NCBI GenBank assembly: GCA_008729055.1
Contig: SDUX01000002.1
Location: 1,492,496 to 1,556,495 of the forward strand
From: Pyropia haitanensis
Taxonomy: Eukaryota; Rhodophyta; Bangiophyceae; Bangiales; Bangiaceae
DNA: 64,000 nt
Direction of reading: 5' to 3'
Part shown: positions 1 to 64,000 of the stretch, piece after piece
Layout of the letters: every line of letters starts with the position of its first letter
Numbering within the stretch: position 1 is the stretch's first letter
Translations under genes and position numbers: made by a program
Notes under the pieces: generated by a model
Database searches by the model: none
What the model was told of the DNA's origin: nothing
The model's input: only the letters and a program-made list of their open reading frames with translations

Positions 1-1449
1 CCCCGAGCCGCCGCCGCCGCCAGAGGCGTCGGCGCCGTCGCGCTGGTTTGTCGAGCCCCTCACCCCCGACAACCTCTTCCTCCACCGGGTGGCGTCGGTG
101 TTTACGACCGCCACCACCCCGTTCCAGCAGCTCGCCGTCGTGGATACGGGCACCTATGGCCGGGCGCTCGTCCTCGACGGCAAGATCCAGACCGCCACGG
201 GCGACGAGGTGTTTTACCACGAGCCGCTCGTGCACATCCCGGCGGTGCTCCACGCCGCCCGGCGGTCGGCGGCTGTGGACGGCGGCGGCAGCGACGGCGG
301 TGCCGGCGGCGACAATGGGGCGTCTGCAGACGGGCTGCTGTCGTCGGCGCCAACGTCGGCGCTCGTCCTCGGCGGCGGCGACGGCGGGTCCGTGCGGGAG
401 CTCCTCCGCTGGCCGTCCATGACCTCCGTCACGCTCGTCGACATTGACGGTGCGGTCGTTGACGCGTGCCGCTCGCACCTGCGCCCCATCCACGGGGGCG
501 CCCTCGACGGGGACCCCCGCGTCCGCGTCGTCATTGACGACGCGATGGCCCACATTGCCGACGGCACCGACACGTACGACCTCATCCTGTGCGACGTGAC
601 GGACCCGCTCGAGGACGGGCCGTCGGCGGCGCTGTTTACGCGCGAGTTTTTCGCCGCCGTCGGCGGGCGGCTGGCGCCGGGGGGGGTGATGGCGATCCAG
701 GCGGGGCCGAGCAGCCTGGTGGAGAACCCGCGCCTCCACCCGCGGGTGATGCGCACGCTCGCGGCGGTGTTCCCGCTCGTTGCGTCGTTTGTGTCGTACA
801 TCCCGACGTACGGCTCGCCGCTAGGTACGTTGGGGGGAGGCGGGGGGAGCTCGGGGGGGGGGGGGGGGGGGGGGGGGTGTGGGGCGGCCCGGGCGGCTTG
901 GGGGGGGCGGCATTGCACGAAGGGAGGGGGGCGTGCGTGTGGCACCCGCTCGGCGCGGGCGGGCGCCACGGCCGGCGCCGTGGGGGCTGCCGCTGGCCGT
1001 GCCGCGCGCACGGCGGCTGACTCGGCGTGCGTTGTGGACGCCCCTGCTGCGTATTGTCTGCGTGGTCGCTTTGGCTGTGTGCACGCATCCCCCCTCCCCT
1101 CCCCCCCCCCTCCCCCCCCGGCACGACCCACCCTCCCCCCCCCCCCCGACCCAGGCTTTGCGGTCGCGTCCTTCACGACGCCCACCGCCCCCCCCCCCCC
1201 GCCGTCACCGACGCGCTGTTCGCGGCGCTGACCGGCCCGCCGCTGGTGGTGATGGACGGCGCGTCGCTGGCGGGCGCGTTTGGCATCCCGGCGTGCCTCC
1301 GCCGCGCCATTGCCGCCGAGACGGTCGTGTACACGGCGGCGACGCCGGTCGACACGCTCGGCGCGTCGGCGGGGGGGGGGCGCGCCGCCGGGGGGGGGCG
1401 CGACGCCGACGACGACAGGGGCGAGGCGCGCACGGGGCGCACCCAGTGA
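1..1449 (+). CDS. ACL5-like aminopropyltransferase (thermospermine/spermidine synthase family), 5' partial, one intron
   Basis: Transfers aminopropyl groups from decarboxylated S-adenosylmethionine to polyamines. The reading frame is already open at base 2, so the start lies upstream of the window. In order: N-terminal beta domain with GKIQTATGDEVFYHE, the nucleotide-binding loop VLGGGDGGSVRE, acidic residues LVDIDG and DDAM, the motif ILCDVTDP and then MAIQAGP. The QAGP and DP-x-E-x-GP signatures fit the ACL5/thermospermine synthase branch better than classical spermidine synthase. An intron is placed at 825-1154 (GTACGT...CCCAG), which restores YGSPLGFAVAS. After it the frame must change at the 13-C run 1188-1200 to reach VTDALFAALTGPPLVVMDG and the stop at 1447-1449. 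This is a homopolymer indel, real or technical. Product specificity (spermidine or thermospermine) is inferred from motifs only. Confidence 0.85.
825..1154 (+). other. Intron of the aminopropyltransferase gene
   Basis: The 5' site is GTACGT and the 3' site is a C-rich tract ending CCCAG. The intron is G-rich at the start and C-rich at the end, and translation through it gives low-complexity Gly/Pro. Removing it joins YGSPL to GFAVAS, the conserved end of the catalytic domain. Confidence 0.75.
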
Positions 1450-1676
1450 GGCGTGGGGGAGCTCCCGCCGCCCGCTGCGGGCGCGTGCGGCCGTCGGGGG
1501 CGGCAGGCCGTGGTGGCCATGGCCATGCGTGGGGTGTGCCGCTGCAGCTACCACCCCCAAACATAAAAGGGATAGGGTTTGCATCTACGCGCGGGACCGT
1601 CCCGGCTGCGCGGCGCCCACCTCCCGCTCTTTCCCTCCCCCCCCCCCACGCCCCCCTACCCGCTCGTCCGCCAGCC

Positions 1677-1892
1677 TCAGTCGTCCGTAAACGAGTCCCA
1701 CAGGTCCCCAACGAGCCCCGTGATCCCCCCCCCGCCCTCATCGTCCCCCCCCCGTCGTCGTCGGCCGCCCAGCCGTCCTCCCCCGCCCACCCATCGTCCG
1801 CCGCCCACCCATCGTCGGGCGCAAACTCATCGCCGGGCGGCGCAAAGCCCGGCTCCCCCGTGTTGCCGGCCCAGTCACCGCCGGCGGCGGCA

Positions 1893-1925
<33 letters not shown>

Positions 1926-3266
1926 CTGCCGCCAGCGTCGCCGCCGTCGGCGGCGTCACCCGCCCCCTCCCCCCCCACGCCAGGGGCGGGCGCGCCCGCG
2001 GCGCCATCCCCCCCCCGGGCATGGGCATCGGCATGGGGAACAGGAAGGGGGTGAACAGCCCGCCGCTGCCCGAGTGCAGGGAGAAGTAGTCAAAGTCGAT
2101 CGCCACCGCCGCGGCCAGCACCACCGCCCGCTGCTCGGCCGTCAGCGCGGACGGGGCGACCACGTCGGGCGCGGCGGCCGCTGGCGCCGCGTCGGCAACG
2201 TCGGCAGCGACCGGCGCCGCCGCCGACGGCGTCGTGGGTGCGAGCGGCGGGGAGGCCCCCGCTGGCGGGCTGGCCGCCGCGGCGCCCGCAGCGCCCGCGG
2301 CGCCCGCCGCCGCTGGGCCGTTTGCCGCCCCCCCCCCCCGATGCCGACCGGCAGCGGCGGCGCCACGGGCGCCGCCGCCCCGACCCGCGCGACCGCGTCG
2401 CGGGCGGCCTGCGCGGCCGGGTCCCCCCCCCCCCCCCCCCCCTCCAGCCGGTCCACCTCCCCCGCCTTGGCGCCAAACCGCACCACGTACTGGCGGGCGT
2501 CGGAAAACAGCTCCCGCACCAGCCCCGTCCAGTCCTTGCCGACGTTTGCGAGCACCCCACCCCCACGGCTGACGGCGTCAAAGTCCACCGCCAGCCACGG
2601 GCTGTCCACCGCCGCAAACTGCTCACCGTCGGCGCCGTGCAGCGCGTAGCGGCGGCGGAGCGGGTGCCACGTCATGTGGACTTCGCCCAGCGGGCGGCCG
2701 TCGGGCTCCTCCACAAACATGGACGTGGACATGATGTAGAATGGGCGCCGGAGCCGCAGGACGGGCGTGCCCGCCGCGTCCAAGATCATGGCCGTAAACG
2801 AGCGGTGCGTGCGGGCAACGTTGCGGAGGATGCTCTTGCCGAGGCCGTCCTCCTCTGCAATGTACCCCGCGATGGCGCCGTCCGGCGCCGCCCGCAGCGT
2901 GTACCGGTTGGCCTGCTCGTAGCCGAGGAGGACGGTGCCCCACTCCATCTCGCGGGTCACCACCAGCGCGGGGGGGGCGACCAGCCCGGCCAGGCCGGTG
3001 CCGCCGACGCGGGCGGTGGGGGGGGGGGGAGCGCCTCCCCGTCGGGGGGGGGGGCGTCCCGCACCGTCGGCGGACCCGTCACCGGCGGAGGGGGTGGCGG
3101 CGGCGACGCCGCCGCCCCCGCCTTGCGCTCCCCAGCCGTCGACGGCGGCGCGACCGACAAGCGGCGGGCGGCCGCCGCCGCGGCGGCGGCGCGGCGGCCA
3201 CCGTCGCCGCCGACGCCGTCCGCCACCGCCGGCCGCCGTGGTCGCCGCCGCCGCGCCGCGGCCGGC

Positions 3267-3307
<41 letters not shown>

Positions 3308-3448
3308 CGCCTCGACGGCGACCGCCCGGCGGGCGCCGCCCGCCCCCCCCACCCCTCCCCCTCCCAGCAGCGGGCGCCGCGCCGCCCGCACGGCCGGGCC
3401 GGCAAGGCGGCGGCCGCCCGCCGCGGCGGCGGCTGCCGCCATGGCCAT
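1677..3448 (-). CDS. Phospholipid scramblase / LURP-one-like protein with N-terminal transit peptide; frame disrupted at poly-C runs
   Basis: The conserved core (about 3000 down to 2400) reads REMEWGTVLLGYEQANRYTL, then IAEEDG, ARTHRSFTAMILDAAGTP and LRLRRPFYIMS, followed by LGEVHMTWHPLRRRY and WLAVDFDA. This is the scramblase family (PF03803) layout. The C-terminal part LTAEQRAVVLAAAVAIDFDYFS lies in another frame (2163 downward), and the likely end GLVGDLWDSFTDD with stop at 1677-1679 lies in a third. The ATG at 3446-3448 opens an Ala/Arg-rich leader (MAMAAAAAAAGGRRLAG) resembling a mitochondrial presequence, as in fungal Aim25 and PLSCR3-type proteins. Frame changes are needed at G/C runs near 3009-3055, 2328-2340, 2005-2014 and 1724-1753. 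It is either a real gene with miscounted homopolymers or a decaying copy; the strong conservation favours the former. Membrane lipid scrambling or mitochondrial remodelling is inferred from the family. Confidence 0.75.
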
Positions 3449-4585
3449 CCCAGAGAGGGAAGAAGGGGGGAAGGAGGGCGGGGAGCCCGCGGGCTGCCAG
3501 ACGCGGGTGGGGAATGTGGAGCGGCCGCGCAGCCGCCGCCCGCCGCCGCCCCTGGGCGCGACTCCCCGCTCGGGACGGCCAACCGCTGGCGGCGGCGGTG
3601 GGGTAGACGGGCGCGGCCGACGGCGCGGGAAGGAACCGCGGCGGCAGCGGCAGTGGCGCGTGGCGGCGGCGGCGGCTGGCAGCGGCGACGGCCCCCGTCG
3701 GCCGACGGCGGGGTGGAAGGCGGGACGGGGTAGGGAACGGCCCGGGGGGGGAGGTACGAAGAGGGAAAGCGACGGCGGCGACGCCGCACGGCAGGGGGGG
3801 GGGGGGGGTGCCGGGGATCCACCCCACCCCGCGACGACCGCCGCGGGGGAAGGGCGGGGGAGTGGAGAGGGTTGGCGGGATGACCGGTCTGACCACCGAT
3901 GGGGCGGCGCCGGTGGCGCTCGTCGTAGCTATAGCCGATCCGAGGTTGGGAGTGGTGGTCTGCGCCCGGGTTGGCACGGACGCACCTGATTGGTTGAGAA
4001 ACCCTGATGGCACCGATTCATGAAGCAAAAACCGTGGCGGGACGCCACAAAGACCCGACGTTGTCGGCATGAACCCAGGCGGGCGTCTGTGCAGAAAAAA
4101 ACCGTCGCGGCCCCCACCATGAGCTGCGCTGAGGGCTCTGCTTTTTGTTACTCCCCCTATTGATATACCTCTGTCTGCGCCTCCACCTTTCGTGGTTCTA
4201 GCTGCTGTTGGCAAAGTTGCTCACCAGGCGTCCCTGCCAAGAGGCGTTCCGTTTCTGCGCGTGTGGGGCCGCGACCCCTTGGCGCAGTGGGTTTGGGGGA
4301 GGAGGAGGAGACAGAAACCGCGCACAAGAACCCTCTTTGCTGGCATGCCTGGGGAATGGCAGCTCCCCCTCTGTGGGCGGAGCTCTGTGACTGTTGTCGC
4401 CACTGGCGTTTGTGATACCTTTTCCCCGCTTTGTACAATGTTTAGTGTCTACGGTGGGGCGCCCGGGCTTGGCTGCTGTGGCCGCATCGCGGGGCCAACG
4501 GCCGCGCGACACCACCTCGCCTACGCTCGCGGCCGCCTCCCCCCCCCCCCCACTGCTCATCCGCTGCTCACCCGCCTCCCGCCCC

Positions 4586-5770
4586 TCACCAGCACAGCTC
4601 CTTGTACACGCCGAGCGTATCCCACGCAATGTGGTCCCACGAGTAGTCCCGCGCCGCCTTGTCCCGCCCCCGGCCGCCCATCTCGCCCGCCCGCCACGTG
4701 TCGGCGACCGCCTCGGCGACCCCCCACGCGACGCCGCCGACGGTCGCGTCGACGAGCCAGCCGTCCACCCCCGGGGACACCATATCCCGCGGCCCGCCGC
4801 GGGTGGTCGCCACGACCGGCGTGCCCGCCGCCCACGCCTCGAGGACGGTAATGCCAAACGGCTCGTTGCGGCTCGGCACGGCGACCACGTCGGCGGTCTG
4901 GACGAGCTCCACGAGCGGCCGCCCGTCGAGGCGGCCCGCAAACCGCACGGCGTGGTCGACGCCCAGCTCCCGTGCCCGCCCTTCCAGTTGCCCCCGCATG
5001 TACCCGTCGCCCGCAAAGACAAACTTGGTGCCCCCGTGGCGGCCAAGCACGTGGGGCACCGCCTCAAGGAGCAGGTCGGGCCCCTTTTGGTGCACCAGAC
5101 GGCCGACAAAGACGACCAGCGGGTCGGCGTAGCCGTTGGCACACCCGTTCCACGCGCGCACGCCCAGCGGGTCGGGGGCGGTGCCCGCCCAGGTGCCCGC
5201 GTGGACCCCATTTCGCACGCACCGCAGCTTGCCGCCGTCCACCCCGTACTGCTCCTTGACCTCATCGCACAGCGCGCCCGACACGGCAATGACGCGGCCG
5301 GCGGTGTGGAGGCCCGCCGACTCCACCTCCCGCACCCGCGCCGAGTCGCCCCCGTGCGCCACGTTGCCACACCGCCCATACTCGGTCGAGTGGATGGTAA
5401 AGACGACGCGCCGGCCGTCGGCGGCGGCCGCCGCCGCGGCGGGCGCGGTGAGCCAGTCGTGGCCGTGCACAATGTCAAAGCGGCCGCCCGAGTGCGCCTC
5501 GGAGGCGTGGAGGGCGGCGGTGAGCGCGGCGCACATGGAGTGGATGTCGGCGACCAGGTCGCCGCCGTGGGTCGCGTACCCGACCCGGTGCAGGTGCACC
5601 CCGTCAATGACCGCGTGGGGGGGGGTGCCCCAGCCGGGGGTGCGCGTGAAGAGGTGCACCTCGTGGCCGCCAGCGCGCGCCAGCGCGGCGGCCAGCTCCG
5701 TGACGTGGGCGGCGACGCCGCCGACCGCGATGCCGTGGAGGGACTCCCAGGAGAGGAGCGCAATCTTCAT
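4586..5770 (-). CDS. GT4 family glycosyltransferase, prokaryote-like
   Basis: A single uninterrupted 394-residue frame. The ATG at 5768-5770 begins MKIALLSWESLHGIAVGGVA, the classic N-terminal nucleotide-sugar fold of GT-B enzymes with the GGVA loop. Later come DIVHGHDWL, FTIHSTE, a FVGRLVHQKGPDLLLEA start of the second Rossmann domain, FAGDGY, and the retaining-GT signature RNEPFGITVLE with the two Glu near residues 303 and 311 (EX7E). The length and the opening match archaeal/bacterial GT4 glycogen-synthase-like or trehalose-synthase-like enzymes rather than the GT5 starch synthases of plants and algae. No targeting peptide is obvious, so a cytosolic role in alpha-glucan or disaccharide synthesis is the simplest guess; acceptor and donor cannot be told. 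The stop TGA is at 4586-4588. Confidence 0.88.
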   Translation of the reverse strand: MKIALLSWESLHGIAVGGVAAHVTELAAALARAGGHEVHLFTRTPGWGTPPHAVIDGVHLHRVGYATHGGDLVADIHSMCAALTAALHASEAHSGGRFDIVHGHDWLTAPAAAAAAADGRRVVFTIHSTEYGRCGNVAHGGDSARVREVESAGLHTAGRVIAVSGALCDEVKEQYGVDGGKLRCVRNGVHAGTWAGTAPDPLGVRAWNGCANGYADPLVVFVGRLVHQKGPDLLLEAVPHVLGRHGGTKFVFAGDGYMRGQLEGRARELGVDHAVRFAGRLDGRPLVELVQTADVVAVPSRNEPFGITVLEAWAAGTPVVATTRGGPRDMVSPGVDGWLVDATVGGVAWGVAEAVADTWRAGEMGGRGRDKAARDYSWDHIAWDTLGVYKELCW

Positions 5771-8104
5771 GGTGCCTGTCAGGAGGGAGGGCGCGGGAAG
5801 GGGTGATGCAACAAAGAGAGCAGGAAAGGGGGGGGTGACGGAACGAGCGGGCAAACAAGAACCGAGGGGTCGAGCAGCCTGGCAACCGCCACTGCGCCAA
5901 CGACGCAGCGCCCGCAGCGATGGGCGCCTGGTTTGTATACAGGGGGTGAGCGCGGGTAGCTGCGAGCACCCCCCCTGCGCGACCCGCTCCGCGTCACCCC
6001 GCCAGCGTGGCCAGACGCCACCCCCCCACCCGGCGCGACACTGCGCGTACGCAGGCGCGACACTGCGCCCACAGCCGCGGTCAGGGGCGGGGGCAGCGCG
6101 GGCTGCCGCCGCCTGCCCGCATCGGCCGCCACCGCGGGGCACCCGGCCCTGCGCCGGGGGGGGGTCTGCCCGGAACGCCGCCAGCCTCCCCCGCTCCCCT
6201 GTCCGCTCGGCCTGTCGGGCGCTTGATCCGCCGCCGGCGGGGGGGGGGGCGCCCCCGCTGCCCCCTCCTCGGCGGCCCCAACGGACACTGGCGGGTGGCA
6301 ACCGTGTGCTGGGGAGCGCTCCTCCGCGGCGCCACGCCGCTCAAGCGGCGGGCCCGTCGCCGCCACGCCGCCACACATGCGCGGCGGCGGGCTGGGGGGG
6401 CGCGGCGGGTGGCCACGACGTCGCCGTCGGATCTTTGCGCACACGGGTGACGGGGGTCGGGCGGCGGATCAAAGCTGTCCGTCCAATACAGCGTGGACCG
6501 GTAGAGGACTGTCAAGAATTAGAGGGTGGGATTGTACTGTACTGGTAAACATACTTCCTGTTTGAAGGAACTATGATGTCTCGTGTGCCCAATGCGGCCG
6601 ACCCGAACAAGGCTCTCGCGACCGGAGACACGACGTGCAAAGCTCGGTTGACACCGTGGCGGCCACTCTGGCGGTTGTGTCGTCCCAGGGGAATCTCCCA
6701 TCTCCCGTCCACCGTTCACAACAAGTGCAAGCGGGCGCTCCCTCCCTTCCAACTCACCCTCTCGCCCACTCGCGCGCCCGCCCGGAACCCCCCCCCCCCC
6801 CTTTCCCCTCACCCCACCGCGCCCGCCGTCTGCAGGTAATGGTGACCAAAATAAATGCAACGGCGACCACCGCCGGCGGCGCCGGGCGCGAGGGACGGGG
6901 GGGGGCGCTTGCGGGCGAGCACCCCCCCGTCCACCCCCCCCGTGCCGCCGCCGATGGTGTTCCCCTCCCCCCCCTTTCCCTCTCCCGTCTGGCCCCAACC
7001 GTCGTCTCAGCGAGGCCATGGAAGGCGGGAGCCCCTTCGCACCGGCGGCCACGTCACACCCCTCGCTGGCGGCCCCACCGCGACGGTCCGCCTCGCCAAG
7101 GGGCGCGGCGGTGGCGGTAGTGGTGAACCGCTCCTGTCCCGGCTACCCCCTCTGTCTTCCATCGCTCACCGCACGCCGCCTTTCTGACCCCGTTTGCGTT
7201 TCGAGGGCAAGGGGACGACGGGACTGGAAGGGGGGCGGATCCACCCCCGTATGGGGCTGTGCCGTGTGCCGTCCGCCTGGGCCACGGGAGTAGATGGAAG
7301 GGCCCCTAACATGCCAGACGCTCTTGCAGACAGGGGACGGAGGGGAAAGCGTCAAGAACCGGGGCGCCAAGGTGGTGGGGTAACGGCCAGGGGCGGCGGC
7401 GGTGCAGGTGCCGTGAGACCAGGAACGCGGGAACAGACGAGCCTCAAGCCCCATTGAAGGTGTTATTGGGAGCGCAGGGGGGCGGCAGCCGCCGTCGCGA
7501 CCTCCCGGCAGGGCTCCACGTGGGCCGCCCCGCGCGGCGCGAAGGAAGAGGCGGGGAGAACTTGGGGAAAAGGGGAGTGGGGAGGCCCCTGTCGCCCGGT
7601 GCCGCTGCTGCACCCCCCCTGCTCCTCGTAGCCGTTGGTGCTGCGGCTGCTGCGGATGCCCTCACCACCAACGCCACCCCCACCGCCACTGCCGCCGCTA
7701 CCGCAACCGCGTTGGCCATCCCCCAGCCGGTAGAAGAGCGCTGACGAGGGCGGAGGCACGGCTCCACCGCTCGCTGCACGCGGCTGGGGCGGGGGGTACA
7801 TAAGGCCCCCCCCCCGGTAGCGGCCGTCGGCTGATGGACGCCCGCTGCGGGTGACCTCGCGTTCCGCGGCGGGAATGAGCTACTTTCGCCGCCGTCACTC
7901 CCCCCACGCTTCCCCTCTTTTTGACCTCTCCGTGGCGGGTGGGCTGGGAGGTGCAGGCGCTTTCGCGCGCGTGCCTACCGGGGCGGGCTCGTCGTCTATT
8001 GCGTCCTCTTCTTCCCCTCTTCTACTTTCGCCCATCAGCTGGCCCTCCCCACCTCTCTGTTTCCATCACGACAGGGGTTGGTCGACGACCGCCCACCCCC
8101 CGTC
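5771..8104. other. Intergenic, no convincing gene
   Basis: GC-rich divergent interval between the GT4 gene and the LPMO-like gene. The longer frames translate to Pro/Arg/Ala-rich sequence without recognisable motifs, and several strands and frames are open at once, as expected from composition. A small AT-richer patch lies at about 6480-6590. I see nothing else I can support. Confidence 0.6.
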
Positions 8105-9517
8105 ATGGTCGACTCACACTTTCCCCCGCCTCGGCGCCGACGCTCCCCCCCTCGCCGCCCCCGCTCCCGCGGCGCTGCCAGCGTCGCAGCAGCAGCCGCG
8201 GTGGTGGCGGCGGTGGCGGTGCTGCTCCCCCCCCCCCGGCCCGCCGCGGCGCACTCGTCCATCACGCACCCCCCCCCCGACTCGTGGGCCACCGACTGCC
8301 GCATCGGCACCGCCGCCGGCGTCGCCCGCAACTGCCCCGGCCCGTGCCCCGACTTTTATCTCAAGCCCTACCCGCCCGTGACCGTGTACCGCCGTGGCCA
8401 GCGGGCGCTGTGGCGGTGGCGGCGCAACAACCACGAGGGCGGCTTCCTCCGCTGGTCGCTCGTGCCGCTGCACCTCGCCGCCAACGCCGCCGCGCACGAG
8501 CGGTTTGCGTTTGAGACGATGTGCTGGGCAACGGGCAAGTACACATGCGCGACGGAAGAAGAGAGCCGGGTTCACTGCGTCGGGGATCAGCAGAACAGCG
8601 CGTACAAGGCGGAGATTACGGTGCCGCCGGTGGTGCCCGACGGCACGTACATCCTCTCGATGGTGTGGTACGGCGGCGTGCGGCTGGGCACCCACGAGAG
8701 CACCTTTGGCGACTACTACAGCTGCTCCCGCGTCGCCATATCTGGTGGGGCGCCCCTCGCGCCGTCCTTTTCCCCCGTCTTTGACCCGGCCGCGCACACC
8801 GCGGGCGCCGCCCGCTCGTGCGACTCCTCGACCGACACGGTCGGCCAGTGCCGCACCGAGCCGTGCCGCACCGCCAGCGGGGGCCCCCGCTTCGTCGGGC
8901 GCCCCGACATGGTGCCGTCGACGTTTGCGGCCGGCCGGTCGCCGCCGCCGCTGACGCCCGCCCTCTACGCCAGAGGAGCCGACTGGGCGGGACCCCCCGC
9001 GACGGCCACCCCGCCGCCACGCCCCGCCGGGCGGCCGTCGGCCACAACCGTCACGCGGTGGGCGGTGGTGGACGTCGTGACGGGCGTGGCGGTGGCGTCG
9101 ATGGTGGCGACCGCCGGCGTGCCAACGCTCAACGTCGGCTCGGCCGCCACTGCGCGACGCCACGTAACGCTGACAGTGACGGTGGCGTCGCCATGGCGCG
9201 TCGCCGCCGTCTTCTTCATCGCCACCGCGCCGGGCGGCCAGCAGTGGCAGTCGGCCGCCACGGTGGCGCCGTACGGCCTGGGCGGCCACCCCCCCGCCGG
9301 TGCGGTCACCGCCGCACCAAACAGGGGGGGTGGCCGCCGGCGATGGCCGGTGTGGGGGGGTGCCACGGGCGGCAGGCGCGGCACGACGCCCGCGCCAGCC
9401 CCGTTGCTCGTGCCATGGGATGATGCGCCGCGGGGCGTGCCGATTGCGGTGCGCGCAACGGTGCTGGGGGTGGACGGGTCAACGTCGGCTGCGCAGCTGG
9501 TGGTGCGGTTTGAGTGA
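8105..9517 (+). CDS. Secreted LPMO-like copper protein (histidine-brace candidate)
   Basis: A 470-residue intronless frame; 8105 is its first ATG. An Arg-rich start is followed by a hydrophobic Ala/Val stretch ending PRPAAA, and cleavage after Ala49 would expose His50 (HSSITHPPPDSW). Lytic polysaccharide monooxygenases begin their mature chain with a copper-binding His in this way. A second candidate brace residue is His110 in NNHEGGFLRW. The strand GTYILSMVWYGG (about 180-191) and the terminal YYSCSRVAI (about 204-212) match the later core and axial Tyr/Cys region of LPMO domains. Cys at 65, 77, 81, 140, 148, 158 and 207 could form disulfides. Residues of about 300-470 form a separate Val/Thr-rich, beta-sandwich-like domain of unknown type after a Pro-rich linker. 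Oxidative attack on cell-wall or extracellular polysaccharide is inferred; I cannot place it in a named AA family. Confidence 0.6.
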   Translation: MVDSHFPPPRRRRSPPRRPRSRGAASVAAAAAVVAAVAVLLPPPRPAAAHSSITHPPPDSWATDCRIGTAAGVARNCPGPCPDFYLKPYPPVTVYRRGQRALWRWRRNNHEGGFLRWSLVPLHLAANAAAHERFAFETMCWATGKYTCATEEESRVHCVGDQQNSAYKAEITVPPVVPDGTYILSMVWYGGVRLGTHESTFGDYYSCSRVAISGGAPLAPSFSPVFDPAAHTAGAARSCDSSTDTVGQCRTEPCRTASGGPRFVGRPDMVPSTFAAGRSPPPLTPALYARGADWAGPPATATPPPRPAGRPSATTVTRWAVVDVVTGVAVASMVATAGVPTLNVGSAATARRHVTLTVTVASPWRVAAVFFIATAPGGQQWQSAATVAPYGLGGHPPAGAVTAAPNRGGGRRRWPVWGGATGGRRGTTPAPAPLLVPWDDAPRGVPIAVRATVLGVDGSTSAAQLVVRFE

Positions 9518-10072
9518 GAGTACGGGGAGGCTGGCGGGGGGTGCGGAGGTTGTGGGGCCGCTGGCGTTGCGACGGGGGTGGCAAACAATGACAGGGGTCC
9601 AGGGCGGCCTGCCGTCACTGTTTTTTTTTTTCTTGTTCTCTCGCCCAACAGCTCGGGTTTCGCACGACGGCTGCAGCGCCCTCCCCACGGCCGCCGCCGC
9701 TCCGCCGTCTCCCCTCGCCTCTGCCAGCAGACGCTGCCGTCTCTCCTCTCAGCGGTGGGGACGGCGACTGCGGCGGCGCCGCACCCCCGTCCGTCCTCGT
9801 GGCCTCTGCCGGCAGACGCTGCCGTGTCGGCCGGGCGGACGAGCACGCGGCGGGCGCGAGAACCGCAATGTTTTCCCAGTGTCAGTACGAGTGTTGTAGT
9901 TGGCGTTCTTTTTCGAACCAAAGGCCGTAGTGCACACATCAATTGTTCTCTCGTATGCCCCCTGCGGCCACCCCGCGCCACCTGCACCCCACCCTGCAGC
10001 GCCTGCGGCGCAGTTGATCACAGGGAGCCAAGTACAAGACGGATCACACACACGCTGACGGCCGTCCACCCT
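9518..10072. other. Intergenic, 3' of the LPMO-like gene
   Basis: No coding frame with recognisable content. A T-rich stretch near 9619-9632 (TTTTTTTTTTTTCTTG) could serve as a 3' processing signal for the upstream gene. Confidence 0.4.
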
Positions 10073-10102
10073 GCGCTGTGGTGCTTAAAGGGAGGTTCAG
10101 GA
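10073..10102 (+). repeat. Left terminal inverted repeat of the 598-bp element
   Basis: Thirty bases exactly complementary to 10641-10670. Confidence 0.85.
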
Positions 10103-10640
10103 ATCGGCCCGAAATCGTGTTTGCGGGTTGCGCACTCGTTTGTGGACCCCCTCTCACGGTACGATGCGCCTCGATTTTCTCTATTTTTTTTGCCTATCTC
10201 CTGTGGTCGTGCCGTCGGTCGACATACACCCTGCGTACCACCATTACGTGAAGGACCGTGAGCAGAGCTACAAGAGCATGTCAAAGAGCAGGGTGTATGT
10301 CGCCCGACCATTACCGTCCTGTGCGCCCCACAGCAGCTGTCAAAAACACCCCGCAGAAAATTGTGGAATCCACAAAAAACCTGTGGACGGGGCCTCAGAA
10401 CACGTATTCCCCCTGGAAGCCGCCGGGCCTTCAAGAGTACTGATTGGCTTGTGACCGAGGGACCCACGCGTGCTGAGTGGTGATTGGCTGATGCACTCGA
10501 GTGCCGCGCTGTGTTCCGCAAAATTTTGCACATGGCCCACAGCGGATCCGCAAAATCCGAGAGAAAACGCGTTCCACAGCCGTCCTGGCCACCGTCTGTG
10601 GACTCGTCTGCGGGCCCCGCAACAGGTCAAAACAGGCTTT

Positions 10641-10670
10641 TCCTGAACCTCCCTTTAAGCACCACAGCGC
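10641..10670 (-). repeat. Right terminal inverted repeat of the 598-bp element
   Basis: Thirty bases exactly complementary to 10073-10102; it begins TCCTGAACCTCCCTTTAAGC. Confidence 0.85.
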
Positions 10671-12286
10671 TGCGTGCTGACACCCGGCGGCTGCGTCTCA
10701 TTTGCGGCCATCCGTCGGCCGGCTGACGTGCGGGGTCTCCGCTTCGGATGCGTCATCCGGCTGCCGAAAACCACGCACAAGAAATAGCTTGACACCAGCC
10801 CAGCGACCCATCGTTTGCAGGGGGTGGGGGGGTGGGGGGGGGGGTGCCCACACTGTTGCCGCTTGAACACCGTCGGCGGGGGAAACTGGTAGACCCCCCC
10901 CCTCGACGTTGAAAGCTCGGCGGCGGCCGCCGCCCCTCCGCCGCCCCCTCCCACCCGCCGCCGTCTGTGCCAGACGCGCGGGGGAGGGCGGGGACGATCC
11001 CGGTGGCACCCGCGGCGAAGCACGGCACGCGCGTGTACAGCATCGGGCGGGGCGGGGGGGGGCGGCGGGGAGCCGCACGCCCCCGCCCTACCGCTCGCAG
11101 CACCCGCCTCCCTAGCCACGTGCGTCGGGCAAGGGGGGGAGGCACCGGAGGGACAAGGGGGGGGGGGGGGGCGGCAACGGGGACTGTGGCCCCCGCGTGG
11201 CCGCCCGCTGCCCTGCGGCGGCTGCCAGTGGGTAGCGGCCGCCGCCGCGGGTCGGCGCCGCGTCGCGGCTTGCGGCAGCCGCCCTCGCGGCCGGCGGCCC
11301 CCCCCGCTGTGTGCGCGCGCGCGCGCGCGGCGTGCGGTTCAACACGCAGGCCAACGAGGCGGGGGCGTCCGCAGCGGGGTCGGCGCGGCGCGGGTGGGGG
11401 GGGGGTCCCCAGCAGGGCGCCGGCGTGGGCGCGGCTCCAGCGGCGCGCCGGCGCGGGCGGGGGGGGGGTCCCTGGCTGGGCGCCAGCGTCGGGGGGGGGG
11501 GCTCTGGGGGCGGTGACGCGGCGGCGGCGGCGGCGGCGGCGGGCGGCGCACGCCCGCCCCGTCCCCGCGGCGTCGCGCACACGCACGCTGCTGCCGGCGG
11601 GCGTGGGTGCACGCACAGCCTCCCCCCCCGCGACTACCTTCCCGCTACCCCTCCCCTTGCACCCCCCCCCGTTCCCCCCCCCCCCCGCTCCCCCCCCCCC
11701 CCCTCCCTCAAGCACTCGGCCACGCCCGCCTGTTGGTTCTGCCCCCTCCCCGCCCCCTCGACCAGAGGACCCCCCCGCCACCGCGCGTCGCGCGCCGTCA
11801 ACAGCCGCCGCCCGCGGCGGCGGCCACACCGGGGCGCCACCCGCGGCAGCAGCGGCCAACGCGGCACCGACGACAACACGGCCTTCCCCGCCGTCTTCCC
11901 CCGCGGCGTACTGGCAGCCGGGCGGTGGTGGCACGCGGCCGTCCGTCTTCCCCCACCACCCACCACCCCGGCGAGGCCGCCCCCCCCTTCCCCTGGCAGC
12001 AAGGCCGGCACGCCAGACGGTGGGTGGCAACGCGGCGGCTGGGCGCGGGTGAGGCGGGCTGGCGGCGGGCGGTGAGGCGACGCCGCGTCCACTGCGGACG
12101 GGCGCTTCCCCTCTGGCAGTGATCCGCCGTCCATCGTCATCCCGCTCCGTCGCCGCGGCTCCGCTCCGTCTGCACCCCCCCCCCCCCCCCCCGCCCGCCA
12201 CCCTCTCTTTGGGTTGCGTTCTGCTCAGCCCCCCCCTTCCCCTCTTTTTTTCGCTCTGTCCCCTTCCCCCACCGCCGCACCGCGCG
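10671..12286. other. Intergenic, low-complexity GC-rich
   Basis: Long G and C runs and a (CG)n tract near 11311-11328. The long frames here are Pro/Arg/Gly translations open on both strands. No motif supports a gene. Confidence 0.5.
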
Positions 12287-12648
12287 ATGGCGTCGCCCAA
12301 CAAGCCCGGCCGGGACCTGCCGCAGTTCCCGCCCCCCCCCCCGGCGTCGGCCGCGGCGTCCTTGGCGCCGGCGCCCCCGGCGGCGTGCCCGGCGCGGTGG
12401 GCTTCCCGCCCCCCCCCCCCGGCGGCCGCGGCGGCGTTGGCGGCGCCGGCGGCGGCGGCCCCGGCGTCGCCCCCGGCGGCGCACCGCTGTGGGGCTGGAA
12501 CGCGTCGTGCATTCCAACGTCGGGCGGCCTCGTCGACCCGTACCGCTACACGTCGGACGTGGCGCCCGCCGCGGCGGCGCCAACGACCTTGGATGAGCCC
12601 CGCTTCCGTGACCACGGGCCGCCCGTGCCGTCGGTGACGGCCGGCGGT

Positions 12649-12679
<31 letters not shown>

Positions 12680-13211
12680 GCGGCGGCGTCGGCGGTGCGG
12701 GCGGCGGCGGCGTCGGGGGGGGGGGGTGGGCGTTGGCAGCGGCCTGCGGGGCTCCGCGGCGGGGGGGGGGGCGATGGGCGGCGGGGCCAGCGGCCTGCAA
12801 GCCGCCAACGACCTGGCCAAGAGGTACGGGGTGGCGGCGGCGGCGGGCGGCGGCGGTGGTGGTGGCGCCAGCGGCGGGGAGGGGGAGGGGGAGGAGGACG
12901 ATGACGACGAGGTGGAGGTGGAGGACGTGCCGCGCGGGGGGGGGGGTGGGGGGCGCCGCGCGCGCCGCGGCGCTGAGGCGCCGGCCGCCCCACTGCCGTG
13001 CGGCACCCGCCGGCGGCGGACGGACACGGCGGTGGGACGGGAGGGAGGGGGGGGGGTAGGTGCGCCAGTCCCTGGCGTGTGGCCGGTGGTGCGGCGGGCT
13101 GGGCAGCAGACGGGGGTGACGACCGTGGGGGGTGGCGGTGCCCCGTGCGCCTGCTGTGTTTTGTTTTATTTTTTGGCGCGGTCGTGCGTGCAGGGTGGTG
13201 TGGATGGATAG
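12287..13211 (+). CDS. Unrecognised low-complexity protein with acidic segment
   Basis: The ATG at 12287 begins MASPNKPGRDLPQFPP. After a frame change at a C run near 12330 the reading PLWGWNASCIPTSGGLVDPYRYTS runs on to DEPRFRDHGPPVPSVTAGG, a stretch of balanced composition that looks truly coding. A further change at the G run near 12763 leads to SGLQAANDLAKRYGV, polyglycine, an acidic EGEEDDDDEVEVEDVP block and a basic RRRRTD. The frame then stays open to a stop at 13209-13211. A GT at 13050 and an AG just before 13193 could also define a short final intron. I do not recognise a family, and the exact structure is uncertain. Confidence 0.4.
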
Positions 13212-14409
13212 TGTGGGTGATGGCGCCTCACCGCCCCCGTCGGTGTAACCTGCGTGCTGTTGACTACGGCCTTGTCTCGCTTGCTCTATCTCGCTTGCTT
13301 TATTTTTCTTTTATCTTGTGTGCTTCTCAACCAACCAATATACACTCTGTACTCACCCCTGCGCACGTTGACGGTCACACCCCGTTCCTTCCCGCGGCGG
13401 TCACATCCCACACACACGCCGCTCCTTGGGCACGGTGGTCGGGCGGCGGAGCCGTCGCGCCGGCGTGGCCGGCCGTCCCCACACCGTTGGCGCCGCCCCT
13501 GTCCCCCCGCCGCCCCGCCGGCTGATCACCCGTGCACGGCAGCCGCCAGGCCGCCCGCCGCTGTCCGCCCCCTCACGGCCGCGACGCTCGCGGGTGCAGC
13601 GGCGGCGGCGGCGACCAGGGCGGCGGCGGCCGACGGCGGTGGCGGCGACCAGGGCGGCGGCGGCCGACGGCGGTGGCGGCGGCGGCACCGGTGTGGCCGC
13701 CCCATCCGCGACGCGCGCCCGCGTCGGCGGCGGGTGCGGCGGCCAAGTAGCCGACGGCACGCCGCGCGGCGCACCGCGGCGGCGGTGGGCCCCCGTCGGC
13801 CGCGGCCGCGGCCGCGCCGCCGCGCGCCACCGGCCCACCCGCACCGCACGCGGGCGGTCGGGCGCCCCTGCCGCTCTGCCCGCCGCCCGCCCTGCCGCCC
13901 TCTCGCTTCCTGCGCGGCGCGCGTCGCACGCGGGCCTCTTTACAGGCGGCCGCCCGGCGCTGCCCCGCGCGCCACTGGGCGGCGGGCCACCGCCGCGGGC
14001 GCCACCCGCCGCGGCGCAGGCCGCGGCCGACCACGGCTGGCGGCCGGCCGCGCGGCGGGGCGCGCGCACCCCCCCCCCCCCCCCCCGGTGACAAGGCCGC
14101 CGCCGCCGCCCCCCCCCCGCGGCACCGTGCGGCTCGTCCACGCCGCCGCCGCCGGGCGGGCGCTCACCCCCTGCCGCGGCCGCGGCCGCGCTTGGCTCCC
14201 CGCGCGCCGCGGCCGCCGCCCGCTCCCCGGCCGCGCCCCCCACCGCCGCGCCCTTCGGACACTGCCGACGCGGCGGTGGCGGCGGCGGCACCCGCCCCTC
14301 CCCCCCCTGCGTCGGCGCTGCCCACCCGCCGCACAGACGACGCGTCACTCGACGCGTCGCCCCCCCCCCCCGCCACCGCCCCCGCTGCCGGCGCCGTCGC
14401 CGCCGCCGC

Positions 14410-14479
<70 letters not shown>
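13212..14479. other. Low-complexity GC-rich interval
   Basis: A slightly AT-richer piece at 13240-13400 is followed by dense GCC/GGC repeats with near-identical copies of GCGGCGGCCGACGGCGGTGG around 13619-13682. No gene is supported; part may be the 3' region of the Mediator-like gene on the minus strand. Confidence 0.4.
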
Positions 14480-14490
<11 letters not shown>

Positions 14491-14512
14491 CCCCCCCCCC
14501 CCGCCTCGACCG
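14384..14512. repeat. GCC trinucleotide tract ending in a C run
   Basis: Dense GCC/CCG triplets followed by a run of C near 14490-14502, at the presumed 3' end of the Mediator-like coding region. Confidence 0.6.
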
Positions 14513-15194
14513 CGACGACGCCGCTGCCGCTCGCGGCGGGGTCCCGCCCCACCGGAATGCACGCGACCGGCAGGCGCGCGGCGGCGGCGGCGGCGGCGGC
14601 GGTCGCCGGCGGGGGCCCCCGAAAGGGCCGCACGCACGCCGGCAGGAAGGCGCCGACGGCCACGTCGTACGCGAGCAGCCGGTGGTCCCCGTCGCTCGCG
14701 CCCGCCGCGGCGGCGGCAGCGGCGGCGGCGGCGGCGGTGGAGGCGGCGGCCGCGGCCGCCCCCCCCCCGCCGGCGCCGGCCGTCAGCACGGACCGGTGGA
14801 GGGAGAGGAAGGCGACGAGGCGGAGGAAGGCGGCCTCGCCGCCGCCGCCGCGGATGGGCGGCGACGCGGCCGCCACGTCGGCGGCGACCGCCGCGGCCGA
14901 CGGCGGCGGGTCGACGGTCGGCGGCGGGATGCCGAGCGTTGACGCGGTCGCCCAGTAGTGGCGCGCCGCGGCGGTGGCGCGCTCTGAGAGGAGGCGGAAG
15001 AGGGCGGCCGACGACGAGCGGTGGCGGCCGACGGGCTCGGCCATGCCCGTCACGGTTACGAGCTCGGGCATGAGCGGCAGCCGCCCGCGGCTGGCCGGCG
15101 GGGGGGCGGGGGGAGGGGGGCGGCCGCCGCCGCGCCGCCGCCGCCGCCGCCGCCGCCCTCCTCCCGCGGCCGTTTGACGCCCCCGCCGCCGGGC

Positions 15195-15226
<32 letters not shown>

Positions 15227-15396
15227 GGCCGCGACGCCCGCCACCGCCGCCGAGAACCAAATGACGGCGTAAAAGAGGCGGTCGCCAACGACGACGCCGA
15301 CGCCGCCGCCGGGCACGCCCGTGATGCGCACGCCGTACCACGCGGTGCAGCAGCGGGCGAGCACCTCTACCCGGTCGGCGTAGAGGTCGGCGGGGG

Positions 15397-15443
<47 letters not shown>

Positions 15444-15894
15444 TCGGCAGCGGGGGGTGGCGGGCCGCCGGTCGCCCCCGCCGCGCCGTCGCCGGGCAGC
15501 GGCGGCAGCAGCCCGTAGCTGTGCGCGTCGTACGCGTCGAGCGCGCGGCGGCTGGCCGCCGCCGCCGCCGCGTCGGCCGCCGCCACCGTCGCCGCCGCCG
15601 CCGCCGTTGGCGAGCGGGGCGATGCCGCCGCCGGCCGGCCTACCCCCCCGCCCCCCCCGCCCCCCCCCCCGCCAATCGCCTCTGCGGGCACCGCCTCCCG
15701 CGCAACGGGCGGGGCGCCCGCGTGGAGGCGGTCGAGCTTGGCCTGCAGCCGCGACTGTACGCCCGCCAGCAGCGCGGCGGCCGCGTCGAGGCGCGCCGCG
15801 TCAATGGCGGGGGCGGGGGCGGGCCCCTTGCCGCCGCCGCCGCCGCCGCGGCCGCCGCCGCCGCCGCCGCCGCCGCTCCCACCGCCGCCGCCGC

Positions 15895-15938
<44 letters not shown>

Positions 15939-16370
15939 ACACCCCCCCGCCCCGTCGGCGGTCCCCCCCCCCCGGCGCGGCCGACGCCGCCTCGGCCGCC
16001 TCGGCCGCCGCGGCGGCGCGGACGCGGGCCACCTCCGAGGCGGCCGCCTGCAGCCGCCGCGCCACCTGCGCGGTGCGCGAGCGCAGCGACACGCGGGCGG
16101 GCGTCACTGGCGACGCGGGCGGCGGCGGCGCCGCGGCCGGCGGCGGCGCCGCGGCCGGCGGCGCCGCGGCCGGCGGCGCCGCGGCCGTCGACGCCGCGAC
16201 GGCGGTGGGGGGGGGGGGCGCCGCCGCCGCGGCGGCCGGCAAGGCCGCTGCGGGCGGCGGCGCGGGCGGGGGGAGGGGGTGGTGGGGGGGGGGGTGGTGG
16301 CCCCTCGCACCGGGCGGAGGGGGGGGAGCGGCGCCCGGGGGGGGGGTGCAAAGGGGGAGTAGGACGCCAT
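14480..16370 (-). CDS. Candidate Mediator subunit 27-like protein, low-complexity, frame changes at G/C runs
   Basis: The ATG at 16368-16370 starts MASYSPFAPPP. Later frames give RVSLRSRTAQVARRLQAAA, then a helix DAARLDAAAALLAGVQSRLQ, the middle segment DRVEVLARCCTAWYGVRITG with DRLFYAVIWFS, and ELVTVTGMAEPVGRH. The C-terminal block LFRLLSERATAAARHYW ... FLRLVAFLSLHRSVLTA ... DHRLLAYDVAVGAFLPACVRPFRG aligns by eye with the MED27 C-terminus, where VFxxxxxHATxALxxY, FLxWLxSYxxLF and LPPxxRxFR are conserved. The usual zinc-like Cys pair of MED27 is not evident. Long Ala, Gly and Pro tracts separate the pieces. The 3' end is not resolved. A role in RNA polymerase II transcription is inferred only if the resemblance holds. 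Confidence 0.4.
15826..15952. repeat. GCC/CGC trinucleotide tract
   Basis: About 125 bases of almost pure CGC/CCG triplets, read as polyglycine on the minus strand inside the Mediator-like gene. Confidence 0.7.
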
Positions 16371-19300
16371 GCCAAACCACGCGCGCACGGGGGAAGGGGG
16401 GGGGGGTGGTAGGGGGAGCGTGAGGTGGATGGGGGGCGGGGGGAGCGGGTGTAGAGCAAACGGATGGGGGGGAGGGGAGGGGAAAAGGCGTCAAGGGGCG
16501 GCCGGCTTGCACGCACCTGATGCACCTTGGGTGGCGGGCGGCCTTTACCAGGGCCGTTGTCCACGCGCTCCTTGCGTACTCACGGGCGCGTGGGGAAGCG
16601 CCGCGGCTGGCAAGGGCGGGGGCGCACGCGGCGCCACCGCGTGGCCCGCGCCGTACTCGCGTCGGGCCGCGCAGGGGGTGCGTGCGGAGGCGGCGGCGCA
16701 CCGCGGACGCAAGAAAAAAACGGCACCCATCCCGCGCCACGTGCCCCGCCGCCGCGGTCCGCGACGGGCGGGCGCCCGCGACGGCAGTGGCGGACAACAG
16801 CCCCCGGGCGCAGCGGGAGAAATCTGAACAGCAGAACTCTGACCGAACTACGAGACATTGCAACAACTTATGTAATTGGTATCACGACGAAGGGAGGCTC
16901 ACCTGAGGCTGTTAAACACATGTAGTCTATTCTGGATTGTAGCCATCTGCTCATTGGTCAATAGAGAGTTTTGGCAACTCAAAAGTCAGAATTTGGGTCA
17001 TTTTTGGTTCTGTGGATGGTTGAGATCTTAAGTCCATATTTTTATCTCGAACTTGACGTCGTCCGAATAAAACACTTTGCACGCAGAACACGTGGCGTCC
17101 AGCAGCCAATCAAGCTGCGTGTGTGGCGGTCTGTTTGATGCTTGGACAACATCTTGCGCGGTGAGGACCGGCCCTCATTCTGTTTTGGCCTGGCCTGTCG
17201 CGGTCTGGTGACTGCCGTGGTGCGCACGGCTGCGGGTGATGACCTGCGGCGGAGTGCGCTCCGCGGCCGGGCGCCTGCTGGCGAGCCGGCCGCCCCCGTC
17301 CGTGTCTGCTGCCATTGCCGCCATGCAACCGCTGTCTGCTACCTGACGCGGGAGTGGGGTGCCGCCACCAAGAACGGCCACGCCGCTTTCCTGGGACGAC
17401 CAACAGCACGTGCCGCGTGGTGGGGCGGCGACTGCCGATAGCACTCGCCGCGTGGCCGCCACGCAAGCGTGGATTTCGGGGAGAGGTGGGAGCGGAGGCC
17501 GTCGTAGGGACGTCGGGTGACGGAGGCGCCCGTGGCACCGTCCTTCCAGCCGCCAATGCTTTGCCAGTACAGCAGTGGGGGGCCCGTGCGGGAACCGGTC
17601 TTACAAAGATAGTCGCATGCCGCGAGCGGCGGCAAGCCACGGCCTTGCACGACGTACCTGGCCGTTCCATCGGTCGTTTGGCCAGGGTCCTCTTCCCTTG
17701 CCCCTCTCACCCCGTGACGCAGCCGCCCCAGCCCCCCCCCCCCCCCGCCGCCGTTTCCACAGTGCCCAATCGGGGTCATCAGGGGGCTTTCTGTGTTGCC
17801 ATATCTTCTTGCTTTTCGTGGCGTTGCCCGTTGCCGCCCCCGACCAGTATCAACTGATTTGAGGGGGGAGGGGGGGGAGTGAAGGCTGCAGCGGTGCCGG
17901 GCCGGTCAAGCGGGCGCCGCGTTGGCAGTGGGCGACGGCGGGGGCGGGGACGAATGTCATAGCAGGGAGGGTGGAGCGGGCGGCCGACCGTCGCCCATGA
18001 CGCGGTGGCCGCGGGCGACCCCGCTGGAGCGACGTCCCACCCCCCCGGCGCAACCAGCATGGGTCCGCTCGCTGGCGCCACCAAGGGGGGTACCCTTCCG
18101 CCTGGGCGCGGCACATATGAAGTGGAGGGCGCAGGGTGCATGCGGAGTGACGCCCGCCACCATGGACGAGACGGTCGGCACAGTGGAGCTGGGGCCGGGG
18201 GGGCGGTCGGCAGCCGTGAGTCCCCGACCGACAGTCTTGGGGGGGGAAATGGGGAAGCCGGGCGTCAGCTGGAGGCGGGGCAGAGGGGAACCAGCATGTG
18301 GGCTGGTGGGTGCCAGCGTCCGTGGCTGCGAGCACCAAACAGAGGAGGGGGACGGCTGGACGTCCCGCCTGCTGGCAAATTCCGCTACCATGGTGGGTGC
18401 GGCACGCGGCCAGCAAGGTCCAAGGGAACGCCACGGAACTGGACTCCGAGTGTGTGTGTAGTGTGGCCGGGTCGTCACCGCCGGCAGTGCCCCCCCCGCC
18501 CGCACCCCTCCCCCCTTCCCTCACTACGGCACTCCCGCACGCCATCACCCACCGCCAATTGGCCGCGTCGCCAACAGTCGATCAAGGACGATCGACCTCT
18601 CGCCCTCAGGTGCCCCACCGCCAGCCAGCGGTGGGCACAGCGGCCCGTTTGGCGGAGCGCCACGAGAGTGACGGGGGCAAGGTGGGGGCAGCGCCCCCCT
18701 GCCGCCTCCCGCCGGGGGTGTGGAATACGGGGTCTCACAGCCGCTCGACGAGGAACACCGTGGACACGACTACGGAGGAGCCGGCCGCCGCGGTGGCCGA
18801 GCGCGCGCGGCGCGGTTGCCCTGCTGCCGAGAGAGTGAGCGGCGGGGGGGGTGCACCGGAGGAGCGGGAGGAGCCGCCTCCGCTCTGCAGCGTGCGCAGT
18901 GGGTACCGCCCCCTCCCTGCTCTCCCTGGCCCCCAGCGCACGCTGCCACCGCCCTCGCCCTTTCTCTGGCGCGGCTGCCGTCCTCTAAACGACCGCTCTG
19001 TCCTCCAAAATCTTGCCCTGCTCCCCGCTCCCCCGCCTCCTCTTCCCCGATCCCCCACTCCCCATCCCCCCCCCGGACACCCCCACCGTCGCGTTCCCCC
19101 CCCCAGCTCCTGCCGCCGCCAACAACACCGCCGCCATCGCACGGGCACGCTATGGGTTGCGGCAGGACAGCGTCGCGCGTCGCTTGCGGGTCGACCTGTC
19201 TGTTGTCGAGACTGACCTTGACTGTCGGCGGGACTTGCGCCACGGGGAAGAGTACCGCCTGCCCAGCATCTGGGGTGTCACGAGGCACCCTGGGTCGCGG

Positions 19301-22300
19301 GGGGGGAACTTGCACTGCTGCCGCCACCGCGGCCAGCTCCGCTGCGGACCAGCACAGCCCCCTGTCGCCACAGTCACCACCGTCCCCGTCGACGCCGTCG
19401 TTATCACTGAAGGTCTGCCGTTCACCGTCCGCCGCCATCTCGGGGCGGTGCCGTCCTACGCCACGCACAGCTCCCGAAGGGGCACCCTCGGCCCCATTCG
19501 AACCGCGGTACCCACCCCGTCGCGGCCGCCGCCACGGCCAGTTTGCAAGGGTGCAACAGGCACCCACTCCCCCCCCCCGGCGCCGCGCCCGATCTGCTGG
19601 CAGCTGCTCTCCTTGGGGGGGCGGTGCGCTGGGGAGTGGGCACTGCTTGAGGCTCCTCGCCGTTGCCCGCGGCGCCACCCGCACGCATCCGTCTCTTCTT
19701 CCGGCGCGCCGTCACGCTCCTCCCTCCCCATGGTGCCACCACCTCACAGACGGCCAGCCTCCCGCTCCAGACTCTCCCACTAGACACAGGCCGTTTGTCT
19801 TGGCTGCTGGGCTAAGGGGGCGGCGCAGTCGACGCAATTGGGCGGCCGCTCAAAGAGCTGGCGTCGCCGACGGGTCGCCGACGCTCGATGCGGGCCACCC
19901 CCTTCTCCGCGGCATATTATTTTACCCGCTTCCCTCCCGTTGCCCCCCACCCGACACCCAGACCAGGCCCGCCCCCCCCACCCCCCCCCCCCCCTCACTC
20001 TCCCCAGACACCCCCCCATCCCTGGCCGACCGCCGCTGCCTGTGTCGCGGCCGGCACACAGCAACCCCAAAGCCGCCACCGACGCGGCGGCGCCGCCTCA
20101 CCTGCCCGCGGCGGGAGAGGGGCGTGACGGCGGGTGGGCAGAGGGCGTGGCTACACCCCGCACGTGCCAGGGCGGGGGGGAAGGTGGGGCCCGAGAGGGC
20201 CAGAGTCAGGAAAAGGCACACCAGTCCCACCCCCCGTGTGCTGGCCGCGGCGACACGCGGCTGTAGGCTGCTGCTGGACGCTTGTGTGGAGGTGGGCTGG
20301 GGCGACCATCTGCGGGGGTGCACGAGCACAGCGGGGGGGGACAGCTGTGCAGACGCAGGGGAGGACACAGCAGAGCCGCGCGCGTCGGCCAGCCATCCCA
20401 GTGTCCCGTCCTTCCAAGCACGGCGCGCCACCCGGCCGCGTTCCGCCCATTGCCACGCCCCGCCCCCCACTGCGCCTCGCTGCCTCCCGCGGGAGCCGGT
20501 GCTGTGCCCAAAAAAGGGCCTCGAACCGAGCCGTGGCGGCTGCAGCGGCTACCAGTGCACCATGAGGTTGCGCCCGTGACTGTCACGGCAACGCTCGGCG
20601 GTACTCGCTCTCGCGATTGCCGGCTATGCTCCTCCCGCCCACCAGTACCAAATCCGCCCCCCCCCCCTGCCGCCCCTCCCCTCTTGCGTCGATCGGCCGG
20701 CGAGCCACCACCTCAGTCACCACCGCGGGGGCCTTCTTTTGCAACGGCGGGTGGGGTCAGTTTCGGGCAGCCCCACGGCTAGTGCGGTGCGGCCCTCATC
20801 CCGAGACCCACCGCCTCCAACACCAAAGTCCCAACTCGCCCTCCACTTCTCTGCCGACTAGCCGTGGCGTGCCCGACTGTGGCCGCGGCGCAGTTGGTGG
20901 CGTCACTCGGGACGGTCCCAGGCAGAGCCGTCACGAGATGGGGGGGGATGGAGAGGGCGCACCCAGACCCGCCGTGCGGCACATTGGCCTGGCACGTCCC
21001 CCTTACGTGACTTACTCGCAGAGACCTCGCACACCACTATCATCGAACCCATGAATGGCATGAGGGGGGGGAGGGGGGGGGGCGGGGTGCCTGCGCGCGG
21101 TTTGGCGGTCGGGGGGGTGAGCACAGGAAGACGAACGACCCCCGGCTGCTGCCAGTGTGACCAAAGGGGCTGCCGTCCCCGCCGCCCACCGCCTGGATCA
21201 GCGGTGGGCATCGGCGGGGGGGCGTCAGATCGTCCCCGTCCACTGCCTCGGCTCAGCGTCAGCGCCTTGTTGGCCTGTCGACCGTCGGTCGGGGCAGGGA
21301 GCGGCCCCATGGCCTTGCATGGAGTGTGCCAGCCTGGGCGCGACCCGCGACCCGCGCAACGCCCGCCCCCCAGGCAGCTGCCGGCTCCGCGGAGGTCGGA
21401 TCCGCACCGCCACGATCCTCCCACCGCCCAGCTGCCGAGCGCCGCCCGCTGGACCTGCGTGAGGCTCCTCGTCTGCTCAAGCCGACCTGCCTCCCCGCCA
21501 GCCCGTCCGCCTGCCCAACCGGGAGCCCGCCCGCCCGCCCACCCGCGCCGGCCGCCTCCCCCTCCCCGGCCAACCTCCTGGCCGACCTTTTGGGCGCCCG
21601 CTTGCCATCCAACTCCCTCACCCCCCCCCCCCCCCCCCCGCCCCCTCCACCGTTTAGTGGGCGGCAGCGGCCTGAATTGGCTGCCGCTGGGCCGGCGATC
21701 CTGTCGCGGGGCGTTGCCAATGAAGGGGCATCACCCAGTTTCTGCCGCGCGCCTTCCCGGCCCCCGCCCACGCAACTACCGGGCTCACGCTCCAAGCCTT
21801 GGAGCTGAGGACGGCGGGCCGGCGGGGGAGGTGTGCCTGTCGAGACGCCGCGTCCATCGTGTTGGCTGCGCGCGGGCGGTGGCGTGGCGGCGGCCGCATC
21901 GGCCTTCGTCTTGCTCGTCACGCCGCTGACGACCGCCAGCACGCCGCCCCGCTCCGTGCAAATGTGGCTGGGGTCCACCCCCTGTGGTGCGACGGGGACC
22001 AGTCTTGTCTCTATCTACCTCCGTGCATCCAAGCCCCCATCCACGTACCCAGCCCCCCCCCTCTCCCCCCCTACGGCCGTCTGCGGCCGCTGCCACGCCC
22101 GCCACAGTCACTGCGACGGCGGCGGCCGCCGCGACGGAACCAACTCGGCCGTCCACGGCCCCTTCTTGCTGCCGCGCTCCCCTGCAGGGCCTCCGCGTGG
22201 CGGACTGGGTGCGTGGGCGTGTGAGGGGGCGACAGGGGGGCACACCCCTGACGGGGCGGGCGTGGCGCCGCCGCCGTCCTCTCCCTCCTTCCCCCCCCCC

Positions 22301-22899
22301 CCTCCCCCCCCCTTGCAGGCACAGGTCTGGGTGGGGGGAGGGAGGGGAGGAGCGGGTCGTTGGCACGGCCGTCACGTTGGTTGGCGTTGAGGGCGGGGGG
22401 GGGGGTTGCGCCTGGGGCTGCAACCTCGCAACCAGGCGACGCCCAACTGACACGCCTTGCGCGGGTCGGTGGGGACGTAGGGTGGGGGGGGGTGGTACGC
22501 ACCCCAGACCCGGTGTTGCCACTGGCGGCGACGCGACGTGACGAGCCACGCCACGGCGGCGCGGCCGCGATCGCCATCGGTGGGAGTGCCTGTGGACGGT
22601 GGAGGGCGGGTGGCGGGACACGCGGCGGAGCGCGCCGCCCCGACGGCCGCGACCTGTCGGCTGCCGCACCGAACTGTGCCCGCCAGACGCCCCCGCCCGC
22701 TGCCGAGCCGCGCCGCCGCTGTTGTCGTCGCCGCCCGCCGCCCCCCCACCGTGGGAGGGGGGGGGAAGGGGGGGCAAGAAGCTGGCGGCAGCCGCCGCAG
22801 CGTGTGGGATAAAAGGGGGTCGCGGTGGCTCGGTCGGTGGCGCCGCTCTGGCCGGTACGCCCTCACCGCCGCCCACCCACCTGCCGAGAGAGCTCCTTG
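16371..22899. other. 6.5-kb interval without a convincing gene
   Basis: Open frames here are compositional. The longest plus-strand one (18720-20579) includes a Cys/Thr/Ser-rich piece near 19150-19400, beginning MGCGRTASRVACGST, that could be an exon of a secreted protein, but nothing anchors it. A distinct AT-rich island lies at 16,850-17,140. Poly-C/G runs are frequent, for example near 21620-21650 and 22290-22315. Nothing else is supportable. Confidence 0.5.
16850..17140. other. AT-rich island
   Basis: About 290 bases with far lower G+C than either flank, sharply bounded. No terminal repeats or coding frame found. It could be a relict transposon end or a regulatory region. Confidence 0.4.
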
Positions 22900-22914
22900 C
22901 CCTACGGGAAATTT
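22900..22914 (+). repeat. Left terminal inverted repeat of the Tnp2-type transposon
   Basis: CCCTACGGGAAATTT, matching the complement of 29378-29392; preceded by the target duplication TTG. Confidence 0.9.
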
Positions 22915-23110
22915 AGGGCGGGTTATCCTGGCAGTGGCTGGATATCCTGGCCCTGGATCGGCTGGACTTTGATAGGCGGACATTGCTTCTCCGCGATCGA
23001 GATGCCTGGTTATCCCGCCCGAGTCGCCAGGATAACCAACACTATCTACCTGGATAACCAGGCACGGGGTGCCTGGATGACCAGATCCTGGTGCCGGGAT
23101 AACCAGGTCA
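22915..23110. repeat. Left subterminal repeat zone
   Basis: At least six copies of a motif around GGTTATCC/GGATAACC or the variant GGATATCC, in both orientations, usually extended as CCTGGTTATCC. A similar zone sits at the other end of the element. CACTA-group transposases bind such arrays. Confidence 0.7.
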
Positions 23111-23179
23111 TGCGGAAGCGTTCTTTGTGCTTACAAACGACGCTTCATCGTTTCTTTACACTCGTTAATTGATTTATGA

Positions 23180-24871
23180 CTAGCCCACGAGGCGACGAAA
23201 CAACTCGTCTTCCGATCTGGGAAGCCCACGCACGGGAGCCTCACCGCTCGTGGTAACGGGCCCGGGCGCTGGTCCTGCAGCAGCCGGTGATGACCCCGGT
23301 CCATCCGCTGGCGCAGGCGCGGTCCGAGCAACAAAAGAGGGGGGCGCCGAGGCGACCACCCCGGGCGCAGCCCAGCCAGCCGCGCTGACGCCCTCCGCGC
23401 CCACCGGCGCAGCCGCCGAACGAGTAGGGGCGGTGGGGGGCGTCGCGGCGACGTACCCAGGCGAGGCCCAACCAACCCGGTACGCAGGCGTGTCGGCGGG
23501 AGCGCGAGAAGGGGGGCGAGGAGCGGCGGCTACTGACCAGGCAGCCCGGGGGGTCTCGTCGCCACCCCCCGGCGCGGCCGCAAAATGAGTAGCGCGGGCG
23601 AGAGAAAAGTGGGGGGCGCCAGCGGGCGTCGGCCCAGCACCTCCGAGGGCGCTGGCACGGCCGACCTCTGCGGCAGCCGACCAGACAGCGAGGACGCGGG
23701 TGTGGGGTGGGGAGCCAGCGGGCAATGGCCAAGCAGCCCGGACGATGTCGGCACCACCCCCTGGCGCGGCCGCGAACCGAGTAGCATGAGCAAGCGGAGG
23801 GTGAAGGGAGACAGCAGGAGCCGGCCACGCAGCTCGCAGGGCGTCGGCGCTACCCGCCGATGCAGGCGCCGGCCGGACAGCGGTGGCGAGGGGGGGGTGA
23901 GCGTCGCTAGCGGGCGCCGGCCGACCAGCTCGCCGGACGCCGGTGGCACCGCCCAGCGTGTCCGCCGACCGGACAGCGGGGGGGGGAAGGTTGGGTGCAG
24001 TGCCATCAGGCACCTGTGGAGCAGCGCGGGTGGCGTGGGCGCCACCCCCAGGCACGTCCCCCGACCGGAAAACTTCGCCGGGGGGGGGGGGGGGGTCACC
24101 AGCGGGCGCCGGCCAACCAGCTCGCCCGACGCCGGCGACACCCCGCGGCGTCTCCGCCGACCAAACAGCGGGGGGGGGGGGGAAGGGGCGGGCAGCGCCA
24201 GCGGGCACCTGCGAGGAAGCCCACGAGGCGTCGGCGCCACCCCCAGGCGCGTCCCCTGACCGGAGAGCTTGGCCGAGGGGGGAGAGGGGGGCCCCGGCGG
24301 GCACCGGGGGTGTGTGGAAAGCAGGAGAGGGGGCGCTCGTGGCAGGCTCTGGGGCGGACGCCGATGGGGCGGCGGGTTGCGTCATGGCGATGTCGTCAGA
24401 CAAATTGCACGTTTGCCCCATAAGTGAGCGAGCCAGTAAAGAGCAAGCCCCCCAACTCGCAACGCACACCTTCAAACGGGCGTCTGCGGCCTCAACAATG
24501 CGAATCGCCGCTTCCAACTGCCGGTCAGAGTGGTTGCAAAACGTCTTACCTGGCAAGTGAACCACGGCCGCCGACACCGCCTTCGATAAGTGGTCTCGAT
24601 CATTCTCATTGATGCCCAAAACAGAGCCATACACATTGTTCTTTGCGATGGCTTTCTTGGGCGCAATCACCGTCCGGTGGTCCGTGTTGCCTTCCGAGAT
24701 GAAAAAGCCTCCGCGGCCGTTGGTGCGCCTACGCGACGGCCGTGCGACCCGCCGGCCCCGTCCACTCAACGACGGGCGAGGCAGCCGCACCCACGCCGAG
24801 GGTGATGGCGCGACAGCATCAGAAGGGAGGGCAGCCACCCTCGAAGAAGGGACAAAGGCGGCGACGCCCAC
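23180..24871 (-). CDS. Second transposon gene: repeat-rich protein of unknown function
   Basis: A 563-codon open frame ending LFRRLVG at 23180. The N-terminal part shown here includes FFISEGNTDHRTVIAPKK and a well-mixed segment with KTFCNHSDRQLEAAIRIVEA that looks like a folded domain. The remaining roughly 370 residues are degenerate repeats of about 25-35 residues built around GADxxRAAWPAPAGxPPP. The true start is probably upstream. A splice acceptor (TTTATTTTTTCTCAG) near 25375 and coding-like sequence VSGLAAAAAAAADLEISPAS just after it suggest a multi-exon transcript that crosses the 27-bp repeat array. CACTA elements usually encode an accessory DNA-binding protein (TnpA) beside the transposase; this may be its counterpart, by position only. 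Confidence 0.5.
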   Translation of the reverse strand: MGVAAFVPSSRVAALPSDAVAPSPSAWVRLPRPSLSGRGRRVARPSRRRTNGRGGFFISEGNTDHRTVIAPKKAIAKNNVYGSVLGINENDRDHLSKAVSAAVVHLPGKTFCNHSDRQLEAAIRIVEAADARLKVCVASWGACSLLARSLMGQTCNLSDDIAMTQPAAPSASAPEPATSAPSPAFHTPPVPAGAPLSPLGQALRSGDAPGGGADASWASSQVPAGAARPFPPPPAVWSAETPRGVAGVGRAGWPAPAGDPPPPPGEVFRSGDVPGGGAHATRAAPQVPDGTAPNLPPPAVRSADTLGGATGVRRAGRPAPASDAHPPLATAVRPAPASAGSADALRAAWPAPAVSLHPPLAHATRFAAAPGGGADIVRAAWPLPAGSPPHTRVLAVWSAAAEVGRASALGGAGPTPAGAPHFSLARATHFAAAPGGGDETPRAAWSVAAAPRPPSRAPADTPAYRVGWASPGYVAATPPTAPTRSAAAPVGAEGVSAAGWAAPGVVASAPPSFVARTAPAPADGPGSSPAAAGPAPGPVTTSGEAPVRGLPRSEDELFRRLVG

Positions 24872-25265
24872 AGCAGGGGGGGGGGCGGCGACGCCCGCAA
24901 CAGGGGGGGGGGCGGCGACGCCCGCAACAGGGGGGGGGGGGCGGCGACGCCCGCATCAGGGGGCGGGGCGGCGACGCCCGCAACAGGGGGCGGGGCGGCG
25001 ACGCCCGCAGCAGAAGGGGGGGCGGCGACGCCCGCAGCAGGGGGCGGGGCGGCGACGCCCGCAACAGGGGGCGGGGCGGCGACGCCCGCAGCAGAAGGGG
25101 GGGCGGCGACGCCCGCAGCAGGGGGCGGGGCGGCGACGCCCGCAGCAGGGGGCGGGGCGGCGACGCTCGCAACAGGGGGCGGGGCGGCAACGCCCGCAGC
25201 AGCAGGGGGGGCGGCGACGCCCGCAGCAGGGGGGGGACAGCGCCGCTCGCGGCAAGGGGGGGGGG
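24855..25265. repeat. 27-bp minisatellite, about 14-15 copies
   Basis: Tandem units of 27 bases around GGCGGCGACGCCCGCAACAG followed by a G-rich spacer. On the minus strand each unit reads as a nine-residue GVAAPPPAA repeat, on the plus strand as RRRPQQGAG. It lies within the transposon between its two genes, or in an exon of the second gene. Variation among units is mostly A/G changes and G-run length. Confidence 0.9.
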
Positions 25266-25589
25266 GGAGACGCCCGCTGGAAAACGGGCCACCTCCACAG
25301 GTCCAGGAACTGCGGCGCTTGCCGGACTGATTTCTAGATCGGCTGCCGCAGCAGCTGCAGCCGCCAGTCCACTGACTGAGAAAAAATAAAAGCAGAGGTG
25401 TGCAGGCAAAGAGACAAACGCTCCAAAAGAAGATGAAGCGCGCCGCGCAAGTGTCAGAGTATGCGCCAACCGGATGGCGTACGTCGTAAATTGACCGTGC
25501 GCCTGCGAGGGGCGAACGCAAAAGAGGGAAAAGAAAAGGAGAGTAAGGCAGGAAGGGGGGGGGGGGCGCATGGACTAGTAATGCTGACG

Positions 25590-25936
25590 TGAGCTCACGG
25601 GAAGGTACGTACCCGGAGTAGGTGCTCGCCGCCGAAGAGAAAAACGACGTGGGGGCGGTGAAGGTGCATTACCCCGCTGCCTCCGTCGCTGTGGCATTGC
25701 ACCTGGTGGTGACAACCTTGGTCGTCGAGGAGAGGAGGTGCACGAACACGATGACCAGGGCACGGGCAAAGGTGACGGACGAGCGATCTCCACGGACCCA
25801 CGGCCGCTTTATCAACCCTCCAGCACCAGCCCAGACGAGTCGCCGCGGCAGGGCACTCATGGCGAACGTTTACTGGTCGATTGGCAACCTTTTAAAAACA
25901 AAAAATAAAAAAAAAAAATTACGAACAGCGACTTTT
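25590..25936 (-). other. Spacer between the two transposon genes, possible first exon of the second gene
   Basis: An AT-rich stretch at 25890-25925 follows the transposase stop. A minus-strand frame beginning MSALPRRLVWAGAGG at 25858 and a possible donor GTACGTACC near 25610 could form an upstream exon of the second gene. Not provable from sequence alone. Confidence 0.3.
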
Positions 25937-28882
25937 TCATGAAAGGCTAGAAAATGGCTCGCGCGGATGAAGGATGTGGTGCTTTCCACGGGAGAACAGC
26001 GTTCCGACAACAGCGTCAATGGCTCCCACGGCGACGTACCGCCTGAGCCCCCCAAAGCTCGAGAAGCAAGGCAGCCCAAAGCGAGTCTCAGGCAGACCGT
26101 ACTTGCCCAGACGGTCTCCCCCGGACCGAATACACTCAATATAAGCAAAAGCCATGGGTGTTCCGGACGCAAAAACGGCCACGTAGTGCAAGACCAGTCC
26201 GTAGACAGAGACGTTCACCGCTTGCTCCGCTCCGTCGGCACCCTCCACACGGTCGCTGGACCGCACGCGCACAAAGTTGTTTCGACGACGCGCCCCGTCG
26301 TCGTCTGACGGGCAGCTCCGTGAGCCCGCCACAACGCCATTTTCCAGTCGCACGCGAAAATATTTCAGACCGCGTATGGCGTCCGGCACCGGGTCCACAC
26401 GCTCGGCCGTGAGCACAGCCTTCATCGCGTCAAGCTCGAGTCCGGACAGCATTGCTGGCTTGCTTTGCGGAGGCAGAAGCACAAATCTTGAATTATCGCC
26501 CGATGGAAACGGAGTTTCAACCGGAGATGTTGACGGATGTATCTTGCCATTGGCCTCAGCCCACTCCTCAGGTAAAAATGTTTCACCGAACGCCGTAATC
26601 AGCTCGGCCTGATACTTGCGCGAGATGGATTTGACTAAGCTCGGGTACGCATTCGACCTTGACCCGACGAGCTTCGGAAGAGTTCCAATCAATCGTTCCA
26701 TGACAAATTGCCAGTAAGTCCAGATTGGACCACAGCTGCGCACGTTCGACGCGATGTCCAGAACAGCAGCAACTGTTGACCGGCAGAGAGGAAGCCTGGC
26801 CTCCACCCCCCCGTAAACGTGAGTGTAGTACTCGCGACAAAAGCTCTTGAAGCTGGCGTCTGCGGCCTCGACCTCGCTCAATGAAACAGGTTGAGGTCGA
26901 AACAGGATGCGACTGGCGCGTACCAAGTGCATGAGCATGTCGTACAGGGCGGGCGCCACGCGGTTGGCAAGTACAACTTCGGCCGTGCTTAACAAGAAAA
27001 ACATCCAGTCCACAGCCTTGTATGACCGGAAAGATATCGCCAAATTCCGGAGAGAACGCGCTTGAGAGCACGGCACAGTAGCCCGTGCATTGCGTAGTTC
27101 CGCCCCAATATCTGCGACAACAGCTGGAGGAAGAGCGAGGTGACTGAATTCCGCTGGACCGCCAAGCTGGCCGGAAAAAATCAACCACAGGAGGGGCGTC
27201 ACGTTCAGAAGGAGAAGGTGCATGCAGTCGTAGGGCATCAGAGAAGGTCCGACGTCCCACAAGTACTTCAGCGCCGGGTATTTAGCTCGCTGTTCAGGAC
27301 TTGGCGATAAAAACAGGGAGTATCCCTTGAAGCCTGTGCGCTTGCTCAATTCCTTAACATGGCTCTGCGGCCTGCCGTTTCGACGCGCTCCCTCAACCAG
27401 GTTAATTTGCGCGGCGACTGATGCGGCTGTGCGCCGGGGAGCTGGGCAGTTGTCCACAGCAAAGAGGACTTGGTTCGTCCTCGGGTTGACCGGCGGGTAG
27501 TACGTGTGTGACTTATAGTACACTCCGCTGAAGGCGCGGAACCGGTTCGGCTGGTACCCGTTGTGCCCGGTGGCATTCGCGATCTTATCCCCGGCGGGCA
27601 TGTCGGTGGAGATATGCAGCATGAAACCGCGGAGGGTGTGCAGCCCCTGCCTGCCCGCCACGGTCACCCCAGGCACTCCAATAGCAAGGGTGTTTAGCTC
27701 TTCCGCAATTGGGTCAAGATATGACTCCAAATCCGCCGGCTGCTTCGGTCCAGGAGTGACGCAAAGCAGTATTTGGTTGACCAGGCTCGTTCTAGAATCT
27801 GCTGGTAAGTTGAGAATTGTTGCCACGACTGGCCATCCTTGAAATCCTTGTTGTCGCCAAGCTTCAAAACCGTCGGTGGAAAGGCTGAAAGCAACGTCCG
27901 TGTCTGCTTGGAAGTAGCCTTGCTGGACTGCATTTCGGAAGTTTGAACCGTCGTACCAATCATCGATGCTGATTCTTGATTGGGATGCTCGCTGTCTCGC
28001 GTGCGCCATGCCAGCAGTCATGTCCAATCCGAGGGTTGGATCTCCCAGCATCGCTGTCAGCCACGGGATCATCGGCCAATACGTCACCTGCTTCCGAGGA
28101 GTGGTGGTGCCCGTCTTGTACCTTGCCTGCTTACATATGTCGCAGGCGTCGAGGGTGGCCCTCCCGGCCGTGAAGGCGACGCACCCAGCAGGGCAGGCAT
28201 CAAAGCGTTTTTCCCGGAGGTCGACCGCAGCGCCGGCTAGCTTCTGCTGGCGATAAGGAGAGCGGTACTTGAGCGAGTGACACTGCAGCCGTAGAATGTC
28301 CCCGACGGCCTCTCTTGAGAGATTGTGCTGCACGCTCACCGCATAAAAAACAAGGTCGTGCAAGACGTGGCGAAACTGCTCGACAGGAAGAAGGACTTGG
28401 TTTCTCTGGTCATCCCTAGTGGCAGGCGCCGGGGAGAGGTTGAGTATGTCTCTATCTTCCTCGTCGGCCACGGAGCCATTCTCAGAAATGTCCAAAAGCT
28501 CGCTCTCTTCCTCGCACTCAGCTTCCTCCGCCTCCCCACCAGCAAGGTCCAACACGCCCCCACCCGCCCAGGGACCATCGCCCTCATCGGCCTCGCCACT
28601 ATCATCGTCCTCCCATTCACCGTCAGCACCCCCAACATCTCCAGCAGCCCCTCCCACCGCCGGTAGCCCAGCCCCCACCACAGGCTGCTCCCTCATCTCT
28701 GCTCCTCGTCCACCGTCTCCCGTTCGTTCGCCATCGACAGCGCGCTCGTCACCGCTTGCGCGTGCAGCGAAAGGTCGCTTGCGACCCATGTGGACAAAGA
28801 ATGTTGAACGGCTGACGAGAGCAGGTCCCCTTGCGCCGTCATCGGTGCAGCGCCAGCATCCGCACAGGCGCCTCTCCGACAT
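25937..28882 (-). CDS. Tnp2-like DDE transposase
   Basis: About 981 residues, intact. The ATG at 28880-28882 gives MSERRLCGCWRCTD followed by SRSTFFVHMGRKR, a CxCxxC...H zinc-binding start seen in Plavaka/Tnp2 transposases; the frame stays open to 28999. An acidic stretch is followed by HNLSREAVGDILR, a second Cys-rich segment (CPAGCVAF ... ACDICKQARY) and the RNase-H-like core. Candidate catalytic residues are the Asp in FSLSTDGFEAW, the Asp in FAVDNCPAP and the Glu in WQFVMERLIGTL, in the D-D-E order of this family. The stop TGA is at 25937. Codon composition is near 50-55% G+C, unlike the host genes, supporting separate mutational history. It would cut and paste the element by its terminal repeats. 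Confidence 0.9.
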   Translation of the reverse strand: MSERRLCGCWRCTDDGARGPALVSRSTFFVHMGRKRPFAARASGDERAVDGERTGDGGRGAEMREQPVVGAGLPAVGGAAGDVGGADGEWEDDDSGEADEGDGPWAGGGVLDLAGGEAEEAECEEESELLDISENGSVADEEDRDILNLSPAPATRDDQRNQVLLPVEQFRHVLHDLVFYAVSVQHNLSREAVGDILRLQCHSLKYRSPYRQQKLAGAAVDLREKRFDACPAGCVAFTAGRATLDACDICKQARYKTGTTTPRKQVTYWPMIPWLTAMLGDPTLGLDMTAGMAHARQRASQSRISIDDWYDGSNFRNAVQQGYFQADTDVAFSLSTDGFEAWRQQGFQGWPVVATILNLPADSRTSLVNQILLCVTPGPKQPADLESYLDPIAEELNTLAIGVPGVTVAGRQGLHTLRGFMLHISTDMPAGDKIANATGHNGYQPNRFRAFSGVYYKSHTYYPPVNPRTNQVLFAVDNCPAPRRTAASVAAQINLVEGARRNGRPQSHVKELSKRTGFKGYSLFLSPSPEQRAKYPALKYLWDVGPSLMPYDCMHLLLLNVTPLLWLIFSGQLGGPAEFSHLALPPAVVADIGAELRNARATVPCSQARSLRNLAISFRSYKAVDWMFFLLSTAEVVLANRVAPALYDMLMHLVRASRILFRPQPVSLSEVEAADASFKSFCREYYTHVYGGVEARLPLCRSTVAAVLDIASNVRSCGPIWTYWQFVMERLIGTLPKLVGSRSNAYPSLVKSISRKYQAELITAFGETFLPEEWAEANGKIHPSTSPVETPFPSGDNSRFVLLPPQSKPAMLSGLELDAMKAVLTAERVDPVPDAIRGLKYFRVRLENGVVAGSRSCPSDDDGARRRNNFVRVRSSDRVEGADGAEQAVNVSVYGLVLHYVAVFASGTPMAFAYIECIRSGGDRLGKYGLPETRFGLPCFSSFGGLRRYVAVGAIDAVVGTLFSRGKHHILHPREPFSSLS

Positions 28883-29214
28883 GGCGCAGGGGGGGGGGGG
28901 GCAAGCCGGTGTGAGGGCCAGTGGGGGTGGATGGGGGTCGGCAATCAAAGCGCGGCACAATGGATTGACGACTGATGGGATCACCGTTGGCACGCCCACC
29001 AGCTGCGTATTTACTTCCTCTCGGACGCTGCCTCGGACGAGTCTCCGAGAACGGGTTGGTGGAAGGCACCGCCATCATCGCACGACAGCCAATGAGGAGA
29101 AAGTGTAAGCCTCCACTGCCCGGCCATAACGCCAGGCCGATTGCTAGGACTTTCTGGATCAAGATGGATGGTTCTGGAAGGCTCGCCACTGGACAGTTCT
29201 GGAACACTTCTCTG

Positions 29215-29377
29215 AGTTGCCTGGATAACAAGCCAGCACTGTCCTGGATATCCTCGGCCCGACTGACGAGCTGGTCGGATCAAAATAGAAGGCACGCCAT
29301 TGGACAGCTCCTATCGCCTGCCTGAATAACCAGGCAATCGGCGGGTTATCCAGCTGTGTGCCTGGTTATCCTGCCCG
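29215..29377. repeat. Right subterminal repeat zone
   Basis: Copies of CCTGGATAAC, CCTGGATATCC, GAATAACCAGGC, GGGTTATCCAG and CCTGGTTATCC mirror the left end. Confidence 0.7.
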
Positions 29378-29392
29378 AAATTTCCCGTAGGG
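29378..29392 (-). repeat. Right terminal inverted repeat of the Tnp2-type transposon
   Basis: AAATTTCCCGTAGGG, followed directly by TTG, the second copy of the target duplication. Confidence 0.9.
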
Positions 29393-29645
29393 TTGCAGCA
29401 GCGCGACTGCCCGCCCAGGCGGTCGTGACTGGCTAGCCTCTGCTCCAAACTCACCGCAGCCAATTCCACGACGACGCCCACTGGTACCGCTCTCGCCCGC
29501 GGTGGACTCCACGCGTTGACCACCGCGCCGCCTGTGGCCGCTGCCGCCGCCAACGCTGTGGTCTCACTCCTCTGTCTCCCTCCCCCCTCGCTCGATATTC
29601 CATCCCCGCTGCCTCCAGTCTTCTCCGCCCACGTTGCGTTGCAAG

Positions 29646-30544
29646 ATGGATGCCCTCCCGCTTGGCCATGTGTGCCGCCGCCGCCGGTCTGCGGCGGTGG
29701 CCATCGCCACCGCTGCCTCCGCCGCTGCTGTTATGATGGTCGTGTTAGTGGCCACCACCACGGCCAACGCAACTGCCGTGGCGTCCGCCTTGCTAGCGGT
29801 AGCTGGTGGTGAGAGCGGTGCCGTCGGCGGTGACGGTGCCATGGCAGCGGCGGCGTTAACAACCAGTGGCCGGCAGGCGTGCCCGACGGGCGCGTGTAAA
29901 TGCAAGAGGCTGGGGGTGGAGGCGGCGGTGGCCATGGCCAACACCATTTTTGAGGTGCTGGTGATGAGCTGCGGGACGGGCGGCTACAAGGTACGGATTA
30001 ACCAGTACTACAAGGGCTGCTCCCGACAGTACGTTGCGTTGTGGCTGGCTGCGGGTCGGGGGGGGGGTAGAGTGGGCGGGGTCACTGAAGAGTACGACAT
30101 TGTGGGTACCTGTTGCAGCGGCAACTAACGTGCCGTCGGTACGAGAGCGGTCCCAACTCACTGCCGCCGACTCCATGCTCTCCCCCCACCTGCCTGTGAC
30201 CGCCAAGTGTCAACCCACTGGTGCCTTGCTTTTGCCACAACCGCGGACGCCGCGGCTTCCCTGGCAGGGCAACGACTGCGGGGGTGCGGTCGAGCTCGAT
30301 TGCCCTCCCCATTGACCGGTCTTGCCCGCCGTCGCTGTTGGTTGGCCACACGTACGTGGTGGGCATGATGGGGAAAGGGGGCGCCCTCGGGGGCACCGCC
30401 TCGGGCTGCGGGCTGGTGGTGGACCTATCCGCGGCGGGCGCCGTTGCTGCCCTCCGCCCCGTGTACGCGTTTCCGCGCAAGCCTTGCAACGCCGTCATTA
30501 ATGGTAACTGCGCGGCGGGGACGGTCGGGCCGCGCAAGGTCTGA
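29646..30544 (+). CDS. NTR/TIMP-like secreted protein, probably two exons
   Basis: The ATG at 29646 (AAGATGG) begins MDALPLGHVCRRRRSAAVAIA with a strongly hydrophobic Ala/Val segment, a signal peptide or anchor. Then comes CPTGACKCKRLGVEAAVAMA, followed by the strand pattern FEVLVMSCGTGGYKVRINQYYKGC, which matches the netrin/TIMP (NTR) fold start CxC...F..a...V......Y.V.V...YKG. The same frame stops at 30126-30128. A second frame down to 30544 supplies the missing half: SCPPSLLVGHTYVVGMMG, then ASGCGLVVDLSAA and PRKPCNAVINGNC, equivalent to CG..L.VG..YLV.G......C. An intron between about 30020 and 30262 (acceptor CTGGCAG) would join them; exact borders are uncertain. Protease-inhibitor or matrix-binding roles are known for animal relatives only. 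Confidence 0.55.
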
Positions 30545-32596
30545 CGGGGGAACGGCGGGGACCCGGTAGCGGCAGCGGGTTGCGGGCGGCATTGGTGGGG
30601 AGAGGGGCGCCGATTGTAGAAGTGCCCTAGGGGTTGGGACGCGGGCGGAGGGGTGCAGCGCCTGGCTGGCCACCGCTACGCGCCGTCGACAATGCCCCTG
30701 ACCTTCCCTCGAAAGGGACCCGTTTTGCAACCCCGCCCCACCTCTGCTGCCCGCTGCGGTAGGCCGATCGTGGCGCCCACCTCAGACCTGACCCTGCCGG
30801 ATCGCAGGGGAGAACAGGCCGCGCCGCCAGGAGGGCGGCAGGCACCGACGCGCCGCAGGGGTCTGGGCCTGGCGCAGCCGTGGGCGCCTCACCGCAGTCG
30901 CGTGGGGGACGCCTCTACCCCGCCCCCCGCGCCCCGCCCGCAACGCAGGGGAAGGGGGCAAGTGCCGGCGGGAACGCAGCAGCGGCTCGGCCCCGACGCC
31001 CGCCGCTGCGCCGGTACGGACACGCTGGGCGCAACTGGCGGCCGCGGCGGCGGGCTGGCGGCCAATGCGCCAGGTGGGGTGCCGCCCAAGCGGCGTCGCA
31101 GAGGGGTGGGGAGGCGTGGATCCGCCGTCCCCCGCGGGCGCATGGATCTGCCCCTCTACCGGGCGCGGATCCGCCAGTAGGCGGCCGCTGCCGCCGCCGC
31201 CGCGACCGCCGCCGCCGCCGCCGCCGCTGCCAAAGCCAGCGTGGCTCGGCGTCCACGGGGGGGCCGCACCCCCACTCCCCCAGCCGCCGGTGGTGCACGG
31301 GGACGCGCCCCCCCCCTCCCACGACGAGGATGCGCGTAGGCTGCGCCGCCGCGGCTCAAACCGGCGCCGCGGGATTCGCTGGCGCGCGCCGGCGGACGGA
31401 GCGGGAACTGCGCCGCCGACCGCCCGGCAGACATCAACGGGAGCGCCCGGCCCGCTGCCCACCGCCTCACTGCGCACGGACGCGCAGAGTTGCAGAGCCG
31501 ACGGCCGTCATCGCCGGCCGGCGGGACAAGCGCCCGTGGCGGTCAGGCACGCGGCGGCCGCCGCGCTCACGACCTCCGCGTGTCGGGCGGCGGCGGTCGC
31601 CAAGCCGCGCCGCCGACTGTCACTTCAGGCGGCCGGTTGGCCGACCGGCGACGCCCCCTTCCTCCCCTCCCCCCCGGCTCTTGTCGGCCTTGCCGCCGCC
31701 TCGCGAGCGGCGTGACCCCTCCTGGGCGCGCCCTCGGACGCCGCGTGGCCACTGCCACGGCCGCCGCCGCCGCCGCGCGTCCGCCCACGCCCGAGCCGAC
31801 GACAGCCAGCACCGCCGCTGCTGGGGGGAAGGTGGCCTCGCACCCCTCAGCTGAGGGGCGGCTCCCTGAACGTGTTGTCGTGTGGCACTAGCAGTCAATT
31901 TAAGCAGAGGCCCACAGGGTCAGGCCCCGCAACGTCGTGGTAGGCCGCGAGAACACACTTGCAAGCTGCGGCTTGGCGCCCCAGCGACGGTCGGGAGCTC
32001 GACTTCATCCTCAAGCGCAACCCCGAGCGGCTCACAACCGGAAACGAAGACTCACCGCAAAAGCGCGTGGAGTCGCAGAAAAAAAAAAACCAACAAATGG
32101 GGCGGCACCCGGTTGCACTGCAGGGACACACAAACACCCAAAATTTACAAGTGTAAACACGCCCAACCACAAAACCCCGTTGACCCCCCCACCACACCCA
32201 CAGAGTGCATGTCACGAAAAAAGAAGAGCCCACAAACAACAAAAAGAGGTCCACATGGCAATCCGAACGGCCAGCCAGCCTAAGGAACCACAGCCCCGAC
32301 AAGGTGCACGTCGGCGCCACGACCCGACCAACAGGGCTATCCAGCACAACGGCCGGGAAACGGGGTCCCGAAGGCGCGCGACGGGACGGAGCATGGTGCT
32401 GACGGTGCACCGCAGGCCCAGCCCACCGCAACCGCGGGAGCACAACCCAACACCCACCCACCATGGCGGGCAAAGCGCGCGCAGCATCCGCGACCACCAG
32501 AGCCCATGGCGCCGTGAAGGCAGACGCTCGAGGCGCTGCCCACAGCGGTGGGCATCGGACGGACAGCGGCAGCCGCAGCAGAGGCTGCCGGCGTGC
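30545..32596. other. Intergenic and 3' region of the zinc-finger gene
   Basis: 30.6-31.9 kb is GC-rich with compositional frames on both strands. 31.9-32.6 kb is AT-richer with an A run near 32081-32090 on the plus strand, likely the 3' flank of the minus-strand multi-finger gene. No separate gene is supported. Confidence 0.45.
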
Positions 32597-35500
32597 CTAA
32601 GGTGGAGCAGCGGCAGGCGCAGCAGCAACTTCACGCTCGCGCGCCGCGTCCGCAGCCATGGTAGCCGCCACTGAAGCCGCCCGTTCCTCCCGCTTTCGCA
32701 GGTCCCTCCAATGAAGCCCGCACGCTGCAGCCCCGACAGCCCGACACACAGCCCACCCAGAAACGACAGCGCACCGCCCAAAACGCCAAGGAGCGCCGAC
32801 ACCCAGGCGCGAAAGGTCGCATGTTAGCGCACGCCCATCCGGCAGGGACGCCAAGCAGGGAGTCGGCCTCACGGCAGACGTCGCCACTAATCCGCGCCGA
32901 ACAGAGACTTGCTCCCTTACCAGACCCTCCTTCCTCCGCTCGCCCTCCCCCAGCAAACGTACCGTTGCAAAGCGTCGCCCTCCCGGCAGGCCCAGGCCGG
33001 TGGCAGGGGGTAGTGCTCGTCCCACACCGCTGACAATTCCACGGCGGCTTGGCCTTGCGCTGGGACGACCGCGGCGTAGGGACCTCCACCACCGGCTCTG
33101 CGACGACGGCAGGGGCCGCCGCAGCCGCGGCGACAGCCGGCGCCCGAGACTCGTTGGCAGCCACCTCGGCGGCCATCTCCTCCCGGAGCAGTTGGTGCCT
33201 CCAGTTCATCCCACACTCTGGAATCCAAGGCGCCCCACACTCATCCACCCGATGACACGGACACACAATACACCACCAACGAGCAGGCATGGTGGGAACG
33301 CAGACCAGAACGACAGTGGCGCCCAATGTCAGTCTGCAAACGCTCCTCCACAGCGTCGACTCTCAAGGGAGGGCACAGGCCCCGCTCCACAGAAACCAAT
33401 CCCAGCGCTACCCACCACCCCCTCTCCCCCCTGCGTTGGCCATCCTCCCCCCGCCCCTACTATCCAAAAAAAAACAAAAAAACGCACCGTTGCAAAGCGT
33501 CTGGTTCCCGCTCGGCCCCGCACGGCGGCAAACCGTTTCGGAAGTACCACACTGCGCACACCGCCACGGGTCCCCAATCTCCCGCGCTACAGCTGCGGTG
33601 GCAGCGGTCACCGTCTCCAACGCAGCGTCTGCATCCGAGACGGCGGCCAGCTGCACCCGCATCTGCTCGTCCCTCCACTTGAGCCCACAAGCTGTACTCC
33701 GCCGGCCGCCACCCACGCATCCACCCCACATACACACACAGGCACACCGCGCCACCCACACAGGCGCAAAGACGAAGCGCATGGGCGAAACGTGTGGATA
33801 GAGGTCCGTTAGAATCTAGCGCGCGACAAGAGTGGACAGCCATGAGCAGTCCGCGGGATGCAAGTCCACCAAAAAAACAAGCGGAGAGGCCCTCCCACCA
33901 GCACCCCTGACCCCCTCCTCCACCGCGCCCCCCTCTACAACGTACCATTGCAAAGCGTGCCCATCCCGCCTGGCCCAGGGCGGTGGCAAAACATGTCGCG
34001 CGACGAGCAATGCTGGCACTGCCACGGCTCTGTCGCCCCCCGCTCTGGGGCGACCTGGGCAGTGGCAGCGGCGGCCGCTGCGTCATCCAGCTGCTTCTGC
34101 ACGGCGGCAGCTGCCACAGCGACATCCGTGTCCAGCGCAGCCTCGGCAGCGCGCGCAGCCTGCCGCTTCTCCCGCTTCAGCTGATCCTTCCACCGCAGCC
34201 CACACGCTGCAGCGTCGAGTATCACGCAACCGCCCGACCGCGTGCCCGACCGCGCGCCCGACCGGCAAACCATGCCAGTACCGCGCAAAGGAGACAACCA
34301 AAAGCACGCGGGGAGGGGATATCCGTCAGTCGCCAGCCTCTCCGTGATAAAGGCCACCCGGCCGCCCACTCACGAAAGAGAAGCCAACAGCAGCACCTCC
34401 CCGCACTCACTCATCATGGACAGCCCCCCAAAGAGCAGCCCACCCCCCCTGTCACCAACCACTTCCCCCCCTCGTACCATACCCCCCTCTGACGACAGCG
34501 TACCATTGCAGAGCGTCGATCTCCCGCCCGGCCCCGAACGACGACAGGTGGTGGACGTGACAGTGCACCGCAGGCATTCCCACGGCTCAGATGCCTTCCG
34601 AGAGGTGGCAGGGAAAGGGGCAGCAGCGGCGGCTACCGGCTGCGCGGGAGCCACGTCGGCAACGTCGGCCGCCGGCTCGTACACAGCGTCTGCATTCGAG
34701 ACAGCGGCCAGCTGTTGCTGCATCTGCTCGTCCCTCCACTTGAGGCCACAAGCTGCATCCCATACGGCCGCCCCACCGCGTGCAGCCCATCGAACAAACC
34801 GTGCCACCATCGGACAGATGCAAAATGGGAGAGCAGAGGAGCAACGCTCGGCAAACATGACCGTCAGTGGCTGCCACGCTGCAAGCGCGCCCGACCACGA
34901 TGAGGCAGCATTCCGACAGCCAGTTGCACAATTGCCACACCACCAGAACAGCAACACACTCGCTCCGCCGCTCTCCAAGCTCCCAGCCCCCCCCCAGCAA
35001 GCTCCCCACCACCCCCATCGCCCACCAACCATACCATTGCACAGTGTGCCCATCCCACCTGGCCCAGGGCGGTGGCAAAACATGTCGCGGGACGAGCAAT
35101 GCTGGCACTGCCACGCCCCTGTCACTGCCCGGTCCGTCGCGGGTTGCGAGGCGGCCGCCGCCATCGACTCATCCAGCTGCTTCTGCACCGCGGCAGCCGC
35201 CACAGCGACGTCCGTATCCAGGGCAGAATCCGCAGCGCGCGCAGCCTCCCGCCGCTCCCGCTTCAGCTGGTCCTTCCACTTCAACCCACAGGCTGCAGCC
35301 TCAGGCGCCACACGCCAGACCATTCATTCAACCGCCCACCATCCGCCCATTCATCCATGAATCCGTCCAGCCAGCCATCCATTCGTCCAAACCAAAGACA
35401 AACAATCGCTTCTCCAACGAGGCGGAGCAGAGCGGACAAGGAGGAAGCCACGAGTAAAGCAGAATGTCCGTCAGAAGAGGGCTCCACCGCGAGAGAGACT

Positions 35501-38500
35501 GTACAGGACTGCAGCCAGGCCCCCACAGGCGGAGAAACAAGGCAGTGCGTCCTCGCACACAGCAAGCAAAGGAAGAAGAAAGCGGCAACCGCCGCCCACG
35601 CACGTCCCAGCTGCCGGACAGTCACATACCGTTACAAAGCGTCTTCTTCCCGTTCGGTCCGTTGCGCTTGCACGGCGTGTAGGCCACGCCGCACCGCAGA
35701 CAGCTCCACGGCTCCTGCGCGGCAGCGGCGGCCGCGGCGGCGTCAGCCGCCTCTGACGGAGCCTCTGCCGGCCACTGCTCCTGCGGCTGCTCGTCCCTCC
35801 ACTTGACACCACAGCCTGCAAGCGCCGAGCGTCCCCCACCCGCCCGCCCCATCCCCGCCACCCACAAACGCCACCGCCACCCGAGACGCAGCGGAGGTAG
35901 GCACGGCCAAAACAACAGCGATTCAAGGTGATCGTCAGCGACAAGTCCGTGAGCCAACTCTGGCCCCTCCCGTCCCCCCCACCCCTCCCGTACGCCCCCC
36001 CAGCAGACGTACTGTTGCACAGCGTTCCCATGCCGCCCGGGCCCGGCCGGTGGCAAAAGGAGTCGGACGTGCCGCACTGCTGGCACTGCCACGCGCCTGA
36101 AACCGCCTGCTCCACAACCTCCTGTGCCGTCCCAGCAGCCGCTGCAGCGTCCGTCTCCATGGCCACGTCCCTATTAGACGTGCCGGCCAGGTGCTCCCGC
36201 ACCTGCTCAGCCGTCCAAGTCAGGCCACACACTACAATCCCAACCGCCCCGACGCCGCCCGCCCCAGTCCCAAAAAAACAAACGAACACCGCGCGCCGGC
36301 AAGCGCAACAGGGTCACAGTGGCAACCAAATGATCGTCAGCACGTGCGTTGCCTTGCACACCAACACACAGAGTACAGCAGCGCACAAGGGGCGGCCAGT
36401 CCACCGGCTGCCACTTGTCCAAACGGTGCAAAAGAGCAGGCGACCCCCCCTTTTCAAAAACCCCCCAGCCATCCCTGGCACCCCCCCGCTCTACCGCAAG
36501 TCCACCATCTCTCCCCACCGCAAACGTACCTTCGCACCGCTCCCCGTTTCCGCCTAGCCTCACGCGGGGGCTAGGCAAGTCGGGTGTGGCGCACTGAGGG
36601 CACCACCAGGGGTCCGCCCCGCCAAGCTCGGACGAGTGCTCGGACGCCGTGTCTGCCATGGCAAGAGGCCCGGCCGCCGCGTTGCCGGCGGCCGGCGGCT
36701 GCGCGGCGGGGGCGGCGGACGCGGCGGCGGGGCGGGGGAGCGGCGTCGCCCCGTCGGCAGACGCCCCCACCGGCGGCGGCGGCGCCGGCCCCGCCGCCGC
36801 CGCGTCGAGCGCGGGGCTGCCCGACGGGGCGGGGGAGTCGGCGGCGGCCACCACCTCTGCAGCGGCCGCCTGTGCCTCTGCAGTGGCGGCAGACACCGCA
36901 GCCGCCGCGAGCACCGCGCCGTCGGCAGCCTCCTGTGCCGGCGGGGGGGAGGCCCCAGCGGCGGGCGCCGCCGCCGCGCCGTCGGCAGCCGCCTCTGCGG
37001 GCGGTGGCGCGGGCGCAGCGGCAGGCGCCTGGCCGGTACCGTCGGCAGCCGCTGCTGCGGGTGGGGGGGAGGACGCGGCGGAGGACGCGGCGGCACGCGC
37101 AGGCGGCGTGGCCATCACCAGCCGGGGGTCGTTCCGCAGCGCCGCCGCCCGCTCCTCCCGCTTTTGCTCGTCCCGCCACTTCAGCCCGCACGCTGCGACG
37201 CCAACGACACCCCACGTCCGCCCGTCCCGCGCGGACCACACACCGCCGTACAGCCATCGTGGGGACGCGCGGAGCACAACCAGGAGCACAGCAAAGGAGA
37301 CGGCGTGCGTCAGCGCACGCTCCACCACAAAGGGTGACCCACCCACCGCGCGGCAGCCCGCCACCCCACAGCCCCTTCCCGCCGCATCCCCCCCGCGCAC
37401 GTACCATTGCACAGCGTGCCCTTCCCCCCCGGCCCCGGCCGGTGACACGGGGTGACACACTTGAGGCACCGCTGGCACCGCCACGAGCCCGTCGCGCCCC
37501 GCAGCGACGCGCGCCCACGCGGGAGCCCCCGCTGCCGCTCAATGGCGGGCCCAAGGGCGGTCGCGACGGCACCGCCGAGCCCCGCCGCCCCCGCCCGCTG
37601 GCCGCCCCAGCCGCCCCCGCCGGCCTGCACGTACGCGTCATCCGCAGCAGACGACGCGGCCGACGCGTCACCGGCAGGGGCGGCGGCAAAGGCGGCCGCC
37701 TCCTCCCGCAGCTGCTCGTCCCGCCACCTGATCCCACACGCTGCGGGCGCCGCGCCGCGCAGCCGGGCAAGCGCAGCCGGGTCCAGGCGGGAATGCCAGC
37801 GACAAAAAGAGAGAAGCCGCCGGTCAGTGCCTGCCGCGGCGGCGCCACCCACACGCACCCAAACCGCACGCCGCATCCCCCCCTACGCCCACACACACAC
37901 GCCCCGTCGCGAGGTCGTCCCAATCCCCCCCCCCCCGCCCCCAAAACGCATCCGCCCCCTCCCCCCCCCCCCAATCCCACACGCCCACCACCGTCCATAC
38001 CATTGCACAGGGTGCCCCTGCCGGCCGGCCCCGGGCGCTGACAAAACGTGTCGCGGGTGCCGCAGTGCTGGCACCACCACTGGGCGGCCCTGGCCGGCGC
38101 GGGTAGGCCCCCTGCCGCCGCCGCCGCCGCCGCCGCCGCCGGGGCGGCGGGCACCCGCGACCACGGCGCCGCCGCCGCCGCGGCAGCGGGCACCCGCGAC
38201 CACCCCGCCGCCGCCGCCGACGGCGCCGCCGCCGCGGCGGCGGGCACCCGCGACCACCCCGCCGCCGCCGCCGACGGCGCCGCCGCCGCCGCCGGGGCGG
38301 CGGGCACCCGCGACCACCCCGCCGCCGCCGCCGACGGCGGCGCCGCCGCCGCCGGGGCGGCGGGCACCCGCGACCATGGCGCCGCCGCCGACGGCGCCGC
38401 CGCTGCGGCGGCGGGCACCCGCGACCACCCCGCCGCCGCCGCCGACGGCGCCGCCGCCGCCGCGGCGGCGGCTGGCACCCGCGGCCACGCCGGCGGCGCC

Positions 38501-38561
38501 GCGGCGGCGGCGTGCGGCGGCGGCCACGCCCCCCCCCCCCCCCCCCCCCGCCCCCCCCCCC

Positions 38562-38592
<31 letters not shown>

Positions 38593-39304
38593 CGCCTCGG
38601 CGGCGGCCGCCTCGAGCACCGCCGCGTCCGCGGCGGCGGCCGCGGCGCGGCGGCGGGCGGCCGCGGCGGCCGCGGCGAGCGCGTCGGGGCCCATCGGGGG
38701 GGCCACCCCCGCCCCCGCCGCGGCCCGCGCGGCGGCCAGCCGCTCCGCCCGCCCCTGCGGGTCCCGCCACATGCTGCCGGCCGACGCTCGGCCGCCGCCG
38801 CCGCCGCCGCCGCCGCCGCGGCGGGTCGCGGGCCACCACGCACCGCCGGCGGCTGCGCCGCAGACGCCCACGCCGCCGCGGCGGCAGCAGAGCCGCGCCA
38901 CGGGCAGCCGGCGGCAAACGGCACACGGCGGTTGGCAAGAGGAGAGCGTGGGCGTCAGCGTGTGTGCACCGCCGCGGGGGGGTTAACGGCCGCCGGGAGG
39001 CCACACGCGCCGCGGGGGCCACCCCATCCACACGCCCGCCGGCCGGCGCCGCCCCCGCGCCCACCACACCACACCCCCCCCCCCCCGGCGTCGCCGTCCT
39101 CCCCAAGGCAAACGTACCTTTGCACAGCGTCGCCCGCCCGTCTGGTCCCAGCACGCGACAAGTCGTCCCTGCCGTGCCGCACCGCGAGCAGCGCCAGGAG
39201 GGTGGCGTCGGTCGGGACGCGGGCGTAGCGCGGGCCGAGCACCGTCGCCCGCCGCCGGGCGCGAGCTGGTGGCGCGCGCGCCCTCCCCCCCCCCCTCCCC
39301 CCAT
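32597..39304 (-). CDS. Eleven-finger GATA-like zinc finger protein, 12 exons
   Basis: Minus-strand exons: 39304-39118, 38786-38001, 37740-37405, 37192-36530, 36231-36013, 35815-35630, 35292-35035, 34752-34504, 34206-33946, 33691-33488, 33217-32963, 32724-32597. Each exon ends with a half finger (for example WQCQHCSSRDMFCHRPGP then GTLCN) and the next starts with the other half (CGLKWRDEQ). Splicing makes C-x2-C-x18-L-C-N-A-C-G-L-x-W, the spacing of plant-type GATA fingers. All eleven introns (197-344 bp) split the codon of the residue between CN and CG, in phase 1. The GATA core TPLWR is replaced by x-x-C-H-R-P, so DNA recognition may differ. The first finger (LCK, second half damaged) and the fourth are degenerate. 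Linkers are Ala-rich with possible coiled coil. The final residues are REREVAAAPAAAPP. The start is uncertain: the frame stays open upstream to an ATG at 39712. Nuclear or nucleic-acid binding is inferred. Confidence 0.8.
33218..35292 (-). repeat. Tandem duplication of a two-exon module inside the finger gene
   Basis: Exons 35292-35035 and 34752-34504 correspond in order to exons 34206-33946 and 33691-33488. The first pair shares KWKDQLKRE then ALDTDVAVAAAAVQKQLD and WQCQHCSSRDMFCHRPGPGG; the second pair shares the start CGLKWRDEQM and LAAVSxADA. Introns fall at equivalent places. This is a block duplication of roughly 1 kb. Confidence 0.8.
36481..36610 (-). other. Degenerate finger 4 of the GATA-like array
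   Basis: Reads PWWCPQCATPDLPSPRVRLG then NGERCEG at the exon end 36530. The first Cys pair is kept, but CHRPGP has become SPRVRLG and LCN has become RCE. The second half (VCGLTWTAEQ, from 36231) keeps its Cys. Confidence 0.65.
37999..38100 (-). other. GATA-like finger 2, first half, with exon end at 38001
   Basis: Reads WWCQHCGTRDTFCQRPGP then GRGTLCN and G, followed by donor GTATGG. The second half, ACGIRWRDEQLREE, begins at 37740 after a CAG acceptor. It is a representative intact finger with both Cys pairs. Confidence 0.8.
38140..38515. repeat. Minisatellite of about 60 bp within the second exon of the finger gene
   Basis: Around seven tandem copies of a unit reading GWSRVPAAAAAAPSAAAA on the minus strand. 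Individual copies differ in the length of the GCC tract. It expands the linker between fingers 1 and 2. Confidence 0.85.
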
Positions 39305-39810
39305 CCCGCGCGAGGCGTTGGCGCGCACGGTGGCAAAAAAAAAAAAAAAAACAGGACGAGCCCGGCAAGAGGTCACCCTCGACCAATGAACGATCGAGCT
39401 GATGGGGCCGGGGTGTTTGCTGGATGGTTCAAACCAATATTCGACGCCCCTCCCAGGCGGTGTGATTGCCGCTGGGATGCAATCGGCCGACTCGTTCCAG
39501 TGCCACACGGCCATGTACAATCGGGTCGGACTCAAACCCCAAACGACGGCGGCGCAGCATGCGTGCAACAACGGGTTGAGGGGACTACTTGCTCTTAGTG
39601 GGAGCGCTAGCATTGTGCATTTTACAAAGTGTAGAAAAGCGATGCTGTTGTTGTCGAGAAATCGTGCGCACTCAAGGTCTGAGCCAATGAGGCGTCCCTC
39701 TGTGTCGACCATGATCAACAGCAGGGTGCTACTTTCAGGTGTTTCGTTAGAACAAGGAGGCCCGATCGAACCGTACAGTACACGATGTCCATCATCGAGG
39801 GTGGGCTATA
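39305..39810 (-). other. AT-richer island with an open frame; possible upstream exon of the finger gene
   Basis: Markedly lower G+C than the flanks. On the minus strand a frame continuous with the first finger exon reads PTLDDGHRVLYGSIGPPCSN, then LLLIMVDTEGRLIGSDLECA and RFLDNNSIAFLHFVKCTM, which has the balanced composition of real protein. It is preceded by an acceptor-like AATATAG near 39809. An A/T run of 18 at 39334-39351 interrupts it as polyphenylalanine. The plus strand is also open over much of the island. Either it is an N-terminal part of the finger protein or a relict element. I recognise no family. Confidence 0.35.
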
Positions 39811-40052
39811 TTCCCGTCTAGTCGTCCTACGATCGATCGTCACTGCGCATCGCCTCTTCCACCCTCCGCCCGCATTCATCAGGCTTCCGCGTACATCCCC
39901 TCATATTGTTGACGCACCGTGAGGCCCCACCTACTCCCCACCTGATCCCATCTTTCCCTCCCCCTACGCCTGTTCACCGCTCTAGGTGCCGTCCCCCCAG
40001 CGAGCACGCAGTCGCGCCCTCCTCCCCCCTCGCATCCCCTCTCATCCCCACG
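39811..40052. other. Upstream region of the PPOX-like gene
   Basis: Pyrimidine-rich leader running into the ATG at 40053, without an evident additional gene. Confidence 0.3.
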
Positions 40053-40709
40053 ATGCCCCCTCCTCCACCCCTCCCGCCCTGGCGCGCGCCGCTGGCGGCG
40101 GCGATAGCCGCGTGCACCGGCCCGCTGCCGTCGGTGGGCGCCCTCGCGACGGTCACCGCCGCGGGCACCCCCGCGGTGCGCAGCGTCAATGTGCGCGGGT
40201 GGCCCGAGCCGTCCACCTACACCTTTATCAGCGACGGGCGGTCGGCCAAGGCGGCGGAGCTGGCCGCGACCGCCGCGACCGAGCTGTGCTTCCACTTCCC
40301 CGACACCCGCGAGCAGTACCGCCTGTCTGGGGAGGCGGTGGTGTTGGGTCCGGCGCCGCCGGGGGAGGCGGGTGGGGGCGGCGGAGGGGGGGGAGCGGCG
40401 GCTTGCGGCAACGACGGCGCGCGCCCCGGCGGTGCCCGCTCGACGGCGTGGCGGGGCCTGGCTGCCGGCGCCCGCGAGTGGTTCTTTTGGGGGCCCCCCG
40501 GCGCGCCGCTGGGCACCGGCCGCCCGTCGGCGGATGCGGCGCGGGAGGGGGTGGCGGCGGACACGCCGCCCGACGCGTTTGTGGTGGTGGAGGTGCAGGT
40601 GGTCCGCGCGGAGCGGCTGCAGCTGGGCGTCACCCCTTTTGTGCGCACGGTGTACGAGGCAGGGCAGGGGGAGGAAGGGGGGTGGTCTGTCGTAGAGGTC
40701 AACCCGTGA
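40053..40709 (+). CDS. Pyridoxamine 5'-phosphate oxidase-like FMN-binding split-barrel protein (Alr4036 type)
   Basis: A 218-residue intronless frame. The ATG at 40053 (ACGATGC) gives MPPPPPLPPWRAPLAAAIA; the in-frame sequence upstream is Pro/Ser-rich and judged leader. Family marks in order: ALATVTAAGTPAVRSVNVRG, TYTFISDGRSAKAAELAATA, then ATELCFHFPDTREQYRLSG, and after a Gly-rich insertion WRGLAAGAREWFFWGPPGAP. The C-terminal segment FVVVEVQVVRAERLQLG and WSVVEVNP closes the barrel. The pattern RSxK..(E)LCFHFP..REQ(Y)RLSG is typical of the Alr4036/PF12766 branch present in cyanobacteria and plants. It probably binds FMN; whether it oxidises pyridoxamine phosphate or another substrate is unknown. 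Confidence 0.85.
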   Translation: MPPPPPLPPWRAPLAAAIAACTGPLPSVGALATVTAAGTPAVRSVNVRGWPEPSTYTFISDGRSAKAAELAATAATELCFHFPDTREQYRLSGEAVVLGPAPPGEAGGGGGGGGAAACGNDGARPGGARSTAWRGLAAGAREWFFWGPPGAPLGTGRPSADAAREGVAADTPPDAFVVVEVQVVRAERLQLGVTPFVRTVYEAGQGEEGGWSVVEVNP

Positions 40710-41497
40710 GGGTTTGGGCGAGTGGGTCAGGGGGGGGGAGGGTGGAGGGGAGGGGAGTGCCAAGGGCGCGTGGCACTGCAGCGGGTGCCCAGTCGCGTCG
40801 ACGCAAGGGGGCACTTGGGCGCGTACCAGTGCTGCTGAGAGAGATGTAGGGGATGGCTGTTGTACGTCAGAGGTGGTGGCCGTGGCGACCGTGGCAGTGG
40901 TGGGTCCCCGTGGCACCTGCCGGCGCGACAGGCTGCGCCCGGCAAAGAGCATGGTCACTGTGAGACGGTTGTTTTCTGGCTGGGAGGGGGCGGCGTGGAA
41001 CAACATGGGCGCGCTCCACGGTACGATTGTGCCATGGGGTTGGCCGGGGGAGGCTGGCTACCGTAGTCAAGCGCGTCGTTGGTCCAGGCGGGGGGGTGTT
41101 TCGGTGGCCGCTATCCCTCTGTTGCTGCAGCTATGGCCCATCGTCGGTAACCGCACGATGGCTGCTGACAGCTCGTGATCCGCGTCGCTTCTAATTTCGT
41201 AGCCAAGTCCACGACCGCCAGCACCTATTCTATTGTCTGCTGTGCCGTAGCCGGGCCCATTGCTGCTGTGGTTGGTGTGCCGGCCGCCCCTTCGTGCTGC
41301 TCACCGCCCCGCACGTGCCATTTGTCGCGGTGCGGCGGTGCGCTGTGGACCTCCGCCCCTAGCGCGCTCCCTGTTGGTGCTTGCCCCCCGCTCGCCTGCT
41401 TGGGACACGTTGCTTCCTCACCGTTGTCATTTGCCGGTGCGCTGCTCCCTCGCCGGTCGGCCGCGTCTGGTCCCCGGCCCTGGGGCGGGCGGGCCCC
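40710..41497. other. Intergenic between PPOX-like and ERGIC3
   Basis: Composition is less extreme here. No frame has recognisable content; it presumably contains the 3' end of the PPOX-like gene and the promoter of ERGIC3. Confidence 0.45.
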
Positions 41498-43598
41498 ATG
41501 GACGTGCTGCGCTCGGTCAGCCGCCGCGTCCGCTCTGCGGACGCTTTCCCCAAGACCCTCGATGACTTTCGTGTAAAGACGGCCAGTGGGGGCTTTGTGT
41601 CGGTCGCGGCGCTGCTTATCATCTCCGTCCTGGTGCTGTCCGAGACATCTACGTTCCTGTCCCCCGAACGGACGGTCAACATTTCGGTCGATGACGTTCG
41701 CAACGAGACGCTGCAGATCTACATCAATGTGGACTTTCCTCGGCTCAACTGTGACGTCATTGGCGTGGACGCCTTGGATGGTACGCTTGTGCCCCGACGC
41801 GCAGCGCCTTTGGTCCCACCGGCCATCTCGTTTGCTGCAGTGGGGCGTCGGCGAACCGCCGGGTGTGTGCTGGTGGGGTGCCCGCGCGAAGGCGGGAAGG
41901 TGCCTGCTCAGCTCAGACGGAGTGGTGGCAGCGAAGGGGGAGTGCGTCTGCTGCTGGGTTTGTCTTTGCTGCTGGACACGCGTCGCCTGACAAGTGTTTC
42001 TTGCGGTCTCTGCTCTTTGCCTTTTTTTTTTTTGCTGTCCTTTGCATCTCTTTCCCTTGTCGGTGAGTGTGATTTGGCTTTGGCTGTTGCAGAGTCGGGC
42101 AACATGCAGCTTGAGATAACCAACCACATGTACAAGACTCGACTCGACCTGTCTGGTAAGGTCATCCGCGGGGACAAGAAGAAGCGCGTGGAGCGCAACC
42201 CGGTGCGGCCAGCGGTGCCAGCTGTCAAGCAGGCCGAGCTCCCGCCTGGTTACTGCGGCAGCTGTTATGGTGCGGCACCAGAGGTATGTCCCGCTCGACG
42301 TGCTTGCATGGAGGCTCTCTGCAAGTTGTCCCAGAGCTGTGTATTCACTGCTTGGTGGGGGGGAGGTTGTGGTCGCTGCGTGTATTGGTGGAAGAGGTGC
42401 TTGCCTGCTGGCTTCTTGCGTACTCACTCACGAGTGTGTGAAGTGGTGGCCTGGGTGTGTTGTTGGCGCTTCCCGTTTTCCACCTTTTGGTTTCGCAGTC
42501 AGTCTGTTGCAACACATGCAACGCTGTGAAAGAGGCCTATGAGAAGCGTGGCTGGTTGCTGACAGACCTTGAAGGAGTGGAGCAGTGCGCGCGGGAGGGA
42601 GTCAAGACGCTGGCGCCCGCGGAGTATGACCCAACCGAGGGATGCAACGTGAAGGGCTACATCGAGGTGCTCAAGCTGTCGGGCAAGTTCCACTTGGTAC
42701 GCTGGCTCGCATTGTGGGCTCACGACTTGGTTTCGCGACTGGTAATATCCGCCCCCTGCGCCGATTGTCTGGACGTGTGCAATGGTGTGCCTTTTGTTAC
42801 GCAGCTTCTGACCGGGTTTTTGCTGGGCTTTGAATGCTCTCATCCCGTGTGACACCGTGTTTTTTTTCTGCCAACAGACGCCAGGCCACAGTGTTGCTTG
42901 GAAAGGCCACAACCTTCACGATATGAGCGTCTTCCGTAATCGGCAGCTGGACCTGAGCCATACCATTCGGTCGCTGTCGTTTGGGGCGGCCTACCCTGGC
43001 CAGAAGAACCCCCTGGATGGTACGGTCAAGTCCCTTCCCGCGGAGCAGTCGATGGGTCAACATGAGTACTTCATCAAGCTGGTCCCAACGACGTACAAGA
43101 AGGCTCGAGGGCGGTCCCTCAAGACCAACCAGGTATGTGCAACTGAGCATGTGCCGTGCTGTCTTGCAGGCGGGGTCCGTTGCTTGCGTCTTTTGGCTTG
43201 TGTTTTGATTGTGTGTTGCATTCTGCCTCAGCGTGCTCTGAATGTTTCGTGCAGGCTTCTCACTGCTGTGCTTCTTGGGGTTGCACTGCCCGTCGTCCGT
43301 GCTTGTTGTTTCTCCCCTCGGTTTTACCTCTTCCTCGCGACAGTATTCGGTGACAGAGTTCTTCAGGCCGAGCGACCCCAACAAGGACGGGCAGCTGCTC
43401 CCTGGGGTTTTTGTGTTTTATGAACTCTCCCCCATTCGTGTGGAGTATGAGGACAAGCGCCGCTCCTTTCCTCACTTCCTCGTTCAGCTCTCTGCCATTG
43501 TTGGGGGCGTCTGGGCTATGGCTGGCATGGTGGATACGGGCATCTTCCATGGCGCCCGCGTACTGCGAGAGAAGAGGGGTCTGGGCAAGCACATTTAA
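41498..43598 (+). CDS. ERGIC3: ERGIC3/Erv46 cargo receptor subunit, five exons
   Basis: Exons 41498-41780, 42093-42283, 42499-42696, 42878-43132 and 43344-43598 join in phase to 393 residues, the usual Erv46 length. It starts MDVLRSVSRRVRSADAFPKT, then LDDFRVKTASGGFVSVAALL as the first membrane span. Luminal marks are YINVDFPRLNCDVIGVDALD, ESGNMQLEITNHMYKTRLD, the Cys cluster YCGSCYGA ... SVCCNTCNAVKEAYEKRGW and GCNVKGYIEVLKLSGKFH. Later come DLSHTIRSLSFG, YFIKLVPTTYKK and YSVTEFFRP. The second span is FPHFLVQLSAIVGGVWAMAG near the C-terminus. Introns start GTACGC, GTATGT, GTACGC and GTATGT and end in CAG. Known role: with ERGIC2/Erv41, retrieving ER proteins through COPI/COPII vesicles. The stop TAA is followed directly by an A run. 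Confidence 0.95.
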
Positions 43599-43609
43599 AA
43601 AAAAACACT

Positions 43610-44453
43610 TCACCGCGCGCCTATGTTGAGACCGATAGGACCGCCGCACGCTGGCAACATGAAGGGCACCAGAGCGATTACTCGTCCTCCTTCTCTCGGT
43701 GTACCGTATCTCCTTCGAGCCATCTGCTTGCAGCACGCCACGTCTGTAATGTGAACCCGCGCTCCCTGGTGGAGGGGAGGTAGAGAGCTCGTGCTACCAG
43801 CGTCTGTGTCTGCCGCCGCTGGCGATCGGTAGCCACCCACCCGACATGCCCGGGGATACGCACCATGGGGGCGCCCCCCCGCTCCCCCCCCCCAAGCCCG
43901 CCCAGCCGCCGCCTGGCATCCATCACCGCGACAGCTCGCTGTGGTCGTAGTGGTGACGACGGTCGCCGCGGCAACGGCGCCACACCGGCGGGGGGCCCGT
44001 GTGAGGAGGCCTGCGGGCCCATCCACCGGCATACGACCCGCGACCAGTATGTCGACGGATGCGGGCTCTCCTGAGAAATGCATGCAAACAAAGAGCAACG
44101 TCTCTGCCCGTGAGGAGAGCAGAGCCCAGCTAAAAACGGGTCGCTGTGCAACAGCGGGCACCAGCAAGCAAGGCGAACGCACGGCGTTCCGAGTCTGACC
44201 CACCCCTGCGAGTGGCCAGCGACAAAGAGCGGGAAACACACGCGACAAGGGGAGCCCCAACCAATGCCGGTTCACCCAGCGGGAACGTCCACCACGGGTG
44301 GTCGCCGTGGCCATCCCCGCCAGCGCCGCCCGTCTTGTGGCCATGGCCGTGCGACCACTGGGACACGTTGATGGCACCGCAGATGCCGCGCCCGTGCTTG
44401 GCAGAGCCCCCCACGTAGACATAGCACGGGCACACACGGGCAGTCACCGCCAT
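43610..44453 (-). CDS. Candidate two-exon gene, His/Gly-rich then basic; function unknown
   Basis: The ATG at 44451-44453 gives MAVTARVCPCYVYVGGSAKH, then GHGHKTGGAGGDGHGDHPWW. A donor GTGAAC at 44275 and an acceptor TTTCTCAG before 44070 join WWTFPL to GEPASVDILVAGRMPVDGPA in phase 1. The frame continues through a Thr/Ala-rich stretch and CCKQMARRRYG to a stop at 43610, only 11 bases beyond the ERGIC3 stop (tail-to-tail). An upstream exon is possible, since a hydrophobic frame (YLRLFGHAALLLALSLWELC) lies at 44475-44590. I recognise no family. Confidence 0.35.
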
Positions 44454-44758
44454 CGTGTGGAGCGATACGAGCTCCAGCAGCGACAGAGCTCCCACAGCGA
44501 CAGCGCAAGCAGCAAGGCGGCGTGGCCAAAGAGGCGCAGGTACCCCACCGTCACACCAACACCTTGCCAGGATGGAGCAAACACAAGCGAGCCACAGCAC
44601 GCCCTCCCCACACAAAGCGGGTCAACAGCACCACAGCAGCTACCTCCCACAGCAAGGTACAATGACAAATAAGGAAACGCGAGAGGGCGGGGCAGGCCCA
44701 GGGAGCAACAAAACAAAAGCAAGACCCTACGACCGCTAAAGCTGAGCGGCTCTACGAG

Positions 44759-46789
44759 CTAGGCCAGAACGTCACAGTAACGCCCAAGAATCACCATCTT
44801 GTCCAGCACAATCGCGTCCTGACGCAGCGCCTCCTCGAGCCCCCCCGGGGTGGCTACCTTGCGCGCCAGCGGCGCACTCATGGCCAGGCGCAGGACACCA
44901 TACGGCCCAAGCTTGACGGGCTGGCCCACCATGCACACAGGAGCCACGGCGGCACGCTCCTCTGCCGTGGCAGACGGCGGCAGGGCGGTCGACGCGTCGC
45001 GGGTGAGGTACCGGTGGAGCTTGCGTAGGTCCACCGCGGTGAGGAGGCCCTCCCCACAGCCCGACAGAAACTTGACCGACACAATCGTATTGACGCCGCC
45101 CACCCGCGTGACGCCCGTGGTGCCTGCCGCCACCGCACACTCGTCCACCTCGTCGAGAAGCGACAGCCGGGGTGCCCGCTGATGGACCAGCTTCTTCACG
45201 CGGTGGATCCACATGCGAATGGGGGCGTCGAGACACGACCGCTGCTTGGCGTACAGCTCCATCTCGGTCAGGCCACACGCCCAACGGAGTAGGAGGCCCA
45301 CATTGTTGGGGCCCGTCGGCAACGCCCGCCGCAGCGATGGCATCGAGTGCGGCACTTCGGAGCACGTGAGGTAGTCACGGAAGCCCCGCGGGATGGCCTC
45401 GGTCGGCCCCGTCGACAGCGGGCCCGCCGCCGACGGCGGCACCAGCACGGCACCGCAAAAGCCGGGCGCCGCAAAGAACTTGGACGCCGTCACCAGCACG
45501 ACGGCGCCACGGCCAAGGTACCACGCCAGCTCTGCCGCGTCGGAGCGGCACTGGCACGCGTCGAGGACGAGGAGAACGCGGGGCCCGAGGCGGACGCGCA
45601 GCTGATCCATGACCGACACACTCGGCACGCGGAGGCCCGTCTTGGAGCCGTCCACCGCGTGGAGGACAAAGAAGGGGGGCGCCTCCGCCGCCTCCACCGC
45701 AGCCGCCTCTGCCGCGTCCACCGCAGCCACAAAGCGTTCGTCATAGTCACCCAGCACCTGCCCACTCGCGCCCCGCGGCGGTAGCTCCACGACGGTGGTG
45801 GTCGGGGAAAAGCCCGCGGCAATCCCATCCAGGAGCACCCGCTCGCCGACGGGGGGGAAGGCGGAAAAGTGGCGGCCGCCCGCCGCCGGGGCAGTGCCCG
45901 ATCCCACCTCCCCCGCCGCCGCAATAATGTTGACCACGCGGCTGCACCCCGCCTCGGCGGCCCGCGCCTCGGCAATCGCCAGCGGAACCAGCTCCGCGTC
46001 CGAGCCGCTCGGGTGGAGCACCACCTGCACGTCCCGCTCGGCGGGCGGCAGCATGTGTGGCTCCAGGCCGAGGGCGGCAGGCAGGCGGTCACGGATGGAC
46101 AGAGTGGCCTGCTCAAACGTGGTGCACCCCGTCCACAAGTCCCGCAGCAGCCCACACGCGGAATGCCACCCCGCTGGCGTGGGGGGCGAGCACGTGCACG
46201 CGCCACGGAGGATGGTGTCACCGGGGGGCGCCACAGGCGCACAAAAGTACCGGTTGACCCCTTCGTCGGTCAGGTGCAGGCGGTCATCCCCCCCCTCCAC
46301 AAGGTGCCGCGACACGCACGCGTCCAAGGCGGCAGCCTCAATCGAGTCGAGTGCCGCTGACAGGGCCGCGTCACTCAGGGGCCCCCCGTCAGCGGTGGCC
46401 AGCGCAAAGGACCCCCCCGCCGCGGGCGAGTAGTTGACCGCCGGCGCGCCGGGTAGCCACGAGGCGCCACCGCCACGCGCCCACACCTCCGCGACCGCGT
46501 CATTCACCCACTGGCGACCGTCTGGGCACATGACCGTCGGCGGGCGGAGGGTAAACTTGAGCGGCCGCGACAAGCTCGACGACGAGCCGGCCGCCGCCCC
46601 GTCGGGCGCCCCATTCACCACCCCGCGGCGTACCCACGGGGACACCCCCGACGGGGGCGGCCGAATCTCACCCCCCCCAAGGGCACGCTGCTCAGCGTCA
46701 GGGAGTAGGCAAAAGGGCCCGCCACGGTCCGATATCAGCGACGCGGCCGCATCCGAGTCCAGCGTGGAGGCACCATAGAATGGCGCCAT
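44759..46789 (-). CDS. PLP-dependent transferase-like protein (fold type I), unassigned
   Basis: A 676-residue intronless frame from the ATG at 46787-46789 (MAPFYGASTLDSDAAASLIS). The central part has the order expected for fold-type-I enzymes: FFVLHAVDGSKTGL, then RVLLVLDACQCRSDAAELAW with the Asp that would contact the PLP pyridine nitrogen, then VVLVTASKFFAAPGFCGAVL with Lys437 as candidate Schiff-base residue. An N-terminal section contains VNYSPAAGGSFALATADGGP and LTDEGVNRYFCAPV. The C-terminal domain has GVTRVGGVNTIVSVKF and LGPYGVLRLAMSAPLARKVA. There is no targeting signal I would trust. Substrate unknown; aminotransferase/desulfurase-type chemistry is inference. Confidence 0.65.
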   Translation of the reverse strand: MAPFYGASTLDSDAAASLISDRGGPFCLLPDAEQRALGGGEIRPPPSGVSPWVRRGVVNGAPDGAAAGSSSSLSRPLKFTLRPPTVMCPDGRQWVNDAVAEVWARGGGASWLPGAPAVNYSPAAGGSFALATADGGPLSDAALSAALDSIEAAALDACVSRHLVEGGDDRLHLTDEGVNRYFCAPVAPPGDTILRGACTCSPPTPAGWHSACGLLRDLWTGCTTFEQATLSIRDRLPAALGLEPHMLPPAERDVQVVLHPSGSDAELVPLAIAEARAAEAGCSRVVNIIAAAGEVGSGTAPAAGGRHFSAFPPVGERVLLDGIAAGFSPTTTVVELPPRGASGQVLGDYDERFVAAVDAAEAAAVEAAEAPPFFVLHAVDGSKTGLRVPSVSVMDQLRVRLGPRVLLVLDACQCRSDAAELAWYLGRGAVVLVTASKFFAAPGFCGAVLVPPSAAGPLSTGPTEAIPRGFRDYLTCSEVPHSMPSLRRALPTGPNNVGLLLRWACGLTEMELYAKQRSCLDAPIRMWIHRVKKLVHQRAPRLSLLDEVDECAVAAGTTGVTRVGGVNTIVSVKFLSGCGEGLLTAVDLRKLHRYLTRDASTALPPSATAEERAAVAPVCMVGQPVKLGPYGVLRLAMSAPLARKVATPGGLEEALRQDAIVLDKMVILGRYCDVLA

Positions 46790-48117
46790 CTGGCTGGCTC
46801 GACCCCCAGGAGCTAAGAGCGCGCTCGTTTCGCAGTCGTGCGATATTGATGGCGGTTCAGCTCAGTATGGACGACGGCGCTAGAGGCCGCCGAGCGCGCC
46901 TCGGGCCGGCGACGGCCAATGGTGTTGGCACCCGCCGTCGTGCCTGGTGCGTCGGAGACCAAGACCTGTGGGGGGGGGAAGCGCGGGTTCCGCTGTGAGC
47001 GGGGAAAGGGCGGGGCAGCGACGCGGTGGGGGAATGAAGGAGGGGACGGGGAAGAGGGGATGCGCAGAGTACGATGGAGCGGGCGGGGAGGCTGGTTGGG
47101 TGTCGCGTCAAGCCACAGCCGGCGCAGTGGCTGGAACAAGGCCTATTGGTCCGGCGACCGGTGTGTGGACCAGCACGCGTCCACCGCCCGATGCGACGAA
47201 GTCACGACGCAGCGGGCCACAGCCGGACCCTACATCGACAGGCACCTGGACTTGGGTGTCGCCGTCGCCGAGATGTCTCTCGCTTGGGCCAAAAAAACTA
47301 AATACCCTCGCCGGTGGCACACTGCCGTGTCTCGACAGAGGAGGCGCCCCGAGGCCACCACGTCCATGCAAGGGGCGACCAAGTGAAAGCTATCCATCGT
47401 GTGGGGCACAGCGCGCCATGAATTTTTCGTGGTGGACCTCGGTTTGTTCGGCATCTCGCTCCCTGATTCAAGCCCAACCTGGCACCGAGGACGACTGCGG
47501 GCCGCGCCACTACCTGGGCATGCTCTTGCGTCCACACGCACCGCGGACTTCTCTCAAGCAGGGACGTCACCCCCTTTCGGAAACCGCCACCATCGCACGA
47601 GGTCCTCTATCCGGACAGGAGATATGCGAAGGAGGAGCTGCACGACTGCGTCTTCTGACTCTGATCGGACGTACCTCATTATTTGTTGATATTCTTGCGC
47701 ACACCCACTCAGCAGATCCCGATAGGGACACAGGCTCCCTGGGCCACAGACTGGCCGGGGGACAGACGTTGCTGTACATATTTCAGCTTTCTGTCCCGCC
47801 GTAGGTTGAAACTGACTCTTGAGCCAATCGTCAGCGCTGCTGAGACGGACATCCAGACCGATTTTCCCCTACAGCCTTCAATCGACCCTGCACTTTCCCA
47901 GCCCGCCAAGATCTTTCGGCAAAGCGCCGTTGACAATGAAAACTGCCCTGCACAAGGGAATAAGTCGTAGAAAACTAGAAAGATGCGGCCGTCACAGGCC
48001 ATGGCCATCTGTACGAGGACATAATTGGGTTGTCCAGCAGCTGACGGCACCCTCGAGCCAATGTGGTGACCGCAATGTGTGAAGTCTTGCCTCTGGTGTA
48101 TCGGGCTCCGCGGGTGA
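46790..48117. other. Intergenic, partly AT-richer
   Basis: 47,400-48,100 is less GC-rich. A minus-strand frame (47709-48060) reads VQMAMACDGRIFLVFYDLFP and further mixed sequence, but without start, splice or family evidence. It may be a relict element. Confidence 0.35.
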
Positions 48118-49185
48118 TCATGGGCGGACATGAGGCTTTGCACCAGCCCGTCTTCCCCTTCCACGCCCCTCCTTGTTCCGTTTGCAGCGCCCGCCCGCCC
48201 CCTCCCCGCGCATGGGCGTCTTTGAGCTATCCACGCGGGCAGAGATTGACGACGCTGCGTTGTCACACGCAGCGGCCTTGCGCGAGAAGACAGGCCAGAG
48301 GGTGGCAGGTACGAGCTCTTGGACCTTGTTCCTCTGCACGGCAATCTGGCCCTTCAGCTCCTTCCACTTGGACTTGGCACGCTCCTGCTGGACCTCGCCG
48401 CTCGCCATGTCCACCGAGGGCTGCTGCAGCTCGGCCAGGATAGGAAGCTGCTCCTGCAGGTCAGACGGCTCTGGCACCGGCTCCTTCAAAGATGATGACG
48501 ACGTGGACCCAGCCGCTCCACCCGAGGTCGACCGTCTTGCGCCCGACCAAAAGGGCCCAACGGCTGAGTGCCCACGAGAAAGGTTGGCTCTGTGGCGCCG
48601 CTGGTTGCGACACACGCCTCGAGACTGCTGGCACAGACCCCCGCACAGCCACGCTCGGGGCCGCCTCCCCCGGCCACCATAACGATATCAGATTCTCCCC
48701 CACGCTGCCGCTTCGATACCTGCGTACTGGGGCGCGATGGTAGAGCCCAACAGGGGCACGCACTCTGGACCTTGCAGCCGACTGGTACGGTTGGAGAGAG
48801 CGGCCGCTTCACGTGAGAGGCCCCGTGCCGTGTGTCGGTCTAGCCAGTGGCACAGCCGTTGATGCGGTGTACCTCTTGCCGCTGCACTTGCCCCTCCTGC
48901 GCTTTACTGGTGATGTACGGCTCTGGCGGCGCGGCCTGCACTGTACCAGTTGATGGTCCTTTACCGAGCACGCGGGCGGCGGCGGACTTGGCGGCTTGGC
49001 GGCGCCGCCGCCGCCGCCAAGTCCTATCCCGGAGCTGCGTCATGCTGCCCACCAGCGACTGGAGCGGTTTCTGCGGTCGCGGCGGGCTGACCCCCTGTAC
49101 TGTACACTGGGCTGACGACCGGACGGGCGTGCAAGCGCGCGTCCGACGTGCAGAGGTGTCCTCGTCAAGAGCCAGAAACTAGGAA
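48118..49185 (-). CDS. Candidate spliced gene with a coiled-coil segment; unrecognised
   Basis: The minus strand holds two stretches with coding character. The upstream one begins after an acceptor-like CTTTCCTAG near 49182 and includes SLVGSMTQLRDRTWRRRRRR, then PYITSKAQEGQVQRQEVHRI, ending in a stop at 48840. A second (48500-48320) reads PSDLQEQLPILAELQQPSVD, then QERAKSKWKELKGQIAVQRN, a likely coiled coil, ending at a possible donor GTACCTG. Further down AACDNAASSISARVDSSKTP follows an AG. Whether these belong to one gene is unclear. Confidence 0.3.
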
Positions 49186-49733
49186 AGAGACGACACGCGC
49201 GTCAAAGTAGGCTGAACCTGTCCCTGCACCGAGCGCCTGGCGGGGTCGCCAGCCGATGGGACGGGCAGGCAGGCATTCGCACCACCCTGCAACCGTTTCC
49301 CGTCAGGAAGCGCAACACGCCGCCCATCAGCAACGGGCCGCGCCGACCTGCCGGTCTGACGCCATGCACGTTGCAGACGGCGGGCGGGCGTGTACCCGAC
49401 GCGGCGTCCTACAATCCACCCGGCGGGCGTCGCCCGCCCGGCAGGCGTCTAGGCCCACTGCCGCAGAGGCGTGGGCGGCGCGTCCCCGCCCGCGCGCGGC
49501 GGTGGCGGACGGGGCCCGCTCGGGATGGGGGCACGCTGGGCACTGGCGGCTCCCGGTTCACCACCGGCTATACACAGACTTGCCACACCCAGCGCGCCCG
49601 CGGCCGCGCGGGCGGTCCCCTACCACACACGCGTCGCCCTCCTCCCCCTCCCCCCCCCCCCCCTCCCCCTTGCCCCGTCGTTGGCTCGACCGGCCCACTA
49701 CACTCAGCTCCGCTCCCGCGGGACCGCGCCGCC
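49186..49733. other. Intergenic, GC-rich
   Basis: Downstream flank of the M41-like gene with a C run at 49646-49660. No gene supported. Confidence 0.4.
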
Positions 49734-51338
49734 TCACATGCCGTCCAGCTTGGAGTTGATCTTGGCCAGCCGCTCGGCCAGCTCCCGCTCCCGCTCCGCC
49801 ATCCGCTCCTCCGTGGCCGCAAAGTCCTCGGGCGTCGGCGCCGGTGCCGCCGCCGCCGCCGCCGCCGCCGGCACCTCGGCGCGCGGCGGCGGCACCTTGA
49901 CGTGGCGCTCAATGACCGCCACGCACTCGCCGAGCGGCCGCTTGTCCCGCATCGCGTCGACGAGCGCCTCGTACGCGGCGGCGTGCTCCCGCAGCAGCAG
50001 GATCGCCTCGAGCGCCGCCCACCGCGCGTGGTTGACGACCGCCGCGGGCGGCCACGGCGGGTTAATGCTGCCGAGGATGCCCACCAGCACCGCCTCGTCC
50101 GACGCGCCCCCCTCTGCCTGCCCATACGCGAGCGCCTCGGCGGCAATGCCCGCCATGAGGACGATGGAGAAACGCTCGAGCGCGGCGCCGCTGAGCTTGC
50201 CCCGCTGCAGCTCCGCCTCGAGGCGCGCGTCGGTAAAGACCGTCCCGGCCTGGCCGGGGATGCCCGCCTTGAGCGCGTCCGCGGCGGAGAGGACGTAGCC
50301 GCGGACGGGGGCGCCCATCAGATAGGCGCTCAAAAAGTGGCCCGCCTCGTGCTTGAGCACCTTCTCCGCGTACGCGGGCTTGACCGCCCGGTAGACGGTC
50401 TCAAACGCCGCCCCCCGCAGCAGCTGCTGGTCGGCCACCCAGGCGAGGAAGAGGACCGCCAGCGCCGGCTGCGCCAGCCCGTCCACCCCCGCCGCCGACG
50501 CGAGCGCATTGACGCCGACGACCAGCCCGACGCCCGCCAGCTGCCACCACACCGCCGTCGAGCGGCGCGGCGCGAGCGCCCCAATGGGCAGCCCCGCACG
50601 GGCCTCTAGGTCCGCCGCGTCCACGACGCGAGGCACCAGCGGGCGGGAGGCCGCCGAGGCGGCGCAGCCAAACGCGGGCAGGTGGCCACGGGCTTGGAGC
50701 TCCGCGTACAGGAGCGTCACGTCCGCGCTGTCCGACATGGCCGCCACCTGCGCGGGCGTCGCGCCGGGCGGCGGCGGCGGCGGCGGCGGCGGCACCGCCG
50801 CCGACGACGACGACGACGACGGCGACGCAGACGACGAGCCAGACGGCAACGACGACGCCGACGGCGGCCCCGCCGTCGGCGTCCCCGCCGTCGCCGACGT
50901 GGCGGCCACCGCCTTGGCCGACGCGGGCAGCACGACGGCGGCGGCGTTGAGGAGCGCCGTCGCGGCCGACGCGGGCAGCCGGAGCTGCCGCGGCGCCGCC
51001 GCCAGCGCGGTGACGGCGTCGTGGAAGCGGCCCGCGGCGGCGGCGTCGGTGATGGCCGCCACCGCCGCGGCGTCGTCGAGCGACGCCGCCTCACCGGCGG
51101 CGAGGGCCATGGCGAGTGGTGGGCGGCGGCCGGCGGCGGCGGCAGCGGCGGCGGCGGCGGCGGGCAGGCGCGCCCGGCGGGGTGGCGGCGGCGCCCGCAG
51201 CCGCCGCGGGGCGGGCGCGCCGCCGCGGCAGCCGCGCCTGCCGGCGGTGGTGGAGAGGGCGCCACCGGCGGCGACGGGGATGAACGCGGCCGCCGCGGTG
51301 ACACAGGCGGATGGGGTCGCCATCGTCGCGCTGACCAT
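49734..51338 (-). CDS. M41 (FtsH-like) membrane metallopeptidase homologue without AAA domain, plastid-type
   Basis: A 534-residue intronless frame. The ATG at 51336-51338 starts MVSATMATPSACVTAAAAFI, a Ser/Ala/Arg-rich leader like a chloroplast transit peptide. After low-complexity Ser/Pro/Asp tracts come one or two membrane spans (WWQLAGVGLVVGVNALASAA and LAVLFLAWVADQQLL). Next is KVLKHEAGHFLSAYLMGAPV, with HEAGH at residues 330-334 as the zinc-binding HExxH. Then GYVLSAADALKAGIPGQAGT, a RFSIVLMAGIAAEALAYGQ helix with the typical third-ligand region, and AEGGASDEAVL. The end EERMAERERELAERLAKINS is a coiled coil. The AAA+ ATPase module of FtsH is absent, matching a plant/algal family of FtsH-like membrane proteins. 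Peptidase activity is possible since HExxH is intact, but unproven. Confidence 0.85.
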   Translation of the reverse strand: MVSATMATPSACVTAAAAFIPVAAGGALSTTAGRRGCRGGAPAPRRLRAPPPPRRARLPAAAAAAAAAAGRRPPLAMALAAGEAASLDDAAAVAAITDAAAAGRFHDAVTALAAAPRQLRLPASAATALLNAAAVVLPASAKAVAATSATAGTPTAGPPSASSLPSGSSSASPSSSSSSAAVPPPPPPPPPGATPAQVAAMSDSADVTLLYAELQARGHLPAFGCAASAASRPLVPRVVDAADLEARAGLPIGALAPRRSTAVWWQLAGVGLVVGVNALASAAGVDGLAQPALAVLFLAWVADQQLLRGAAFETVYRAVKPAYAEKVLKHEAGHFLSAYLMGAPVRGYVLSAADALKAGIPGQAGTVFTDARLEAELQRGKLSGAALERFSIVLMAGIAAEALAYGQAEGGASDEAVLVGILGSINPPWPPAAVVNHARWAALEAILLLREHAAAYEALVDAMRDKRPLGECVAVIERHVKVPPPRAEVPAAAAAAAAPAPTPEDFAATEERMAERERELAERLAKINSKLDGM

Positions 51339-52683
51339 CGTGGTGGGCAAGCGGCGGCGGGGAACAAGGAGTGGGGAAACGCGTCCGCACGGACCGGGGC
51401 TAGGGGAGAAGGGCCCGAGCAAGGTGGGCGACGCAGGGAATGGGAGGGGCGGTGCTTGCGCCCGCCTTGGTGCCGTATACATACAGCAGCACACAGGTTT
51501 GGCAGAGGGCTGAACACGGCGAGCGGGGTGGAGGGGGGGGCGGAGGTCGCGTCAGCGACGCACGCAGCGGCTGGACCCCCGAGTTGTGCCGTGCGTGCAA
51601 ACGCCACCCACCCGACCGGCCCAATGACGAATCGCCGACGTGGCGTACAAACGGAGGGGGAGGTGGAAGCACGCCGCCCCTTTGGCCGGGCCGCCACACT
51701 GGCCGGAACCGGTGGCCACCAATGGGTGAGATCCGCCACGTGGCTCATCGCGTGCACGCAGGGACCCCACGACGCCCCTCGACAGAGGCGCTGCACGTGG
51801 AGGGGCGCCGTGCGGCACGTGCCGTCGCTGGCGGTCGACTGCTCCCGTCTGGTGTCTCCCTCGTCGGCGGGAGGGCCCCTCCGTGCGCGCCTCCGTTCGT
51901 GCATCTCGTTTGTTTCTGATGAGCCCATCAGGCCTCCGTCAAGAAGGATTGAAACCGTACAGGTCGCGGCGGGGCGAGGCGCTCTCGTCGGGTGTCCAGG
52001 TATGGGAGCTCCGACTGCCTACCCGAAACGCCCGACACCAACAGACCGACACTTTCACTGGCGGGACCCGCCATCGCGGTTAAACACGTCCACCGCCGCT
52101 TGGACGGTGCCGGCCGACCCACCCCGTCCACCACCCACAGCCAGCTCGCCAAAGGTCCCGCCCGCACCGCCGAGCCCCCTCACCGTGCGCGCGGTCGGCA
52201 GCGCGCCCCCGCGCGGCACACGGCACACCAGCCGGCGCCCCCGTGTGGTCGGCCAGCCGCGCGGCCGGGGGGTGCGCGGCCGACCGCCGGGTGCAGGCAG
52301 CGGCGGGCTCGCCGCCGCGCCAGTCCCCACGCGCCAGCTTGGCTGCGGCGGCCGCCGCGTGCCACCACCGCCACGCCCGTGGCCGGCTGTGGCCGCCGCC
52401 GCCGCTGCCGCCGCCGCCGCCGTCGCCGCTACGGCTCCCACACCAACCACCCGTTGCCGCTTGCGGGCGCAATGAGACTGGCGCGGAGCGCGGCGGGACC
52501 ACCCCCTGCGCGCGTGGGGAAGCGCCAGTCCACAGGGCGGCCCACCCCCACGGGGGGGCCGCTAGCCCATCCCGCGCTGGCAAGCAGAGCCACCAGCACG
52601 CACGCCTCTGGTCTGCCCCCTACCCCCCCCCAGCCCCTCGCGGCAGACCCCCCGCGCCGCGGTCGCCCCGCCTCGCCGCGGCC
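51339..52683. other. Intergenic, GC-rich
   Basis: Upstream region of the M41-like gene. The frames open here are compositional and overlap on both strands. Nothing supportable. Confidence 0.45.
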
Positions 52684-52705
52684 GCGCAGTGGGGTCTAAC
52701 CCGTG
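52684..52705 (+). repeat. Left terminal inverted repeat of the 740-bp element
   Basis: Twenty-two bases exactly complementary to 53402-53423. Confidence 0.8.
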
Positions 52706-53401
52706 GCCCGTGCGAGGATCAAAAATCGGGCCTTGCGGGGCGTGCACGCTGTGCAACGGGTCCGCGGAATCGCCGAATTTGACACCGTAGGGCGGTTTTT
52801 TTTTTTGCACTGGCTGCACAGGGCGCACAAAATCCGTTTAAACGAGTCTGGCGTCGTTCCGGAGCGTGCTGTCCTTTCCTGGTCATGGTCGGCATACTGG
52901 TGCACCTCTACGTGCTCGAGGATGTTCTCGCCACACCTGCAGCACGTTGTAGGACGCAAGGTCGCATTCGCAGTGCAAATGGTCGTCGACGCGCAGCCCG
53001 AGTGCGACGAGTGCGTCGGGCTGACATGCGCCGTGTGCATCCGGGCAGCCGACGAATTGGAGCCGACCGTGCAAGGCCGTGGGGATTGACGGCGAATGAT
53101 GTCCTCGTTCCCCACTCGAAAATACTATGTCTCCATCTCCTGACAGAATATCATTGGCTAGGAGCCTTCGTAGGTGTGAATCCAACCGACTGACAGTGCC
53201 ACACCTCGGGGCTTGTCGTGTGCTTCCCCGAAACTGCGGCCGGACGCCCACTAATTCCGAAGACGGCTTGCGCCGCGTGCGAGGAGTGCTCCCAGTGCAT
53301 CGGGCGGTCGCACTCCGAGTGCGCTCAGATTTTTGCACTCCCGGGGGGTCGGAGTGCGCCCGAAACGGCTGTTTTGGGCGCACGCACTGCCGCCAGAGGT
53401 T

Positions 53402-53423
53402 CACGGGTTAGACCCCACTGCGC
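53402..53423 (-). repeat. Right terminal inverted repeat of the 740-bp element
   Basis: Twenty-two bases exactly complementary to 52684-52705. Confidence 0.8.
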
Positions 53424-53657
53424 CGCCGCCGCTGCCCGCTCGACGCGCTCGCGACGCGCGGGCGGCCACGGCGGCGGCGCCGCCCGCGTCGCCACGGCGC
53501 GCGGCGAGCTCCGCGGCGGGATTCGTGGTGCCGTTTTTCAACGTTTGCCGCCACGTGGGCACGACGTGTCGACCCGCCGCGGACGCCGGCGCGTCCAACA
53601 ACCGTCCGCGCTGCGGCGGCACGGCGTTGCTCGCGCGCGCGCGCCGTCCAGGGCGCC

Positions 53658-53679
53658 ATGATGGCCGGCCGCGGTGCAC

Positions 53680-53725
<46 letters not shown>

Positions 53726-54828
53726 GGCGGCGGCGGCCGACGCGGAGCCGCGGCGGTGGTGCTCCCGCGCGGCGGCCGTCAACGTCCGCGTCCTCCCCGC
53801 CGCCCCGTTTTCCGCGTACGTTGGCCGCCGGCGCCGGTCCGTGCGGCGGCGGGCGGGCTGGGCGGGCGGACGGCGCGGGGCGGGCGGGCGGGGGCGGCGG
53901 CGGTGGGCGGCGGTGGTGGCGCGGCGGTTGGGGGAGGGGGGTCGGAGGGGGGGGTACGGGCGTACCCCGCCGGCTTCCCCATCTGTCCCTAGCCGCTGGT
54001 CGGGGAGGGGTGGGGGGGGGGGGGGGGGGGGGAGGGAGATTGGGGGGGGGGGAGGCTCCGCGGCTACGCTCGGCGGGTGGCGCGGCGGGGGGGGGGGCGC
54101 GGGTGCCGCGGGTGGCTACCCGCTGGGCACCGCCCGCCGCCGCCGGCAGGTAGCGCCGCCGCCCCCGGCGGCGGCTGCGCCGTGCGCACGGGCGCGGTTC
54201 CTGGGCGGCCTGTGCGCGCCGTCGTCCTAACCGCCCCGCCGCTGCCGGTTGTCGCTGCTGCTCTGCTTTTTTTTTTTTTTGGTGGTGGCGGTGGTGCCGC
54301 GGGCGGGTGTGCGCCCGCCCATGCTCCTGTTTGTGTTTTTTTTTGTTTTTTTTTGCTGCCGCCGACGCCGGCCGCTCCCGCTCCCGGCCGCCCCTCCTGC
54401 GCCGTGGCTGTGCCTCGGTCGTCGACTTGCTCCGTGGGTGGGGGGATGGCGCGGCGGTGTGTCCCCCTTTTTCGCTCGGCGTGACACCCCAACACCCCGC
54501 TTGCTCCCCCGCCCCGCGTGCCCGCTCGCGCAGCCGCTGTGTGGGCTTTGACGTCTATGGTGAGGCCGCCCTGACCGACACCCGCCTGCTGCTGCGGCTC
54601 CCCCCCGGGTGTGGCGTTTCCCCGCGGGACGTGCCGCCCTGGTTTGCCGCCCCGGCCGCCGCTGGCGGGTCGGTGCCGGCGGCAACGCCGGCAGCGTTGA
54701 TGGCGGCGGCGGCGGTCGGGCGGCCGCCGCTGACGGTGGTGGAAATCCCGCTCGCGTCTGTCGTCGCGCCCTCCCTCACGCTCGTCTCCCCGCTGCTCGC
54801 GGCGCAGCACGTGGCCTTCCTGTCCCGC

Positions 54829-54866
<38 letters not shown>

Positions 54867-55310
54867 GCCGCCACCGCCACGCCCTTTCCCGCCGTGGCCG
54901 CCGCGTCCCGTCGGGCGGTCCCCCGGCGGGACCGCCCCGCCGCCGCCAGTGGCGGCCACGGCGGCGGCCGCGGCGGCGGCGGCGGCAGCGGCGGCCGGCG
55001 GGCACGACCGCGCCCCCCCCCCCCCCGCGGTGCCGTCGCCGTCGCCCCCCCCCCCCCGCGGTGGCCCCCCCCCCCCCACGGCGGCGTGCCGGCGGCGGCG
55101 GACGCGGCCGTGCGGGTCGTCCTCGAGGCGGCGGACCTGGGCGCCAACGAGGCGCTGCACGCGGCGCTCGCCGCGGCGGTCGGCCGTCTCGGCCGCCGCC
55201 GGCCGACGCGGGTGCCGGCCGACCCGCGGGTGCCGCCGCTGCGGCTGGCGCTGGTGGCGGGGGGCGCCGACGGCGGCGCCGCTGGGGGGGGGGGGGGGGG
55301 GGACTCGGCT
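53658..55310 (+). CDS. Unrecognised low-complexity protein, probably two exons
   Basis: An ATG at 53658 gives MMAGRGAP, a long polyalanine (GCC repeat), then WCSRAAAVNVRVLPAAPFSA. After a GC-rich presumed intron, an acceptor CGCGCAG at 54533 leads to RCVGFDVYGEAALTDTRLLL, then GCGVSPRDVPPWFAAP, LTVVEIPLASVVAPSLTLVS and LLAAQHVAFLSR, a polyproline, and in a shifted frame VRVVLEAADLGANEALHAAL with PPLRLALVAGG. Composition of these segments is protein-like, but I cannot name a family. Frame changes at C runs near 55015-55080 are required. Both ends are uncertain. Confidence 0.4.
53675..53735. repeat. GCC trinucleotide repeat (polyalanine)
   Basis: About 15-20 GCC/GCG triplets read as polyalanine from the ATG at 53658. 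Confidence 0.8.
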
Positions 55311-56987
55311 GGCTCCGCCTGTGCCGCTATGGGGGGTCCCTGGTGGACGGGTAGGGCCGCCCGCGGCGGGCGGTCGGGGGGGGGACGCCGCGCTAGCCGG
55401 GTCCGTTTTTGGCGGTGAGCGGCGCGGGCGTGGCCCCCGCGGCGTGCGCGCCGCCCGCGCCCGCACGGGCGGGCGCGCCCGCCAGCTGTACGCGCGCCCG
55501 CGCGGGGAGCCGCGCGCCGTCGACCCCGCCGCGCCCGCCGTGCCGTCTACCCCGCTGCGTGGACGACCCGGCGCGGCGGGGTGCACGCGCCGCGCGGCGG
55601 GCGCGGCGGGCGGCGCGACGCGGCGGCGGCCCGCGGCGGGCGGCACGCGGCACGGTGGCGCGGGGGGTGCGACGCGGCGCCAGGCGGCCGCGCGCGGCGC
55701 GTCGGCGGCGGCCGTCGGCGGCGGGCCCGCGCCGCCGCCGCCGCGGCGGCCGCCACCGCCGACGCTGCTGACGCGGTCGCCGCCCCGGTCGGGCTGCCGC
55801 CGCGCTCGGTGCCGGCGTGCGTCCGCCAAGCGGGCGGTCGCCGCCGCCTCGCGACGCGCGCGTGGCGCGTTGCGCCGGCTCCGCCGTGGGGGTGGGTGGC
55901 CACGCTCGCGCGCGGCCGTGTGCCCCGCGCGCCCCTGCCTCGCCTCGACGGCCGAGCACCGCGTGCGGCGCGGCCCCGTGCGGCGGCTGTCCACCGCCGC
56001 GGCCGTGGCCGACCTGCTGCCGCTGTGTGTTTTTGTGCGCCCGCGTCCCCGCCCCGTGCCCAGGCACCGGCCGGGTGGGCGGCGCGCGGGGTGGTTGGTG
56101 GGGTGGGGCGGCGGCGGGCGGCGGGCAAGGCGGGCGGCGTGCGGGGAGGGTGGGAGGGGACGGGCGCGAGGGCGGGCTGGGGTGGCGGGATGCGGATGGG
56201 ACGGGCGGCGGCGGCACGCGGGGTGGGCGGGGGAGCGGACTCGGCAGCGGGGCGGGCGGCCGCCTGGCCTCGGCGGCTGGTTGGGACACCCACGCGGCCG
56301 CGGCTCGCGAGAGCGGCCGCCGGCCGAGGGGGGGTCCCCGCCGGGTCCCGCCGGCCACCGTGGCCGCGCAGACACCGCCGCGGCGGCCGCGGCGGTGCCA
56401 GCGCGGCACGTGGCGCGCCGGCGCGGAGCGTGCCAGCGGCGGCGGCCGCCGCGGCCGGGCTGCCCCCGCGGTGCCGCCGCCGCGGGTGGCGGCGGCCGCC
56501 GGCCGCTGGCGGGTGGCACACTCCCGCCGCGGGCGTGGACGCGCGCGACGGCCGCCGCCGCCGCCGCGGGCGCGGCGCGTGCGCCGGGGGGGCGACGCGC
56601 CGCGGCGGCGCGGCGGCGGCACCGGCGCGGGCGCGCGGGACGTGGCGGTCCCCGCCCTGCTCATCACGGTTTCGCGGCGCCCACCACCGCGGGGGGGGGG
56701 GCGTGGGAGGTGGAAAGTGGGGGGGGGGGGGGTGCGCGGTCGGGGGGCGGGGTGGATGACAGTAGCGTCACTGCCGATAGCTGGCTGGGGCGGGGAGGGC
56801 GGCCACACCGTCGCCCACTCGTACGTATCAGGCGACGAAAGGGATGCGGCCTGCCGCAACGATACCGAGGGACGGCCATGCCCATGTGCGCAGATGATGC
56901 ACTGCAATGGAAGATAGCAGCACGGACACGGAACCGAAAGAGTGAGACCTATCTCGTTACCCCCCCCTGTTACAAAAAAAGCAGCCC
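55311..56987. other. Low-complexity GC-rich interval
   Basis: Almost pure G+C with frames open on both strands, and no motif. The last 250 bases become AT-richer toward the 3' end of the Hint gene. Confidence 0.45.
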
Positions 56988-59270
56988 TCAATACGCTGCC
57001 GCCCCGCGCGGCAGCAGCGCCGCCAACCGCGCGCTGCCGCCATCCAGTATGGCCGTGCTGCGGCCCGTCGCGCGGTACAGCGCCCGCAGCGGCGACAGCA
57101 GCGCCGACGCGACGGTCGGCTCCACGGCGGTCGTGTAGGTGCTGGCGCGGAGGCCATCGACGACAATGTCCCCGGCCAGGGTCTGCGGGTTGTACAGGCC
57201 CGTTCCGACCACCCGGTCGGTGGCGGTGACCACGTCGCAGCCGGGGTTCGGGCCAGACCGCTCCAGCGCGTCGCCCACCCGGACCGCCGCCGCCGCCGTC
57301 AGCCGCCCGTTGGCATACACATAGTGGCCGGCGGTCAGGCGCAGCGACGCGCCCGACGCGGTCGACAGGCGCACAAACGTGTGGGCGCCCGTCGGCAGCT
57401 TGTGGGTAAAGAGAAAGACGGGGGAAAAGGCGGTGGCCGACACGCGCACCCGGTCGCCAACCGCCAGGTCGGCCATGCGGATGTGCCGCCCGTCGTCCAG
57501 CTCAACCGTGGCGTCGCCGGGGAAGCACACCGAGTCTTCCATGTCTGACGACTCTTCGGGGGTCTCGATGGGGTCCCCCACCTGCCGCCCCTGCTCGCCA
57601 TCATCATCATCATCGTCACTGCTATCGCCGTCGGTGGTTTCGGGGGAGGTGGCTGGGGCCGGCGCGGGCACGGGCGCGGGTGCGGGCGCAGGCGCACGCG
57701 TGGGCGCGGGTGTCGGCGAGGGCGCCGGCGAACGAGCCCCCGCGGGCTCCGGCGTCGCAGGTGGAGCAATGGGCACAATCACCACCGACGGCTGCTCCGG
57801 CTCAGGGGTCGGCGTGGCCGCCACGGGCGGCAAGGCCGCCGCGTCTCGAGCGGCAAGCACGTTGAAGCCAATCAGCCAGCGCTGTGAGTCGAGCCCCGCA
57901 TCCGTCGTCACAATCACCCGCTGCGCATCGTCCTCTGACGACGCCTCCCCGAGCGGCGCCACACCCAGCACCTGCTCGGCGCCTGGGAAGAGCCGCTCGT
58001 TGATAGGGACGGTGTCGGTGGCGAGCGCGCGCCCATTGCCGGCGACGCTGACCACCCACATAGTCTTGCGCGGGTCCGAGCCAACGAGCAAGAGCGTCCG
58101 CCCATCTGTGAGGCGGGGAAAGGCCATCAGGAGGGAGCCAAACGAGGCTACGTCCGAGCCGCTCACGTCAAAGTCATCTGGGTTGAAGGGCGTCGCCGGA
58201 CGACCCGCAAAGCCGCCAGCTCCAAACCCAAACGGCGTCTGTGACCGCGAGCTCACCGCCCCCGAGGCATTCAGGAACAGTACCCACACCCGCGTAGGCA
58301 CCACCTGCGGCGGGCCCGATGGCGGGTCGGTGTTGGCCTCTTGGGGCGTCGCCAATCCCTGTACCGCCACCTCGGCCACCCCGTCACGGTTGATGTCGGG
58401 CAGGACAGCGACGTTCGAGTCGCTGAAGCGACCGTAAAAGAGGGAGAAGAGCTCGGGGAGGAAGGTGGAGCGGAAGCCCTTAATGCCCGCGCTGTCTTCG
58501 GTCAGAAAGATGATGTGGATGGAGCGGAACATGTAGACGAGAGCATCCTCCACGCCGTCACCGTCCACGTCCCCAACCGCCCGCAGATAAAAGTCCGTCA
58601 CGCGCGCCGGCGCACAAGACGGGCTGTCACCGACGTCGTCGTCGTCGTCATCGTCGTCGTCGTCGTCGTCGTTGGCCTTCCCGGCACACAACACCGGCCG
58701 CAAGTCCATCCGTGACGTGGACGTGACGGTGTTGTCGGCGCCTAGGCGTAGCGTAATCAGCGCGGGCGCCGGGTCGTCTGCCTGGTCCGTCCCCGCGGTC
58801 ACTACCAGCTGACGGTTGATGACAGCCATGGAGCGACCAAACGAAAAGTCGCCCTGCTCCTCAAACTCAAACCCTCCCTGCTGGTGCGTAATGACCGACG
58901 CATTGGTGATGACGCTCCCATTCGCACCCAACGTCACGATCGTAATGGACCGGTACGAGCAGCCGAGGGTGCCAACTCCGCCGGCGCCACAGCCAAGCGG
59001 TGACACAAAGTCGCCGCTCCCATCGTCGACGACGCGCGGCCCATTCACCGCCACGCGAGGCGCCTCGTCGCCGTCGCCGTCGCCGTCGCCATCCCCCCTT
59101 AGTGGCAGCCGCAAGTACTGCGCCGTGTCCGACGTAAAGATGACAAAGGGGGTGGGGAGCGGCACCGGGGGGGCGACCAGGCTGACCGCGTCACCACGGG
59201 ATGCCACCGCGGCGGCTGCCACCACCGCCGCCGCGGCGGTGGCGGTCAGCCGTCGCCATGGCGCCCGCAT
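56988..59270 (-). CDS. Secreted FG-GAP repeat protein with C-terminal Hint (hedgehog-type autoprocessing) domain
   Basis: A 760-residue intronless frame from the ATG at 59268-59270. MRAPWRRLTATAAAAVVAAA is a signal peptide. Residues of about 30-480 form a beta-propeller-like region with FG-GAP/calcium motifs (GDVDGDGVEDALV, PDINRDGVAEVAV, FSFGRSMAVINRQL) and a polyaspartate run. A Pro/Ala-rich stalk (PAPSPTPAPTRAPAPAPAP) and an acidic patch follow. The Hint domain starts at Cys582 in CFPGDATVELDDGRHIRMAD with LAVGDRV, then TGAHTFVRLSTASG, the block-B motif LTAGHYVYANG (Thr646, His649), VGDAL, and GTGLYNPQTLAGDIVVDGLR followed by ASTYT. This is the hedgehog/Hog pattern, predicting self-cleavage before Cys582. 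There is no Asn plus Cys splicing junction, so it is not an intein. Adduct (sterol or other) unknown. Confidence 0.9.
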   Translation of the reverse strand: MRAPWRRLTATAAAAVVAAAAVASRGDAVSLVAPPVPLPTPFVIFTSDTAQYLRLPLRGDGDGDGDGDEAPRVAVNGPRVVDDGSGDFVSPLGCGAGGVGTLGCSYRSITIVTLGANGSVITNASVITHQQGGFEFEEQGDFSFGRSMAVINRQLVVTAGTDQADDPAPALITLRLGADNTVTSTSRMDLRPVLCAGKANDDDDDDDDDDDDVGDSPSCAPARVTDFYLRAVGDVDGDGVEDALVYMFRSIHIIFLTEDSAGIKGFRSTFLPELFSLFYGRFSDSNVAVLPDINRDGVAEVAVQGLATPQEANTDPPSGPPQVVPTRVWVLFLNASGAVSSRSQTPFGFGAGGFAGRPATPFNPDDFDVSGSDVASFGSLLMAFPRLTDGRTLLLVGSDPRKTMWVVSVAGNGRALATDTVPINERLFPGAEQVLGVAPLGEASSEDDAQRVIVTTDAGLDSQRWLIGFNVLAARDAAALPPVAATPTPEPEQPSVVIVPIAPPATPEPAGARSPAPSPTPAPTRAPAPAPAPVPAPAPATSPETTDGDSSDDDDDDGEQGRQVGDPIETPEESSDMEDSVCFPGDATVELDDGRHIRMADLAVGDRVRVSATAFSPVFLFTHKLPTGAHTFVRLSTASGASLRLTAGHYVYANGRLTAAAAVRVGDALERSGPNPGCDVVTATDRVVGTGLYNPQTLAGDIVVDGLRASTYTTAVEPTVASALLSPLRALYRATGRSTAILDGGSARLAALLPRGAAAY
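58634..58675. repeat. GTC/GAC trinucleotide repeat (polyaspartate)
   Basis: Tandem GTC triplets on the plus strand encode a run of about 12 Asp in the FG-GAP region. Confidence 0.8.
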
Positions 59271-61079
59271 GGTAGCAGCCGACAGAGGGAGAGGGAAACG
59301 CAAAGGGAAAGGAGGGAAGGGGGAAGGGGGAGAGGGGGGGGGGGATGAAAGTAGGAGGGACTCCTCGCGGCAAGGCAGCCGGGCACGCTGCGCGTCGACC
59401 GGAAACGACCTCGCAGCACCACGGGCGGGCCGTACCGGGAAAGGTCTGCGTGCCGGAAGGCGGTTGCCGTGCGGGGGATGAGGTGTCCACGGCGCTCCCG
59501 TCCGCGTCCCGCCGCCCGCCGGGGTGTGGCCTTTTACGTACCCTCCCGCGGCGGCTGGGCTGCCGTTGTGCCACACACACGCGCGCGCGGCGGGGTGAGT
59601 AGGTGCCAGATGGCGTGCAGGGTGCACTCCCGCCACCTTCCCCCCCCCCCTTCACCACGTGCGTTTGCAGGGCGGGGTGGGTGCCCCCCCGGCGCCCACC
59701 TGCGGGCGGAGCTGTCTCGCCCAGCAAGGGACCCCGCCCCCGCCCCCCCCCCTCCCCCGCGCGCCTTCAACGGAGCTGCTGATTCCCGCCCTCGCTGGCC
59801 TGTCCGCTCCGACCGGGCAGCCACATGCGCGGCAGCGGAGGGGGGGAGGGGCGGCGAGGTGGGGGGGGCGGCCCGGCGAGGTCGAGGTGGGGAGGGCGAG
59901 GACCCCTCTCGTGACCGCCGCCTCCAGCCCGCTGAGGTTGGATCGCGGGGCGGGGGTGGCGCGGCCGTTGGGGCGGCCGCCGGCGGCGGGGCAGCCGCAG
60001 TGGCCGTTCCTGTTGTAGCGCGGCCGCGGCGTCGGCGGGCGCGGGCGCGCCACTTTCGCAGCGATGCGGCGGCGACGATTCAGTCGCCAGCCGCTTGCCG
60101 GTCGCCTCCCTACTCAGACACCCCCCACGCGGCGGCGGCAGTCGGCGGGCCAATCAGCTGCGGGTGTCGGGCAAAACGGAAACCGGAAGCGACGAATGAT
60201 GAGGGGGGGGGAGGGGGGTCGGCACACCCCGCCGGATCGACCCCCACAAGGGGGTTTTTCTCCGGTTGGTGCTCTCCGCCGGTGTCCGCCATCCGTCGCA
60301 TCAAGCTCCACAGTGATGGGCAACCGTGACGAGGCACCGATCTGGCTCTCAGGTCGGCACGACCCCCATCAGAAGCCTCTTCTGCTCCATTGGGCGGGCT
60401 CGATCTTCCCTCCCACCAGCCCTGACGCGGCCCATTCCCTTGCCCCGGCGCTGCCGTTGGTGGCATCTGGAGATTGATAGCGGTTCATGGGTGGCGACGG
60501 CGCAAACTCACCTGCTGCTGCAAGCCCGCTCCACCAGAGGACAGAGTGCGCGCGCTGTAAGAGGGAGCACGAGAGACATGGACGCCCGCCCGCCTCTGAC
60601 TTTACTGTCAACAGTGGAAGATGGGGCGGGAAGGGGGGGTGGGCGCCGGTACAGGACACTTGGTGGGGGGTGTCTCTTGTGGATCCCGCCGCCGCCTCCG
60701 CCCACCTCCACCCGGGATCGTGGCCCAAAGGCCTGTCGGCGGAGGTGACCCGCGCCGCAGCCACCGCCCCGCCCGTGGCTGTCGGCGCTCGTCGGTGCAG
60801 GTTCCGCTGACGTTGTGTACGGAGGCATTGGCGTGACGGGCGCGGTTCGGCGTAGCGACAGGAAAGTTCAACGTTCAACGACGCGTATGCTGCCGGCGCA
60901 TCGCATGATCGAGCGTCGGAAAGGTGGGGGGGAGGGGGGAGGGGGAGGTAGGGGCGGGTGGGGAGCAAGGAGCGGGAGGTGGTGGAGGGGGGGGGGGCGC
61001 CGTGCAAACGTGCCGTACCAAAAAAAGAAACGAAAAAACACCGCGGAGGAGTGCCCCCGGCACGCGCTTGTGTTGTTTA
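59271..61079. other. Intergenic, no convincing gene
   Basis: Contains the promoter side of the Hint gene and several C/G runs. Frames are compositional. Confidence 0.45.
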
Positions 61080-61700
61080 ATGCGCGGGGGGGGTGTTGGT
61101 TCCGAGCCGAAAACTCAGTGCGCCCTGGACAAAGGCACCTTCTCCCGCGTGTCCGCCATCGCCCGTTGCCGTCGTGGGTGTGAGCGAGCGCCCGCGACCC
61201 GCCGCTGGTGCGCCACCCGCGACAGCTGCCTCGCAGCCGGGAACTCTGGAAGTCACGCCACGGAAGCAGCCGCTCTCGGCCGGGCGCCTCTAGTGTCAAC
61301 CGGGCTGGGCCCCCCCCCCTCGGGCGCGCGCGCGCCTCGGCCGGTGGTGTCGAGGCGGCTGCAGGAGCTCCGCCGCCTCCGCCGCCACTTCTTTGACGAG
61401 CCCGTCCACGGCAACCGCTACCGGGTGGAGCAGGTGGTCGGACAGGGCGCGTCGGGGCTGGACCAATGGAGCGGGGCCGCGGTACGCCGCCTCGGCGTCG
61501 GCCTCGTCCTCCCTCCCGCCCCTCCCCCCTGCGCCGCCGTCGCCAGTGTCAGCCTCCCGCGGCTCGCCGTCGTCGGAGCCGTCGCCAGCGACCTTGTCTT
61601 TGCCAATGTCCTGGTCGACGCCGTGCAGAATCCACCGGCGCCGCCAGACTCAGTAGATGAGTACCTGATGCGGGTTCTCGTATTCAACAGTGAAGGGTAA
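61080..61700 (+). CDS. Short frame with a MAP-kinase-like N-terminal motif; truncated or multi-exon
   Basis: After a variable leader the frame reads SRRLQELRRLRRHFFDEPVH then GNRYRVEQVVGQGASG. This matches the opening of plant-type MAP kinases, where FFTEY is followed by xRYxIQEVIGKGSYGVV, including the glycine-rich loop start. The rest of a kinase (VAIKK, HRD, DFG) is absent; the following sequence (VSLPRLAVVGAVASDLVFAN, then VDEYLMRVLVFNSEG) is unrelated. The frame ends GAAGGGTAAGTGG, where TAA stops it but GTAAGT is also a perfect donor, so the gene may continue. It could be a kinase fragment or a chance resemblance. Confidence 0.35.
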   Translation: MRGGGVGSEPKTQCALDKGTFSRVSAIARCRRGCERAPATRRWCATRDSCLAAGNSGSHATEAAALGRAPLVSTGLGPPPSGARAPRPVVSRRLQELRRLRRHFFDEPVHGNRYRVEQVVGQGASGLDQWSGAAVRRLGVGLVLPPAPPPCAAVASVSLPRLAVVGAVASDLVFANVLVDAVQNPPAPPDSVDEYLMRVLVFNSEG

Positions 61701-62561
61701 GTGGGTGAGAGCCACACAACACTACTCTCACTGCTGCAATGGGAACCCATGATAGCGCCGGACCTGGGTTTTGGCCCCACCGATAGACATGCTCTGACCC
61801 AACACGCCCCCCCCCCCCCCTTCCCCCCCCTCTCCCCCCCTCGCCCCCCCCCCCGAGCCGCCGCCGCCGTCCGCCGCCGCCCGCCCGGCGGACCCAGCAC
61901 GTTCTTGCGCTCCTCCCGTGGGTTCCACGCTGCCTCCTCCCGGTATTCGTCCTCTCCGTTCGCCCACGCGCCGACCGACCAGCTGTTCCTCAACGTGGGC
62001 CGCCCCGACCTCGTCTCCCTCGGCCAACGTCGACGCCCGCGGCGCCGGCGCCGACCGAGGCGCCCCGGCAGATGCGGCGTGACAAGTTTTTGTCGTGCTC
62101 CATGGATCTCCTTCATCTAGAGGCTGATGGGAGGTAGTCCTGCGCCACACGCAGGCTCGTAGCGTCAACCAGGAAGGACGAGCATCGTGACGGTGCGACG
62201 GTTGTCCCTCGCCGTCAAGGACCCGTGACGAAATTATCATCAAGACACAGTCTATGAACGCATTCAAACTTATTTCAAAACATATTTTTTGAAAAATGGC
62301 GTGGCAATGTGTTCCTTCCTCATTCAAAGTCTCGCTGAAGCTTGCGCAGAGGCGGCCGTGGAGGAGCGCGTCCAAAAAAGAACAGAGATCGGGGTGCTAC
62401 TATTCAGCTCGGCACCCGAGGTGGTGACTTTCCCGCGCGTGTCTGACGTGGAGCGCGGCGTCTCGGAGGTGAAGAGCGCTACGGCGGCGTGTGGGTACCA
62501 ATCTGCCCTTGTCTTCCTACTGGGCATGCTCGTTCCCTCTTCCTACCCTTCTTTCTCCGCC
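61701..62561. other. Intergenic / upstream of DUF177
   Basis: C runs at 61808-61855, then an AT-rich patch at 62210-62300. The DUF177 frame is open upstream to 62289 with an earlier ATG at 62307, but that stretch lacks transit-peptide character and the ATG at 62562 has the better context. Confidence 0.45.
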
Positions 62562-63443
62562 ATGGCGTCTTTTGTGCCACCACTGCCGTTTCGCGGCTCT
62601 GCTGTTGTCCCCCGCCACGACTGCCGCGGCCGAACACCGCAGCCACGGATCGCGTTGCGACCACTGGCGGCGCCGCCGTTGGGTACCTCGGTCTTTGCCC
62701 CTTGCTCCTTTTTCCGAGAGCCTGCCCCTGGCTGCGTGGCCGCGCCCGGCTGTGGTCCGGTGGTGGCCTCTGCCGACGACCCCGCCTTCCCCGTATCTCG
62801 CTCCGAGCTGAGCGCCTCGGGCGCTCGCAGCGTGCTCCTCTCCCGCTCGACGACCTTTGGCGCCCTGGGCGTCGACGGCCTGGGCCCCGATGAGACGGCC
62901 GTAGAGGTGTCGATGCGGGTGCGGCGGGGAAAGGGCGGCCATCTGGTGCGGGGCAAGGTCGTCACCCGCGCGGAGGCCTTGTGCGACCGGTGCTGTGGAG
63001 CGTTTGAGGCCGATGTGGAAGGCCGCTTTGAGGTGCTCCTCACCGCCCGGGAGCCTCGGCCTGGGGAGCCGCCTGTGGCGCCGCCAGAGGAGGGCGAGAT
63101 GGGCTCGACGGATGTGGAGGAGCAGGCCTTCCCGGCCGGCCTGAAGAGGGTAGACCTGGGGGGCCATGTCCACGATGCCATCTGTCTGGGCGTGCCGACC
63201 AAGCTCCTGTGCGGTGCGTCCTGCCCGGGCGTGGATGTGTCGGGGCTGGAGGGCGTGACAGTGACGCAGGGCGATGCCACTGGCGGGCGGGTGCGGATCC
63301 CTGCCCGCGGCAACGCCTGGGGGCAGCAGCCACAGGGGGAGGACGACTCGCAGCAGGACGACGACTACCTAGACGATGAGGGGGAGCCCCTCCTGGCTGA
63401 GGCCATGGAGGTGCTGAGGCGGAGGATGCAAAAGCGGCGTTGA
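62562..63443 (+). CDS. DUF177/YceD family protein, plastid-targeted
   Basis: A 293-residue frame. The ATG at 62562 sits in GCCATGG and begins MASFVPPLPFRGSAVVPRHD, a transit-peptide-like leader rich in Pro/Arg/Ser without acids. The DUF177 core has FPVSRSELSASGARSV, then VEVSMRVRRGKGGHLVRGKV, ALCDRCCGAFEADVEGRFEV and LLTAREP, an acidic linker and FPAGLKRVDLGGHVHDAICL followed by GVPTKLLCGASCPGVD. The CxxC of the first motif and the C...C of the last are the conserved Cys pairs of the family. The tail is acidic and then basic (EVLRRRMQKRR). In bacteria the gene sits beside rpmF; plant homologues are needed for chloroplast 23S rRNA accumulation. A plastid ribosome role is inferred. Confidence 0.9.
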   Translation: MASFVPPLPFRGSAVVPRHDCRGRTPQPRIALRPLAAPPLGTSVFAPCSFFREPAPGCVAAPGCGPVVASADDPAFPVSRSELSASGARSVLLSRSTTFGALGVDGLGPDETAVEVSMRVRRGKGGHLVRGKVVTRAEALCDRCCGAFEADVEGRFEVLLTAREPRPGEPPVAPPEEGEMGSTDVEEQAFPAGLKRVDLGGHVHDAICLGVPTKLLCGASCPGVDVSGLEGVTVTQGDATGGRVRIPARGNAWGQQPQGEDDSQQDDDYLDDEGEPLLAEAMEVLRRRMQKRR

Positions 63444-63695
63444 GGATGTCTGGGTGCACCTGTGTTCGATTGTGCTGTGTCTGGACGTGATGGAAACTGG
63501 CATTGGATGGCAGCATACTACTGGCACCTATGGCAATCACCGTGGCCGCGGAGACTCTTCCCACCCTTTGTCTCAGTGTTGCGAGGCCGCCAAAGGCATC
63601 CTACTTGGTAGCGATAGAGCTTGTGTCGGGTCGAAAACGGCGGTCCAGAGAAAAGACGAGCCAAATGGAAAAAAAGGAGCACATCCCCACGAGCC
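63444..63695. other. Convergent intergenic region
   Basis: About 250 bases between the DUF177 stop and the stop of the minus-strand gene at the window edge; no gene seen. Confidence 0.4.
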
Positions 63696-64000
63696 CTATG
63701 CGCACAGCCCTTGGGCAACCTCCTCGAAGCAGGCCGACGTTCCGTCAACGAGGTCCGCGTCAATGAGCTTGATCGTGGCGTCCTTCATGGCTCTCACCAC
63801 GGTCGGCATAACCGACGAGGGCACACTCATCTCCTGTGGGGGTAGGGAATCAGAAACCAGAGGCAGGCCACCAACAGAACAGGAAACAAAAACAAAGTAA
63901 ACACAAGCGTAGCCAAACGTGCGGGGGAAACAGTGTCGACCTGGGCGTCAGTGACCTCGGCCAAGATACAGCACGCCTGAACCGAAGTGCACCCTCTCTC
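63696..64000 (-). CDS. Last two exons of an unidentified gene (5' part outside the window)
   Basis: Exon 64000-63941 reads GCTSVQACCILAEVTDAQ and ends at GTCGAC (GT donor). The last exon, 63833-63696, follows a CCCCCACAG acceptor and reads EMSVPSSVMPTVVRAMKDAT, IKLIDADLVDGTSACFEEVA, QGLCA, with stop TAG at 63696-63698. Joining is in phase. Balanced composition and clear acceptor argue for a real gene. The 3' piece alone does not identify it; helical content suggests a globular C-terminus. Convergent with DUF177. Confidence 0.55.

Follow-up and report, generated by a model that had tools for sequence, protein, structure and literature searches.

GATA factors with one or two zinc fingers are textbook regulators, and it is C2H2 fingers that are used in bulk. 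In a canonical GATA factor, the finger as a rule carries Trp at loop position 8 and is followed by a basic tail. Loop position 7 of DNA-reading GATA factors is described as Leu in the animal-like and Glu in the plant-like form (PMC7457929). In nematode ELT-2 and ELT-3, the GATA finger is interrupted by an intron shortly past its third Cys (PMC7712238). The offset there is 1 bp from the third Cys codon, compared with 4 bp in the genes described here, and ELT-2 and ELT-3 have one or two GATA domains and no array (PMC7712238). A limited search of the open-access literature found no described many-finger GATA family, in agreement with the earlier sequence-only reading of the present locus, to which no such family was known.

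We analysed a 64,000-nucleotide stretch of the genome of the red alga Pyropia haitanensis (hereafter the window), which lies on contig C11 of a 52.9-Mb, 136-contig genome and has a high GC content, 0.57–0.86 in 2-kb steps. A gene of 12 exons on the minus strand (39304–32597) yields a spliced model of 3732 nt and 1243 residues with no premature stop. Eleven first-half fingers of the form C-x2-C-x18-C, all on the minus strand, lie between 39190 and 32963, and in each of them a GT donor (10 GTA, 1 GTG) follows one base past the codon after the third Cys. The expected acceptors are present in 10 of 11 cases, splitting the codon after C-N and before C-G in phase 1. The claim that every finger is cut at one codon thus holds for all donors and for all acceptors except that of intron 1, which is uncertain. 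Head to head with this gene, a Pyridoxamine 5'-phosphate oxidase-like frame (PF12766, 62.9 bits) occupies 39906–40706 on the plus strand; at 25940–28999 on the minus strand, about 3.6 kb from the 3' end of the array gene, a long open frame contains a transposase domain of the tnp2 type (PF02992, 34.3 bits).

All exons are on the minus strand. Exon 1 (39118–39304) begins with a putative start ATG at 39304 and contains the first half of finger 1 (WRCSRC..LCK); its donor is GTACGTTT, and it lies outside the coverage of all three relatives found. Exon 2 (38001–38786) carries the remnant back half of finger 1, a long Ala-rich linker and the first half of finger 2, and has an alternative start ATG at 38772. 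C runs at 38530–38570 fall inside this Ala/Gly-rich exon, and assembly errors are likely there. From here on, each exon joins the back half of one finger, through a linker, to the first half of the next: fingers 2 and 3 in exon 3 (37405–37740), fingers 3 and 4 in exon 4 (36530–37192), where the linker is long and finger 4 degenerate (C..C..C-E), fingers 4 and 5 in exon 5 (36013–36231), fingers 5 and 6 in exon 6 (35630–35815), fingers 6 and 7 in exon 7 (35035–35292), fingers 7 and 8 in exon 8 (34504–34752), fingers 8 and 9 in exon 9 (33946–34206), fingers 9 and 10 in exon 10 (33488–33691; finger 10 reads CNECG and the donor GTGCGT) and fingers 10 and 11 in exon 11 (32963–33217). The back halves of fingers 6 and 8, in exons 7 and 9, have basic tails. 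Fingers 5, 7 and 9 are of a type termed here type I, and fingers 6 and 8 of type II. Exon 12 (32597–32724) completes finger 11 and adds a C-terminal tail ending in the stop TAG at 32599–32597. The eleven introns, spanning 32725–39117, measure 197–337 nt; ten interrupt, in phase 1, the codon that follows C-N, and the 3' end of intron 1 is uncertain. Exons 3–11 all have lengths divisible by three (9/9) and phase 1 at both ends. The sequence-only reading had extended divisibility to every internal exon; exon 2 conforms only with 38786 as its first base, an acceptor picked to keep the frame.

The pattern of a first-half finger followed by its donor had no match elsewhere in the window on either strand. 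Since it also gave no match in 300 dinucleotide shuffles of the array region, the split-finger array is beyond chance. The acceptor pattern AG/NN-TGY-GG..TGG matched at ten of the positions predicted for the array and at one stray site, 28686; in 500 mononucleotide shuffles it averaged 0.054 matches, with a maximum of 1.

A profile search, which the sequence-only reading had named as a possible refutation, places the fingers in the Pfam GATA family (PF00320). The spliced protein scored 205.6 bits against a cut-off of 26.8, over ten stretches. It resembles the PF00320 (type IVb) finger in its Cys spacing (C-x2-C-x18-C-x2-C), its LCNACG core and a score far above the cut-off. When single fingers were scanned (fingers 1, 8 and 9 left out), seven of eight passed and finger 4 reached 21.0 bits. 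Eleven GATA-like fingers had been counted, and eleven first halves are indeed present, but the four-Cys fingers number ten: C-x2-C-x17-20-C-x2-C is complete in fingers 2–11, and finger 1 is without its fourth Cys, the in-frame acceptor yielding LCKASAGSMW. Finger 4 is degenerate, with CEVCG, Ser at loop position 7 and a score under the Pfam cut-off. Likewise, of the consensus C-x2-C-x18-C-N-A-C-G-L-x-W, the C-x2-C-x18-C part stands in 11/11, but CNACGLxW is exact in six (fingers 3, 6, 7, 8, 9 and 11); the remaining junctions are CNACGI, CEVCGL, CNSCGV and CNECGM, plus the broken finger 1. Across fingers 2–11, the CG that follows the split never varies, and the Asn hardly does.

By eye, exon 2 resembles the other units minus 10 nt, and the homologous acceptor (first base 38773) runs out of frame. 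A relative from Pyropia vietnamensis, P0001, has a gene model that begins at the matching point (MWTTMWRNQ) and also shows no in-frame CG there. This protein model speaks against a mere assembly slip as the cause of the loss in finger 1. Because P0001 starts at the finger 1 remnant without CG, the true start of the array gene may lie within exon 2.

P0001 (MMPV_009975, 'hypothetical protein') shares 69% identity with the array protein over residues 700–1243. Its model spans exons 2 to 12 and contains eight complete fingers in the same order as in the array gene, with finger 1, finger 3 and the first part of finger 4 missing; it is an apparent orthologue. In P0004, from EukProt, whose name style is reminiscent of P. 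yezoensis gene models, finger 3 is represented by its first half and finger 4 by a version reading CEVCG, and there are counterparts to fingers 5, 7 and 8. Both P0001 and P0004 are automatic gene models in which some exons are left out. P0005, on a contig of 5685 bases, continues from exon 11 into intron 11 with no gap. Apart from P0004 and P0005, all of the 24 matches in a protein search had one to three ordinary-looking GATA fingers, a few of them entering the finger tree and the alignment behind the structure model, and no array relatives beyond P0001, P0004 and P0005 appeared among the 7981 and 7993 candidates, of a limited length range, that shared most words. The view that ordinary GATA factors have one or two fingers was nearly right, a Marasmius (fungus) protein, P0006, having three. 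An ENA protein, P0016, has a match to PF00385, the chromodomain, plus two GATA fingers.

These relatives bear on whether several short adjacent genes, or an assembly artefact, have been read as one. The C runs near 38540 could hide assembly faults, and the relatives' models are partial. P0001, however, is a single protein model over exons 2 to 12 with the same finger order, the P0004 model joins several units, and on a separate contig P0005 keeps exon 11 and intron 11 collinear. We rejected the idea of separate genes or an artefact on these three relatives, two of them (P0001 and P0004) gene models, and regard it as extremely improbable. A single gene for one multi-finger GATA protein, as originally proposed, is upheld by P0001, by the partial P0004 and P0005, and by a three-finger sibling with the identical split.

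The same comparisons address the idea of a decaying array, in which copying outran selection and fingers are being lost. The fourth Cys is gone from finger 1, finger 4 is degenerate and some fingers are missing from the relatives' models. At the distance of P0005, exon 11 (77/84 identical) barely exceeds intron 11 in conservation (70/79 when translated in the same frame), which also favours decay. Against P0001, on the other hand, fingers are 79.1% conserved and linkers 58.1%, the frame stays free of premature stops over 3732 nt, and exons 7 and 9 differ in their final 81 nt at four places, all of them synonymous as judged by eye. We consider decay very improbable.

The duplicated unit, as the sequence-only reading had it, runs from the second half of one finger across a linker into the first half of its successor. 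Each internal exon would start and end in phase 1 inside a finger, and since both ends are in phase 1, copying one exon or an exon pair would add whole fingers in frame. Growth by copying of this single unit has to be amended by a second, two-exon period. In fingers 5–11, mean likeness was lower between neighbours (0.496) than between next-but-one fingers (0.713). The alternation difference was reached by 30 of 5040 permuted orders for fingers 5–11, by 12 of 720 for fingers 5–10 and by 283 of 50,000 random orders for fingers 2–11; in P0001, 4 of 5040 orders reached it. The alternation suggests that exon pairs were probably copied in fingers 5–11.

Superimposed on this pattern is a close likeness between fingers 7 and 9. 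Their first halves are identical in protein, and the exons that carry these halves, 7 and 9, differ at just the four places mentioned over the final 81 nt, and more over the rest. The P. vietnamensis counterparts of these two first halves are 0.77 and 0.85 identical to them, and in a tree of the fingers, built on 39 columns with 6 of 38 forks starred and few firm, finger 7 is placed away from the finger 7 of the relatives. Together, these observations fit gene conversion after the species parted, and homogenisation between fingers 7 and 9 is likely; exchange between exons would keep some fingers alike. Elsewhere in the tree, same-position fingers of different species pair for fingers 4, 5, 6, 8 and 10 (starred for 4, 6 and 10), finger 3 pairs with the last finger of P0001 (position 11), and fingers 2 and 11 are without a partner.

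Two other measures of history were set aside. Intron similarity was of no use as a duplication clock, one of 55 pairs standing out above z 4 (introns 1 and 10, 53 columns; 60 shuffles per pair); such weak likeness would mean that the copies are too old or that introns diverge fast. Whole-exon nucleotide identity (0.65–0.84 of aligned bases in 45 pairs of exons 2–11) is inflated by GC-rich Ala linkers, and for this reason the growth history was not rested on it.

We also examined how the exons could be joined. All 65 forward donor–acceptor joins checked (all pairs except those into exon 2) keep the frame and form a sense codon, and each unites the front half of a finger with a back half. Exon skipping could therefore vary the number of fingers and create chimeric ones. 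In P0004, as modelled, exon 6 is missing and exon 5 runs straight into exon 7; this join passes through Thr, and the window's own bases give A/CC there. The skip may instead be a gene-model error or a loss of exon 6. That the split layout is used and not just inherited, giving a GATA-finger repertoire built by splicing, strikes us as improbable.

At least 13 GATA matches occur elsewhere in the genome, and none comes from the split fingers of the window. Among the 13 matches listed, four are split at the codon used in the array and nine are not. The four, whose acceptors were assigned by eye, are single-finger genes on contigs C3, C4 and C7 and the three-finger sibling on C10 (3608067–3610663). 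In the sibling, W-x-C-x2-C-x18-C-N is interrupted in phase 1 at the codon used by the array, the internal exons measure 150 and 141 nt, and a long tail is rich in Ala and Pro, but there are only three fingers, the first with Ala at loop position 7; used as a query against 2565 candidates, the sibling found no homologue at E 0.001. The tree sets the three single fingers that have the split in a group apart from the array (98/90). Two copies on the minus strand of C8 (L029 at 861079 and L030 at 864355), 3.3 kb apart, have the finger WACLEC..CRRPGP..LCNACGLRF, which is of the array subtype (W-x-C, Cys at position 7) with no intron there. A further finger (L034, C9:5972930, plus strand) is GATA-like, with an enlarged loop separating its Cys pairs and no intron inside. 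The intron split is thus present as first described, but it is not peculiar to the array. Because the single-finger genes share the intron codon, the split would either be older than the array or have arisen more than once.

The array differs from the GATA family in several respects. It has ten or eleven fingers, compared with one to three in matched proteins outside the array family. At loop position 7, ten of the eleven fingers have Cys and the remaining one Ser, in place of Leu (animal-like), Glu (plant-like) or Gln. Trp at position 8, present in most GATA fingers examined outside the array family, is found in none of the eleven, and a Trp stands two residues before the first Cys. The tails are mostly non-basic: over the 16 residues after the finger core, net charge reaches +4 in finger 6 and +5 in finger 8 and lies between −2 and +2 in the other nine. 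Fingers 3, 6, 8 and 11 combine cores of net +3 to +5 with tails of +1 to +5. The type I fingers (5, 7 and 9) are near-neutral in core and tail and the type II fingers 6 and 8 are basic; finger 10, type II by place, is nevertheless not basic (core +1, tail −1). On these sequence features, the array fingers are an unusual GATA subtype. With base-reading residues replaced and tails mostly non-basic, binding to GATA sites may be weak or absent.

The same features raise the main alternative, a protein–protein scaffold whose fingers no longer bind DNA and instead offer many docking sites, much as the N-finger of GATA-1 docks Friend of GATA according to the title of structure 1y0j. The replacement of the base-contact Leu by Cys in 10 of 11 fingers, the missing Trp at position 8, the tails of −2 to +2 in nine of the eleven and the long helices predicted after the fingers are all in its favour. 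It accords less well with fingers 3, 6, 8 and 11, which retain their positive cores and tails, or with the invariant CG and nearly invariant Asn after the split in fingers 2–11. Structural comparison does not separate the scaffold from DNA binding, as DNA-binding GATA chains scored like the GATA-1/FOG finger. The structure model was weak overall (mean pLDDT 63.6, pTM 0.28), and with it no Foldseek match reached E 0.001. A model of one relative's finger (the exon 5/7 chimera of P0004) superposes on AtGATA18, with the caveat that the alignment behind the model placed known GATA fingers on precisely this finger. We regard the scaffold as possible, if on balance doubtful.

We favour instead an exon-copied GATA array of ten fingers plus one broken that acts as a nuclear, multivalent DNA- or chromatin-binding regulator, and assign this a probability of roughly 0.6. 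The nuclear, multivalent regulator is probable as judged from sequence, and we are less sure of it than of growth by exon copying. The product would be a protein of roughly 1,200 residues with ten four-Cys fingers and one broken finger, joined by long linkers that are rich in Ala and partly helical. Most of the DNA contact would fall to fingers 6 and 8, which are basic and of type II, and the near-neutral fingers of type I (5, 7 and 9) would bind proteins or supply additional weak contacts to DNA. Such an arrangement would be loosely similar to the way in which animal GATA factors divide labour between their two fingers.

The array recurs in P. vietnamensis with eight complete fingers modelled in the same order, and in parts in P0004 and P0005. 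A ten-finger array common to related species suggests that the GATA fold may be usable in bulk, like C2H2 fingers. With an intron in each finger, the gene would be a clear case of a domain array grown via exons offset from the domain boundary, and skipping any internal exon is predicted still to leave whole fingers.
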